The notes beneath the pieces were generated by a model. It was given only the letters and a program-made list of their open reading frames with translations. It was not told where the DNA came from and ran no database searches. Shown here one piece after another: positions 1 to 46,309 of a stretch of 46,309 nucleotides of DNA. Position 1 is the stretch's first letter. The number at the start of each line of letters is the position of its first letter. The stretch comes from a virus, in the IMG/VR virus record IMGVR_UViG_3300044796_000167, positions 1-46,309 of that record; one strand, given 5' to 3'. The position numbers and the translations under genes are program-made.

Positions 1-87
1 GAGGCTGGCGAGGGCATCAAGGCTGGCTGGGGCATCAAGGCTGGCTGGGGCATCGAGGCTGGCTCGGGCATCGAGGCTGGCGAGGGC
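1..87. repeat. 87-bp terminal redundancy (identical to 46223-46309)
   Basis: Bases 1-87 and 46223-46309 match base for base; at base 100 the two sequences would diverge (TCG against TGG). Both copies are in the same reading frame of the same repeat gene. A direct overlap of this size is typical of a circular graph path from a k-mer assembler and too short for a usual phage terminal repeat. It is most likely an assembly mark of a circular or circularly permuted genome. Confidence 0.85.
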
Positions 88-198
88 ATCAAGGCTGGCT
101 CGGGCATCGAGGCTGGCTGGGGCATCAAGGCTGGCTCGGGCATCGAGGCTGGCGAGGGCATCAAGGCTGGCTCGGGCATCAAGGCTGGCTGGGGCATC
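1..198 (+). repeat. 18-bp tandem repeat array, left-edge part
   Basis: Eleven in-frame copies of an 18-bp unit, GAGGCTGGCGAGGGCATC and variants. The first codon alternates GAG/AAG and the fourth is GAG, TGG or TCG; all other positions are nearly invariant. Such nucleotide identity points to recent expansion or gene conversion. Copy number is uncertain because the contig was closed inside the array. Confidence 0.95.
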
Positions 199-378
199 CT
201 CAGCGGTCTATACGTGAAGTGTAAAAAAGTCCTGAGCTTCAAATACAACCTGTTCGCTGGCGTCGCTCAATGGACTCGCGCCGAAGGCGTCAACACCGAG
301 ATCGAATGTTTGCGCGTTGACGGCGGCGGCCAGATAAAACACGGCACGCTCAAGCTGCTGGAAAAGTCCCCGGAATAA
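1..378 (+). CDS. Hexapeptide-repeat solenoid protein, C-terminal part (continues from 45926-46309)
   Basis: Open from base 1 in frame 1 to TAA at 376-378. Residues 1-66 are eleven units of the form [EK]-A-G-[WSE]-G-I. A non-repeat tail of about 59 residues follows (starting LSGLYVKCKK, ending LLEKSPE). It is the continuation of the reading frame that leaves the right edge; joined across the 87-bp end overlap the protein would be 224 aa with about 19 hexapeptides. Isoleucine every sixth residue suggests a beta-helix or other solenoid, but the spacing does not fit the acyltransferase left-handed-helix consensus exactly. Its 3' end overlaps the convergent MuF-like gene by 29 bp. I recall similar uncharacterised phage proteins; the function is unknown. 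Confidence 0.8.
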   Translation, partial: EAGEGIKAGWGIKAGWGIEAGSGIEAGEGIKAGSGIEAGWGIKAGSGIEAGEGIKAGSGIKAGWGILSGLYVKCKKVLSFKYNLFAGVAQWTRAEGVNTEIECLRVDGGGQIKHGTLKLLEKSPE

Positions 379-1225
379 ACGCAGCGCCTTTCAAAATGCC
401 CCACTCCTTCCGATAGGGAACCAAGATCGACCGATCATTGGGCCTATCGGGAGGATGCTGGAACACCCTCAAAGTACCATCCCACATATACTCAAACGCC
501 TCATCGATCTCAGCGATCAGATGCATCGACGCTGCATACTTCGAGTCTTGCCCCGTGCGAGCATCCATCGGATGCATCAGCGTCTTCATGAGGTCGTCAA
601 CGTCGTCAGAAGCTTCACGCATGCCGTTGAGCTTGCCAATGTTGAACACGTTGTGCAATTCTGTACGAACGATACGATGAAGCTTCCATTCCTCAGCATT
701 AAAGAATTGAGAGATGCGGCCCACAACCTCATCGTAGCTCGTCTCACCTATCGTTGCGCTAAACAGGCCATTGGAAATCTGCCGGTAAAGGTCGTTACCA
801 TAGGCATCGAGGTTAGTCTTATAGCGCGTCACGAGGAACTGACTGGTATCCTTCGCCACGAGTGCAGCGTTAAGGTTAATCGGTGTCACGGCTCCCGTGA
901 ACTTCTCGTCGAAGACCCGCATTTCCTTGAGGAGGCCGCTCACGCCTTGCAGAGCTGCCTTGTACGCGCCATCAACCGTCGCGCCCGCGAGATGCTTCTG
1001 AATGGCAACTATGGCCCCCTGGACCTGCCCGAGGACGCCCTGAAGGTGTTGGCGCGTGAAACTCCCGCGCGGATACCGTGAGATCCGGTCCACCAGATCG
1101 CGACGAGCTTCCTGATAGCCCTCCATGATGGTTGCGGCTTCACTGTCTTCGAGCTTGAGTACGCTCTTGATGTGCTGCTCGACAATGCCAGTCGAGTCCA
1201 CTTCCTCGAAGAAGTTAGCGGGCAT
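350..1225 (-). CDS. MuF-like / SPP1 gp7-like minor head morphogenesis protein
   Basis: 291 aa. The C-terminal third contains the signature of the phage Mu gpF / SPP1 gp7 minor head family: a segment with YDEVVGRISQF followed by HRIVRTELHNVFNIGKLNG, then a beta-rich end with the motif HPMDART. Members are few-copy proteins inside or on the capsid near the portal and are needed for head assembly or DNA ejection. The start ATG overlaps the stop of the upstream gene (TAATG), and that gene follows the portal, which is the usual order. Its 3' end overlaps the convergent repeat gene by 29 bp. The family call is good; the exact role is inferred. Confidence 0.85.
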   Translation of the reverse strand: MPANFFEEVDSTGIVEQHIKSVLKLEDSEAATIMEGYQEARRDLVDRISRYPRGSFTRQHLQGVLGQVQGAIVAIQKHLAGATVDGAYKAALQGVSGLLKEMRVFDEKFTGAVTPINLNAALVAKDTSQFLVTRYKTNLDAYGNDLYRQISNGLFSATIGETSYDEVVGRISQFFNAEEWKLHRIVRTELHNVFNIGKLNGMREASDDVDDLMKTLMHPMDARTGQDSKYAASMHLIAEIDEAFEYMWDGTLRVFQHPPDRPNDRSILVPYRKEWGILKGAAFIPGTFPAA

Positions 1226-1794
1226 TAGAGCTTGAACCCACGCACAGAGATGCGCTTGATCGCGTGAAACGCTGACTTGCGCAGGCTCTTAGCTCCTGGA
1301 GCTGAAAACGTGAAGTGGTAGGCCGATCTGATGCCGAAGTGTGCGCCAATGCCCGCAGCGGAGCCGATAGCGGCCTTCTCAGGCTCATTCAGCTTCGTAT
1401 CTTTGAGCGCCTGGTGGACACCCACGCCAATCACGGCAGCGCCTACATGAGAGCCGTACTTCTCGACCTTGCTCGCGGTCTTGAGCAGAGCTGATGCGGC
1501 CTGCCTGTTCTTGGCTGCCAAACGATGTGTTTTGGAAAGAGTCTTGGCGGAGATCGTGCTGTCCTTGAGCCCTTGCTTGAACGCGCTCTTGACTCCGAAG
1601 TAGACATTCTGGTGCCCGGCTGCTTCACGCTGCATGTTGGCGCTGACCGTACCGGCCACAGCGCCAATGCCCACGCCTGCACCGGCAACCGCCGAGCCAA
1701 TGCTCGCCTGCTTGACTTTGGGGTGCGCAGATCCACCCTCACGGATCGGCACGACGTGCCCATGCACGCGGATAAAGCGAACGCCGTTACTCAC
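1225..1794 (-). CDS. RFIR-motif glycine/alanine-rich protein, portal-linked
   Basis: 189 aa, starting with GTG that overlaps the portal stop (GTGA). Residues 6-17 read RFIRVHGHVVPI, a head shared with three other proteins at 41.3-42.4 kb. The rest has several Gly/Ala-rich weakly hydrophobic stretches (around residues 31-50, 115-130 and 140-155) separated by basic segments. No enzyme motif is visible. The position between portal and MuF-like protein suggests a virion protein; small hydrophobic segments with basic linkers would fit an internal or ejection protein, which is inference only. Confidence 0.75.
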   Translation of the reverse strand: MSNGVRFIRVHGHVVPIREGGSAHPKVKQASIGSAVAGAGVGIGAVAGTVSANMQREAAGHQNVYFGVKSAFKQGLKDSTISAKTLSKTHRLAAKNRQAASALLKTASKVEKYGSHVGAAVIGVGVHQALKDTKLNEPEKAAIGSAAGIGAHFGIRSAYHFTFSAPGAKSLRKSAFHAIKRISVRGFKL

Positions 1795-3284
1795 ATCCCA
1801 CCGCCATCACCGAACGTACCGAAGGGCGACGGAAGCGGCTCTTGTGTCGCAATCTTCTTCAGCTCCTCCTCGACGTTGTCCACAGTCGGGATCATCTGCG
1901 CGATCCAACGTGTAAGAGATTCACGCGAGATGATGTTGCCCTGAGAAAGCGCGGTAGCAGCCGTAGCAGCCTGGGCAATGTCGGTCAGAGTCGGCGGAAA
2001 CACGGGGGGCCATGCAACCGTGATATCGAGCGACGAAGGGAAATAGCCCTTGGGCGTCTCGATGATCGTGTCCTCGCCGAGAGCGTTGTAGTGCAAACAA
2101 GTCAGCGCGATCTTGAGCAGTAGGTTGACGAGGATAGGCTCAAACACAGCGCGAAGCTCGTCCACGAGTTCCACAAGCGGCGCATTGAGCTGTTTAAGGG
2201 CTTCACCACTCTGCGCAGCTCCACCTTTGTCTTTCTCAGGGTCTTGAATGCAAACACGGATCACTTCGAGCATTCGGTTGCGCATCTCTTCGCGCAGCTT
2301 CATCGCAGCCTCAACACCAGCCATCTCAGTCTGGAGATATTCCGCTTCGCCAATCTTGCCGAGGCTCCATGCCTTCTGCGAGCTTCGCACCAGGCCGTCA
2401 AGCTCGTCTTCGTCCATACCCTTAACCACGAGCTGCGGCTCCTGGTTGTAGCTCATGGCCTGCGAGCCCTGGCTCAGTGAATAGTTGAGTTCGTCGATGA
2501 AACCAAGACAGTCTCCGTAGAGCGAGTAACCATCAAAACCGAATTTTTCTTTGTGAGTGACCAGCCACTCGCCTTGTACCCATCCAAGACCGTGGTCGGC
2601 GCGAGCCACCTCGTTGAATTCAGGCTTGACACCTGGCCGGTATTCCGGCGTGTCGTAGAGGATGTCAGCCGTCTTCGTGAGGATGATCCGATACCATTTC
2701 TCTTTGGCTTTGCCCTTCGAGTCTTTGTCGCTCTCGTCGTCGAACAGGTACTTGATCTCGACTTCTTCAAGCTCGCCGACGGCGTCGAACTTCGGATAGC
2801 AGTACTTGCTTTGCGCGTACTCAATTTGAACGCTCCCATTCACGAGGTAGTAACGAACAAAGCAGGCTCCCGAGGAGAGGGCGCGCTTCACGGGCTCAAT
2901 CAGCTTGCTCCTGAACTTGCAGCCCTTGAGCACGGTGCGGAAGAACGCGGTGTCGTCGTCGTCGTCTTCGACGGAGAATGTCGGGAAGGTCTGCGAGCCC
3001 ACAAGCTTGGCTGCGACCTTGTTCGTCACGAGCTTCGCGACGTTGTAGATGATCCGAGGTTTGCGCTTCCTGACCGCGACGTAATCCTCCTGGTCAACGC
3101 ACGACTCCCACTCCATCAAGTCATCGTACTGCTCGTTGTCGTAGTAGCGGTCGAGTAGATCGATCAGATCGGAACGATAGACCTGCGCCTGGCTGGCGTC
3201 GTCGGTCATGATGACGCCCAGGTGATTGCGCGCGTGCTGGCGCAAGCGGGAAAGATTCTGGCCGGGGCGCAGGGACCGCGCCAT
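1791..3284 (-). CDS. Portal protein (SPP1 gp6-like)
   Basis: 497 aa, normal length for SPP1-type portals. The order small terminase, large terminase, portal, MuF supports the call, as do an N-terminal segment with NVAKLVTNKVAAKLVGSQTF and a C-terminal half with the clip/crown-like helices. It forms the dodecameric ring at one capsid vertex through which DNA is packaged. ATG at 3284 is preferred because it overlaps the stop of the 33-aa gene upstream (TAATG); a later ATG at the MTDDASQ segment is possible. Confidence 0.9.
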   Translation of the reverse strand: MARSLRPGQNLSRLRQHARNHLGVIMTDDASQAQVYRSDLIDLLDRYYDNEQYDDLMEWESCVDQEDYVAVRKRKPRIIYNVAKLVTNKVAAKLVGSQTFPTFSVEDDDDDTAFFRTVLKGCKFRSKLIEPVKRALSSGACFVRYYLVNGSVQIEYAQSKYCYPKFDAVGELEEVEIKYLFDDESDKDSKGKAKEKWYRIILTKTADILYDTPEYRPGVKPEFNEVARADHGLGWVQGEWLVTHKEKFGFDGYSLYGDCLGFIDELNYSLSQGSQAMSYNQEPQLVVKGMDEDELDGLVRSSQKAWSLGKIGEAEYLQTEMAGVEAAMKLREEMRNRMLEVIRVCIQDPEKDKGGAAQSGEALKQLNAPLVELVDELRAVFEPILVNLLLKIALTCLHYNALGEDTIIETPKGYFPSSLDITVAWPPVFPPTLTDIAQAATAATALSQGNIISRESLTRWIAQMIPTVDNVEEELKKIATQEPLPSPFGTFGDGGGM

Positions 3285-3385
3285 TACTTCACGCCCTTGG
3301 GCTTGACGACGTGTGTGCCCGTCTTGGCGGGCTTAAACGAGCCGAGCTTCTTCATAGCGGTCTTGCGGAAAGGAATGCTTGCCAC
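3284..3385 (-). CDS. 33-aa basic protein between large terminase and portal
   Basis: GTG start at 3385 directly after the terminase stop, preceded by GGAGG with 7-nt spacing inside the terminase 3' end. The stop overlaps the portal start as TAATG. The peptide is rich in lysine (begins MASIPFRKTAMKKLG, ends VKPKGVK). I recognise no family. Tight coupling on both sides and a strong ribosome binding site argue that it is translated; it could be a small DNA- or portal-binding protein or simply a coupling leader. Confidence 0.7.
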   Translation of the reverse strand: MASIPFRKTAMKKLGSFKPAKTGTHVVKPKGVK

Positions 3386-5098
3386 TTATCGTCCTCCGAA
3401 ACCGTTCACGCTGAGTCCTACGGCTTTAAATCTATTGTTAATCAAACTCCAGAGCATTTCAAGCGCATCCGGCCCATCGTCGTGATCGACGTGCGGAAAG
3501 GCTTGAATCTGGCGCATGAAGGGGACGATCAGAGCGCGGTTGAACAAAATCCAGCCGTAGGTAATCTTGGGCTCAAGAGTATGAATGCGCTTCTCTTTAT
3601 TGTCAACGGCCTCGAAGTCGTAGAAAGGAACCTTGACTCTCTTTCCGAGCTTCTCCTCCCATCGCTTCTGCTCATCGAGGAAGTTGGGCATCAGCAGGTC
3701 GCGGTACAGGTTCGTCTCCACCGCGAACTTCTGGTACTGAAACTGCTCATTCAGCTCAAACACCTTCTTGAGCCACACGGATGAGCCTGCTTGCTTCATC
3801 CAAGCATCGTGAACGAAGAGGCGTTGCTTCGAGTCTTTCACGCCACTGATGATCGCGGCGAAGTCGCCACCCTTACCTGTCTTCGCTTTGGTCTGTCCGG
3901 TAGCTGGATCAAGAGCGCCGAACATGGAGAGCCACTTACCATTCTGATCCTTGAGTCGATCCCAGGGTATCAGCGTGTTCGTCTCTTCGATCAAGAAACC
4001 CTTCTCAGTCTCACGATAGTAATGCAACCGCTCGAAGAGAGCGTCATCTCCACCGATAGGCTCGTTCTGCTTCTCCTTGAAAAAGGCACGACGACCTGTC
4101 TCGATCAGCTCCTTCATCAGGTAGAGGTAAGACTCTTTCTCAGGCCACAATACGCGCACACCCTTCAGCATCTCTACTTCGTTGGTGTCGTAGAACGCTT
4201 GTGCCTTCTTCTGTCGGTCATCATCATCAAGGTTGATGTAGATGCGTTTCCACTTGTCCCACAGGTCTTGACGTTCCGACCAGGAGATGACGGCCTTGTA
4301 GATCTTGCCGTTGTAAGCTGGGTTGTCGATCAGTTCCTTAAGTAAGCTTTCGGGGTGAAGGATCGTACCGATGACTTTGATATTGGTATTGCCGTCTCCA
4401 AGCTTTGAGACGACCTGATACATCCAGTCACGTTTCTTTGTGCGGAGTGCTTCGTTAAGCACTTCCTCAGAATGTTCACCGTCATCGACGATGATCTTGC
4501 TGGGTCTGTTTTCACCGAACCGAATGCCTCGTACTTCCGTAGACGAGCCATAGCTCTGGAATAAGCACTGATGGTCACCAGCAATGATGATGTAGCTCGT
4601 TTCAGCAGGCTTACGACTTGGGAAGCGTAGCTTGTAGTCACGAGAGAGATCACTGTTGGTAAGGACTTCATCTCGTATGTCGCGAAGTTTTTGATTCGCT
4701 TGGTCCTGGTTCTCCGAGAAGATGACGATAAACTTCTCAAGTCCATAGCAGACGTCATGGATCGGTTCGATAAGAGTTTCAAGCGTTGATTTCGCATAAC
4801 CGCGAGGTGCTGCACGTACACGTCGAATCGCTCTCTCCATGAACGAAGACGAATCAAACAGATCACGATGAAGGTCGTTGAAAGCGAATTTGCAGTAATG
4901 AGGAAAGTAGGCCGCCGCATAAAGCTGTAGATCCGTGGCGCAACGAAATTTGAAAAGTAACTTAGCCGCTTCTTGCTCGTCATTTTTTCTCAGTTCCTCG
5001 AACAAGTTCAGCAATGCGCTCGAATCCATCGAACCAATTTGCTTTGCCAACAGCTTCACCGAGTCCAAGCTTCTCCCAGAGATCATCGATGACTGCAC
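3386..5098 (-). CDS. terL: Terminase large subunit
   Basis: 570 aa from GTG. The ATPase domain has a Walker A variant RAAPRGYAKST (about residues 95-105) and Walker B IIVDD (202-206) followed by E208. The C-terminal RNase H-like nuclease has FGALDPATG (Asp about 397), VETN (Glu about 461) and GPDALEM (Asp about 544). It pumps DNA into the prohead and cuts it. The GTG at 5098 has AGGAG 6 nt upstream and gives a 119-bp overlap with the small subunit gene; an ATG at 5029 would shorten this to 50 bp but lacks a ribosome binding site. Confidence 0.95.
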   Translation of the reverse strand: MQSSMISGRSLDSVKLLAKQIGSMDSSALLNLFEELRKNDEQEAAKLLFKFRCATDLQLYAAAYFPHYCKFAFNDLHRDLFDSSSFMERAIRRVRAAPRGYAKSTLETLIEPIHDVCYGLEKFIVIFSENQDQANQKLRDIRDEVLTNSDLSRDYKLRFPSRKPAETSYIIIAGDHQCLFQSYGSSTEVRGIRFGENRPSKIIVDDGEHSEEVLNEALRTKKRDWMYQVVSKLGDGNTNIKVIGTILHPESLLKELIDNPAYNGKIYKAVISWSERQDLWDKWKRIYINLDDDDRQKKAQAFYDTNEVEMLKGVRVLWPEKESYLYLMKELIETGRRAFFKEKQNEPIGGDDALFERLHYYRETEKGFLIEETNTLIPWDRLKDQNGKWLSMFGALDPATGQTKAKTGKGGDFAAIISGVKDSKQRLFVHDAWMKQAGSSVWLKKVFELNEQFQYQKFAVETNLYRDLLMPNFLDEQKRWEEKLGKRVKVPFYDFEAVDNKEKRIHTLEPKITYGWILFNRALIVPFMRQIQAFPHVDHDDGPDALEMLWSLINNRFKAVGLSVNGFGGR

Positions 5099-5537
5099 GC
5101 TTCTCTCCTGCGCTGATCGTCGTCAGCTCGCCCTTTGAAATACTCAACGCATGCTTCTTGGCACCAAGGCCCTTGAAGCTCGCTCTCTTCTTCACGCTCA
5201 CGCCGGTAAAGTCAGAAGCGTTCGCAGTCGCCATACCCACGAGGATCTGAAGCGCCTTCGTGCGATCAAACGCGACTAACTGGCGCATTTCCTCCCTATG
5301 GGCGTCGAGAGCTGAGGAGATGCAAGGCTTTGCAAGGAGCTTAGGGGCTCCATCACGCGCTGTGTCGTAACTCGCCTTGGGATAAGCCTTCATGTACGCA
5401 CGAGTGCCGTTTCCCCCATTGTCGATGTACTCTTCAACGAAGATCTCTTCTCTCCAACCTAGTGCGGGGATTTCGGCTACAGGGACTCCGGGTCCTGACC
5501 CGCTAGCGCCCGCCTGGGACGCTTTGCGCTTTGCCAT
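4980..5537 (-). CDS. terS: Terminase small subunit
   Basis: 185 aa, Terminase_2-like. After a Gly/Ser/Pro-rich head, residues 31-75 hold the typical HTH region (EEYIDNGGNGTRAYMKAYP, then TARDGAPKLLAKPCI). It recognises the packaging site and recruits the large subunit, which follows with overlap. The acidic and basic C-terminal part is probably for oligomerisation and TerL contact. Confidence 0.9.
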   Translation of the reverse strand: MAKRKASQAGASGSGPGVPVAEIPALGWREEIFVEEYIDNGGNGTRAYMKAYPKASYDTARDGAPKLLAKPCISSALDAHREEMRQLVAFDRTKALQILVGMATANASDFTGVSVKKRASFKGLGAKKHALSISKGELTTISAGEKRAVIDDLWEKLGLGEAVGKANWFDGFERIAELVRGTEKK

Positions 5538-5581
5538 AGGCTACAAGGGTAGCAGGACCCGGAGAATGCAACTAGAACAGA

Positions 5582-5878
5582 CTATTGACGCTGTACGAGG
5601 GTATTGCTGATCGAGGACCGGGGGCGCACCGAGGAGATGAGGTTCTGCACGATGCCCTTCATGTTCATGAGGGTCTGCTTGTGCGCGAGACGAGAGTCCG
5701 CGAGCTGTCGATCCAGCTCCGCGACGCGAACCTTGAGACGCTCGACGGAGGTGCAGGCGGTCTGATGGTCGGCGGTCTTCAGTTCGAGCGCGGCCAGGAG
5801 GACATCACGATCCTCCTTCATGAGGCGCTGATCTTCTTTAAGGGTCTTGAGCTTCTGAGCGACGTTCTTACGGGCCAT
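5582..5878 (-). CDS. Coiled-coil small protein of unknown function
   Basis: 98 aa with a good ribosome binding site (AAAGGAG, 6 nt before ATG). Residues 5-75 are strongly helical with heptad-like leucine spacing (KLKTLKEDQRLM, then VERLKVRVAELDRQLADSR), so a coiled coil is likely. It lies just upstream of the small terminase. I recognise no family; a packaging accessory or scaffold-like role is possible but unsupported. Confidence 0.7.
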   Translation of the reverse strand: MARKNVAQKLKTLKEDQRLMKEDRDVLLAALELKTADHQTACTSVERLKVRVAELDRQLADSRLAHKQTLMNMKGIVQNLISSVRPRSSISNTLVQRQ

Positions 5879-5938
5879 GATGATCTCCTTTAGGTTTAAA
5901 CGGGGGAGAGGTGGCGCTTATCGAGCAAATCCTCCGAG

Positions 5939-6040
5939 CTAGTAGCCGCGCGGCTTACCCGGTTCGCTTCTGTCCAGAAGAGCCAATTTCGCTCCTCGGT
6001 AGAAATCCTGGGCGTCTCGCTTCACGTTTGCCCACCTCAT
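5939..6040 (-). CDS. Possible 33-aa protein
   Basis: Short frame starting ATG at 6040, beginning MRWANVKRDAQDFYRG and ending GKPRGY. The composition (charged, with aromatic residues) looks coding and fills the gap between two small genes, but no clear ribosome binding site is visible. Low confidence. Confidence 0.3.
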   Translation of the reverse strand: MRWANVKRDAQDFYRGAKLALLDRSEPGKPRGY

Positions 6041-6083
6041 CCCGTATGACCCAAGCCTAACAATATTTTGACGACTTGCAAGC

Positions 6084-6338
6084 TTAAATATCCGGGCACC
6101 GATACGACTCAGCAACGCCGAGGGTAATCCGAGCCCCATGCTCTCCGCGCAGCCGGTAGTTGCCGTCATGACGAAGCGTCGCGGGCTCCTCCTCATTCCA
6201 GCCCTCGCGCTTGATCCAGATGATCGAGAGCTTCTTCCCAATGACCTGGGTCACGGAAGCCGCGTATCGGTCGTTAGGGTGGCAGACCGTGCAGGGCATG
6301 CCGACGATGGGGACGAGCTTCTCTGTTACCTTGTGCAT
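6084..6338 (-). CDS. 84-aa hypothetical protein
   Basis: Start ATG at 6338 chosen because AAGGAG lies 5-6 nt upstream; a longer frame upstream has no such site. It starts MHKVTEKLVPIVGMPCTVCHPND and has one Cys-x-x-Cys pair and a central beta-rich part (VTQVIGKKLSIIWIKREGW). Small beta-barrel-like phage proteins of this kind are common, with unknown roles. It is the first gene after the 367-bp control region, so its promoter should lie in 6339-6587. Confidence 0.65.
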   Translation of the reverse strand: MHKVTEKLVPIVGMPCTVCHPNDRYAASVTQVIGKKLSIIWIKREGWNEEEPATLRHDGNYRLRGEHGARITLGVAESYRCPDI

Positions 6339-6705
6339 TCTCTCTCCTTGGTTAATTGAACGACCTCGGGGAAAGCACCCGAGGGGCATGTCCACAATGG
6401 TCTGCCAGGGGAGCTACAGCACCATGCCGCATGCCGTCCGTCAACACTTTGTTCATTCCTAACCTACTGGTTAGGCTTGACTAATTTAGTTCTTTAATAA
6501 ATTCATACGCCTAACTCCTAACCTAACCTAACTAGAAAGATAGATATATATAGAGAGACTTTTTCTAATTTTGAAAAATAAAAAAAATCCTAACCATAGG
6601 GGTATCCCCCCTGGTTAGGACGGTTAGAAAGTTAGGTGCATGACTTCATTACGTTTTTCACGTTTTTGAAGGTTAGGAAAAGGTTAGGAAGGTTAGGTAG
6701 TTAGG
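6339..6705. promoter_or_regulatory. Non-coding control region between replication and packaging genes
   Basis: 367 bp without a gene. It holds a minus-strand terminator (6573-6620), an AT-rich stretch (about 6477-6590) and many GGTTAGG/CCTAACC heptamers. A minus-strand TTGACG at 6439-6444 (complement) could be a -35 element for the packaging operon, but no convincing -10 is seen at the right distance. The region may combine terminator, promoter and replication origin. Confidence 0.5.
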
Positions 6706-6710
6706 TTAGG
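6458..6710. repeat. Opposed GGTTAGG / CCTAACC heptamer array, iteron-like
   Basis: CCTAACC at 6458, 6517, 6522 and 6589 (with CCTAACT at 6510 and 6527). GGTTAGG at 6469, 6613, 6671, 6682, 6691 and 6704 (near copies at 6622, 6630 and 6699). CCTAACC copies dominate left of about 6604 and GGTTAGG copies right of it, so the array is roughly mirror-symmetric about the terminator hairpin. It borders the 3' end of the primase-helicase-like gene, suggesting an origin or binding sites for a phage protein. Confidence 0.7.
6573..6620 (-). terminator. Rho-independent terminator after the replication operon
   Basis: Perfect 9-bp outer arms TCCTAACCA (6588-6596) and TGGTTAGGA (6612-6620) with an inner GGGG-TAT-CCCC stem. 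On the minus strand this is followed by a long T-rich run (complement of 6573-6587). It lies about 85 bp past the stop of the 6706-8679 gene and insulates packaging genes from the replication transcript. Confidence 0.85.
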
Positions 6711-8679
6711 TAGGGCTGGCGGAGCCGAAGAAAACGGCTCCAGGGATGACGACGCATTTGACGTTGGCTCCGGCGAGCCACACGGACTTGTTCTTTTCGG
6801 CCCCTGCGATGCGGGACAGGCTCGAAGCCCAGCCCTGGGACCAGCGGGTGCCCTTATAGACGACATTCTCAAGCTCGGTATGCCGGGAAGCGATTGCCAC
6901 GTCCTTTGATCCTACACGGATTCCATGGCGCTGCAAGGAGTTTGAAATGAGGGCATCCCCTCGCGCGTCCTTGATGGCCTCGCTGACCGAATAATCGTAG
7001 CGGGAGCCATCTCGCTCAACCACAATCTTTTTAGTTAATAGGTGATTCAGGCACTCCTCGTGATCCGCAACCTTCGCTTCATCCTTCTCATCCACGAGCT
7101 GGACGTGCGCCGCGATCTGTTCCGCCTGGGCATCGGTTAAGGGCTCGTCCTGGAGCAAGATCGAGTAACCGGCCAAGAGCATGCCGTACTGATCGCCGAA
7201 TCGTTGAGACACACGAGCCGCGAGCGCGACCTTGATCTTGCGGTAGTTGGCTAGGAGGATCGGCACCATGCTGATTGTGCGCGCAAAGAGGCGCTCGGAG
7301 TAGTCGGCGTCGATCTGGGTCAGGAGGCCCGAGAGACGCTTCCAGTGCTCGGGGTCGTTGCCGTGGGGCTCAAGCTCCAGGATCGCGAACCGTGACCTGT
7401 CAGCGTCGTTCTGGAGCTTCGTGCGGATCGAGGAGACGATGGCGCTACAGCGCACCTGATAGGCCGTGGCGTTCCCGCCGCTTGAGCCCTTGATAATCAT
7501 GGCCGACGAGTCGGACCAGGCTGCCCTGAGCAGCTCGATGACCGCAGCGACGTTCTCGCTCGACTTCTGGCCGGTCGTCTCGAACTCGTCAAAGACTACG
7601 GGGATCGCGTCGGCTTTGATGCTCTGCCTGATTCCAGCTTCAGAAGTCGCGCCCTGCACATAGAGGGAGGAGTCGCCCAGGATCGGCTGGATAAGTTTTT
7701 CGAGCAAGGTTGTCTTGCCTGTCGAAGCTCCACCTGTGAGCCAGACGTGAGGTCGGATAGGCAGAGCGCCACACACTCGCGAGACGACGAGGGCTCCGGC
7801 CATGAGGAAGGAGTAATCGGACTTGAGCCACTTGAACGAGGAGCAAGCATCGACGAGAACGTCACACTCGCTAGAGCTAAGAGCGCGCTCGTGAAGAGAG
7901 GACAGATTGCTCCCCAGAGTATAGAAGTATCTCGACTTAAACTCGCCAAGAGTAACCCGCTCGCCGTCAACGACGAGATGGTCGCCCATGTTGACCACGA
8001 TACGAGAGTCGTCACTCCAGACTCCTGCTCCCCGTACTCGACGAGGCTGGAAGATTCCGCGTTCACGTGCTTGAGCCATGAGATTGCTTTTTGCTTCGAT
8101 CCAGTCAACACGCGACGCTCCTCCGCCTGGAAACAGGCTTTCCCAATACGAGATGGGCATGAGGCCCAGCATGTCCGCATCGGTAAACTTACTGATACCC
8201 ACGATCTGCTGATTGCTCGACGTGGTGAAGAAGTATTCCTTCTCCTTGAATCCGAGCGCGTACACGTAGGCATGCGGATCAATCGTCCGCATCTCGTCGG
8301 GTTCATTCTCATTATTGCCGAGAAGCTGACCAAGATCCATCTTGATCGCCTTCTCGACTTCGTTGTACATCTCATTGCGATCACGAACCTCAACCTTGTT
8401 CGCAAGCTTGACGTTGCGTTTGATCGTAGCCTTATCCGCAGCCTTGGGTTGAATGAGCGTGCAGTACTCAGTTGCACGGATCGACTTGCTCCAGTCGGCG
8501 TACACGAGAACGAAGTACTCTTCTCCCGTGCCCACGCAGAAGTTTCTGAAGGCCATGTACCACGCAAGGTTACGACCATCGTCGTCTTGCGTGGATGGGA
8601 ACCGATGCGACTTACCGTCTGGTACGACGGTGTCGATCTTGAAGCCTTCAGAAACGAGTTTGGAGACTAAGCGTTCCAC
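6706..8679 (-). CDS. DNA primase/helicase-like AAA+ ATPase
   Basis: 657 aa, GTG start (a stop codon lies in frame just upstream). The C-terminal half has Walker A GGASTGKTT (residues 316-324), Walker B IPVVFDEFE (359-367), then a sensor-like IVSSIR and an arginine-rich RSRF segment, consistent with a phage/plasmid SF3- or DUF927-like replicative helicase. The N-terminal 300 residues could be a divergent primase or DNA-binding domain; I see no clear catalytic triad. It is the last gene of the replication operon, next to the iteron-like region, where it may act on an origin. Confidence 0.75.
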   Translation of the reverse strand: MERLVSKLVSEGFKIDTVVPDGKSHRFPSTQDDDGRNLAWYMAFRNFCVGTGEEYFVLVYADWSKSIRATEYCTLIQPKAADKATIKRNVKLANKVEVRDRNEMYNEVEKAIKMDLGQLLGNNENEPDEMRTIDPHAYVYALGFKEKEYFFTTSSNQQIVGISKFTDADMLGLMPISYWESLFPGGGASRVDWIEAKSNLMAQARERGIFQPRRVRGAGVWSDDSRIVVNMGDHLVVDGERVTLGEFKSRYFYTLGSNLSSLHERALSSSECDVLVDACSSFKWLKSDYSFLMAGALVVSRVCGALPIRPHVWLTGGASTGKTTLLEKLIQPILGDSSLYVQGATSEAGIRQSIKADAIPVVFDEFETTGQKSSENVAAVIELLRAAWSDSSAMIIKGSSGGNATAYQVRCSAIVSSIRTKLQNDADRSRFAILELEPHGNDPEHWKRLSGLLTQIDADYSERLFARTISMVPILLANYRKIKVALAARVSQRFGDQYGMLLAGYSILLQDEPLTDAQAEQIAAHVQLVDEKDEAKVADHEECLNHLLTKKIVVERDGSRYDYSVSEAIKDARGDALISNSLQRHGIRVGSKDVAIASRHTELENVVYKGTRWSQGWASSLSRIAGAEKNKSVWLAGANVKCVVIPGAVFFGSASPT

Positions 8680-8686
8680 GTTGCCG

Positions 8687-10150
8687 TTACGCCAAGATCA
8701 AGAGATTTTTAGGCCGCGTGACTGCGACGTAATAGACGAACGTGTCCTGCATCAGCTTCTCGCCGCAGCCAGAGATCATCACGCGATCAAACTCCATGCC
8801 CTTCGTCTTATGGATCGTCGAGATGCGGAGCCCGTCCACTTCACGCTGCAAAGTGTTCTGAAGCGTGTTCATGCTCTTAGGATCGAGGTTAACGATCCAC
8901 CGGGCATCGTCCTCGATCTCCTTGAGCGCGTCTTCGTCTTCACGGTAACGCTTGGTGCTCACGAGCTTGGCCCAGGCTTCGCTTGCGAACATATCCGCCT
9001 CAGTCTGGCGCATCGACCAATGCTCCTTGGCGATCTTGATGTGCTTCTCGTTCCAGAACTGACCCTTGCCGATCAGATAGACAGGAATGCCCTTCTGGGC
9101 CAGCTCAAGCTGCCAGCGAGCGCACTCGCGGTTCGAGCGGCAGAGGATGGCGACCTGGGAGAAGTTGGGGCCAGCGCCTTTCATCAGCTCATCGAGCACA
9201 TTGGATTCTTTGGGGTCAACGATACGCACGGGATCGTCGCCTTCACCACGAACGCCGGTCATACCGACCGCGCAGATCTTCTCAGCGAACTGGAGAATGG
9301 GCTCGACCGACCGGAAGTTCTGGGTCAGAGGCAGGATCTGCGCCTGTGGATAGGCCGCAGACATCGCAGAGAAAGCGTCGCTGAGAGCCCCGCGCCATCC
9401 GTAGATCCGCTGGTTCGGATCGCCCACGACCGCGAAGGAGCCGGAAGCCTTCTCCGCGAGTGCGCATCCGATATCGAACTGGAAGCGGTCCACGTCCTGG
9501 TACTCGTCGATCATGATATGCGTACCGGCGCGCTTGATCGAGTGGCGGTGCTCGGCAACGAGTCTGACCATCGAGTCGAACGTCACTCGGTTCGTGTGGA
9601 TCAGGTACGCGCGGGTCTTGAGAAGTGCCTTAGCCGAGATCGTCTCCTGCGAGTCCACCATGTGAAACTGGTCGGAACAACCACCTTCACAGGGAATCGT
9701 GATGTCATGAATTGGCATCGAGTTTGCTACCTGATCGCGCAGCTCGTGGTCATAGACCGCGTGCTCGCAGTAGTTGATGAAGTCTTCATCCCAGGGTGAC
9801 TCATCCCAGCCCTTGGCGTCGAGCGAGTTCGCCCGGCACATCAGACGAAAGAGGCCGTCATCCGAGAGTGAGGGTTTACCATCGTAACCGAACAGACCAG
9901 GGTTGCCCATGACCTCGCGAAAGCAAAAGGAGTGGAACGTGCGCACGTCAGCGCCCGGGACGGTGCCCATGCGCGAGGCGAACTCTTCTGCGGCCTTCTT
10001 GTTGAAGGCCAGCACGAGCTTGGTTTCGTTGACTGGCAAAGCTTTGCAGCGATTGACCAGAGTCGAGGTCTTACCCGATCCAGGACACGCCTGTACGATG
10101 ATCGTACCTTGGTGCGCGTCGATCACGAGTTGCTGTTGATGGGTAGGCAT
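8687..10150 (-). CDS. UvrD/Rep-family superfamily 1 DNA helicase
   Basis: 487 aa. Motif I ACPGSGKTST (21-30); motif II IMIDEYQDVD; motif III VVGDPNQRIYGWRGA; motif IV LTQNFRS; motif V/VI region STIHKTKGMEFDRV and YVAVTRPK near the C-terminus. It is a 3'-5' ATP-driven helicase, shorter than host UvrD (about 720 aa), so accessory subdomains are reduced. It may help replication or recombination together with the SF2 helicase and nuclease upstream. Confidence 0.9.
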   Translation of the reverse strand: MPTHQQQLVIDAHQGTIIVQACPGSGKTSTLVNRCKALPVNETKLVLAFNKKAAEEFASRMGTVPGADVRTFHSFCFREVMGNPGLFGYDGKPSLSDDGLFRLMCRANSLDAKGWDESPWDEDFINYCEHAVYDHELRDQVANSMPIHDITIPCEGGCSDQFHMVDSQETISAKALLKTRAYLIHTNRVTFDSMVRLVAEHRHSIKRAGTHIMIDEYQDVDRFQFDIGCALAEKASGSFAVVGDPNQRIYGWRGALSDAFSAMSAAYPQAQILPLTQNFRSVEPILQFAEKICAVGMTGVRGEGDDPVRIVDPKESNVLDELMKGAGPNFSQVAILCRSNRECARWQLELAQKGIPVYLIGKGQFWNEKHIKIAKEHWSMRQTEADMFASEAWAKLVSTKRYREDEDALKEIEDDARWIVNLDPKSMNTLQNTLQREVDGLRISTIHKTKGMEFDRVMISGCGEKLMQDTFVYYVAVTRPKNLLILA

Positions 10151-10184
10151 TTTTAGCTCCGATGTCGAGTTGATGATTTTAAAG

Positions 10185-10235
10185 ACGGGGTGGCGAGTTC
10201 ATCACGCTCACAGGCTTGCGGCCCTTTCACCCCGT
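10185..10235 (-). terminator. Possible weak terminator or attenuator
   Basis: Arms ACGGGGTG (10185-10192) and CACCCCGT (10228-10235) are perfectly complementary with a 35-nt loop, followed on the minus strand by CTTTAAAATC. The T run is short, so it may be an attenuator or processing site between the VRR-NUC and UvrD-like genes. A nearby TGACC-N4-GGTCA palindrome lies at 10235-10248. Confidence 0.3.
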
Positions 10236-10250
10236 GACCTTACGGTCAAC

Positions 10251-10652
10251 CTAACGAATGTTATTGAACCGTAGTGCATTTTGAATCGGGCGTAAAGCAT
10301 CATCTACCGATCTTGCAAGAATGTAGATGCCCCCGAATTTTTCGATCATTTTTTGATAGACAATTTGCTCTTTTGATGGGCGTCCAGATCCAGTCTTGAC
10401 TTCAATTTCTAGCCTGACGCCGTAGGTGTTTCGCGTCTGATAGAGCCCCCCATCTGGATCGACGAGCTGAGAGACGCGCATGATCCCTCCAATGTCGCCT
10501 TGACCGTTCGGGCCGCCGAAGTGGACCGGATGCTCGGCACCGTAAGGTATCGCCATCCCGTTGACCTGCTTCCAGACGCGCACGTCTGGCATGCCGCCAA
10601 CAGCGATCAGGATCTCGTGGACGAGTCGCTGATGCTCCTGGGTGTTGTTCAT
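10251..10652 (-). CDS. VRR-NUC domain nuclease
   Basis: 133 aa, a stand-alone VRR-NUC domain as in many phages. Visible motifs are an N-terminal glutamate helix (QEHQRLVHEIL), an Asp in GQGDIGGI and the central EIEVKTGSGRPSKEQ with the E-x-K pair of the PD-(D/E)xK fold, then Q and Y in the following helix. Related proteins cut branched DNA such as Holliday junctions. It sits in the replication operon and overlaps the upstream P-loop gene by 4 bp. Confidence 0.9.
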   Translation of the reverse strand: MNNTQEHQRLVHEILIAVGGMPDVRVWKQVNGMAIPYGAEHPVHFGGPNGQGDIGGIMRVSQLVDPDGGLYQTRNTYGVRLEIEVKTGSGRPSKEQIVYQKMIEKFGGIYILARSVDDALRPIQNALRFNNIR

Positions 10653-10885
10653 TCTCTGATCGACCTGGGGAGCGCCGAGAAAGAGAAGAACTGAAACAGC
10701 CTCGACGAGAGAGAGTCGGGCGCGCGATCAATGGCGCTCGTCAGAATCAGCGTATCCTCTCTCGGCGCTTGATCGCCAGGAGTGAAGCCATCGAGAATGT
10801 ACTTCAGTCCGAAGTGTGACCGAATTTTTTCAGCGTTTCGAGTTTTACCGCAACCTTGAGGACCGTACACAATGACACTTTTCAT
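10649..10885 (-). CDS. Small P-loop protein
   Basis: 78 aa. Start ATG overlaps the upstream stop (ATGA). It begins with a beta strand and Walker A (MKSVIVYGPQGCGKT, P-loop at residues 8-15). A possible Walker B-like TLILTSAID follows near residue 45-53. Too short for a full AAA+ or kinase domain; it may be a minimal ATPase or a nucleotide-binding regulator. Not assigned to a family. Confidence 0.7.
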   Translation of the reverse strand: MKSVIVYGPQGCGKTRNAEKIRSHFGLKYILDGFTPGDQAPREDTLILTSAIDRAPDSLSSRLFQFFSFSALPRSIRE

Positions 10886-11181
10886 CCGACTAGTTTCTCC
10901 TTCCAGGGACCACAAAAATGAATCCTGTCCGGCGTCGGCTCAGGACCACCACATTTACCACAGCATCGAGTAACTTCATGCTCCTGCTCGTAAGGAGAGT
11001 TAGCCTTCGGACGGTTCGGAACCTTGGGCCAGTTCTCAGGCTTCTTGAGTGGCACGTCATAGAAGTGGCCCTTCTCAGCTTTCCTAAACTTGCCGCCAGC
11101 GAAGAAGTCGTTCTCGCTCATGATCTTCGCCATGTTTAACCGCATCGCACGCATCATCTCTTCAAAGTCAGGGTTATTCAC
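10882..11181 (-). CDS. Hypothetical protein with C-terminal zinc-finger-like motif
   Basis: 99 aa. GTG start at 11181 has GGAGG 5 nt upstream, inside the end of the helicase gene, and overlaps its stop (GTGAATAA). N-terminal helix NPDFEEMMRAMRLNMAKIM, proline-rich middle, then C-C-x-x-C...H-x-C (CCGKCGG, HFCGPW), likely to bind zinc. A longer upstream frame only shadows the helicase gene. Function unknown. Confidence 0.75.
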   Translation of the reverse strand: MNNPDFEEMMRAMRLNMAKIMSENDFFAGGKFRKAEKGHFYDVPLKKPENWPKVPNRPKANSPYEQEHEVTRCCGKCGGPEPTPDRIHFCGPWKEKLVG

Positions 11182-12604
11182 GCGGACCTCCGAATCCAGA
11201 AAACGGCGACGAGGAGAAGCCCTTAGCAACCGGCTCCTTCGTCTTGATGAACCAAGCGGGCAGATACGGGCGGCATTGGTCGAGCGTGAACTTCTCCAGC
11301 ATCTTGTGGTAGACCCACGCCTGCTTGCGACCCGACTCTGCACGAGCACGTTGCAGGAACTCCATCCATTGCTCGATGGGGTTCTTCGACGTGACCATGA
11401 TCTCCTGGAGCTGCTCTTCAGTCTCTAGGATTTCTTTCTTCTCAGGCGGCGGAGGTGCGGTGCCGCACTCGGGACACTCTTTGCCTCGATAGATCGCGAA
11501 GCACTCCTTACACGTCTTGAACTCTAGCGCACTTGGGTCAGCCTTGATCTTGCCGTCGAGCTTTACCTCGGGCTCCATCGTAGGGAATCCGTGCCGCTTA
11601 ATGTTCCCAGCGTGATCGAGCAGGAGACAAGAATCCTTGCCCGGGAAGAGCCTGGTTCCGCGTCCGGCTTGTTGAATGAACAGGTTAAGTGACTTCGTTG
11701 GGCGAGCCATGACGACAGCACGAACGCAAGGGATATCGACACCACGCCCAAGAATGCCCACATTAAAGACCACCTGGGTCTTCCCGCATTCCAGACGTTT
11801 AATAATCGCTTCACGTTCTTTCTCTTTGGTGTCTGCATCGCAATGCTCCGCTTTGATACCGGCTCCAGTGAACTTGTCAACCAGGAGCTTTGAATGGTGG
11901 ATGTTGACCGCAAACCCGAGTGTAGGCATGCCCGCGCAGAGCTTCGACCAATGGGTCACGATATCACCTGAGAGCTGATTCGCAACCATGCGCTTCTCTA
12001 GCTCGCCGTTATTGAACTCGCCCTTCTGAACCTTGACACCACGGAGATCAGGCTCCGATGGTGCGAAGTAACGAAAGCCGCAAAGGAAGCCGTCGTCGAT
12101 GAGCTGCTGCATCGTGATCGGATGCACGATCTCGTCGGCCAGGTGGGCGAGCCCCCCAGGCAGGTACGGTGTTGCCGTGACTGGCACGATGAACGCTTCC
12201 GGGTACTTCTCGATGAACGCAGCGGCTTCCGTATTCGCTCCGAAGGTGTCGGCTTCGTCGATCACGATCAGATCCGCCTTGGGTAGGATCTCGCGCGCGA
12301 TGAGAGTGTCAATCGAGCAAACCTGCACAGGCAAATGCGGTCTAAAGTTCCAGTGCCCGGCCATGAGCACACCGTGCTCGACCTTCTCGCGCCAGAGTCT
12401 CTGAGATGCCTGGTCTACGAGCTTACGCCCGCGCACGACGATGATGACCCGCTTTCCGCGAGCCACTGCACGCTTAATCATCTCACAGAAAACGACGGTC
12501 TTACCTGCGCCGGTCGCGAGCCAGAGCAGCACCTTTCGCTTGCCCAGCTTGAACTGGTGCATGATGAGTTCGAGGCTTTTGTCCTGGTAGACTCGGAGGC
12601 TCAT
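11174..12604 (-). CDS. DEAD/DEAH superfamily 2 helicase
   Basis: 476 aa. Q-like YQ at residues 6-7, Walker A LATGAGKT (29-36), DEAD box VIDEADTF (D116-E117-A118-D119), SAT-like VTATPY, and motif VI QQAGRGTRLF. Near the C-terminus a four-cysteine knuckle (CKECFAIY...CPEC) probably binds zinc. Similar phage helicases related to UvsW/RecG-like SF2 enzymes remodel branched DNA. It is co-translated with neighbours through 4-8-bp overlaps. Confidence 0.9.
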   Translation of the reverse strand: MSLRVYQDKSLELIMHQFKLGKRKVLLWLATGAGKTVVFCEMIKRAVARGKRVIIVVRGRKLVDQASQRLWREKVEHGVLMAGHWNFRPHLPVQVCSIDTLIAREILPKADLIVIDEADTFGANTEAAAFIEKYPEAFIVPVTATPYLPGGLAHLADEIVHPITMQQLIDDGFLCGFRYFAPSEPDLRGVKVQKGEFNNGELEKRMVANQLSGDIVTHWSKLCAGMPTLGFAVNIHHSKLLVDKFTGAGIKAEHCDADTKEKEREAIIKRLECGKTQVVFNVGILGRGVDIPCVRAVVMARPTKSLNLFIQQAGRGTRLFPGKDSCLLLDHAGNIKRHGFPTMEPEVKLDGKIKADPSALEFKTCKECFAIYRGKECPECGTAPPPPEKKEILETEEQLQEIMVTSKNPIEQWMEFLQRARAESGRKQAWVYHKMLEKFTLDQCRPYLPAWFIKTKEPVAKGFSSSPFSGFGGPRE

Positions 12605-12858
12605 TTCACGGACCTATTTTGCTTGAGTTGACGTTCGGCTAACTTCGCGATCCTTTGCTCTTCGAGCCAGGCGATTGCCTTGTCCGTTACGCGCAGGTAC
12701 TCGGCGGTGGGGTTCTTGTCGATCTCCTGGCCGGGGCGGTAGTTCTTCCAGATCGCGGCGCGAGCGGCTGGAGGCAGGAGCATCCAATGAGGCTTGCACA
12801 TGAAGAGCGCGGGAGGCACGCGATTGCCGCAGCCTTTGGCGTGACAGAAATGGTTCAC
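12601..12858 (-). CDS. Small zinc-binding-like phage protein
   Basis: 85 aa. Begins MNHFCHAKGCGNRVPPALFMCKPHW, with Cys/His positions that could hold one zinc ion, then a helical half (YLRVTDKAIAWLEEQRIAKLAE). Proteins of this shape are common between phage replication genes; their role is not known. Overlaps both neighbours by 4 bp. Confidence 0.75.
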   Translation of the reverse strand: MNHFCHAKGCGNRVPPALFMCKPHWMLLPPAARAAIWKNYRPGQEIDKNPTAEYLRVTDKAIAWLEEQRIAKLAERQLKQNRSVK

Positions 12859-13091
12859 TTTTTAGCCTTATGCTCTGCGAGCGATTCGCAACGAAGGGGG
12901 CACTTCCATCCGCAGCAGTGAGAGAGCCCAGCCCTTAACCGAGCCCCACGCAGCTCGACCGTGTTCCCGCACTCGCACTTGCACCACCAAGTCGCCTTGG
13001 CTTGTTTGTTGCCGAACACGTAAGAGCCCGCACGTCCAACGACCGTGAGCTTGCCGTACTTGTTGCCTGTCTCGTCTTTAATTGGATACAT
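12855..13091 (-). CDS. Zinc-ribbon-like protein
   Basis: 78 aa from ATG at 13091, which overlaps the HNH gene stop (TAATG). It has WWCKCECGNTVELRG followed by a CCGWKCP knuckle, a pattern of conserved cysteines seen in small phage zinc-ribbon proteins that often accompany HNH genes and may bind DNA. The preceding part (GNKYGKLTVVGRAG) is the usual start of this group. A longer frame upstream is not needed. Confidence 0.75.
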   Translation of the reverse strand: MYPIKDETGNKYGKLTVVGRAGSYVFGNKQAKATWWCKCECGNTVELRGARLRAGLSHCCGWKCPLRCESLAEHKAKK

Positions 13092-13531
13092 TACAGGCAC
13101 GGCTCCTCTGGCTTCTTTTTCCACCCTTTCGAGCGGTGCATGTTTTCTTCTTGCGTGACTTCTTCCAGGTTTGATTTACGACAATCGAGACTCTCATGGT
13201 TCTTGTGGTCGATGACGAATCCTGGTGGGAGCCGATGGGGAGACACTCCAAGGACAAAATGGTGTAGACGGATCTGTTGAGCAGGCCACGAATCTTTTTC
13301 GCTAACAAGTCTTCGCCTTTTCGCATACCACTTGGTCCCCCGTGAATCGAGCGATGCTCGCCATTTGAACTTTGTTGCGCGCTCAAAGTCTTCGAGATCG
13401 ACGAGCGCCCACTTATCTTGAGTCAGTAAAATTGCTGCGAAAAAAATGAGGCCGGGCATTGTGTCAGAGCTACTTAAGACCTTGCGGCGTAAGCTACACT
13501 CGTTCGTGTCCATCCCGGCCTCACTCGTCAC
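13091..13531 (-). CDS. HNH homing-type endonuclease
   Basis: 146 aa with the core LHHFVLG...GFVIDHKNHESLDCRKSNLEEVT (about residues 88-124), the H-N-H/N pattern of phage HNH endonucleases with the NUMOD/AP2-like lead ILLTQDKWALVDLEDFE. It cuts DNA and may be a mobile intruder in the operon. GTG at 13531 follows the upstream stop; ATG at 13513 or a later ATG near residue 25 are alternatives since the first 25 residues look unusual. Confidence 0.85.
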   Translation of the reverse strand: MTSEAGMDTNECSLRRKVLSSSDTMPGLIFFAAILLTQDKWALVDLEDFERATKFKWRASLDSRGTKWYAKRRRLVSEKDSWPAQQIRLHHFVLGVSPHRLPPGFVIDHKNHESLDCRKSNLEEVTQEENMHRSKGWKKKPEEPCL

Positions 13532-13804
13532 TTAAGCGGCGTCCTGCTCGCCCGCTTGAGTGTTTACTGCGGCAGCGCGAGGCTTCTTCTCAGCCTTGGG
13601 CTTGACGGTCTTGGCAGCCTTCTTGACGCCGCTCAAACGGTACGCGGCGATCACGTCGGTTTCCTTGACCTCCTGCTCCTTGTCGCCGTCCACTTCGTAG
13701 CTGACGCCGGTCGAACGCTTGATGACGCCCGTGATGTCGCCGCTGGAAGCGGTGCCGTTGCGCTTGAACTTGATGAACTGGTCGATGCGATATTTAGGTT
13801 TCAT
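13532..13804 (-). CDS. Small basic-tailed protein
   Basis: 90 aa, strong AGGAGG site before ATG. The N-terminal 50 residues look like a small beta barrel (KYRIDQFIKFKRNG, ITGVIKRSTGVSYEV), similar in style to SH3/KOW-like domains. The tail is rich in Lys, Ala and Pro (KKAAKTVKPKAEKKPR) and would bind nucleic acid unspecifically. No family assigned. Confidence 0.75.
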   Translation of the reverse strand: MKPKYRIDQFIKFKRNGTASSGDITGVIKRSTGVSYEVDGDKEQEVKETDVIAAYRLSGVKKAAKTVKPKAEKKPRAAAVNTQAGEQDAA

Positions 13805-13833
13805 GTGAACCTCCTAGTTGCGGGTTGATGATC

Positions 13834-14424
13834 TTACCAGGGGAGCCCGTCAGGGTCCGTCGGGGAAGATGGGTTAGCCGGTTGCGCGGGTTGCGTAGCC
13901 GGAGCTTGTTGTTTCGCAGCGCCGGGCTTCTGACCCGCCGACTGCCTGGCTTCCAAGAACATCGCCTTGAAGCCCAGGGCTCCGAGGTCGTTCTTGAGAG
14001 TCGCGGGTTCGCACGCGGCGAACTGAGATCCGCCGAGCTTGTTGACCCAAGCGATCTTGGGGTACGTCTTCCCCTCGTAGGGCTCAAGCTCGATGACGAT
14101 CTGGACCTCACGGCTCCAGTCGAAAGCCTGCGGATCGGTCAGAACACCATCGGCATCAGCCGTGTCGTTGCCGTTGAATCCGAGCACGTCGTGAAGCGTC
14201 TTCATGACCTTCTTGCAGTGCTCTTTGTTGTCGTGCGGGAACCAGCCGACCCAGGTGCGCAGCTCGACGCCGCCAGGGTAGCCTGGATCAGTCCCGGCAG
14301 CGGGGCGAGCCTCCTGCTTGAATTCGAATTCGATCTCGATGCCGAGCGTGTTCTTGGGACGCACGAAGCGTGCGTGTTTTGCCCTGGCGACCTTAGCTCC
14401 TGCGGTGATGTCTTTGTAACCCAT
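13834..14424 (-). CDS. Putative single-stranded DNA-binding protein
   Basis: 196 aa. A beta-rich core (residues 20-145) is followed by a Gln/Pro/Ala-rich linker and a short tail ending DPDGLPW, resembling the acidic tip with a terminal aromatic or hydrophobic residue that SSB proteins use to recruit partners. It lies two genes downstream of the Sak4-type ATPase; Sak4 annealases are known to work with an SSB. The OB fold cannot be proven from the sequence alone. Alternative: another recombination accessory protein. Confidence 0.5.
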   Translation of the reverse strand: MGYKDITAGAKVARAKHARFVRPKNTLGIEIEFEFKQEARPAAGTDPGYPGGVELRTWVGWFPHDNKEHCKKVMKTLHDVLGFNGNDTADADGVLTDPQAFDWSREVQIVIELEPYEGKTYPKIAWVNKLGGSQFAACEPATLKNDLGALGFKAMFLEARQSAGQKPGAAKQQAPATQPAQPANPSSPTDPDGLPW

Positions 14425-14426
14425 GA

Positions 14427-14819
14427 TTACGTTCCTTCTTTCTGGCCGCGAGCGGCCTGGTCTGTGAGCAGTTTGGCAACGCGTAACCGAATTTGCTCGA
14501 TCTTCGGGGCGTCTACTTCGGAAAGGGCTTTCTGGATGGACTCAGCGATGAGCGGCCTGGTCGTCTTATCTTCGACCTTCATGACCATGAGACAGAGGTC
14601 CCGCTGCATCGACTCTGTGATCTGATCGATACGCTCGTTACACTCCTTGCGGAGAGCTGCGGACAAACGCCGCTCGCGCTCCAGCTCGCTCTGCAATCGG
14701 ACCGACTTGAAAAAATCCCAGCCGGAGATAGCGATCACGGTCACCAGGAACGCAAGCCCTGCGAAAAAGATCCCCAAGAAGATCTGGGCAAAACCTGAGA
14801 AGAAGCTTGTTCCAGTCAT
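14427..14819 (-). CDS. Membrane-anchored coiled-coil protein
   Basis: 130 aa. One hydrophobic segment at residues 6-33 (FFSGFAQIFLGIFFAGLAFL and on), then a helical region rich in Glu/Arg/Leu (RLQSELERERRLSAALRKE). This predicts a single N-terminal membrane anchor with a cytoplasmic or periplasmic coiled coil. Overlaps the Sak4-like gene by 4 bp. An i-spanin would look similar, but the place inside the recombination operon is unusual for lysis. Function unknown. Confidence 0.7.
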   Translation of the reverse strand: MTGTSFFSGFAQIFLGIFFAGLAFLVTVIAISGWDFFKSVRLQSELERERRLSAALRKECNERIDQITESMQRDLCLMVMKVEDKTTRPLIAESIQKALSEVDAPKIEQIRLRVAKLLTDQAARGQKEGT

Positions 14820-15739
14820 GCGGCCCCCTTCGTGATGGTCTTGAGCCCGTTGCGGACGCGGACGAGTTCCGGCACGACGTTTCCGATCTTAGCCAGATGC
14901 GCGTTGATCTTGTCCTTCGTGGCCTGGTCGGCAACCTTGCCCAGCAGCTCGTCGATGTCCTTCTTGACGTTCTCAGGCGTCTCAAGCTCGCCCTTTCCAG
15001 CGGCGGTCATGAACTCGGCGAAGAAGCCCTTTTTGAAGTCCATCTCGTGAGGCAAGCCGTAACGATTCTTTGCTTGGTACGAAGGCCGCTTTTCGGTGAA
15101 GGCGACACGTTCGCCATCGCCGAGTGCGCGAGTCTTCGAGCCCTCTTCTTCTTTCAAGAAGGTCTTGAAGCGCACGAACAAGAGCGCATCGACCCACTCG
15201 CGCCAGAGAGATGAAACCATCTCATGGCACTTGATCTCGAAGGCGTCATAGTCGCTCATCGCCTCGGGGTCTTTCACGGTGCGAACCGTGTAGTGAGCGG
15301 TGATGATGACGTTCATCCCGCGCTTTTCGCGAAGCACGGAAAGCCGCTCGATCAGCTCGCGGTGCATCTTTTCGCTCTCCCGGTAGCCAGCGCCATATCC
15401 GCCGTTCGCTGTGATGATGGAGCGACCCGCTTTGTCGAGGCTCAGGATCTTCGCGTGCGCGGTCTTCTCGATCCAGTCAGCGGAGTCGAGCACGACCGTT
15501 TTGTACGAGTGCGGCCCCGTCGTGAGTTCATCGACGGAGGCGAGAATATCATCCCAGGTGGCGACGTTCGGCATTGCCTTCGCGCCGGGGATATTGTCGA
15601 TTCCGCCCTCGGGCGTAATAAAGATCGGAACGGGAGCTTCCGACCCGAAAGTGCTTTTACCGACACCTTCGATTCCATAGATCATGACCCGAACCGGCTT
15701 GTTCGGATTCGCGGTCTGTACTGCTGCAAGTCGTGACAT
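14816..15739 (-). CDS. Sak4-type RecA-like ATPase (AAA_24)
   Basis: 307 aa. Walker A GIEGVGKST (22-30) and Walker B TVVLDSADW (81-89), then the conserved NVIITAHYTVR strand and E/R-rich middle typical of phage Sak4/AAA_24 proteins. Family members act as single-strand annealing or recombination ATPases and depend on SSB. Good ribosome binding site (AAGGAG, 6 nt upstream). It is the first gene of the leftward replication operon, opposite the YqaJ exonuclease. Confidence 0.85.
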   Translation of the reverse strand: MSRLAAVQTANPNKPVRVMIYGIEGVGKSTFGSEAPVPIFITPEGGIDNIPGAKAMPNVATWDDILASVDELTTGPHSYKTVVLDSADWIEKTAHAKILSLDKAGRSIITANGGYGAGYRESEKMHRELIERLSVLREKRGMNVIITAHYTVRTVKDPEAMSDYDAFEIKCHEMVSSLWREWVDALLFVRFKTFLKEEEGSKTRALGDGERVAFTEKRPSYQAKNRYGLPHEMDFKKGFFAEFMTAAGKGELETPENVKKDIDELLGKVADQATKDKINAHLAKIGNVVPELVRVRNGLKTITKGAA

Positions 15740-15904
15740 TTCGATCTCCTTGATGACTGAGGTTGATGTATCGCTTCCAGTTCAATCTGCACGCGTCGAT
15801 TTCTTTTTGCAACAAATAAATGGCGCTTTTCTTTTTGTCGTGCAATCTTTCTCGTAACGCAGTTAAACGCATTCAGAAAAATCATCATCAAGAAGGAGAT
15901 TTGT
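15740..15904. promoter_or_regulatory. Divergent promoter region, Sak4-like / YqaJ
   Basis: 165 bp between two start codons pointing away from each other. It is AT-rich relative to its flanks and has a direct repeat TTTCTTTTTG (about 15801 and 15832). Both flanking genes have strong ribosome binding sites inside it. I see no unambiguous -35/-10 pair. Transcription of the two halves of the recombination module must start here in both directions unless read-through occurs. Confidence 0.55.
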
Positions 15905-16972
15905 ATGGACAGAATCGAATGGCTTCAGTGGCGACAAAAGGGTATCGGGTCGAGCGATGCACCGATCATTATGGGCGTGAGCCCGTACAGCACGCCTTTC
16001 AAGCTGTGGGAAGACAAAACCGCCGCCGAGGTGAAGGAAGACACCTCGAACCAGTACATCAAGGACAAAGGCAACCGTATCGAGCCCAAGGTGCGCGAGT
16101 TCTATTCGCTCTCGCGCGGATTCATGAGCTTCGAGGTCGCACTGATCGAGATGCAGGGTTTCGCGCACATCAGGGCTTCGCTCGATGGGATGCACACGCA
16201 CATCCTTACTCAGAAAGTCGAGTCGCAGGATGGTCAGATTGAAGTGCCGGCCATCGAAGATATCGAGCTGATCGAGATCAAGTTCATCGGCAAAGAGCCC
16301 TGGCTTAAGTCGATGGATACATCTCTCGTCGTTCGCGACCGCGTGCCCATTCACTATTGGCCGCAGATCCAGCATCAGCTCATGGTCACGGGCGCGAAGG
16401 TCTGTCACCTGCTCGCCTATTGGGACAAAGAAGGCGACGAGCAGATGCGCGATGCGAATCTCTCAGTCGTGTCGGTCTACCCCGATCACGAGTACATCGC
16501 GCAGCTTATCGAGGAGGAGCAAAAGTTCTGGAAGTTTGTCACGGACAAAGCTCCGCCCCCGTTCTGTGACCGCGATTACAAGACGCTCAAGTTCAAGGGT
16601 GCAACCGGACTCGCGAACAAGTACAAGCGCCTCAAGCTCAAGATGCAGAAGGCAGAGGCAGACCTCGATGCGATCAAGAGCGTGATCGTCGAGGCGGCTA
16701 AGGCAGAGAAGCACCCGCGACTCACGCTCGCTGGCCTCAAGGTATTCGAGGTCGAGAAGGATGGCAGCGTGGACTATAAGACGCTCGCAGAGGCGTGCGC
16801 TTGGAACTCAAAGCTATTCTGGTCGAACCTCCCGCGCGAGATCGCTGACAAGATGGTTGCGGACGGAACCCCTAAGAAGACTTCGGACATCGAGCTGTAC
16901 CGAAAAAAGGGCTCTAAATCATGGACGATCAAAATCGAAAAGGAGAAGAAAAATGAAGCAGAAGTACGTTGA
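15905..16972 (+). CDS. YqaJ-like viral recombinase / exonuclease
   Basis: 355 aa, PD-(D/E)xK exonuclease of the YqaJ/lambda Exo type. Visible: RQKGIGSSDAPIIMG (10-24), the catalytic set E60 (GNRIEP), D94 (ASLDG), E124-x-K126 (LIEIKF) and the Q-rich helix YWPQIQHQL (151-159). It resects double-stranded ends to give 3' single strands for annealing. C-terminal 150 residues include a coiled coil. Ribosome binding site AAGGAG. It pairs functionally with the Sak4-like ATPase across the divergent promoter. Confidence 0.9.
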   Translation: MDRIEWLQWRQKGIGSSDAPIIMGVSPYSTPFKLWEDKTAAEVKEDTSNQYIKDKGNRIEPKVREFYSLSRGFMSFEVALIEMQGFAHIRASLDGMHTHILTQKVESQDGQIEVPAIEDIELIEIKFIGKEPWLKSMDTSLVVRDRVPIHYWPQIQHQLMVTGAKVCHLLAYWDKEGDEQMRDANLSVVSVYPDHEYIAQLIEEEQKFWKFVTDKAPPPFCDRDYKTLKFKGATGLANKYKRLKLKMQKAEADLDAIKSVIVEAAKAEKHPRLTLAGLKVFEVEKDGSVDYKTLAEACAWNSKLFWSNLPREIADKMVADGTPKKTSDIELYRKKGSKSWTIKIEKEKKNEAEVR

Positions 16973-17834
16973 AAAACGGTTCACGAATCGCGTGCTGGGT
17001 TTGATCGGCACGGCAAACACAATCATCGCGGCCTACGAGGCGGACGGGTACTCGCTGACGCTTCGCCAGCTCTATTACCAGTTCGTGAGTCGCGACCTGA
17101 TCCAGAACAACATGAAGGAGTACAAAAAGCTCGGCAGCGCCATCAACGACGCCCGGCTTGCGGGCCTCATCGACTGGAATGCCATCGAGGATCGCACGCG
17201 GAACCTCCAGGGTAATCAGCACTGGGAAAATCCCGGCGAGATCATCGACGCGTCGGCGGCAGGTTACGCGCTCGACAAGTGGGAGGATCAGGACTACCGC
17301 GTCGAGGTCTGGGTCGAAAAGGACGCCTTGCTCGGGGTCATGGAACGCGTTTGCAGACGCCTGGACGTCGATTACTTCTCGTGCAGGGGTTACACCTCTC
17401 AGAGCGAGATGTGGCGCGCTGGCAAGCGTCTGAGCAGCTACGTGAAGGCCGGTCAGAAGCCGATCATCATCCACCTGGGCGACCACGATCCAAGCGGCAA
17501 GGATATGACCCGCGACGTGCAGGATCGTCTCGATATGTTCTGCGGCGAGGGAGAGGTGCAAATTCATCGCATCGCACTCAACCTAGATCAGGTCAAGAAG
17601 TTCAACCCGCCACCTAACCCAGCCAAACTGACGGACACGCGCGCGAAGGCGTACATCCGTGAGTTCGGAACCAAGAGCTGGGAGCTGGACGCTCTCGACC
17701 CGAAAACGCTTGACGCTCTCGTTACGAAGAACGTCAAGGAGTTCCTGGACCAGAAGCGGTACAACACCATCAAGGAGAAAGAGACGAAGCAGAAGGCTCG
17801 ACTCCAGGAAGTGGCGGACGACTTCCGTGAGTAA
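16953..17834 (+). CDS. Spo11 / Topo VI subunit A-like protein (Mini-A-like)
   Basis: 293 aa. Start ATG at 16953 with AAGGAG 8 nt upstream, overlapping the YqaJ gene by 20 bp. Residues 36-42 (LTLRQLYY) resemble the catalytic-tyrosine helix of the Topo VI-A/Spo11 winged-helix domain (candidate Tyr41 or Tyr42). Residues 118-125 VEVWVEKDA (E122, K123) and 175-181 LGDHDPSG (D177, D179) match the TOPRIM acidic motifs, with CRGYTSQSE between them like the G-Y/F-P segment. The fold order is that of type IIB cleaving subunits, and no B-subunit ATPase is encoded. Predicted role: DNA cleavage or nicking in recombination or replication. The homology call is from motif reading. Confidence 0.7.
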   Translation: MKQKYVEKRFTNRVLGLIGTANTIIAAYEADGYSLTLRQLYYQFVSRDLIQNNMKEYKKLGSAINDARLAGLIDWNAIEDRTRNLQGNQHWENPGEIIDASAAGYALDKWEDQDYRVEVWVEKDALLGVMERVCRRLDVDYFSCRGYTSQSEMWRAGKRLSSYVKAGQKPIIIHLGDHDPSGKDMTRDVQDRLDMFCGEGEVQIHRIALNLDQVKKFNPPPNPAKLTDTRAKAYIREFGTKSWELDALDPKTLDALVTKNVKEFLDQKRYNTIKEKETKQKARLQEVADDFRE

Positions 17835-18096
17835 CACAAACGCTCTCAGGAAGAGAGTTACTCGCGGTGATAGACCGCTCTACGTTCAACCCGTCGAAGG
17901 CACAAAAAAATGGGAGGTCGTGCGATGGGACGGCATCAAATGGAAAGAGAAGTTCACCAACGAACAGGAGGCAATCGACGAAGCAGTGCGGTCGCAAATG
18001 TGCCCGAGAAAGAATGACGACCTTGACCGCAAGCTCAGGGACGCGTACCAAATAGCAAGTGGCGGAATCCCCTCGTGGGAGATGGAGTCCGCTTAA
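17827..18096 (+). CDS. 89-aa hypothetical protein
   Basis: GTG at 17827 overlaps the end of the upstream gene (CGTGAGTAA). Highly charged; middle part LYVQPVEGTKKWEVVRWDGIKWKEKF looks like a small beta sheet, followed by an acidic helix. No family recognised. Co-transcribed with the Spo11-like gene, so a role in DNA metabolism is possible. Confidence 0.6.
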   Translation: MSNTNALRKRVTRGDRPLYVQPVEGTKKWEVVRWDGIKWKEKFTNEQEAIDEAVRSQMCPRKNDDLDRKLRDAYQIASGGIPSWEMESA

Positions 18097-18123
18097 AACC
18101 GGCCACACGGCCAGGAGACTCAG

Positions 18124-18657
18124 ATGGCAAAGAACAATAAGGCAGTGAAGTTTGAAGGTCAGGACGACGAGCAGGGCATCAAGGACGTGCGCGCTACGAC
18201 CACGGAGCTAACGCCCGAGCAGGTCGAGGAACAAGCCCAGCGCGAGAAAGATCTCGCGCAACAGCGTGCCGAGCACCAGGCGAAGGAGGACGAGCTCAAC
18301 GGAACGACTCCGGGTGGCCCTGACAGCGAAGATGAAGACGGCGACGAAGGAGAGGGCGACGGTGAAGACGAGCCCGTGCTGACCGGCGACGCCGCCGACG
18401 AGGGAGTCAAGACTGCGCTTCCCGAGGAAAAGATGACCCGCGCGCAGAAGGTCGATCACGCGATGGAGCAGCTTCACACGATCCGAAAGCACTTCGGCAA
18501 TCGCAAGGAAGACGACATCCTGAAGGAAGGCGTTCACAGCGTCGATCTGGGGATCGTGATGGAGCTTTCCGACCGTCACGCCAGGGGCAAGGAGCTGCAC
18601 CTCTCGGACGGCCACATCGAGCGTCTGGGCATCCTGCACAAGAAGCTGATTAAGTAG
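18124..18657 (+). CDS. Acidic hypothetical protein
   Basis: 177 aa with CAGGAGA before ATG. The N-terminal half is a charged helix rich in Glu/Gln; residues 66-85 are almost pure Asp/Glu/Gly; the C-terminal 75 residues form a more ordered helical part (AQKVDHAMEQLHTIRKHFG, IERLGILHKKLIK). Strong acidity suggests a DNA-mimic or a protein interacting with basic partners, but this is speculation. Last gene of the operon, followed by a terminator. Confidence 0.7.
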   Translation: MAKNNKAVKFEGQDDEQGIKDVRATTTELTPEQVEEQAQREKDLAQQRAEHQAKEDELNGTTPGGPDSEDEDGDEGEGDGEDEPVLTGDAADEGVKTALPEEKMTRAQKVDHAMEQLHTIRKHFGNRKEDDILKEGVHSVDLGIVMELSDRHARGKELHLSDGHIERLGILHKKLIK

Positions 18658-19168
18658 TCGTCGTCTCCGGTGCCCCCCCCGATTTTTCGGTCGGGGGCAC
18701 TTCTTTTACTGCCTTCAAAACAGCCGCAGGCTTGTCGCTCTTTTCTCCGCCGCCCTGGACGATGTTCAGGGATACCCCATCAGCTCCAGCCGGTCCCAGG
18801 CCGCGACAGAACGCGAGCCACTGGTCATAGCGAACCTTGGTGACCTCGTACCACTGTCCGACGACCACGGGCATTTGAAACTTGCCCATGAGATGCTCGT
18901 GCGCGGTCGCCACGTTGAAACCGTTGTCCGGCTGCCCATCGACCTGCTTGTGCTGCTTCAGGATCGTGGAGCCCGCGCCCAGTGGCGACTGGAACGAAAA
19001 ATAAAAATAGCGGTAATGGTCGCCTACGATCTTGGGTGTCAGCCGCTCGATCTCGGCGACAAGCCAGTCCATGTCTTCGCCTGGGCCGCCCTCCCACTGG
19101 CTGCCGCGCTCGGACTCGCCCACCCTGAACGCGTTGATGCGCGTCTTGATCTCGTCGAGGCGATTCAT
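18650..19168 (-). CDS. 172-aa hypothetical protein
   Basis: Overlaps the regulator upstream by 4 bp and the convergent acidic gene by 8 bp. The start MNRLDEIKTRINAFRVGE and helical DWLVAEIERLTPK resemble short phage proteins seen near HTH regulators. The middle is beta-rich (HYRYFYFSFQSP, GQWYEVTKVRYDQW). The C-terminal 25 residues are encoded by the terminator of the opposite operon and look disordered. Function unknown. Confidence 0.7.
   Translation of the reverse strand: MNRLDEIKTRINAFRVGESERGSQWEGGPGEDMDWLVAEIERLTPKIVGDHYRYFYFSFQSPLGAGSTILKQHKQVDGQPDNGFNVATAHEHLMGKFQMPVVVGQWYEVTKVRYDQWLAFCRGLGPAGADGVSLNIVQGGGEKSDKPAAVLKAVKEVPPTEKSGGAPETTTT
18670..18708 (+). terminator. Rho-independent terminator after the YqaJ operon
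   Basis: GTGCCCCC (18670-18677) pairs with GGGGGCAC (18693-18700) with an inner CCGA/TCGG stem around TTTT, then TTCTTTT. It is located inside the 3' end of the convergent minus-strand gene, whose codons it constrains. Confidence 0.85.
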
Positions 19169-19389
19169 TTTTTGAGCGGGAAGCCGTACTTCCGTGCCTT
19201 CTCGACGAACGTCGTGCGCTGGAGCCCAAGCTGATCGGCAGCTCTCGCCTTGATTCCGCCGTTGCGCTTCATCGCTTCCGTCATCGTCGCGCGCTCAACA
19301 TCGCAAAGAAGATCCTGTAGGGGGATCTTCACGTTCTCCGGCGCTTCAAGCGTCAAGGTGCAGTCTTTTCGGGTCACGGATACTTTCAT
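19165..19389 (-). CDS. Fis-type HTH transcription regulator
   Basis: 74 aa from ATG at 19389 with TGGAGG 6 nt upstream. Residues 33-70 form the Fis/NtrC C-terminal helix-turn-helix (ERATMTEAMKRNGGIKARAA, then LGLQRTTFVEKARKYG). The N-terminal 30 residues are a short beta segment (VSVTRKDCTLTLEAPENVK). Fis-like proteins bind AT-rich dyads and bend DNA. Sitting beside the largest divergent intergenic region, it is the best candidate for the phage's main transcription regulator. Confidence 0.85.
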   Translation of the reverse strand: MKVSVTRKDCTLTLEAPENVKIPLQDLLCDVERATMTEAMKRNGGIKARAADQLGLQRTTFVEKARKYGFPLKK

Positions 19390-19728
19390 GCTTACCTCCA
19401 GAATTTTTGTCGGAGAACGAGGGTGAATTGGCTCTGTGGCCGCAAGAGCAATGGTTTCTCTTTGCAAATACCCACCGCCCTCCGATGTCTTTAGGCTGGG
19501 GAAATGACCGTCAATAGTCAAGCGCCATTTCTTTGTTGCGTTTTAAATCGCAAGCCCTAACCTATTTATGTCACCCCGGTCATTACTCGGCGAAGGTCAC
19601 GTACCGGCAGAGCTGGTGGGGTTAGATGGGGTTTTCAGTACCGGCTCGGCATCCTTTGAGGTCCGTTTTCCCGTGGATTCCAACCTGTAACGTGACTAAC
19701 GGGATTAATTTTAAACAAGGAGTATAGA
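19390..19728. promoter_or_regulatory. Divergent early control region
   Basis: 339 bp without a gene between the Fis-like gene and the rightward early operon. It holds a dyad TTGCG-ttttaaat-CGCAA (19536-19553), whose AT-rich centre and G/C ends resemble a Fis site; two overlapping minus-strand -35-like elements TTGACT and TTGACG (complement of 19509-19521); and GTACCGGC twice (about 19600 and 19640). Clear -10 elements are not seen. A long leader before 19729 may be regulated at the RNA level. Confidence 0.55.
19536..19553. promoter_or_regulatory. Fis-like operator dyad
   Basis: TTGCG and CGCAA arms flank an 8-bp AT-only centre, ttttaaat. The symmetric G/C ends with an A/T core are compatible with Fis-type recognition. 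It lies near the middle of the divergent control region, 150 bp from the Fis-like gene start. Confidence 0.4.
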
Positions 19729-20157
19729 ATGGAAAACAAGCCTCCAAAGTCACCGCTGAAGCGCGATGAACACAATGAGCTGGACCGTTCACATGCGAAG
19801 GAAGTCACGGAGCAGATCACGCAGAAGCTTATCACCGAGTCGCGAGATTTCCAGAAGGAGATGATGATGAGAAACGCGCGCGAGAATCGGCGCGACATCA
19901 TCGTGAAGGTCATCCTCTACCAGCGCAACTCGATTGACGGCCACGTCGTCGGATCGGATCGTCAACAGCCTGAGTTTGAGAAGTTGAGCGACGATCCGCT
20001 CGATCCGTTCCTCTACAAATACTTCGAGCACATCGACGGCGAGATCTACGTGCGCGAGATGCCGATGCCGCTCGGAAAGGCCGGACGCTGGCAGATGGGG
20101 ATGTTCAAAGCACTCTCCAACTACTTGGCGCGTATGAACGTCTTCAATAATGTCTAG
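19729..20157 (+). CDS. 142-aa hypothetical early protein
   Basis: Preceded by AAGGAG. N-terminal half is a charged helix (ELDRSHAKEVTEQITQKL), followed by RRDIIVKVILYQRNS and an alpha/beta C-terminal part with EMPMPLGKAGRWQMG. No family recognised. First gene of the rightward early operon, so expressed early if the control region works as proposed. Confidence 0.7.
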   Translation: MENKPPKSPLKRDEHNELDRSHAKEVTEQITQKLITESRDFQKEMMMRNARENRRDIIVKVILYQRNSIDGHVVGSDRQQPEFEKLSDDPLDPFLYKYFEHIDGEIYVREMPMPLGKAGRWQMGMFKALSNYLARMNVFNNV

Positions 20158-20246
20158 GAGAGATCCAGATCCAAGACCTGCCGCGCTTTTATGCCTACTG
20201 ATCGCGGCAGCTATCGCAACGTGGGCAATCATCGAAGGAGAGAGTT

Positions 20247-20795
20247 ATGAGCCGAATGGAAAGAGTGAAAGAAGCAATCGCGAGCACGACCAACAAGCTC
20301 CGCAGCCAGGTCGAAGAGAGCCAGAAGGCGGGCAAGGTCCCAGCGGCGTACAGCCTCGGATTCACCAACGCCATGATCTTCGCCGACCACCACGTAAATA
20401 TGCGTGACGGTCAGCCAAAGTTCTACGACGAGAGCACGAGCGTTGGATCGATGCCGAAGCCGTCGCCACTGCGCACCGACCAGGCGATCAAGGAGGATCA
20501 GGAGTTTGAGTTTCTTCAAGACCAGATCTTAACCGCAGCTCGCGGGCTCACGGACGCGATCAAGTACAATGCCGACACCAAAGAGATCGAGATCGACCAG
20601 AACACGGTACTCGGGATCTTAGGGCTCAAGAAGAACGTAGACGAGTTCGATAACTTCATCACCGACAAAGTCACAGCCGAAGAGCTGGAAAGGGAGGCCG
20701 CAAATGGTCAGAACGAAAAAGATGAGACGAGCAAGCAGGAAGGTCAGTCAGCAGAAGGCGCACGTGAGTCGGTCGCTGATGCACGCCGGGCATAA
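20247..20795 (+). CDS. 182-aa hypothetical early protein
   Basis: Good ribosome binding site (GAAGGAG). Contains a central segment FTNAMIFADHHVNMRDGQPKF and an acidic Gln/Glu-rich C-terminus. The last 92 bp also encode the start of a 51-aa basic protein in another frame, which may explain the low-complexity tail. No family recognised. Confidence 0.7.
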   Translation: MSRMERVKEAIASTTNKLRSQVEESQKAGKVPAAYSLGFTNAMIFADHHVNMRDGQPKFYDESTSVGSMPKPSPLRTDQAIKEDQEFEFLQDQILTAARGLTDAIKYNADTKEIEIDQNTVLGILGLKKNVDEFDNFITDKVTAEELEREAANGQNEKDETSKQEGQSAEGARESVADARRA

Positions 20796-20859
20796 GGGCT
20801 CGCGTGCAGAGATGCGGCGCACGCTGATGATGAAGCGTTCGTCTGGAAGGGGGCTCTGA
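20704..20859 (+). CDS. 51-aa very basic protein
   Basis: ATG at 20704 has GGGAGG 6 nt upstream, and the stop overlaps the next start (TGATG). About a third of residues are Lys or Arg (MVRTKKMRRASRKVSQQK, then RAEMRRTLMMKRSSGRG). It overlaps the upstream gene by 92 bp out of frame. A strong ribosome binding site and coupled stop support it. Likely nucleic-acid binding; unknown function. Confidence 0.6.
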   Translation: MVRTKKMRRASRKVSQQKAHVSRSLMHAGHKGSRAEMRRTLMMKRSSGRGL

Positions 20860-21098
20860 TGGGTTGGGACACTGCCAACGGAATGAGCCCTGATCCAGGT
20901 GGCTGTACGTCACTTCAGTCGCGCCTCGTGTGCGCTAAGTGCTGGGTCGAGCCACGGATCAAAGATCCGCACAAGATCACGAAGGAAGGCAGCATGCTGA
21001 CGATCACCGTGTGCTGCCATGGCGAGGAGCAAACGAAGATGATCGAGATGGAGAAGCTAGTCTTCACTCAGAAGTTCTTTGAGGACCAAGCGACGTGA
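20859..21098 (+). CDS. 79-aa cysteine-containing hypothetical protein
   Basis: Starts at the TGATG overlap with the basic protein gene and overlaps the CsrA-like gene by 4 bp. Four or five cysteines (GGCTSLQSRLVCAKCW, TVCCHG) could bind zinc. A common type of small phage early protein without known function. Confidence 0.7.
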   Translation: MGWDTANGMSPDPGGCTSLQSRLVCAKCWVEPRIKDPHKITKEGSMLTITVCCHGEEQTKMIEMEKLVFTQKFFEDQAT

Positions 21099-21331
21099 GC
21101 AACTTTACGCGAGAATCAGGGAAGAGTTCAAAGATCGGTGGTTTGGTCTTTACTCGCGGCATTGGTGAATCCGTGACAGTCAACGGCGGAGAGCTGATCG
21201 TTGAGGTCGTAGACATCAAGGGAAAGAACGTCAGGCTCGCTTTCAAGGCGGCCCGAGAGGTGAAGATTCACCGGAGCGAGATCAACTTCACCTCGCCGTC
21301 GCCATCTCCATCTGGCGAAAAAAAGCCATAA
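21095..21331 (+). CDS. csrA: CsrA/RsmE-family RNA-binding regulator
   Basis: 78 aa, GTG start overlapping the previous stop (GTGA). Residues 17-62 match CsrA along its length: LVFTRGIGESVTV aligns with LILTRRVGETLMI, then VEVVDIKGKNVRLAF and AAREVKIHRSEI. R21 and R60 correspond to RNA-binding positions near E. coli R6 and R44. CsrA dimers bind GGA motifs in mRNA leaders and block or alter translation. There is a 16-residue N-terminal extension and a Ser/Pro-rich tail. Last gene of the early operon; it could act on host or on phage leaders. Confidence 0.85.
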   Translation: MSNFTRESGKSSKIGGLVFTRGIGESVTVNGGELIVEVVDIKGKNVRLAFKAAREVKIHRSEINFTSPSPSPSGEKKP

Positions 21332-21713
21332 CTGCCTGTTGGGTCGAGTAGTCACATCGGCGCGAAAGCGTGCAGAGCTGCTCGACCCACATCTTAATTT
21401 CTCCCAGCGTCTTCCCAGCGTCCGCTGGCTGGTCCGCAGTGCAGAACTGACCGAAGCGCAGATCGTCCCATTGATCCTTGGGTATGACCCTAGTCGTGGT
21501 CGTGAGGGTGTGCGCGCAGAAAGCCCCTTGGGTGCCCTTGTCGGCGCACCACTCCTGGTCCGTGATCTGGACGTGCGCACAGCTAGAGAGGAGCACTCCC
21601 ATCCCAATGCACAAGGCCCGCTGCGGCCACGTTAAACGCGTCCGAGGCTGCCTGAAGGGCTTTGGGGTCACCGGATAGGTGCGCGGCTCTGAGGGCCGCT
21701 TCTGCTGCTGCAT
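21288..21713 (-). CDS. Lipoprotein, candidate o-spanin (Rz1-like)
   Basis: 141 aa. ATG at 21713 has AGGAG 10 nt upstream. A basic N-region of about 32 residues is followed by hydrophobic ALCIGMGVLLSSC, a lipobox with Cys45 as the first mature residue. The mature part has several cysteines (EWCADKG, FGQFC, QLCTLSRRC). Its first 131 bp are nested out of frame in the end of the membrane protein gene upstream, the arrangement typical of Rz/Rz1. It is rather long for Rz1 and less proline-rich. Confidence 0.6.
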   Translation of the reverse strand: MQQQKRPSEPRTYPVTPKPFRQPRTRLTWPQRALCIGMGVLLSSCAHVQITDQEWCADKGTQGAFCAHTLTTTTRVIPKDQWDDLRFGQFCTADQPADAGKTLGEIKMWVEQLCTLSRRCDYSTQQAVMAFFRQMEMATAR

Positions 21714-21975
21714 AGGTGTCTCTCTCCTGCTGGGTTTGAAGGGCGATGGTAGTCAGCGCGCCAGTCTGCGCGAGAGGTCGGTAGATGTATCCAGCGATCC
21801 ACTTGACGAAGAAGTCAAAGCACGGCGAAATGATCGGCCAGTTGAGCCACGCCAGCCAAGGAACAGCCTTGATTGCTTTTAGCCCAGCCGCGACGGCCAG
21901 GTCAAAGATGATCCCGTGGATGATCTCTTCGACACTCTTCGCGGGCTGATCGACAGTCGTTGGAACGTCACCCAT
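21583..21975 (-). CDS. Membrane protein, possible holin or i-spanin
   Basis: 130 aa. Hydrophobic region from about residue 20 to 62 (IIFDLAVAAGLKAIKAVPW, WLNWPIISPCFDFFVKWIAG), probably one or two membrane passes, followed by a helical Ala/Gln-rich C-terminus (QTQQERDTYAAAEAALRAA). The end of the gene overlaps the lipoprotein gene. It fits a lysis protein; which one is not clear. Confidence 0.55.
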   Translation of the reverse strand: MGDVPTTVDQPAKSVEEIIHGIIFDLAVAAGLKAIKAVPWLAWLNWPIISPCFDFFVKWIAGYIYRPLAQTGALTTIALQTQQERDTYAAAEAALRAAHLSGDPKALQAASDAFNVAAAGLVHWDGSAPL

Positions 21976-22379
21976 TACGTCTGAACGGACGGAACGAGCA
22001 CGTTGAAGATCGAGAGGAAGTCGAGTTCGATGGACGAGCCGTCGCTCATCGTGAGCGTGACCCGCACCGGGAGGCCAGCGTTATTGGAAGCCATCAGAAG
22101 CGTATCCGCAGCCGCCAGTGTGAAAGCGAAGCCGAACATGCCCAGGACACTGTCCGCGATCTTCGTGACCTGGGACATGCTCAGGAGCTTGTGGATCGAG
22201 GCCGCATTTGGGGAGGTGTAAATCTTGACAAGGATGTCGGAGATCGTGCCGGAGATAAAGAGCGGCGATCCATCCGCATTGAACAGGAAAAAGCTGATGC
22301 CCTTGGTTTCCCCCGACGTGAGAGAAACGCTCTGGCCGGAAAGTCCGCGATCATCTTTGACGATGTAGGCTGGTTGCAT
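21975..22379 (-). CDS. Beta-rich structural-type protein
   Basis: 134 aa. Pattern of short beta strands (QSVSLTSGETKGISFFLFN, SGTISDILVKIYT) resembles the N-terminal domain of baseplate upper proteins such as BppU-type, and Ig-like tail proteins. Overlaps the downstream gene by one base. Located after a terminator-like hairpin, so expression may be reduced. Confidence 0.5.
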   Translation of the reverse strand: MQPAYIVKDDRGLSGQSVSLTSGETKGISFFLFNADGSPLFISGTISDILVKIYTSPNAASIHKLLSMSQVTKIADSVLGMFGFAFTLAAADTLLMASNNAGLPVRVTLTMSDGSSIELDFLSIFNVLVPSVQT

Positions 22380-22402
22380 GAGGTTCCTTTCGGGAGTTGA
22401 AG

Positions 22403-22444
22403 GTGAAAAGCGAGGCCGTCGAGATTGTGAGCCTCGACGGCCTC
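22403..22444 (-). terminator. Rho-independent terminator in late operon
   Basis: Perfect 12-bp arms GAGGCCGTCGAG (22412-22423) and CTCGACGGCCTC (22433-22444), 9-nt loop, followed on the minus strand by GCTTTTCACC. It directly follows the stop at 22452 and separates three lysis-like genes from the tail genes. Confidence 0.8.
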
Positions 22445-22451
22445 AACTTGT

Positions 22452-22955
22452 TTAGCTCGCCGGGGCCGCAGGAGCTGCGGGCGCGGCTGGAGCGGCGGGG
22501 GCTGCCGGTGCCGGAGCGTCCGAAGGCGTTCCAGGGGTCAGCACGAGCTGGGTCGCGTCGCCGGGGATCAGGACGAGGTCGAGCGAGCCCGCGAGGGTCT
22601 TGCCGTCGGCAACGCCCGTCACCTGAAGCTGGCACGAGCCAAGCTTGCCGGACGGAGTAAAGACCACGCTCAGGCCGTCAGCGGAGGCAACCGCCGAGCC
22701 CATCGAAGGGTCAGACGGCGACCAGGAGGGCGGAGAGTCGAACGAGCCGGTGGCGTTACCGAACTCGTCTTCGGCTTGAATGGTCACGGGGAGCTGCTGC
22801 GATACTTTCAAATTCATAAATAACTTTACTCCCGAGAGATTGAATCTGATCCGTGCAACTCTCGGGGACTTGCGAGCGGGCCAGCGGGATGAGATCACCC
22901 CAAGGATGAAACCGAAAAGAAGACAGCCGAAGGTGATAAAGAAAGACTCAGCCAC
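22452..22955 (-). CDS. Ig-like domain protein, perhaps with N-terminal membrane anchor
   Basis: 167 aa from GTG at 22955. Residues 5-24 are hydrophobic (FFITFGCLLFGFILGVISS) followed by basic residues; residues 47-140 form an Ig/Big-like beta sandwich (QQLPVTIQAEDEFGNATGSF, SADGLSVVFTPSGKLG); the end is an AP-rich repeat. ATG at 22817 (MNLKV), with GGGAG upstream, would remove the anchor and match usual phage Ig proteins. Both starts may be used. Confidence 0.6.
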   Translation of the reverse strand: MAESFFITFGCLLFGFILGVISSRWPARKSPRVARIRFNLSGVKLFMNLKVSQQLPVTIQAEDEFGNATGSFDSPPSWSPSDPSMGSAVASADGLSVVFTPSGKLGSCQLQVTGVADGKTLAGSLDLVLIPGDATQLVLTPGTPSDAPAPAAPAAPAAPAAPAAPAS

Positions 22956-23466
22956 CGCCTAGGACGCCTTCAAACATATTGATGACGGACACGTAGGCCG
23001 CGCCGAGGCCCGGAATCGCTTTCACAGCGTCCAGGATCTCGTGGAGCAGCACGGCCCCACCCCCCGAAGCGAAGTACGCCAGCAAGCTCGGTAAAGTGAG
23101 CGACCCGCTCGCGCCGTACAAGAGCAGTCCGAGGATGAGCCCGAGCGTCGGCGCGAGAAAGACCTGCGCAGCACCGAACCATTTCCAGACCGGCGCGAGG
23201 AAGCTGACCTTCATCAGAGCGATCAAGAGCAGCACGATGCCCGCGATCTTGAGACCGATGGGCACGGAACCCTTCACTTGCCCCGCGATGGCGATGGCGT
23301 CCGAGAGCACGGAGTCCGTCGAGAGAGAGGGAGCCGCTTGCACGGTCTGCGCGATACCCTGGAGAGCTGCGGCCTGCGGAGGCGCATCAGCAAAAGAGGG
23401 CGCGGAGAAGGTGAAAGTGGAGAGAGCAAACAGAGTCAAGACTGCACATAATTGGGAAAGTTTCAT
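22948..23466 (-). CDS. Secreted/membrane protein with signal peptide
   Basis: 172 aa, strong AGGAGG site. Signal peptide residues 1-27 (MKLSQLCAVLTLFALSTFTF, cleavage after SFA). Then hydrophobic segments at about 72-90 and 95-117 (GLKIAGIVLLLIALMKVSF, LAPTLGLILGLLLYGASGS) and a third at 125-145. It is located next to endolysin and holin-like genes. Possibly a lysis or superinfection-related membrane protein; unassigned. Confidence 0.65.
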   Translation of the reverse strand: MKLSQLCAVLTLFALSTFTFSAPSFADAPPQAAALQGIAQTVQAAPSLSTDSVLSDAIAIAGQVKGSVPIGLKIAGIVLLLIALMKVSFLAPVWKWFGAAQVFLAPTLGLILGLLLYGASGSLTLPSLLAYFASGGGAVLLHEILDAVKAIPGLGAAYVSVINMFEGVLGGG

Positions 23467-23501
23467 AAAAGCCTCCTTGGTTAGGCTCTTAGTGTAGCGG
23501 G

Positions 23502-24068
23502 TCAGGATAGGAAATCAAGGGCCGTTCCCATGCGCTCAAGGCGCTTGAAGATCGCGGCACAACCGGCCTCGGCATCCTGCTTGGCAGGATCGAGCACGCC
23601 GTCGGCGACAAAGAGGCCGCTCGTGTACTTGTCCGTGTAGCTCCAGAGGTAGGGGCTGTTGACTTCAGTCTTATGGTACGCGAGCCCATTGTACCGCTCA
23701 CAGAACTCCAGCACCGAGGGCAGCGACCAGGAGGCCGGACGCCAGTAAAAGCCCGCGAGCGCATCCGTCGCGCTCTGGACCCAGGTAAAAGGCGGCGTAC
23801 CGATCTCAGGCCGACCGATGGGGACGTGGACGGTGCGCGCGGTCAGTGGGTCGCCGTTGTGCAGATGGCGCGTGAATGACTGGCTCGACTCGCGGTAATG
23901 AATCGCGGCGATGCAGAGCCATGGAATGCCGGTCTTGACGGCGACGAATCGGTACTGCTGCTGGTTCGCAAGCGCGGTCCTGCAAATAAAATCGAGCGCG
24001 CGGAGGCGCGATGAGTCGCCGGTCAAGATCGCGGACGAGTAGAGGTAGTCGTAATCTTGAGGAGTCAT
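23502..24068 (-). CDS. Endolysin, muramidase/transglycosylase-like
   Basis: 188 aa from ATG at 24068, which overlaps the upstream stop (TGATG). Segment WLCIAAIHYRESSQSFTRHLHNGDPL holds a likely catalytic Glu in YRESS, typical of lysozyme-like phage and bacterial enzymes; later conserved parts are PSVLEFCERYNGLAYH and SPYLWSYTDKYTSGLFV. It cleaves peptidoglycan at lysis. No signal peptide, so it needs a holin. The gene order holin-like then endolysin supports the call. Confidence 0.8.
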   Translation of the reverse strand: MTPQDYDYLYSSAILTGDSSRLRALDFICRTALANQQQYRFVAVKTGIPWLCIAAIHYRESSQSFTRHLHNGDPLTARTVHVPIGRPEIGTPPFTWVQSATDALAGFYWRPASWSLPSVLEFCERYNGLAYHKTEVNSPYLWSYTDKYTSGLFVADGVLDPAKQDAEAGCAAIFKRLERMGTALDFLS

Positions 24069-24289
24069 CAATGGCCGTGCATATGGAAGCCAAGAACGCT
24101 TCCGATGAAGGTGATGATGGCAATCGCCCAATGCCTATCGCGTTTCAAGATCGTGATGTCTTCGCCGTGACCTTGTACCGGCCCCAGGGCACTCATCACT
24201 TCGATGTGGTTCCTATCCATCTTCGAATGGACGTTCACCATGCCTTCTTCGATCCTGGCAAGCCGCACTTCAACGGGTTCGTTCATCAT
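24068..24289 (-). CDS. Holin-like protein (XhlA-type topology)
   Basis: 73 aa. N-terminal amphipathic coiled coil (EVRLARIEEGMVNVHSKMDR) and a C-terminal hydrophobic segment (WAIAIITFIGSVLGF) ending in HMHGH. This layout is that of XhlA/haemolysin-type holins. Directly upstream of and translationally coupled to the endolysin gene. Confidence 0.65.
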   Translation of the reverse strand: MMNEPVEVRLARIEEGMVNVHSKMDRNHIEVMSALGPVQGHGEDITILKRDRHWAIAIITFIGSVLGFHMHGH

Positions 24290-24311
24290 GCAATGATTTT
24301 AGCGCCTTTTT

Positions 24312-25139
24312 CTACTGATACCAAATACAAAAGGTGACACCGTAAGACTTCACGCGCGTCTCGGCTCCGCCAGTGCCAGTCGTGAGCGTGTGAGTGTGGG
24401 TAGCACTCTCCCCTCCGGTCGTACCGCCCGTCAAATTCCCGAGTCCGAAAGGTCCGCCTCCGTAGCCCGCGTCCGATCCGCCGTTCTGACCGTTGCCGAC
24501 CCACAGAGAATAGCTATGCGTGTGACCTGCGCTCTCGGTCCCGCTCGTCATCGCGGTATAGATGCGAGTCTCAGCTTCCTGGTACGAGCCGGTCGCGACC
24601 GCCGTGCCGCCGTTTCCATCGGTAGCGGTTCCAGATCCGCGAAGGTAACGATTTCTAAAGGGAGGAAAGTTAAAGTGAGTCCCGTCAACGGAGCCATAAG
24701 TCGTGCAAGTTCCTGCCGGGCAGTAGAGCGCGGAGAGAAGTGGGAACGCGCTTCTGAGCTGCGACGATCCGTCCGCCTCATGCGAGTTCGTGGGACAAGT
24801 CGGCATAGTCCAGGCGAACATGATCCCAGGCAGGTTAACGCCGGAGTTTACGACGACGACCTTTCCACCTGAGTACGTAGTCGTGGTCCCATCGACCGAC
24901 GCACCGTTGACGACGTCATTCCAGGTTGTTCCATCTTCCGACACCTGAAACTTAGACGTTGACCCGTTCCAGCGAAGGCCAGGATTGTTGGTCGCGTTTT
25001 TGTTGAACAGGATCGTTTTGTTTGCGCTCGTGTTAGCAGCCTTGCCGAGCGACAGGGTGTCATTAGGGAGCGAGTAAGGCGCAACGCCAGCGAGAGCGAA
25101 AGACGAGAGTGCGAAGAAGAGTAAGATCAGTGATTTCAT
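24312..25139 (-). CDS. Tail fibre/collar-domain protein with signal peptide
   Basis: 275 aa from ATG at 25139 with GGAG 7 nt upstream. Residues 1-17 look like a Sec signal (MKSLILLFFALSSFALA, A-x-A end). The C-terminal half matches the phage tail collar / receptor-tip type: HFNFPPFRNRYLRGSG, HTHSYSLW, ATHTHTLTTG, ending VKSYGVTFCIWYQ. It is a predicted receptor-binding tip; a signal peptide is unexpected for a virion protein. Confidence 0.75.
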   Translation of the reverse strand: MKSLILLFFALSSFALAGVAPYSLPNDTLSLGKAANTSANKTILFNKNATNNPGLRWNGSTSKFQVSEDGTTWNDVVNGASVDGTTTTYSGGKVVVVNSGVNLPGIMFAWTMPTCPTNSHEADGSSQLRSAFPLLSALYCPAGTCTTYGSVDGTHFNFPPFRNRYLRGSGTATDGNGGTAVATGSYQEAETRIYTAMTSGTESAGHTHSYSLWVGNGQNGGSDAGYGGGPFGLGNLTGGTTGGESATHTHTLTTGTGGAETRVKSYGVTFCIWYQ

Positions 25140-25143
25140 TTTT

Positions 25144-26121
25144 TCACTCCGAGATATTGTTGTTGATGATCGCGTTCGGAGTCGTGTTGTTGTCCACGAC
25201 GTCGTTCGTGCAGCTACCAAAGCGGCACTCAGTAACGAAGCTGTAGCTTGCTCCGTTAGAGATCGAGATCGCGGTCGTGAACCCGGTAAATCTGCCTTTG
25301 ATCCTGATCCCGCTCGCGTTGAGGGTCAATCCGGTTGCAGTACCGCTGATCGTGGCTTGAGGTAGACACCTGATCTCGATGTTGTTCGTTCCGATGGCGA
25401 GCCCAGAAGATCCGAGGGATAAGCTCTCCACAACCCAGATCAGGCCACCGGAAGGAAGCGCAGCGATAGCAGCCGCAAGCGTCGTGTCGGTCCCGAGCCC
25501 CGATGGAGACACCCACCGCTGATTCGCGGTATTGAGCGCCGGAGGCGTGAGGGTCGTCATCAGGTTCGTCAGGTCCGACTGACCCGTGAGCCCCGTGGTC
25601 TGATGGATGTACGCCTGCATGACCGCGATGTAGCCAGAAGGCAGCGCCGGAACGGCAGGGCTACTCGATGGCGTTCCGGTCACGACCTGGAGCGTGTACG
25701 AGTCGTTCAAGACCTTGTCCACGTTAGTCAGCACTACCGGACCGACTCCTCCCGTCTTGACGTAGCGGCTCGCCTGGCTCGTGACGACGAAGTTCGGCGC
25801 AAGACACACGAGATCGATGCGGTCATGCGACCCATCGGCAGCGGCGAAGGTCAGCGGCACAACAGCCGTTGCCTTAATCATCCGGTACTGAGGGTTTACG
25901 CCAGTTTGCGAGCTGTCGAACATCAGCAGAGTTCCGGCAGCAAGGCGCGCGGTGGTCGCGCTCAAGTAGGTCGGAGCGAAGGCACCGTTGAGCGTCCCGT
26001 TCTGCTTTCCAAAGAGCTGGTAGAGCACGTCATCGAAAAGACTCTTGTGAACGGCGAACTGAAGGCTGTTGACGTCTGTACTGCCAACCTTCTCAAATGG
26101 ATTGATCTTGATCTGAATCAT
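25144..26121 (-). CDS. Tail fibre protein with beta-helix C-terminus
   Basis: 325 aa. N-terminal half (INPFEKVGSTDVNSLQFAVH, LAAGTLLMFDSSQTGV, HDRIDLVCLAPN) is typical of baseplate-attached fibre proteins. The C-terminal 110 residues have pectate-lyase-like strands (SGLAIGTNNIEIRCLPQAT, GIRIKGRFTGFTTAISIS) ending NNNISE. Likely trimeric receptor-binding or adaptor protein. Confidence 0.7.
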   Translation of the reverse strand: MIQIKINPFEKVGSTDVNSLQFAVHKSLFDDVLYQLFGKQNGTLNGAFAPTYLSATTARLAAGTLLMFDSSQTGVNPQYRMIKATAVVPLTFAAADGSHDRIDLVCLAPNFVVTSQASRYVKTGGVGPVVLTNVDKVLNDSYTLQVVTGTPSSSPAVPALPSGYIAVMQAYIHQTTGLTGQSDLTNLMTTLTPPALNTANQRWVSPSGLGTDTTLAAAIAALPSGGLIWVVESLSLGSSGLAIGTNNIEIRCLPQATISGTATGLTLNASGIRIKGRFTGFTTAISISNGASYSFVTECRFGSCTNDVVDNNTTPNAIINNNISE

Positions 26122-26147
26122 CTAAGCTCTCCGCTCTTTGTTATGGA

Positions 26148-27950
26148 TCACTGCCATTTTTCTTCGACGAAGATAATTCCACCGGCACCTGATCCGCCAG
26201 CGTGGAGTCCTGAAGCCGCACCACCCGAAGCCGATCCTGCGATAGCGTAAGAGTAAGACGACGCCACGGGGCTGATTCGAGCAGTTGCCCAGCCTCCAGG
26301 GCCTCCACCCGATCCGCCCGAGGTGGCGCTTGCCGTGGACGCTCCACCGGCACCGCCAGAGCCCGTATTGGCCGCTGCCGAACCTCCGTTGCCGCCCGCG
26401 CTGCTCACGCCCTGGCCCGCACCTCCGAGGAAGGTAGCACCACCAGCGCCACCGAGGCACCCGAACGTGGCCGTTCCTACGCACGCGGGAGAGCCGCCCG
26501 AGGAGCCAGTGAACAGCGCACCAGGACCGATGCCGTTGAGGCTACACGTTCCAGCGGCACCACCTACGACGTAGTTGTTCGACGTGGTCGGCGCTCCGCC
26601 CGCGCTGCCGCCTGAGCAAGAGATCTGAGGAGATGTCCCGAACGTGCTCGTATTCCCGGCAGTACCAGCAGCTCCGCCGCCGCCGCCAGCTCCGCCACCT
26701 ACGACGGTCACGTCGATGTAGAGTGGTGTATTGCTGACCGAAGCGAAGGTGATCGTTGCGTCGCCCGTTCCAGTTGACTTCGTGAGCGTGCCGGACGAAG
26801 TCGGAGATCCGCTCCCGACCGCAGTGAGGACCGTTGCTCCCGAGATCGTGTTGCTGACGACGAAGGTGAACGAGTTGTTCGTGTAGCTCGCGCCCAGTGA
26901 TGCGTTTGCAGAGGTCACGATGAAAATGAAAGTAGGGATGTAAGTCGTTCCGCTCGTGAGTGTCTGCCTAGTCGGGATGATGTAGGTCGGAGCTGAAGCG
27001 CCGTTCGATGCCGCAGTGACTTGGCCCTTAGCATTGACCGTGATGTTCGCAGCCGTGAACGATCCGACATTGCTGTTGACCGTCGGTGCGGTAACGGCAA
27101 TCGTTCCACCTGATCCAGTGCCAGCGACGTCACCCGTGATCGTTACCGTCGGGAGATCGCCAGCGGGGATCGTTGCGCCGGTCCACGCGGTGCCGTTGCT
27201 GCGAAGGTAGTGCCCAGCAGTACCAGGAGAAGGAGCGCCAGCATTCCATGCGGTCGAAGGACTCTCCCATGCTCCATCACCGAACACGCTGCTCGAACTA
27301 AAGATGCTTCCAACGGCTGGAGATCCACCGCCAAACTTGAAGTTGGAGCTGAAGACACCCGTACTGAAGTTGAGGCTTTGCCCGGCCATGAGCCCCTGGT
27401 AATCGACGTACCAGAGGTTTGATCCGTTAAGGTCAAAGCTTGCCAGGATGCCCGTAAAGGCAGAAGCCGCGTTGATCCCGAAGTAAGTGCCGGTCGTCTG
27501 CCATCCGTTCGACGTACTCGCGTCTTCGATCAAAACCTGCGGCTTCGTGGTCGTGCTCGATCCGCCCGTGAAGGGCGCTCCAGTTACCTTGATCGCAGGA
27601 GTCGAGGCAGCGCCTGCCTTGCTGTTGACGAGAGCCCCTGTCATCGTATCGCCGGACTTTAAAACATCAAGCGATGCTGCTCCCGTAAAGGCCCCGACGA
27701 AGGTCGGCGCGGTCACAGTACCGGTAAAGGTCGGGCTCGCGAGCGGCGCATAGGTCGCAACCAGGGCGGGGATGTTCACGAAGTCGGAGAACTTGAGCTG
27801 CTTGTTTCCAGGTCCGGCGCTATCGTAGTACGGCACGGAATCGTTCGCGGCCAGGCCGGAGGCAGTGCCGAGGGTCATCTGCGATATCTTTTGATCTGCG
27901 ATGGCCCCGAAGGAGAAAAGTATTGTCAGTGCGAGTAAAATTTTCTTCAT
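26148..27950 (-). CDS. Long tail fibre with signal peptide and glycine-rich tip
   Basis: About 600 aa. Start ATG at 27950 preferred (GGAG 5 nt upstream); one codon earlier at 27953 is also ATG. Signal-like residues 1-19 (MKKILLALTILFSFGAIA). Then fibre repeats (LASPTFTGTVTAPTFVGAF, SGDTMTGALVNSK, VTITGDVAGTGSGG) and a very Gly/Ala/Ser-rich C-terminal domain (GGGAGGGGGAAGTAG and on), as in adhesin tips of phage fibres. Ends GGIIFVEEKWQ. The largest fibre gene and main host-range candidate. Confidence 0.8.
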   Translation of the reverse strand: MKKILLALTILFSFGAIADQKISQMTLGTASGLAANDSVPYYDSAGPGNKQLKFSDFVNIPALVATYAPLASPTFTGTVTAPTFVGAFTGAASLDVLKSGDTMTGALVNSKAGAASTPAIKVTGAPFTGGSSTTTKPQVLIEDASTSNGWQTTGTYFGINAASAFTGILASFDLNGSNLWYVDYQGLMAGQSLNFSTGVFSSNFKFGGGSPAVGSIFSSSSVFGDGAWESPSTAWNAGAPSPGTAGHYLRSNGTAWTGATIPAGDLPTVTITGDVAGTGSGGTIAVTAPTVNSNVGSFTAANITVNAKGQVTAASNGASAPTYIIPTRQTLTSGTTYIPTFIFIVTSANASLGASYTNNSFTFVVSNTISGATVLTAVGSGSPTSSGTLTKSTGTGDATITFASVSNTPLYIDVTVVGGGAGGGGGAAGTAGNTSTFGTSPQISCSGGSAGGAPTTSNNYVVGGAAGTCSLNGIGPGALFTGSSGGSPACVGTATFGCLGGAGGATFLGGAGQGVSSAGGNGGSAAANTGSGGAGGASTASATSGGSGGGPGGWATARISPVASSYSYAIAGSASGGAASGLHAGGSGAGGIIFVEEKWQ

Positions 27951-28612
27951 CATGTCTCCAGATCGATTTTTGTTCCGTCTTCTTGCAAGATCGAGCCGCC
28001 ATCTTCTTCGACAAGGAAGTCGGAATCATAGAGCACGTCATACGTCGTGCCCAGCGCCTTGTTGGCCTCAATGAAAGAAATGACTGAGGCAAGGATCGCC
28101 GTAACGTCTCCAGCCGTCTGGCCTGGAATAATAAGCGTCCACCAATTATACCACTTGGTCAGCTCAAGCCAACGAGAATAGTCGTCGTCGTAGTAGAGGA
28201 AGCCCTCGTCTTCGCTGGTGTCCGGGTCATCCCAGAACCCATACTGCTCGTTCTCGATGAAGAAGGCCGTGCCATTATTGAGGAGGCCATCAACTCCCAT
28301 CTGGAGCTGAGACTCTCCCACGGGTACGAAGAGAGCGAGCTGTACCCGAGGAGCATAGCTGATGTCAGATTCTCCCAGCGTCCGAGGCGTGTTGCGCTCG
28401 TCGCCCAGGAGGTCGAGCACGGGCGCAGCCGACTCGGTGATGAACGTTGACGCCTGCTGATCGTCCGTATCCTGCTGGAGCTGCTGGAACACGCTTGCGA
28501 TGGCCTTGAAGACTCCAGGCGAAAGAGCGCCGGAGACGTCCTTGCGCTCGAAGTACCACGAAGGCACGAACTTCGTGATCTTCGCGTACCACTGAGAAAG
28601 GTTCAAGGCCAC
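27950..28612 (-). CDS. Baseplate/tail protein (gpI-like position)
   Basis: 220 aa, coupled between baseplate J and the long fibre, as P2 gpI is. Segments: KFVPSWYFERKDVSGALSP, LLGDERNTPRTLGESDISY, and an acidic end ILQEDGTKIDLET. It would connect the baseplate wedge to the fibre. Assignment rests mainly on position. Confidence 0.65.
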   Translation of the reverse strand: MALNLSQWYAKITKFVPSWYFERKDVSGALSPGVFKAIASVFQQLQQDTDDQQASTFITESAAPVLDLLGDERNTPRTLGESDISYAPRVQLALFVPVGESQLQMGVDGLLNNGTAFFIENEQYGFWDDPDTSEDEGFLYYDDDYSRWLELTKWYNWWTLIIPGQTAGDVTAILASVISFIEANKALGTTYDVLYDSDFLVEEDGGSILQEDGTKIDLET

Positions 28613-28614
28613 GC

Positions 28615-29835
28615 TTACACCGTCTCAATCGTGCCAGGGATGGCCGTTTGGTTCGATGCGATGGTCACGTCACCCGACGGAACGGTAGTCTGGAAGTCGG
28701 TCAGATCGTTCGTACCGCCAGGTCCCCAGATCGCCAAGATCGCCGTGCGAGCGGTCGCGCGCACGAAGGAGACACCGGCACCGAGGTTGGAGACGTAGCT
28801 CGCCATCGAGTCCGTGATCTCGGTCGTATCCGACGAGAAGAGTGAGAAGTTCGGGCCGGAAGGATTGAGAGTCAGGAGCGCGCTCCAGTTGATCGTGATT
28901 GCGGTAGCACCTTGGATATTGATGTTGACGCCGAAAGCGCGAATCGGATTGATCGCAGCCTTGACCGCAGCGATCAGCGAGCTATTCGCTGATCCAGTCG
29001 CATCGGCGATGTAGAGCGTAACGAAGGGAATAATGAAGTACTCGAAGATTCCCATGACGGCGGCATTGAGTGGTTCGTTCGTGGCCGGATTCCAGAACAC
29101 GACCGGCGTCTCGACCTCGATGGCAGTCGCAACGACCACGCCAGGGACGGACAAGGCCGCGCTCTGGATTGCAAGCCGCGTAGCAGCGCGAAGCGCAACG
29201 ATGAGATTGCGGATCGTCTCGCGGTAAGTGGCGTCGTCCTGGGCGTCCTCCCCGGTGGCGTTCCCCGCATTGGAAGTCGTGATCGTAGGGTCGAGCAGCG
29301 TGCTTTCGATGACGTTGATCGTTCCGACCGTAGCGTCACCCGCCGCTCCAGCAACGACCGCAGTGATCGGCACAGAGATAGTTAGGTCGGATGGAATGCT
29401 CGACGCGGTTAAAACCACCGTCGAGTTCGTTGAGTACCGCTGCACGTTTCCGTTCGCATCAGGCTGAGTCTTGACGATAGTCCCGGCAAGAATGGTGATC
29501 GCTCCAGCGGCGTTACTCGCGCGCGAGAAGGTGGCGACGTCGATGGCAGCCACGGCAGCGGGACGGGCGAATGCAGGTCCAAAGTGATCGACCACAAGGG
29601 TCTGAAGATCATCCGGTCCGCCAGTGACTTCTGGACCGTTCGCCAGGTCGATGAAGGTCTTGTTAAATTGGTTGATCGTGTACCGGCTCAATTCGGTGCC
29701 AGCGATGGAGAACACGCCAGCGAGCGCATCGATGGTCGAGCCGTCGAGCGTGTCAGTGAGCTGAGGGGCATTACTCTGAAGCGTTGCAATGAACAGATCG
29801 TAGAGGTCTTGCTGTGACTTGACTGGTACGCTCAT
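28615..29835 (-). CDS. Baseplate J-like protein
   Basis: 406 aa, usual length of gpJ/gp47-type wedge proteins. Typical segments: DGSTIDALAGVFSIAGTEL, PAAVAAIDVATFSRASNAAG with AGTIV, AGAAGDATVGTINVI, EDAQDDATYRETIRN, and SVPGVVVATAIEVE. Builds the wedge ring of a contractile-tail baseplate. Overlaps the gp25-like gene by 4 bp. Confidence 0.9.
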   Translation of the reverse strand: MSVPVKSQQDLYDLFIATLQSNAPQLTDTLDGSTIDALAGVFSIAGTELSRYTINQFNKTFIDLANGPEVTGGPDDLQTLVVDHFGPAFARPAAVAAIDVATFSRASNAAGAITILAGTIVKTQPDANGNVQRYSTNSTVVLTASSIPSDLTISVPITAVVAGAAGDATVGTINVIESTLLDPTITTSNAGNATGEDAQDDATYRETIRNLIVALRAATRLAIQSAALSVPGVVVATAIEVETPVVFWNPATNEPLNAAVMGIFEYFIIPFVTLYIADATGSANSSLIAAVKAAINPIRAFGVNINIQGATAITINWSALLTLNPSGPNFSLFSSDTTEITDSMASYVSNLGAGVSFVRATARTAILAIWGPGGTNDLTDFQTTVPSGDVTIASNQTAIPGTIETV

Positions 29836-30242
29836 GAGTTGGCCTCGTCAAAGGGAGTGAAGGTCATCTCCTGCTCGGAGTAGCCGACAGGGATAACGGA
29901 GACAGTAATGACCGTCTGCTCAGGCGTTGCATCGTCAGAGCTGATCGAAACTGAACTGACTTTCTCGGTGCGCGGATCTTGCTCGAACTGATCCTTGATA
30001 AGGGCCGCGAGCTTCTGCTGAAGAGCGAAGGAACTGGGCGAGTTCTGGTACATGCCGATTCCGACACCGTACTCAGGCCGGTGAACGAGCGTTCCTGGAA
30101 CGGTAATGAGCCTGTGGAAAAGTGCGCGCTTGTAGTTCGCCAGGCCGCTGATGGTGGCGAGATCTCCGCCAGGCGTGCGCACAAAATCGCCAACGTGGGC
30201 GATGTCCGTCTTGAGCGCGGTTGTGAGATTATCGACGGCCAT
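29832..30242 (-). CDS. gp25/gpW-like baseplate wedge protein
   Basis: 136 aa. GPW_gp25-type: an N-terminal strand with ISGLANYKRALFHRLITVPG, LVHRPEYGVGI, then helix QKLAALIKDQFEQDPRTEKV and strands with TVISVIP-like ends. Initiates sheath assembly with baseplate J. Confidence 0.85.
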   Translation of the reverse strand: MAVDNLTTALKTDIAHVGDFVRTPGGDLATISGLANYKRALFHRLITVPGTLVHRPEYGVGIGMYQNSPSSFALQQKLAALIKDQFEQDPRTEKVSSVSISSDDATPEQTVITVSVIPVGYSEQEMTFTPFDEANS

Positions 30243-30476
30243 TTAGCTTGCTGTCCCCACTCCAGTTGCGACCACAGTTCCGCCCGCGCCGACTCCGCTC
30301 GTAACGGCTCCGGTGTCGTTGGTAGAAATGGTCATGTTGGCTTGGATGTACGATACCACAGCATCGGCGACAGCGTCCGCGAATTCTTGCTGTGAGGTGG
30401 AGTCCGCTGGCGTGCCGAACTGCGCGTTGAGCTTCGTGATGATCTCCGCGCTCAATCCGGCCTTCGTCATTGGCAT
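30243..30476 (-). CDS. Small tail-region protein
   Basis: 77 aa, start overlapping the upstream stop (TGATG). Helical first half (AGLSAEIITKLNAQFG, FADAVADAVVSYIQAN) and a Gly/Val/Thr tail. Often found in baseplate clusters; function unknown. Possibly a hub or spike accessory. Confidence 0.65.
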   Translation of the reverse strand: MPMTKAGLSAEIITKLNAQFGTPADSTSQQEFADAVADAVVSYIQANMTISTNDTGAVTSGVGAGGTVVATGVGTAS

Positions 30477-31126
30477 CAGACACCCCTTTCCGTAAAGCCT
30501 ATCTGAGAAACAATGTTTGTGCCACTGGTCGTTAGGTACGTGCTTTTGTCGGCAGCCAATTGAGTCTTGACTGCATCAACGGCAGTCTTGAATGCAGGAT
30601 TAACGAGCCCGATATTTCCTGGCGCGGTGGTGATCGTCGCCGGAATCGTGTCGATTACGCCGATTAGGGCCTCGACCTGGCCCTCCAGGGCAGTCAGGTA
30701 GGTCTTCAGCACGTTGCCGAGCACGAGCGGCTCTGTGGGCTCCACGTTGGGCCTGCCGAGCCCAAGCTTCGTGTCCGATCCGATGTACATCTTTTTGCCA
30801 GTACGGGAATACTTCACCGAGTGGCCGGTGCGGGCAAACTGCGGAATCAGCTCGTCCTTCGAGTTCACGAGCTTCATGACGTGGCACTCTTCTGGGTCGC
30901 CGTCAGCAAAGTTCACGATAGCGAGGTCGCCTACTTCGGGGAACGTGACGTCATTGACGTCAGAGAACGTCATCGTCGCAACGACCTCCCGATTCTCAGG
31001 GAGCAAGTTCACGAGCACTCGAAGCGTTGCAGCGTCCGTTGATAGACCCAGCTTGTCGATGGTTCCGATTCCGATGTGGAGGCGCGTGTCCTTGAACATC
31101 TCGCGCAGCAGCTCAAGATCGTTCAA
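30476..31126 (-). CDS. Baseplate assembly protein V / spike-like OB-fold protein
   Basis: 216 aa. Strands in the N-terminal 110 residues (STDAATLRVLVNLLPENREV, FPEVGDLAIVNFADGDPEEC) are like the OB fold of gpV/gp5-like spikes, then a helical C-terminal stalk (LKTYLTALEGQVEALIGVID). Position between hub protein and gp25 supports this. Confidence 0.7.
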   Translation of the reverse strand: MNDLELLREMFKDTRLHIGIGTIDKLGLSTDAATLRVLVNLLPENREVVATMTFSDVNDVTFPEVGDLAIVNFADGDPEECHVMKLVNSKDELIPQFARTGHSVKYSRTGKKMYIGSDTKLGLGRPNVEPTEPLVLGNVLKTYLTALEGQVEALIGVIDTIPATITTAPGNIGLVNPAFKTAVDAVKTQLAADKSTYLTTSGTNIVSQIGFTERGV

Positions 31127-32589
31127 GTGATCCCCCGATGCGAAATGTCGATGATATTCTGGAAGTGGATATCGAGCTTGAATCCTGAGTCCTGATTCAG
31201 AGTCATCGAGTAAGACTTGATCTGAAAGCGCGGCGAGAACTTACCCATCGTCTTAGCAAAGATCGTAGCCACGTCCTTCGAGTAGTTCCTATGCACGAGG
31301 TAGTTCACGCGATCATTGAAGCTGGCAAGTCGGGAAATCTCAGACAGGTCGTCCGAGTCGATCTCAAGGCAGATCGTCTGACCCTTTGCGATCTGGGTAA
31401 GGTCGTACTGCTTATAGTTCTTCTTCGCATCGAGCCCGCTCGCACGAGTTCCGCCACGACCGAGCATCTCATGCGTCTCAAAGTTTCCTTCTAGCTGCTG
31501 AAGAGAGTATTGCTCATAGAAGGTCTGACCAATACGAATGAGCTGATCCTTGTCGGCGATGTTAGGCACGTTGAACGTGATGTAAGGAGCTGGCTGCTGT
31601 GTGCTCGTGTCTAGAGAGCCGTCAGGCTTCAGTACCGGCACCACCTGGGCGATCTTCTGAATTCCAAACGAGTCAGCCCAGGCTTGGGTCGCTTCCTCTG
31701 GAATCTTGGCAATCAGGACTGTCTTTCCGACGCGACTGCGGACCTGAACGTTGAATCCCTTGAAGCGCCCGAGCTTTCGCTTGAAGTGCATCGACTTGAT
31801 GTTGATTCCGTAAATGAACTTGATGTCGTCCGTGTTGGTCGCCTGATTCTTAGGAGTCGTGAGCACCAGGGCGGGCACGAGCGTACCGTCGGCCTGGATG
31901 GCTCTGCTCATGAAACAGATCAGGCCAGAGCGCGAAACCATGTCCTGAATGATCTCCCAGTAGCTCTCATGCTTGCCGACGTTCTTCTGACCCGCGAGCG
32001 GAGATCCGAAATCCGGGTAATACTGCGCCAAGGTGGGCAGCACGCCCCCAGTCTTGTTCACCACCGCGATTGCAGCCGTAGCCTTGAAGGTGGAGAGCAA
32101 CGTCGTGATCGCGACGTCAAGCGGCTGGTTGAGAGCGATGGGAGAGTTCGTCTGGTACTTCTGGTCGATGAGGAGCGCAGTCGAGTCTCGGCCTGTGAGC
32201 TTGACCGTGCGCTTTGAGTCGTCAAACTCGATCTCTTCCTCGTCAACGAAACCGATAAAGACCGCATTGGGCACCTTGCTATCCAGCTTAGTACCTGCAC
32301 CTGGAACGATGGTGTTGAGCGAGCCGTCGCTCTTGTAAAGGCTCTGCATGTCCTGCAAGTAGATCACGACACCACAAGACCGGATGGTCCTCGGATCGAA
32401 CGGGAAGTTCTTGTAGTCGATCTCCATCGAGAACGTGTCGCTGCTCTTGTAGTCGTTCACGTTGACAGTCACGTCACGAGCAACGACCTTCACGCGGACA
32501 GGGCTTTGCAAACTCGCGTCGCTCGTGAGCTTGAAATCTTCTGGTAAGATTCTCAGCTCAACCGAGCACTGCGGATACCAGTAGCTCAT
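31123..32589 (-). CDS. Baseplate hub protein, gpD/gp27-like
   Basis: 488 aa. Contains VVIYLQDMQSLY, FIGFVDEEEIEFDDSKRTV and LTGRDSTALLIDQKYQ in the first tube-like domain and HESYWEIIQDMVSRSGLICF, all typical for late-control gpD-type hub proteins. Forms the trimeric hub at the tail tip. Overlaps neighbours by 4 bp at both ends. Confidence 0.85.
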   Translation of the reverse strand: MSYWYPQCSVELRILPEDFKLTSDASLQSPVRVKVVARDVTVNVNDYKSSDTFSMEIDYKNFPFDPRTIRSCGVVIYLQDMQSLYKSDGSLNTIVPGAGTKLDSKVPNAVFIGFVDEEEIEFDDSKRTVKLTGRDSTALLIDQKYQTNSPIALNQPLDVAITTLLSTFKATAAIAVVNKTGGVLPTLAQYYPDFGSPLAGQKNVGKHESYWEIIQDMVSRSGLICFMSRAIQADGTLVPALVLTTPKNQATNTDDIKFIYGINIKSMHFKRKLGRFKGFNVQVRSRVGKTVLIAKIPEEATQAWADSFGIQKIAQVVPVLKPDGSLDTSTQQPAPYITFNVPNIADKDQLIRIGQTFYEQYSLQQLEGNFETHEMLGRGGTRASGLDAKKNYKQYDLTQIAKGQTICLEIDSDDLSEISRLASFNDRVNYLVHRNYSKDVATIFAKTMGKFSPRFQIKSYSMTLNQDSGFKLDIHFQNIIDISHRGIT

Positions 32590-33767
32590 AGCTTAGGAAT
32601 CTCCAGGATTGTGCCCGGAGTGAGCTGCGTGGTCTGAAGCTTGTTGTGGTCGTAGATATCGACCCAGTTGTCAGACACGCCGTAAAACTTGATGCTGATG
32701 TTCTGAAGCGTGTCAGTGACCTGCACTTTGTAGCGAGCCTTCGGTATGTTCCTGGACAGGCTCTCAAACTGCGCTTGCATCTGCTGAAGGTAAGCAGAGA
32801 GCGAATGAGTTCCGGCCATCGACTCAGTCATATACGAAAGGTTCGTGTAGGTATCGCGAGTCTTGTTCGCTGCGCTCCCTGAGCTGCTGAGTGTGCTGAA
32901 TCCGTTCACGAGAGAGTTGATCTGACGGTTGAACTTCGAGATATTGGCGCGAGCATTCTTGATGAGCCCAAGCGCACGGTTCGCACTGTCCTCGACGCTC
33001 TGGGCGGTAGAGATGACGGTGCCGACGAAGTTGGTCACGAGGTTGATATTCTTAGCCACGTCGCCGATCAGTCCGTTGATCGCACCGGCCAGGCTCTGCG
33101 GCATGCTCTTTGGTACGGTCGAATAGGTGGATTGAAACGCAGTCGCAGCGTTGATGAGATTCTGATTGACCGCGCTCGGGCTGTTCTTCTCAGGAGCGGC
33201 GAAGTAGTTGTTTTTTGGCTGCGTTTCGCTTACTACGAAGAACTCGACTTCGTAGTCGATCCACGAGAGCTTGTTCATCTTGAAGTCAGCCTTCTCGATG
33301 AACCCGAACCTGATCCAGTCACCAGCAACGCCGTGCATACCGAACTTGACGAGGTTGCCGCGCTTCCGCATGGCGTTCAGCGCCAGATTGTACTGGTATG
33401 CGACGCCGTAGTAAGACGGGTCTTTGAATCGCTTGTCCTTCCAGCGGCCCTTGACGATGACCGGCCCTTCCTTGGGACCCAGGACGTGAACGGCGGCTTC
33501 CGGGTTGCCGGGGTAATACTCCTTCACGAGGCGCTGCTCGCCGCCCCACGAGAAGGGCTGCATCGGCATGGCGTTATTGAGCCACTTGATGACGCTCGTC
33601 GGATTCAGTACGCCGTTGACGTACTCCGAGATCTGGAAGCCACCAGGGAAGTCGTTGGGCCGCAAGCCGCCGTTTGGGACCGTGGTCGAGAACGGGTTCT
33701 TGATGAGCGCCGCAATCGGGTCAGACACGGAGCTGGCGAGGTCGGCTGGAGCCGACAGGAAACTCAC
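32586..33767 (-). CDS. LysM-containing tail/hub protein
   Basis: 393 aa. N-terminal domain (LVKEYYPGNPEAAVHVLGPK, WKDKRFKD) looks like DNA-circularisation/gpX-type tail proteins; C-terminal 50 residues form a LysM (KVQVTDTLQNISIKFYGVSD, ending GTILEIPKL). LysM in tail hub proteins may help pass through or contact peptidoglycan. Confidence 0.8.
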   Translation of the reverse strand: MSFLSAPADLASSVSDPIAALIKNPFSTTVPNGGLRPNDFPGGFQISEYVNGVLNPTSVIKWLNNAMPMQPFSWGGEQRLVKEYYPGNPEAAVHVLGPKEGPVIVKGRWKDKRFKDPSYYGVAYQYNLALNAMRKRGNLVKFGMHGVAGDWIRFGFIEKADFKMNKLSWIDYEVEFFVVSETQPKNNYFAAPEKNSPSAVNQNLINAATAFQSTYSTVPKSMPQSLAGAINGLIGDVAKNINLVTNFVGTVISTAQSVEDSANRALGLIKNARANISKFNRQINSLVNGFSTLSSSGSAANKTRDTYTNLSYMTESMAGTHSLSAYLQQMQAQFESLSRNIPKARYKVQVTDTLQNISIKFYGVSDNWVDIYDHNKLQTTQLTPGTILEIPKL

Positions 33768-35575
33768 CTTGCACCTGCGATCACGGGATTGCCGAAAGCG
33801 GCGCTCGACGAGTTGCCACGTCCCTGGGTGGGATTCATGGCGAGTTTCTTTAAGTGGGTCGTGACCGCAAACGCAATGCGGTCCGGCTCAAGCTGCTCGC
33901 GCATATCGAACCTTGCCTCGATCTTACCGACGTTCGTGACCTGATTCACGACCGCCTTGCTCGGGTCTTGGTTGTACGGATGTTGAGTCATGAAGTCCTG
34001 GAAGCCGGTCTTGAAGTTGGCCGAAAAGCTCGTGAATGGATTCTTCAGGTTGATGATGTCCGACACGAACCCGATGATCGCGTAAGAAAGCGCCGAGAAT
34101 GTGGCCGTGGCCGCGTATACCATCTTGCCCATGTACTCGACGACGCTCGTGAAGGTGTCCATGAGCGGCATCAGGATCTTGAGCCACGCCGTCGTTTCAA
34201 ACAGCGGCGCGATGAGCTGCGCCCAATAGTTGATAGCCATGGTGATCGGCATCATGATGTTCTCGAAGGCAGTCTTCAGGCGGATCAGGAGCGGCGCGAT
34301 CTTGGGCAGCAGCTCTGCCATGTTCGCGGCATCGTTGATCTGCGCAATGGCACGCGCGCGGCTGATGATCTGAAAGAAGAAGAGGACCGCCGCCAGGGGA
34401 GCCAGAAAGGCGGAAATGGCCGCGCCCATGAGTCGGAAGAGTCCTCCGACAGCCCCAATGCTCCAGAGCCATCCACCGAGCGCCCTGAGCCCGCTGATGA
34501 GGTATCCGAGGCCGGTCTTGAGCAGCCCCCCAGAGAACTCGATCCCAAGCTTGCCGAGCGCCCAGCGAATGAAGGCAAAGGTCTGCACCAGCTCGATTAG
34601 GTGAAGCGACTTCTTGAGATCCGAGCCCAGATGCTTGAGCTGCATGACGTTGACGAAAAGCTTCTTTGGATCATCGAAGATGTTGCCGATCAGCTTTCCA
34701 ATCGCGTCGCCCAGCTCCTTCGCGTGCGTCTTCAGGTAGCCGGTAACGCCTTCGAGGATCACGCGGATCGGTTTGACGAGCGCGTCCCCGATGGGCTTCA
34801 GCAGCACCTCGATCTCGTCTTTCAAGATCGTGAACTGCGTGTTGATCGCGTGCAGGCGATTGTTGAGCCAGTCCGCGTCTCCTGCGAGCTGCTCAAGAGC
34901 CTTGCTCAACAGGTCAATCTTCTTGTCCTGACCCATGTTCATGATCTGATGCTGAGTGGTGACGTGTGCGGCTTTGAAAGCCTGAGTGTTCGCCATGCGT
35001 GCAAACAAAGCACCGTGGAGGGGCATCTTATCGGTCAGTGCGCGGTAGAGAGACTCGGTCGCCACCTGGGGATGGAGTCCCACGGCTTCAGACCCGAGCA
35101 TCAGGTTCTTGCTCATGTTGATCGCACCGCCGTAATTCTTTCCGAGCCTGCCAGCGTTTGCGAGCGGAGTAGCGAGCATCATCGTCGTGCGCGAGAGCGC
35201 GCCAGTATCAAGGCCGCTGTTGATGGCGGTGTTCGCGATGTTGCCCATCAGCATCTTCGATGTCGCAAGTCGGTCGTTGAAGTTGTCGATGGTGCCGGAC
35301 AACACCTTGATGTTTGAGCTGATGTTGTTCGAGAAGTCGAGTGAGGAAGCATTGAAGGCTTCGGAGATCTGGACGGCCTTCGTCAGCACGCTGAGAAGGC
35401 CGCCCGATCCGAAACCGAGGTGGGCGACGAGGCCCGAGGCCAGGTAATTGAGGCTCGCCATCGCGGAGGTAGCGGAGCTTGAGACATCATCGACGGCTTC
35501 TTGAAGCGCCTTGCTGGAGAAAATAGCTTGACCTACATCAAACTTAAACTCTGTGGCTACTTCAAAAATGTCCAT
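33764..35575 (-). CDS. Tail tape measure protein
   Basis: 603 aa, mainly helical with hydrophobic segments in the middle (YLISGLRALGGWLWSIGAVG, LMGAAISAFLAPLAAVLFFF). It follows the GT chaperone genes (start overlaps the T-frame stop, TGATG). The tape measure sets tail length and is ejected with DNA. At the usual ratio of about 1.5 angstrom per residue this predicts a tail near 90 nm. Confidence 0.9.
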   Translation of the reverse strand: MDIFEVATEFKFDVGQAIFSSKALQEAVDDVSSSATSAMASLNYLASGLVAHLGFGSGGLLSVLTKAVQISEAFNASSLDFSNNISSNIKVLSGTIDNFNDRLATSKMLMGNIANTAINSGLDTGALSRTTMMLATPLANAGRLGKNYGGAINMSKNLMLGSEAVGLHPQVATESLYRALTDKMPLHGALFARMANTQAFKAAHVTTQHQIMNMGQDKKIDLLSKALEQLAGDADWLNNRLHAINTQFTILKDEIEVLLKPIGDALVKPIRVILEGVTGYLKTHAKELGDAIGKLIGNIFDDPKKLFVNVMQLKHLGSDLKKSLHLIELVQTFAFIRWALGKLGIEFSGGLLKTGLGYLISGLRALGGWLWSIGAVGGLFRLMGAAISAFLAPLAAVLFFFQIISRARAIAQINDAANMAELLPKIAPLLIRLKTAFENIMMPITMAINYWAQLIAPLFETTAWLKILMPLMDTFTSVVEYMGKMVYAATATFSALSYAIIGFVSDIINLKNPFTSFSANFKTGFQDFMTQHPYNQDPSKAVVNQVTNVGKIEARFDMREQLEPDRIAFAVTTHLKKLAMNPTQGRGNSSSAAFGNPVIAGAR

Positions 35576-36113
35576 CAGGTATCCCCTCTCCCAGACTCCG
35601 ACTCGATTATAGCATTGAGCGTCTCACATACCACCTGGAACTTCCAGGGCGGCATATTCTCAAGCTCCGCAGATTGAAAGCTCGTGTACCGGCAGATCCG
35701 GGTGATCTGTTTCCAGAGCTGTACGTTTCTCTCTGCGGGCGGGAAAAGCGGAGCGCCCAGTACCCCGTCAACGAAGATTAGGAGACTACTGTCTCGATCT
35801 TCACTTCCTTTCCCATCTCATCCCCTCCGCTCATCTTCTGAAGCACCTTGAGGAGCTGGGTGTACTCCTGGAGGTTAAAGAGCGAGTTCATGTCTTCCTT
35901 GTCTGTCTCTGAAACGGGCTTGCCGTCGATCTGGACCAGCACGAGCTGGAGCAGAGCCTTTTGCATGAGCACCTGGAGGACGTTGCCGTCCCCCTGCGAG
36001 CGAGAGGCGACCTTCTGGGCCGCGACCTCGGTATCCGTGATCCGCAGCTCGCGGAGAAGGACGATCTTACCGGACGAGAGCGTAACTTTGGCGACAGCTT
36101 GTTTTTGGGACAT
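35575..36113 (-). CDS. Tail assembly chaperone GT fusion by -1 frameshift
   Basis: Predicted 179 aa: 102 codons in the G frame from ATG 36113, then a -1 shift at GGGAAAG (35808-35814) and 77 more residues to TGA at 35575-35577. The T part has no own start and reads on as LLIFVDGVLGAPLFPP, then ICRYTSFQSAELENM. It ends in overlap with the tape measure start. In lambda the same heptamer makes gpGT, which wraps the tape measure for tube assembly. The stop-free T frame (open from 35817) and location make this very likely. Confidence 0.85.
35778..36113 (-). CDS. Tail assembly chaperone G
   Basis: 111 aa from ATG 36113 with CAGGAGG 9 nt upstream. It has a small beta-start (KQAVAKVTLSSGKIVLLRE) and helical end (EYTQLLKVLQKMSGGDEMG). 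It lies between tail tube and tape measure, the conserved place of the G/GT pair. A longer upstream frame from 36164 has no support. Confidence 0.85.
   Translation of the reverse strand: MSQKQAVAKVTLSSGKIVLLRELRITDTEVAAQKVASRSQGDGNVLQVLMQKALLQLVLVQIDGKPVSETDKEDMNSLFNLQEYTQLLKVLQKMSGGDEMGKEVKIETVVS
35808..35814 (-). other. Programmed -1 ribosomal frameshift site GGGAAAG
   Basis: In the G frame it reads G-GGA-AAG, a perfect X-XXY-YYZ heptamer identical to the lambda G/T slippery site, 28 nt before the G stop (35780). The -1 frame is open from 35817 to 35575. No other slippery heptamer lies in the permitted window. Confidence 0.85.
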
Positions 36114-36209
36114 ATGGAGCGGCCTCCTGAGCCGCAGGGTTGAAAGGTGGGGGCTTTGTTCCACGAGCTGGACCCTTGCGGGCGCAGTCCCCCGTACTCG
36201 TCAGGAGGC
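36114..36209 (-). promoter_or_regulatory. Possible Shine-Dalgarno-sequestering stem before chaperone gene
   Basis: The SD of the G gene, in TCAGGAGGC (complement of 36122-36130), is perfectly complementary to GCCTCCTGA (complement of 36201-36209) directly after the tail tube stop. The 9-bp stem with a 70-nt loop could lower chaperone translation relative to the tube. An internal GGGGG/CCCCC stem may also form. Confidence 0.4.
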
Positions 36210-36632
36210 TTAGAGAGCCTTGCGGCCCGAAGCCTGGAACTCCAAACGCTTAGTGATCTTGGCCTGAAGACCTTCTTGCTTCCGGCTCGTCTTGAACTGA
36301 ACGTCGTAGTAGACGTAGCTCTGAGTCGTGCCGTCGGCATAGTTTTCGGTCGAGACGAACGTGTAATCGGACACGCCGATCCCGTTCAGATTGTTGGTGA
36401 CCAGCGCGTCGATGAACTTATCGATGGTCGCGTCCTTGACCTCCGCCTCGACGGAACCGGACCAGCCCTCGACGGCCTGGTCGCCCTCGGGCTCCGCCTG
36501 GCCGACGTAGTTGGACCGCATGAACGTGGAGTCTTGGTTGATTTCCACGCTGGTCAGGTTGACGATGCTTGCGTCTGCGCCATCCTGGAAGAAACTCAGT
36601 TTCCCCTGATGGCCCCTAATTGAAGCCGACAT
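36210..36632 (-). CDS. Tail tube protein
   Basis: 140 aa, ACAGGAGG before ATG. Immediately follows the sheath gene and precedes the G chaperone, as in myoviruses. Contains SVEINQDSTFMRSNYVGQ, WSGSVEAEVKDATIDKFIDA and TQSYVYYDVQFKTSRKQEG, a beta-rich pattern of gpM/FII-type tube proteins. Polymerises as hexameric rings inside the sheath. Confidence 0.85.
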   Translation of the reverse strand: MSASIRGHQGKLSFFQDGADASIVNLTSVEINQDSTFMRSNYVGQAEPEGDQAVEGWSGSVEAEVKDATIDKFIDALVTNNLNGIGVSDYTFVSTENYADGTTQSYVYYDVQFKTSRKQEGLQAKITKRLEFQASGRKAL

Positions 36633-36651
36633 TTAAAGACCCTCCTGTGTT

Positions 36652-38100
36652 TTAGCCCGCTTCGGTGACGACGACACCTTCACCGATGGAGGCTTGAAGA
36701 ACGATGAACCGCATCGAGCTGTAGATCCGGCGCTTGTACAGGATCTTGAAATAACCAGCCGCGATACTGTCGTCCGTGTTCAGGCTGGTGGTGTCGATGA
36801 TCGACGCCTTGCCGCTCTGGACCTCGGAATCCTTGGGAACGAGGGCCACGCTCTCCAGGAGCCGATTGAAGGCGCTGATCGAGGCATTGACCTTCGTGCG
36901 GTTCTCCAGGCTGTTGGGCGCGTTCTGGTAGTTCTTGAGGAACTTGGCGAGCGACTGGCAGATGTAGTCGGTCATCCGGCGACGGAACACCATGATCTTC
37001 GAGCTGTTCGCGATCTGCGTGACCACGCCGCTCTTGATCTTGACGCCGATGTCGGAATCGACCTCGAAGGCAGAGATCCCGGCAGCAGCCAGGGCGATGT
37101 AGTCGGACCGCTGAAGGTTGGCGTTCAGCGAGTCGATGCCCGAGCAATACTGCGAGTTGCCCGCGAAAGCCGGGTCGATGTTCGGCGCGATCTGACTGAG
37201 CAGAGACGCGTAGAAGCTCGCAGGGTTGACCGCCGTGCTCACGCCACTGATGGTCGTGAAGACGTAGGGGAACGCGTAGATCAGGCGACCATCGGTGTCG
37301 CGGTCGTTGGCGACGTCAGTGACGGCAGTGGCGACACTGTCACCATTCTGGCCGCACACGATTGCCATCTTGTCGGTCGTCGCAGCCATCGAGGCTTTGA
37401 GGTAACCGTTCCGGGTGGTATTGTACGCGTCCAGGAACAGAATGTTCCCGACGTTCGTGCCCTGGCACTGCGCCTGGATCGCGGTCTGATAGTCGGCATC
37501 GGCCACCGATCCGTCAGAGCCGGTAGAGAGAGCCGTCGCAGTGATCGTAGAAGGCTCGGCGGAGCTGGAGAGAACCGTCGCAGTGATAAGGTTCGAGTTC
37601 GCGAAGGTCTGACCCACGGCTGCGATCAGCACGTTGTCGTACACTTCATCAGGCCACACGGCGTTCGGATTGCCGTCATGAACGGTGTACTTGGAGCCCG
37701 CCGTCGAACCAGCCGCGATGGTCACGGTGATGTTGTTCCCGTAAGCGCCGGTCCAGAGAGCGGTGAACGCGATCACGTTGGCCGGTCCGGTCTTCGTGAA
37801 CGTGTGGGTCGCGGCGACCGCACCCGAAGCGGCGACGACGCGGACGACCTTGAGCAAGCCGAACTTCTTGTTCTGGAGCGCGATGTTGCCAGCGAATGCG
37901 ATGTTGTTCCCGTACAGCTCAAAGAGCTGGCCTGCGGAGCCAACGGATTGAATTACGGGCGATCCGCGCTCAAACTGGCCGACAAGAATGGCCGTGTTCG
38001 CAGGAACGCCCGTGACCGAGGGAGGAGGACTCGTCTCATCGATGTAGACGCCATCAAGTTGACCCCAGTCAGTCGGATTCGTGGAACTGTAAATGCCCAT
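36652..38100 (-). CDS. Tail sheath protein
   Basis: 482 aa, typical length. N-terminal segment GVYIDETSPPPSVTGVPANT with ILVGQFERGSP, and TGAYGNNITVTI are characteristic; the C-terminal domain has the conserved VFRRMTDYICQSLAKFLKNY and RIYSSMRFIVLQASIGEG. Forms the contractile outer tube, proving myovirus-type morphology. Confidence 0.95.
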   Translation of the reverse strand: MGIYSSTNPTDWGQLDGVYIDETSPPPSVTGVPANTAILVGQFERGSPVIQSVGSAGQLFELYGNNIAFAGNIALQNKKFGLLKVVRVVAASGAVAATHTFTKTGPANVIAFTALWTGAYGNNITVTIAAGSTAGSKYTVHDGNPNAVWPDEVYDNVLIAAVGQTFANSNLITATVLSSSAEPSTITATALSTGSDGSVADADYQTAIQAQCQGTNVGNILFLDAYNTTRNGYLKASMAATTDKMAIVCGQNGDSVATAVTDVANDRDTDGRLIYAFPYVFTTISGVSTAVNPASFYASLLSQIAPNIDPAFAGNSQYCSGIDSLNANLQRSDYIALAAAGISAFEVDSDIGVKIKSGVVTQIANSSKIMVFRRRMTDYICQSLAKFLKNYQNAPNSLENRTKVNASISAFNRLLESVALVPKDSEVQSGKASIIDTTSLNTDDSIAAGYFKILYKRRIYSSMRFIVLQASIGEGVVVTEAG

Positions 38101-38109
38101 TGTTTAAAC

Positions 38110-38142
38110 TCTCCATGTTCATCAGAGCCCCCGTCATGGAGA
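38110..38142 (-). promoter_or_regulatory. Hairpin overlapping the sheath Shine-Dalgarno
   Basis: TCTCCATG (38110-38117) and CATGGAGA (38135-38142) are perfect 8-bp arms with a 17-nt loop. On the minus-strand RNA the second arm contains the GGAG of the sheath ribosome binding site, 10 nt before ATG. It may tune translation or be an RNA processing site. Confidence 0.45.
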
Positions 38143-38151
38143 CAATCTTCC

Positions 38152-40185
38152 TTACTCGGTAGGGAAGTTATATAATTCAGTGTCGGTCGTGTCGTCGGTA
38201 AAGACAACATCTTTTTCAGTCGCTTGTGAATAACCCTGGATCTGCTGGATCGCGTAGTACGTGCGGCTACGGATCTCGCGGCAATTCACGATGACTGCGA
38301 TCCGCTCGCGCCGCTCCTGCCTTTGGGCTGCGGCCTCGTCATCAACGTGCGTGTGCGTGTCGATCTCGAAGCGCGCGTACTCATTGAAGTAGCTTGACAA
38401 CTGAAGCGAAAGACCAGAGGGATTGCCTTTGCCAGAGGCGTCCACTGCCTGCGCATCGAACGCCGCCTTAATCAGGTCTAGGTAGTTTTTCCGCTCCTTC
38501 TTGTCGCGGCACCAGAGATCGAGTTGGAAGCTCGTGTCGTAAGCGCCGGTCACCATGTTGACGAGGATCTTGCCCTGCCCATCAGGAGTCGTCCGGCTGA
38601 CCTCGTAAGGCATCTGAGGCATGAGCTTCGGAGTACCTGCCGTGATCGTGATCGATGGGTAAGCGAGCTGCTCGTTTGCGTAAGGGAACTCGCGCAGCAC
38701 GGTCAGGCCAGCGATGTTCTCCAGATACTCGGCGAGTCCTTCGAGACATTGCGCCATCGCATCGTCACCAGGGACTCCAGCCGTCGAGAACAAGTCGTAG
38801 GTTCCGACATAGTCCGTGCCGTTGATATTGTACGGGACGTTTATTTTTACGTTCTGCGCTCCTGGGTTCGTACTGTCCACCGCGAAGGTGCCGACAATAA
38901 CGACGCCATTCGCGAGATAGTTTGCAGGTCCACCACCAGCAGGATTGACCACACTGCCCGCGCCTGGATCGCTCCAGAGGTCAGCGCCTCGATATGAGCC
39001 GACGCCGTCGTTTGCAGTCACTCCATGCTTTGTCGTCACAGCAGCAGCGGCCACGGCCTGGCCGGGGCCATCGTTCGCGGTTGTACCGATGACTGTCGTT
39101 GCCTTCGCCGCGACGATGGCGGTGCCGGTAATGGTTGCGCCGTTCTGAAGCGAGCTTTGCCCGAGCACGATCTGACCTGCGCCGAATGCGGTCCATAAAT
39201 CCGCACCCGTGTATATGCCCACGATTGCGCCATTGTCCTGCGTGACCCCATGCTTGATATTCGCCGCTGTCGTCAGGTTGAGCGTTCCAGTGACCGTACC
39301 AACCACAGTGCCCGCACGAAGATCGGTAGCCGCTGGAAGCGGCGGTACATACGTACCGACTTCAGTGGTGCCGTTGAACACGTAATTCGTAGGTCCGCCA
39401 GAGCCAGGAGCGACCACATGCGATGCGCCTGGGTCGGTGTAGGTGTAGCCTTGGAACGCGCTCGAAGTGGTCGGAATGAAGCCGGTGCGGATGCCGTAGC
39501 TCGTCGGATCTTCTGCCGTGTCCCAGATCACGAACTCGTTCAGGAGCGGCAGCACTTCGCCACCAGAGGTTGGAGCGATTCCGAGAATGATCGGGCCGGT
39601 CTGAAGCTTGTCTCTGCCGCCGCACGCTGCGGAAGCGGTCGTACTCCCAATCAATGTCGGAGCATTGCCGTTGTTAGCGGCATAGACCTTGACGTGTCCA
39701 GCGGTCGCGGTGCCGTCCCAGACAAACCAGATATCGATGGGAACGCCGCTTTGAAAGTTGAACGGACTCGACATCGTCAGCTCAGTCGAGAGCACGGACA
39801 CACGGAACTTATCGAGCATCTGAACCCACAGCGCGCCGTCGGTAAAGATCGCCATCTGAAGTCCTGAAACACCACCGCCGTCTGAGGCGCTGATGTTCAT
39901 GAGCTGCACGCGCGTCGATGGGTTTCCGGTCCAGTCGGGTTTGAAGCGCAGAAGAACAGTAAGAGCGGTCGTGTTCGAGAAGTTCTCTCCACCCGAATAG
40001 AGAAGCGGGCATGTGCCGTTAGCATTCGTCAGCTTGATCGCGGCAGAGCCAAACATGCCGGAGGTGGCGTCAGCCTGACTGGCTGGAGCTGGGATCACGC
40101 TCGACGCCCAGGTGCTCGGAGCCGCGAAACCAGTTGCGTACCAGGCCGTCGTTGAAGTCCCGCGAACCTGAAATTTAACGGCCAC
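38152..40185 (-). CDS. Lectin-like plus tail terminator-like fusion protein
   Basis: 677 aa. Residues 1-240 look like a concanavalin/LamG domain (TTALTVLLRFKPDW, PIDIWFVWDGTATAGHVKVY, LNEFVIWDTAEDPTSYG). The middle has two TKHGVT-type units (NIKHGVTQDNGAIVGIYTGA and TKHGVTANDGVGSYRGADLW) and NGTxxVGTY repeats. The last 200 residues (LREFPYANEQLAYPSITITA, TSFQLDLWCRDKKERKNYLD) resemble tail-terminator/neck proteins. Its place between the gp10-like gene and the sheath fits a terminator. The fusion with a carbohydrate-binding part is unusual. Confidence 0.65.
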   Translation of the reverse strand: MAVKFQVRGTSTTAWYATGFAAPSTWASSVIPAPASQADATSGMFGSAAIKLTNANGTCPLLYSGGENFSNTTALTVLLRFKPDWTGNPSTRVQLMNISASDGGGVSGLQMAIFTDGALWVQMLDKFRVSVLSTELTMSSPFNFQSGVPIDIWFVWDGTATAGHVKVYAANNGNAPTLIGSTTASAACGGRDKLQTGPIILGIAPTSGGEVLPLLNEFVIWDTAEDPTSYGIRTGFIPTTSSAFQGYTYTDPGASHVVAPGSGGPTNYVFNGTTEVGTYVPPLPAATDLRAGTVVGTVTGTLNLTTAANIKHGVTQDNGAIVGIYTGADLWTAFGAGQIVLGQSSLQNGATITGTAIVAAKATTVIGTTANDGPGQAVAAAAVTTKHGVTANDGVGSYRGADLWSDPGAGSVVNPAGGGPANYLANGVVIVGTFAVDSTNPGAQNVKINVPYNINGTDYVGTYDLFSTAGVPGDDAMAQCLEGLAEYLENIAGLTVLREFPYANEQLAYPSITITAGTPKLMPQMPYEVSRTTPDGQGKILVNMVTGAYDTSFQLDLWCRDKKERKNYLDLIKAAFDAQAVDASGKGNPSGLSLQLSSYFNEYARFEIDTHTHVDDEAAAQRQERRERIAVIVNCREIRSRTYYAIQQIQGYSQATEKDVVFTDDTTDTELYNFPTE

Positions 40186-40636
40186 GTTTCAACTCCTCTC
40201 GGATATTCGAAATGATCTTGGGGATCATGTTCTCCAAAATGTGCTTAGGCTGCTGGCCCTGCTCCTCGATCTTCTTCTGCACCGCGATTGCGATGGCCCA
40301 GACGTGAGGCTCGTAGTCAGGCGGCTGAGACGAGCTGCCGGTCACTCTCTTCGCCCAAGCCAGAAGAGGCCCCAAGGGGGGCTTGTGCGGCCTGGCCCCG
40401 TACTCAATAATCCCGGCGTAAGGTGCGCTGTTGCCTATGATAGCGGACGTCTCCGTCTCCGTCATCATCCAACTCTGCGCGTACAGGCCGGTATCGACCG
40501 GGCTCGCGGCCACGAGGTCAGGAATGCTCTTCGCGATTCCGGCCATCACCGCGCGCTTTCTATCTTTTAGGTGACGAGTCGAGTAGTCGCCCAGCGTCCG
40601 CGAGAAGTCTTCGAGGTCAACGACCCTTTTGGTCAT
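40175..40636 (-). CDS. HK97 gp10-like head-tail/tail completion protein
   Basis: 153 aa from ATG at 40636, overlapping the upstream stop (ATGA). The motif ASPVDTGLYAQSWMM with APYAGIIEYGARPHKPP is the signature of HK97 gp10 / minor tail completion proteins. It helps finish the tail end that joins the head. Overlaps the next gene by 11 bp. Confidence 0.9.
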   Translation of the reverse strand: MTKRVVDLEDFSRTLGDYSTRHLKDRKRAVMAGIAKSIPDLVAASPVDTGLYAQSWMMTETETSAIIGNSAPYAGIIEYGARPHKPPLGPLLAWAKRVTGSSSQPPDYEPHVWAIAIAVQKKIEEQGQQPKHILENMIPKIISNIREELKRGR

Positions 40637-41259
40637 TTCCCACAGCACGCATCCGTAGCGTGGTTGACCTGATACGGCACCGTGAAGTAGTTTGGAGCGG
40701 CCAGGTTGCCCTTGTGCCAAAACTGTTTCGTGTGGCTCATCTCGTGATCGCCGAGCGAAGCCTTATCGCAGATCGGCCATCCATCGGTGAAGTACGAATT
40801 GAAGTGGATGACCGAGAAATCCTGCGCGCTCTCGTAACCTTCTTCTTTCGACGGCCAGCCGTTATAGAAGTAGTTGAGTGTCAGGTGCGAAGGCGTGCGC
40901 AGCTTCGCGACGATCTGCGCGGGCGTGAGACCGCCGGTCAGATCAATGCGCAGTCCAGGCGCTTCAAAAAACTGCTCAAAGCACTTCGACGAGAGGGTCT
41001 GGTTCATCGCGGCTTCGATGGCCGGAACCTCTGCACGCTGGGCAGCGGTACAGGTCGAGTCGCACGTCAGCGTGATGATCTTCGTACTCGGCGCGGCGAC
41101 GACCGCAACAGAAGAAGGCGCTGGCGAGGGGATGCCTTCAGGCACGATCCCCATGCCGGGCAGGTCAGTCTCGACCGGCGCGGGCACAGGCGCTTTGTGA
41201 CTCATGGCGAGCGAGGACGCGGATACGAACAACAGGGCGATCAAACTGAGCTTATTCAT
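40633..41259 (-). CDS. Secreted protein with HExxH zinc-protease motif
   Basis: 208 aa. Signal-peptide-like N-terminus (MNKLSLIALLFVSASSLA). Pro-rich linker to residue 55, a domain with Cys66 and Cys70, and near the C-terminus SLGDHEMSHTKQFWHKGN: H172-E173-x-x-H176 with H182 as a possible third ligand, as in HExxHxxxxxH metallopeptidases. The end has CCGK. Located between neck and RFIR-motif genes, so it may be a virion or late exported enzyme. Catalytic activity is inferred from one motif only. Confidence 0.6.
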   Translation of the reverse strand: MNKLSLIALLFVSASSLAMSHKAPVPAPVETDLPGMGIVPEGIPSPAPSSVAVVAAPSTKIITLTCDSTCTAAQRAEVPAIEAAMNQTLSSKCFEQFFEAPGLRIDLTGGLTPAQIVAKLRTPSHLTLNYFYNGWPSKEEGYESAQDFSVIHFNSYFTDGWPICDKASLGDHEMSHTKQFWHKGNLAAPNYFTVPYQVNHATDACCGK

Positions 41260-41774
41260 GCGACTCTCAACGCTTTCCGCCCGAGGGCAATAATCTTTTT
41301 CGCAAAGCCTACGGCAGCCTGGCGGTTGCTCTTCATCCCGATCAGGCCAGCGCCATAAATGGCGTTACCCACCAGGAGGTTGCGGGCCTCCTGACGACCG
41401 GCCTGCTTGAGCTTTTGGCCCTTCGTGCCGCCGCCTTTGGCGACGCTCGCGAGGTTGGCCCCAATTCCCACAGCATCGATAGCATGGGAGGCCACTGCGC
41501 CACCTACGAGCGACCTTGCGCCTCCGGCGAAGGTCGCGGCAGCAATCGCACCAGAAGCCACGGAAAGCCCCAATCCGGTCAAATCCAAAGTGCGGTTGAC
41601 CTTAACCTCGGCCTGCTTGTGGATCTTGGCCCTCGCTGCGGCTGCTAACGGAGTCTTGACTGCACGCCGAGTTGCGCTCGCGGCCCGCGCGCCCTTCACG
41701 GCAGCGGCCCCAACAGCCGCGCCGATGGGGATGATTCGTCCATCCTTCTTGATGAAGCGCATTGGTCCGGGCAT
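41256..41774 (-). CDS. RFIR-motif Gly/Ala-rich protein
   Basis: 172 aa, begins MPGPMRFIKKDGRIIPIG, the divergent member of the RFIR set. It has a basic region (residues 27-60) and Gly/Ala-rich weakly hydrophobic stretches (LGLSVASGAIAAATFAGG, LLVGNAIYGAGLIG). Starts at TAATG overlap. Likely virion-internal; unproven. Confidence 0.65.
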   Translation of the reverse strand: MPGPMRFIKKDGRIIPIGAAVGAAAVKGARAASATRRAVKTPLAAAARAKIHKQAEVKVNRTLDLTGLGLSVASGAIAAATFAGGARSLVGGAVASHAIDAVGIGANLASVAKGGGTKGQKLKQAGRQEARNLLVGNAIYGAGLIGMKSNRQAAVGFAKKIIALGRKALRVA

Positions 41775-42145
41775 TAGGCTTTCTTCTTCCGTCCCTGAAA
41801 GACACCAGCAGCAACGAAGGCAGTGCCAGCAGCCATAGCCGCCATGCCGATCTTGCTGAGTCGCGTACCGGCTACAAAAGCTTTTGCCCCAGCTCGCGCC
41901 AAGGGCTTATGCTTTAGATAACCCTCGCTCTCCATGCCCCAGCCCTTAGCTGACGCCAAGGCGCGTCCAAAGTGCTCTTTAGCGACCCTAAGACCGGAGT
42001 GCCTCATGTCTTGTCCATGAAGATGCGCAAGCAGGCCACCAGTAATCAGGTTGCCGCCTACGAGCTTCTTTCGCTGCGCTGACCTGGACACGTCGTTTCC
42101 GTCTTTGATTGGAATCACCCGACCATGCACTCGAATGAACCTCAT
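41774..42145 (-). CDS. RFIR-motif protein
   Basis: 123 aa if started at the ATG before RFIRVHGRVIPIKDG, as in its paralogues; a start 21 codons earlier (ATG at 42208, overlapping the upstream stop) is equally possible. The C-terminal third has GMAAMAAGTAFVAAGVFQGR, a hydrophobic segment followed by lysines. Shares its first 16 residues almost exactly with the next gene upstream. Confidence 0.65.
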   Translation of the reverse strand: MRFIRVHGRVIPIKDGNDVSRSAQRKKLVGGNLITGGLLAHLHGQDMRHSGLRVAKEHFGRALASAKGWGMESEGYLKHKPLARAGAKAFVAGTRLSKIGMAAMAAGTAFVAAGVFQGRKKKA

Positions 42146-42197
42146 TTTTTTCGCCCCCGAAAGGCTGCCTTTTGCTCTGCCCTGGAAAAGTTCCTGT

Positions 42198-42392
42198 CTA
42201 TAGCTCATGCTGCGCTGTAGGCGGCTTGATCTGACCCCCACGCTCAGTCAATAGAGCAAACGTAGCCTTGAAAAACTTTCTTGCTTTATTGCCAGGTGCC
42301 TTGCGCTTAGGCTTCGCCGCTTGCGCCTGAGATCTGCTGGCCGCGCCATCCTTAATCGGAACGACGCGGCCATGAACGCGAATGAAACGCAT
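42198..42392 (-). CDS. Short RFIR-motif protein
   Basis: 64 aa: RFIRVHGRVVPIKDG head followed by a Lys/Arg/Ala-rich body (AQAAKPKRKAPGNKARKFFK) without a hydrophobic stretch. It looks like a motif plus basic tail, useful for defining the minimal unit of this family. One base after the preceding stop. Confidence 0.65.
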   Translation of the reverse strand: MRFIRVHGRVVPIKDGAASRSQAQAAKPKRKAPGNKARKFFKATFALLTERGGQIKPPTAQHEL

Positions 42393-42393
42393 C

Positions 42394-42624
42394 TCAGACG
42401 TCCGCAGGAGCCTTGCGGTACTGCGCCGAGTCCGCGTTCAAAGCCGCGCTCGTGTTGCCACGAGGGGCTTCGTCCACCGGATTGTAACCGCGATCATGCC
42501 GACGCTCGTCGAGATGATCGTCGTTCGTCGCCGCGGAGCCGTGCCCGCTTGCAGCCTTGAGATTCTTACCCGCGCTCGCGTATTCGCCCTGAGCTTTCTT
42601 CAACTTTCCAACTGCGTTTGCCAT
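42394..42624 (-). CDS. 76-aa hydrophilic hypothetical protein
   Basis: Start overlaps the upstream stop (TGATG). Composition is Ala/Lys/Asp/His-rich with no hydrophobic core (KLKKAQGEYASAGKNLKAA, DDHLDERRHDRGYNPV), probably disordered. In the head-tail connector region; function unknown. Confidence 0.65.
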   Translation of the reverse strand: MANAVGKLKKAQGEYASAGKNLKAASGHGSAATNDDHLDERRHDRGYNPVDEAPRGNTSAALNADSAQYRKAPADV

Positions 42625-43076
42625 CAGTACCTCGTCTGGTTGGTCAACTCACGAACCTGAACGTCGAAAGTGACGTACTTCCTCGTGACGTTGATGACCT
42701 GATACAGCTTAACACCAATCAGGTAAAACTTGGAAACACCTTTGTTTGGCGTGGTTCCATCGAGGTCCGCCTCTTGGAACTTGTTCGCCGAGATGTCCTT
42801 CAAAATGATGTCACCGGCCTTGATCGCGCCACCTTCCCGAAGCCGCACGTCTTGGTTGAAGTTCTTCATCCCCGGTGACGGGAGGAGCTGGACAACCGAG
42901 TCCTTGGCAAAGCCTTCCGGTTGCGTTGCCGCCATGGTCAGCCCCGAATCAGTGTACCACTGGCGCGTAACGAAGTAGACTGGCTTGATGACCGCGCCGA
43001 CCGAGTCACGAACCGCCAAAATGGAGTCAATCGCTGGCAGCATCGCATTGATGATGCCGCCGTTTTCGCACTTCAA
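42624..43076 (-). CDS. Putative head-tail connector-region protein
   Basis: 150 aa if TTG at 43076 is used; ATG 11 codons later is an alternative. Beta-rich: VRLREGGAIKAGDIILKDIS, KFYLIGVKLYQVINVTRKYV, FDVQVREL. Such small beta-barrel proteins next to the gp6-like adaptor are usually stoppers or completion proteins. Assigned by position and style only. Confidence 0.55.
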   Translation of the reverse strand: MKCENGGIINAMLPAIDSILAVRDSVGAVIKPVYFVTRQWYTDSGLTMAATQPEGFAKDSVVQLLPSPGMKNFNQDVRLREGGAIKAGDIILKDISANKFQEADLDGTTPNKGVSKFYLIGVKLYQVINVTRKYVTFDVQVRELTNQTRY

Positions 43077-43429
43077 TTTCGCATCCCGACTGACACGCCG
43101 TTAGTCCCCACGTAGGGGATATCGAGCAGCGCAGCGATCTCGCGTGCGATCTTCTTGCGCTCAGATCGCAGCATGGACAGCTCGTCGAGGTTCATCCTGA
43201 GCCCATCAATCGCGGCAGCAGCCAGCCGGGCCGGTGCCTCTGCGATCTTGCACTCGATGGAATGAACCGAGCCCAAATAGATGCGGACCAGGCTCTCCGT
43301 GTCGGGCGGGAGGCTATTCAAGCGGTCATTCATCACCTTGTCGTAGATGACTGAACCGGCCTGAATGACCTTCCCGCCGTAACCGAGAAGCTGGACGACC
43401 TTACTTTGCTCCGCGCTTGTCAGCGGCAT
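43073..43429 (-). CDS. Hypothetical adaptor-like helical protein
   Basis: 118 aa from ATG at 43429 (weak AAGG before it). Mostly helical (EQSKVVQLLGYGGKVIQAG, DTESLVRIYLGSVHSIECKI, SMLRSERKKIAREIAALLD). Fits the helical head-completion/adaptor slot following capsid and decoration genes. The Arg-rich upstream extension is a shadow of the next gene. Confidence 0.6.
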   Translation of the reverse strand: MPLTSAEQSKVVQLLGYGGKVIQAGSVIYDKVMNDRLNSLPPDTESLVRIYLGSVHSIECKIAEAPARLAAAAIDGLRMNLDELSMLRSERKKIAREIAALLDIPYVGTNGVSVGMRN

Positions 43430-43580
43430 CTTCGGCCTTTGCTTCAGCGGGCTTCGCGCCCTGGAGCGACTTCTCGTGCGCAGCCTTGGCGGTCTTGTGG
43501 TTCTCCGCGTGAGCCTTGGCCTTGTTGGCCGCGTGCTTCTTGGCGTCTTCGGCGCGTCTCCGCGCAAACATCAAACCCAT
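43401..43580 (-). CDS. 59-aa charged protein
   Basis: ATG at 43580 has AGGAG 6 nt upstream. Almost entirely Ala/Lys/Glu/His (FARRRAEDAKKHAANKAKAH and on), predicted helical. Possibly a small DNA-binding or internal head protein. Overlaps the next gene by 29 bp. Confidence 0.65.
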   Translation of the reverse strand: MGLMFARRRAEDAKKHAANKAKAHAENHKTAKAAHEKSLQGAKPAEAKAEDAADKRGAK

Positions 43581-43600
43581 GGTTTTCTCCTGAAAAGTTT

Positions 43601-43650
43601 GAAGGGTAGCGGCATCCATGAGCAAATTACGCTCGCAGCCGCTACCCTTC
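43601..43650 (-). terminator. Strong hairpin / attenuator after decoration gene
   Basis: Perfect 13-bp arms GAAGGGTAGCGGC (43601-43613) and GCCGCTACCCTTC (43638-43650) with an inner GAGC/GCTC stem. On the minus strand it is followed by AAACTTTTCAGG, a weak T tract, so it probably reduces rather than stops transcription past capsid and decoration genes, or protects their 3' end. Confidence 0.6.
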
Positions 43651-43662
43651 GCGTCTTACCGC

Positions 43663-44091
43663 TTAGAGTGGGTAGTACTCGATCTGCATGCGGCCCAAGG
43701 TCGGGACGCCGGTCCCGTTCTTGGTCACCACCACGCGAAGGGCGGTCCCAGCGGGAACATCGACCTCCTGTTGGGCGGTTGGCGTTGCAGGCGCGTCGAT
43801 GGTCAGATCAGGACCGACCAGATCCATGGCCTGCGGAACGAGGGCGGTATTCGCGCCATCATGTGCAGCCCTGGTGTCCAGCGTCGCGTATTGGACCGCA
43901 CTCGCGTCTTGCAGCGAGAGCTGCAAAAAGTTCGTGTTGTCCGCTGCGATACCGGCCTGGTCGATGTAATGGACCGCCTTGATGCGCGAGTGTTTACGGA
44001 AGTAAATACCCGGCAAAGAGATCGTCGCGGCCTGCGTGCCGATGAGGATCTCGACGATGTTCGGATTACGTTCGTTGAGTGTCATGCTCAT
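43663..44091 (-). CDS. Putative head decoration protein
   Basis: 142 aa, GGAG 7 nt before ATG. Follows the major capsid gene and is beta-rich throughout (VEILIGTQAATISLPGIYFR, QEVDVPAGTALRVVVTKNGT, RMQIEYYPL). Small beta proteins at this place are usually capsid decoration or stabilising proteins. Alternative: another head structural protein. Confidence 0.6.
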   Translation of the reverse strand: MSMTLNERNPNIVEILIGTQAATISLPGIYFRKHSRIKAVHYIDQAGIAADNTNFLQLSLQDASAVQYATLDTRAAHDGANTALVPQAMDLVGPDLTIDAPATPTAQQEVDVPAGTALRVVVTKNGTGVPTLGRMQIEYYPL

Positions 44092-44106
44092 GATCGTTCT
44101 CCTCCC

Positions 44107-45006
44107 TTATCCGTTGACCGTGACCGTGCGAAGGAGCGCCGTCTTCTTGAAGAGCGGGTCGATCGTCTGGTCAAAGGACCGGCAACCATACCACTGGTCC
44201 CCGGCGAATACCCACTGGCGATGAAGGATGTCGTAGTCCGACTCCATCTCCATCTCCTGCTTGACCATGAATCCATAAGCATTCGACTTATGGATAAATG
44301 CATCGTAGGCATTCTTGCTGTTGATCTGACCGGCGATGTTTTTGCCCACGGTGTCCACGGACACGATGGCAACGCCAGCGAGACGGCCTTCAAAACCTTC
44401 GACCATGAACATCGGGTCGAGAGCGTTGGCGACCAGGAAACCGGCAGTCGTGTCGGTCATCAAGTCCAGGAACTGCATCGAGTGCATGAAGCAAACGACA
44501 CTGTCCTTGTGCTTGTCACCGAAGGCGACGATCTTGCCGATGTTCAGGGTACGGATGTTCATCGTGCCGTAGCTGTTGCCAGCAGCGGACGTGTAACCCG
44601 TGGTGAACGATGCGCTGAAGGCGGTGTAGAGATCGGCATCGATCTGCTCCGCCATCACACGACCGATCTGTTCCTGAATTTCCTGAATGACACGTTCCGT
44701 ACGTGCCGCCGAGACTTTGAACGCTTTCTTCGACACGCCGACAGCCTTGGAGACTTCGGCGACGGTGACGTTGAAAGAGTCGTCGGTCAGATTGTCCACG
44801 ATCAGACCTTCGTCTTCTCCTGGTTTCTGAGCCGCTCCGACCTTTTTGAAGTACGGGAAGTTTTGCGTGAGTCCGGGGGCAGCCGTCAAGCTGTCATCCC
44901 GAAGCGCAAAGGCCCCGTAAATCAGCTTACGGTCGAAGTAAGCCATGATGTGATCTTGCCAAACCTTCGGCGTGAACGCGAAGTCGGCAGAGACGGTTGC
45001 TGGCAT
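44107..45006 (-). CDS. Major capsid protein (HK97 fold)
   Basis: 299 aa, GGAGG site before ATG. Immediately after a scaffold gene. Segments: TPKVWQDHIMAYFDRKLIYG in the N-arm, then FNVTVAEVSKAVGVSKKAFK, IGRVMAEQIDADLYTAFSAS for the spine helix and the P-domain core and VCFMHSMQFLDLMTDTTAG. These are typical of N4gp56/P22-coat-like capsid proteins. Builds the icosahedral shell. Confidence 0.9.
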   Translation of the reverse strand: MPATVSADFAFTPKVWQDHIMAYFDRKLIYGAFALRDDSLTAAPGLTQNFPYFKKVGAAQKPGEDEGLIVDNLTDDSFNVTVAEVSKAVGVSKKAFKVSAARTERVIQEIQEQIGRVMAEQIDADLYTAFSASFTTGYTSAAGNSYGTMNIRTLNIGKIVAFGDKHKDSVVCFMHSMQFLDLMTDTTAGFLVANALDPMFMVEGFEGRLAGVAIVSVDTVGKNIAGQINSKNAYDAFIHKSNAYGFMVKQEMEMESDYDILHRQWVFAGDQWYGCRSFDQTIDPLFKKTALLRTVTVNG

Positions 45007-45024
45007 TTAAGCCCTCCAGGCTCG

Positions 45025-45777
45025 TTAAACGAGCTTCTTTTTTGCCTTCGCTTCGGTCATCAAAGAGACGTAGAGGTCACGGTTTTTTTCGTACAGCGCG
45101 CTCTTTTCGGAGATGCTCATCGAGCAGAACTTCTCAAGAGTGATGCTGCCGGTTTTGCTCCCACCAGGAGGAGGGGGGTTTCCACCACCATCCTGACCGC
45201 CACCGACTGACGAAGATGCGCTCTTTGCAGTGCGACCCTTCTTCACTTCGGCCACGATCTCGGCCAGCTTGTCGTCCGAAAGCTCTTCGCCTTCTTCGAG
45301 TTCGCCGGTCGCCTCGCTTACCAAGAACTTGAAATACTTCAAGCCCTCTTTCGGGATTCCGTGCTCCACCGCCGTCTCAAGAATTGCGTTCGAGAAAGCA
45401 AGCGATTGAGTTTGTCCAGTCAGGTTTTTGATTTGCTCTTCGGGCTTCTCGTCCTGCGACTCAATGCCCGCTGCCTTCAAAATAGCCTTGACTCGATCTT
45501 GTTCGGCCTTGACCTTGGATGCCAGATCCTTGGACTTGGTCCGATGTCCAGCGTTCTCCTTGCGGAGCTTCGCCAGGTACTTCTTAGTCTTGTCGTCCAT
45601 GCTCGATTCGTCGAGCTTGTCCGGGTCTGGATCACCTTGGTCGTCCGACTCTGCTTTCTTGGCGTCGTAGGCAGCTTGCGCTTCCTCCACCGCTTTCTTC
45701 AGGTCTTCGTCTTCAGGGTCCGCTTTCGCAGCCGCCTGGGCCGCTTCCAACAATTTGAGCAACTCTTCAAGAGTCAT
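45025..45777 (-). CDS. Capsid scaffold protein
   Basis: 250 aa. Very acidic, helical N-terminal two thirds (LEELLKLLEAAQAAAKADPE, VEEAQAAYDAKKAES, then LASKVKAEQDRVKAILK), a Gly/Pro linker (GGGQDGGGNPPPPGG) and a basic C-terminus (SLMTEAKAKKKLV). Composition, size and place before the capsid gene match phage scaffolds. Its ribosome binding site lies in a small hairpin. Confidence 0.85.
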   Translation of the reverse strand: MTLEELLKLLEAAQAAAKADPEDEDLKKAVEEAQAAYDAKKAESDDQGDPDPDKLDESSMDDKTKKYLAKLRKENAGHRTKSKDLASKVKAEQDRVKAILKAAGIESQDEKPEEQIKNLTGQTQSLAFSNAILETAVEHGIPKEGLKYFKFLVSEATGELEEGEELSDDKLAEIVAEVKKGRTAKSASSSVGGGQDGGGNPPPPGGSKTGSITLEKFCSMSISEKSALYEKNRDLYVSLMTEAKAKKKLV

Positions 45778-45780
45778 TCG

Positions 45781-45797
45781 ATAACCTCCTGGGTTAT
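45781..45797 (-). promoter_or_regulatory. Hairpin over the scaffold ribosome binding site
   Basis: ATAACC (45781-45786) and GGTTAT (45792-45797) pair with a 5-nt loop. On the minus RNA, the AGGAGG of the scaffold gene is split between loop and stem, 3 nt before ATG-proximal bases. It could limit translation until melted. Confidence 0.45.
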
Positions 45798-45833
45798 GTC
45801 TAAATCGTGGCGGCAGAGTGGTCAGAAAGCTAG

Positions 45834-45862
45834 AACATACATTTGACGCTTTTACTCAACAA
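45834..45862 (-). promoter_or_regulatory. Possible late promoter for scaffold and capsid genes
   Basis: Minus-strand TTGTTG (complement of 45857-45862), 17-bp spacer, TATGTT (complement of 45834-45839). The -10 matches the consensus at four of six bases. It is about 60 bp before the scaffold start and would head the 24-kb late block. Confidence 0.4.
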
Positions 45863-45905
45863 AATATTGACGCTTGACTCTATGCTCTGCTTGAACAATA
45901 TTTTG
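45860..45905. promoter_or_regulatory. Inverted repeat and TTGACG direct repeats between divergent genes
   Basis: CAAAATATTG (45860-45869) and CAATATTTTG (45896-45905) are perfect 10-bp inverted arms, 26 bp apart, covering the plus-strand promoter. TTGACG occurs three times (45843, 45867, 45903). This could be an operator that silences the repeat gene. A 17-bp copy of one part (AACAATATTTTGACGAC) also occurs at 6059-6075. Confidence 0.45.
45874..45902 (+). promoter_or_regulatory. Sigma70-like promoter of the repeat gene
   Basis: TTGACT (45874-45879), 17-bp spacer, AATATT (45897-45902; four of six consensus bases). Transcription would start about 15 bp before ATG at 45926. A private promoter opposite to the late genes is typical of morons. 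Confidence 0.5.
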
Positions 45906-45925
45906 ACGACACAGGAGATAGTAAA

Positions 45926-46309
45926 ATGAAAATCACATCAGAGTTTCCAGGACTGAAAGATATTGGCTGGGCATACGAGTACACAGGCTCTATTGAAAGC
46001 GACGCGGAAATCACCGTCGAACTCGGCTCAAAGTGGCTGAAGGTTACGGGCAAAATTTCCGCGCGGCTGAGTATTACCAATGCTGGCTCGGGCATCAAGG
46101 CTGGCTCGGGCATCGAGGCTGGCTGGGGCATCAAGGCTGGCTCGGGCATCGAGGCTGGCGAGGGCATCAAGGCTGGCTGGGGCATCAAGGCTGGCTGGGG
46201 CATCGAGGCTGGCTCGGGCATCGAGGCTGGCGAGGGCATCAAGGCTGGCTGGGGCATCAAGGCTGGCTGGGGCATCGAGGCTGGCTCGGGCATCGAGGCT
46301 GGCGAGGGC
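45926..46309 (+). CDS. Hexapeptide-repeat solenoid protein, N-terminal part (continues at 1-378)
   Basis: ATG at 45926 with AGGAG 8 nt upstream. 51 non-repeat residues (MKITSEFPGLKDIGWAYEYT and on, beta-rich) are followed by xAGxGI hexapeptides to the window edge, starting at residue 52. The final 87 bp duplicate the beginning of the window; removing them leaves 99 codons that join in frame to 1-378. Charged positions alternate Glu/Lys and a Trp/Ser/Glu ladder fills the fourth position, so one face of the solenoid would be stacked Trp or acid residues. No family function known to me. Confidence 0.85.
   Translation, partial: MKITSEFPGLKDIGWAYEYTGSIESDAEITVELGSKWLKVTGKISARLSITNAGSGIKAGSGIEAGWGIKAGSGIEAGEGIKAGWGIKAGWGIEAGSGIEAGEGIKAGWGIKAGWGIEAGSGIEAGEG
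46079..46309 (+). repeat. 18-bp tandem repeat array, right-edge part
   Basis: Thirteen units, the last lacking one codon. Units group into a 72-bp higher-order period (E-type, K-Trp, K-Trp, E-Ser) present at 46151, 46223 and again at base 1. Copy number in the real genome may be larger than assembled. Confidence 0.95.

Follow-up and report, generated by a model that had tools for sequence, protein, structure and literature searches.

The window analysed here is the whole 46,309-nucleotide stretch (positions 1–46,309) of the viral record IMGVR_UViG_3300044796_000167. It encodes a terminase, portal, tail sheath, primase, helicases and a Holliday-junction resolvase, and is therefore a contractile-tailed phage or prophage. 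The yqaJ gene (15905–16972, plus strand) encodes a recombination exonuclease of the YqaJ/lambda-exonuclease family (PF09588, E 1.2e-22; phrog_434, E 1.8e-47; TIGR03033, E 4.7e-30), and divergent from it is the gene for a Sak4-like single-stranded DNA annealing ATPase (14816–15739, minus strand; phrog_124, E 1.1e-42; AAA_24, E 1.6e-41). Overlapping yqaJ by 20 bp is an ORF for a protein of 293 amino acids (16953–17834, plus strand), which PHROG, AF2, Foldseek, hhalign and homology to a protein of Pseudomonas phage NP1 identify as a Mini-A, a stand-alone protein resembling Topo VI-A and Spo11. The ORF starts with the ATG at 16953, and a Shine-Dalgarno sequence, AAGGAG, can be read directly in the 3’ end of yqaJ (16940–16945, plus strand), 7 bases ahead of the ATG. 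Re-reading the sequence confirmed the ORF, start, motifs and overlap as first described, and the Pfam and PHROG matches agree with the original prediction that the overlapped gene is a YqaJ gene and that an annealase lies on the opposite strand.

The ORF translation contains the motifs LTLRQLYY (residues 35–42), VEKDA (121–125) and GDHDPSG (176–182). In the AF2 model (mean pLDDT 87.5), an N-terminal, three-helix winged-helix-like region precedes the strands and helices of a TOPRIM domain, so that the expected pair of 5Y-CAP and TOPRIM is present and in order. All features of the ORF are on the plus strand. The predicted winged-helix (5Y-CAP-like) region spans approximately residues 12–80 (16986–17192), with helices at residues 12–30, 37–46 and 54–69. 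The TOPRIM domain, placed by the beta/alpha order of the model and by hhalign to the TOPRIM of Topo VI-A, spans approximately residues 115–217 (17295–17603), and the model ends in a long C-terminal helix (residues 267–292; 17751–17828).

The profile of PHROG 6247, annotated as "DNA topoisomerase", covers residues 1–292 with an E of 2.8e-116; because the match is this strong and nearly full length, it is not due to chance. The NP1 protein (gp49, YP_009285860.1) falls in the same PHROG and is 44% identical to the window protein over residues 1–291, and an archaeal plasmid protein annotated as "Topo Mini-A" is 27% identical (E 4e-20). NP1 provides the literature’s example of a Mini-A (PMC7614492). 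According to reviews, Mini-A proteins are truncated homologues of Top6A, found in viruses and mobile elements, whose function is unknown (PMC7614492, PMC8185306, PMC8084294). Since it is homologous to both of these proteins, the window protein is, judged by sequence, a Mini-A, a member of the already known family PHROG 6247. The family reportedly goes back to Takahashi et al., 2020, in NAR Genom Bioinform (lqz021). Like its NP1 relative, the window protein is about 300 amino acids long, is homologous over its full length, combines a winged helix with a TOPRIM, lacks a B subunit, and belongs to a family carried by phages, prophages and plasmids. No departure from the family was found in its sequence, and it differs only in its immediate neighbour – YqaJ here, a ligase and Sak4 in NP1. 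The identification rests on PHROGs, profile comparison and fold, while scans of the protein with Pfam, NCBIfam and PADLOC did not recognise it. The searches found 154 relatives in IMG/VR and 128 in genomes of GTDB, where the hosts come from many phyla, as well as 76 among phage records and 44 among plasmid records. No experiments on any Mini-A were found in the literature searched.

Two comparisons connect the family to Topo VI-A. Searches of PDB sequences with the window protein or its alignment gave no match, and in the viral fold library the single significant match was a short unnamed fragment (E 2.5e-5). The best PDB match of the model in Foldseek was Topo VI-A of M. mazei, with a probability of 0.99; given its modest E (3.3e-3) and a low global TM-score (0.34), the relative placement of the domains in the model is uncertain. 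In hhalign, a profile of 167 Mini-A proteins matched a profile of 26 archaeal Topo VI-A proteins with an E of 5.5e-5 and a score of 42, compared to at most 19.2 for 30 column-shuffled controls and 13.0 for a reversed one. The alignment spans the TOPRIM, for which it is strong, and a distinctive segment after it (IALNxDQVxxYxPPxNPxK in one profile, IGITPxDIxxYxLPTHPLK in the other). The tyrosine segment is aligned in the global alignment only, with TLRQLYY on TKREAYY and ELDAL on EQQAL. Mini-A thus resembles archaeal Topo VI-A in the order of 5Y-CAP and TOPRIM, in this later segment and in its active-site residues, but is shorter, has another C terminus, has no GHKL partner, and is only ca. 15–18% identical to it. 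The resemblance to Spo11 in superfamily and catalytic layout would follow by way of Topo VI-A; Spo11 itself is eukaryotic and works with a B-like partner.

The active site of M. mazei Top6A includes R102, Y106, E202, D254, D256 and E342 (PMC13040014), and all six map to the window protein, as R38, Y42, E122, D177, D179 and E244, respectively. Arg38 (17064–17066), the equivalent of a clasp residue, Glu122 (17316–17318), the metal-site glutamate of the TOPRIM, and both aspartates of the TOPRIM DxD, Asp177-His-Asp179 (17481–17489), are found in 175 of 175 Mini-A homologues. Tyr42 (17076–17078) is found in 174, the lone exception being an N-truncated plasmid ORF. Glu244 (17682–17684), in the sequence SWELDAL, corresponds to the glutamate of AEQQAL in Top6A, a residue of the clasp and acidic tetrad; the correspondence was checked via phmmer offsets, and the glutamate is kept in 169 of the 175 homologues, with Gln in five plasmid forms. 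Tyr41/Tyr42, Glu122 and Asp177/Asp179 had been put forward as the catalytic positions to check for conservation in homologues. Of these five residues four are conserved, while Tyr41 is replaced by Phe, Trp, Met or Ala in divergent members. Tyr42 is therefore the likely nucleophile, as judged from conservation and mapping. It is very probable that the window protein both is a Mini-A and uses the tyrosine/TOPRIM chemistry of cleavage.

The original prediction of a B-less, Mini-A-type relative of Topo VI-A and Spo11 is thus upheld by the sequence, by profile comparison, by the predicted structure and by the mapping of the active site, and its statement that no GHKL ATPase is encoded was also correct for the window, in which both domains searched for were missing. 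Among 50 viral contigs with a Mini-A, the window included, none had a GHKL ATPase domain (HATPase_c, PF02518) and none had a Topo VI-B transducer domain (PF09239), while positive controls were detected; as some contigs may be fragments, this absence is strong rather than absolute. Topoisomerase VI, an A2B2 enzyme with a GHKL ATPase as B subunit, accordingly does not describe these loci. Topoisomerase VIII is likewise a type IIB relative found on mobile elements, but it has B-type as well as A-type sequence, usually fused in one protein, and the 293-amino-acid ORF has no B part.

A phage without a B subunit that nevertheless conserves the active site fully could carry the catalytic half of an enzyme that borrows an ATPase subunit from the host, such as GyrB or ParE, for strand passage. 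The hosts span many phyla, however, which makes a specific host partner unlikely; bacterial hosts mostly lack Topo VI-B, and the B subunits of type IIA enzymes contact an A architecture unlike that of Mini-A. Borrowing of this kind is very doubtful.

As predicted from its conserved residues, Mini-A would work as a homodimeric, metal-dependent tyrosine transesterase. Tyr42 in the winged helix of one subunit would attack the DNA backbone, with metal held by Glu122, Asp177 and Asp179 of the partner’s TOPRIM, giving hybrid active sites, and the products would be staggered, reversible breaks with 5’-phosphotyrosyl linkages. Arg38 and Glu244 may form a clasp that limits cleavage. With no ATPase subunit, ATP-driven strand passage would not be expected. 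One Topoisomerase VIII relaxes DNA without ATP and another only cleaves it (PMC7614492), and SPO11 is able to relax and reseal nicked DNA (PMC11922745); given these precedents, such chemistry would be workable without ATP-driven strand passage. The most likely activity would be the making of transient breaks in phage DNA during replication and recombination – swivel relaxation, untangling, or junction processing. A reversible function in topology or at junctions has about an even chance of being the actual role. Some other role is unlikely, deliberate breaks that initiate recombination are more so, and action on host or competitor DNA is the least likely of the three.

The neighbourhood of the gene was the basis of a more specific proposal: that a Spo11-like breaker, an exonuclease and an annealase form a break-resect-anneal system in phages. 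Under it, Mini-A would make permanent Spo11-like double-strand breaks, YqaJ would resect the ends, and Sak4 would anneal the single strands. The window itself fits, with the overlap of Mini-A and yqaJ and the divergent sak4 gene, and so do some other phages. In NP1, Mini-A, Sak4 and a Cas4 exonuclease are in one gene run, and in one further contig (L005) genes for a PD-(D/E)XK exonuclease and Sak4 are immediately downstream of Mini-A. About 8–10 of the 49 other contigs have such exonuclease or Sak4 genes within ca. 5 kb of Mini-A.

As a conserved system, however, the proposal is not borne out by the survey. YqaJ was encoded in 3 of the 50 Mini-A viral contigs (2 of 49 besides the window), Sak4 (phrog_124) in 11, and exonucleases of the PD-(D/E)XK/Cas4 type in 13. 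A search of viral contigs for relatives of the window YqaJ found one distant relative, and a search for relatives of its Sak4 found none. As these were too sparse for a reciprocal analysis of co-occurrence, the comparison used relatives of the window’s terminase and primase, representing packaging and replication genes. In this control set of 28 relatives lacking Mini-A, which is small and includes short contigs, YqaJ was found in 3 and PD-(D/E)XK exonucleases in 4, so that YqaJ is not enriched with Mini-A (3/50 vs. 3/28, Fisher p 0.35). Neighbours are diverse – among same-strand neighbours at ca. 107 Mini-A loci on each side, no family was found at more than 6, and other contexts include thymidylate synthase, DNA polymerase, endolysin/terminase and lysogeny genes.

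A sister phage makes the same point for yqaJ itself. In the related contig L262, the gene directly after yqaJ, which overlaps it to a similar extent, encodes a homologue of the acidic protein found in the window at 18124–18657 (plus strand; C-terminal homology to the L262 ORF, E 5e-9), and there is no Mini-A between them. At this position behind yqaJ, Mini-A has therefore been either acquired or lost. The acidic protein, encoded after yqaJ or after yqaJ and Mini-A, has a conserved C-terminal segment, HLSDG, in both phages (18124–18657 in the window, 2441–2944 in L262).

The expected chemistry also speaks against the proposal. Mini-A keeps the clasp by which Top6 restrains cleavage. Exonucleases of the lambda type prefer a free 5’-phosphate, unlike the 5’-phosphotyrosyl end that Mini-A would leave, so that direct hand-off to such an exonuclease would need removal of the 5’-linked protein; among those window genes that were scanned, none was recognised as a releasing enzyme resembling Mre11 or Tdp2. 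Of the properties of a Spo11-type initiator, the Topo VI-A-like catalytic core is present, and conserved coupling to resection and annealing is absent. Since few other phages have Mini-A next to an exonuclease of recombination, a "meiosis-like" phage system is unsupported, and permanent breaks passed to YqaJ and Sak4 are improbable. A narrower version, in which Mini-A is a dedicated initiator in some phages and its protein-linked breaks lead to recombination via nearby Cas4 or YqaJ exonucleases and Sak4, is slightly less probable again; if true, phages would have a counterpart to the way meiosis begins. A role in recombination is possible given the co-location of these genes in the window and in NP1. 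Mini-A is an accessory of the DNA-metabolism regions of phages, not a fixed partner in a break-resect-anneal set.

Its presence on plasmids and prophages also brings to mind a nuclease used as a weapon on the DNA of the host or of competitors, comparable to the Topo VI-A-related nucleases of Wadjet/MksBEFG, as related TOPRIM nucleases act in plasmid defence (PMC13040014). Mini-A retains the catalytic tyrosine, however, and no SMC family is among the recurrent neighbour families listed. The window protein had no PADLOC match, and a JetD match was marginal and limited to one divergent form (E 0.0047). A role as a weapon is thus quite unlikely. A relationship to the JetD/Wadjet nucleases (DUF2399/DUF3322) was rejected; of 74 relatives, 2 matched DUF2399, both marginally.

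The preferred reading remains that of an enzyme making transient, reversible breaks in phage DNA. The Mini-A family occurs widely among phages and prophages across many bacterial phyla; its members keep the full Topo VI-A active site yet have no motor subunit. If their effect on DNA were known – cutting, relaxation or breakage – this would indicate how a Spo11-like protein can work alone, and bear on the origin of Spo11. The window copy adds an event of accessory gain or loss beside yqaJ, and clean predictions for individual residues.

Several relatives have features of their own. Five divergent Mini-A-like proteins from actinobacterial plasmids (L205, L206, L209, L265 and L267), annotated as hypothetical and ca. 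24–29% identical, have Gln at the position of Glu244, matching the E342Q change in Top6A. Topo VI with Top6A E342Q cleaves DNA more readily. In these plasmid forms Asp246 is replaced by Glu, and the acid may simply have shifted by two residues. A Saccharopolyspora plasmid (L210) has a Mini-A-like ORF (4962–5675) whose annotated form omits the N-terminal segment with the tyrosine; it also lacks WELDAL, and is possibly a decayed copy. The GenBank Mini-A gene models of phages RDJL Phi 1 (L200, 8276–8902) and SPN19 (L201, 8130–8888) begin downstream of the homologous N terminus, so that the annotated proteins are missing the catalytic tyrosine and a large part of the winged helix. The starts are probably misannotated, though the RDJL Phi 1 match is in two pieces and a frameshift is also possible there. 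A small circular element of Paenibacillus durus (L270; NZ_CP009289.1, 15,151 bp) encodes a Mini-A 54.6% identical to the window protein, along with a Zot-domain protein, and appears to be filamentous-phage-like.
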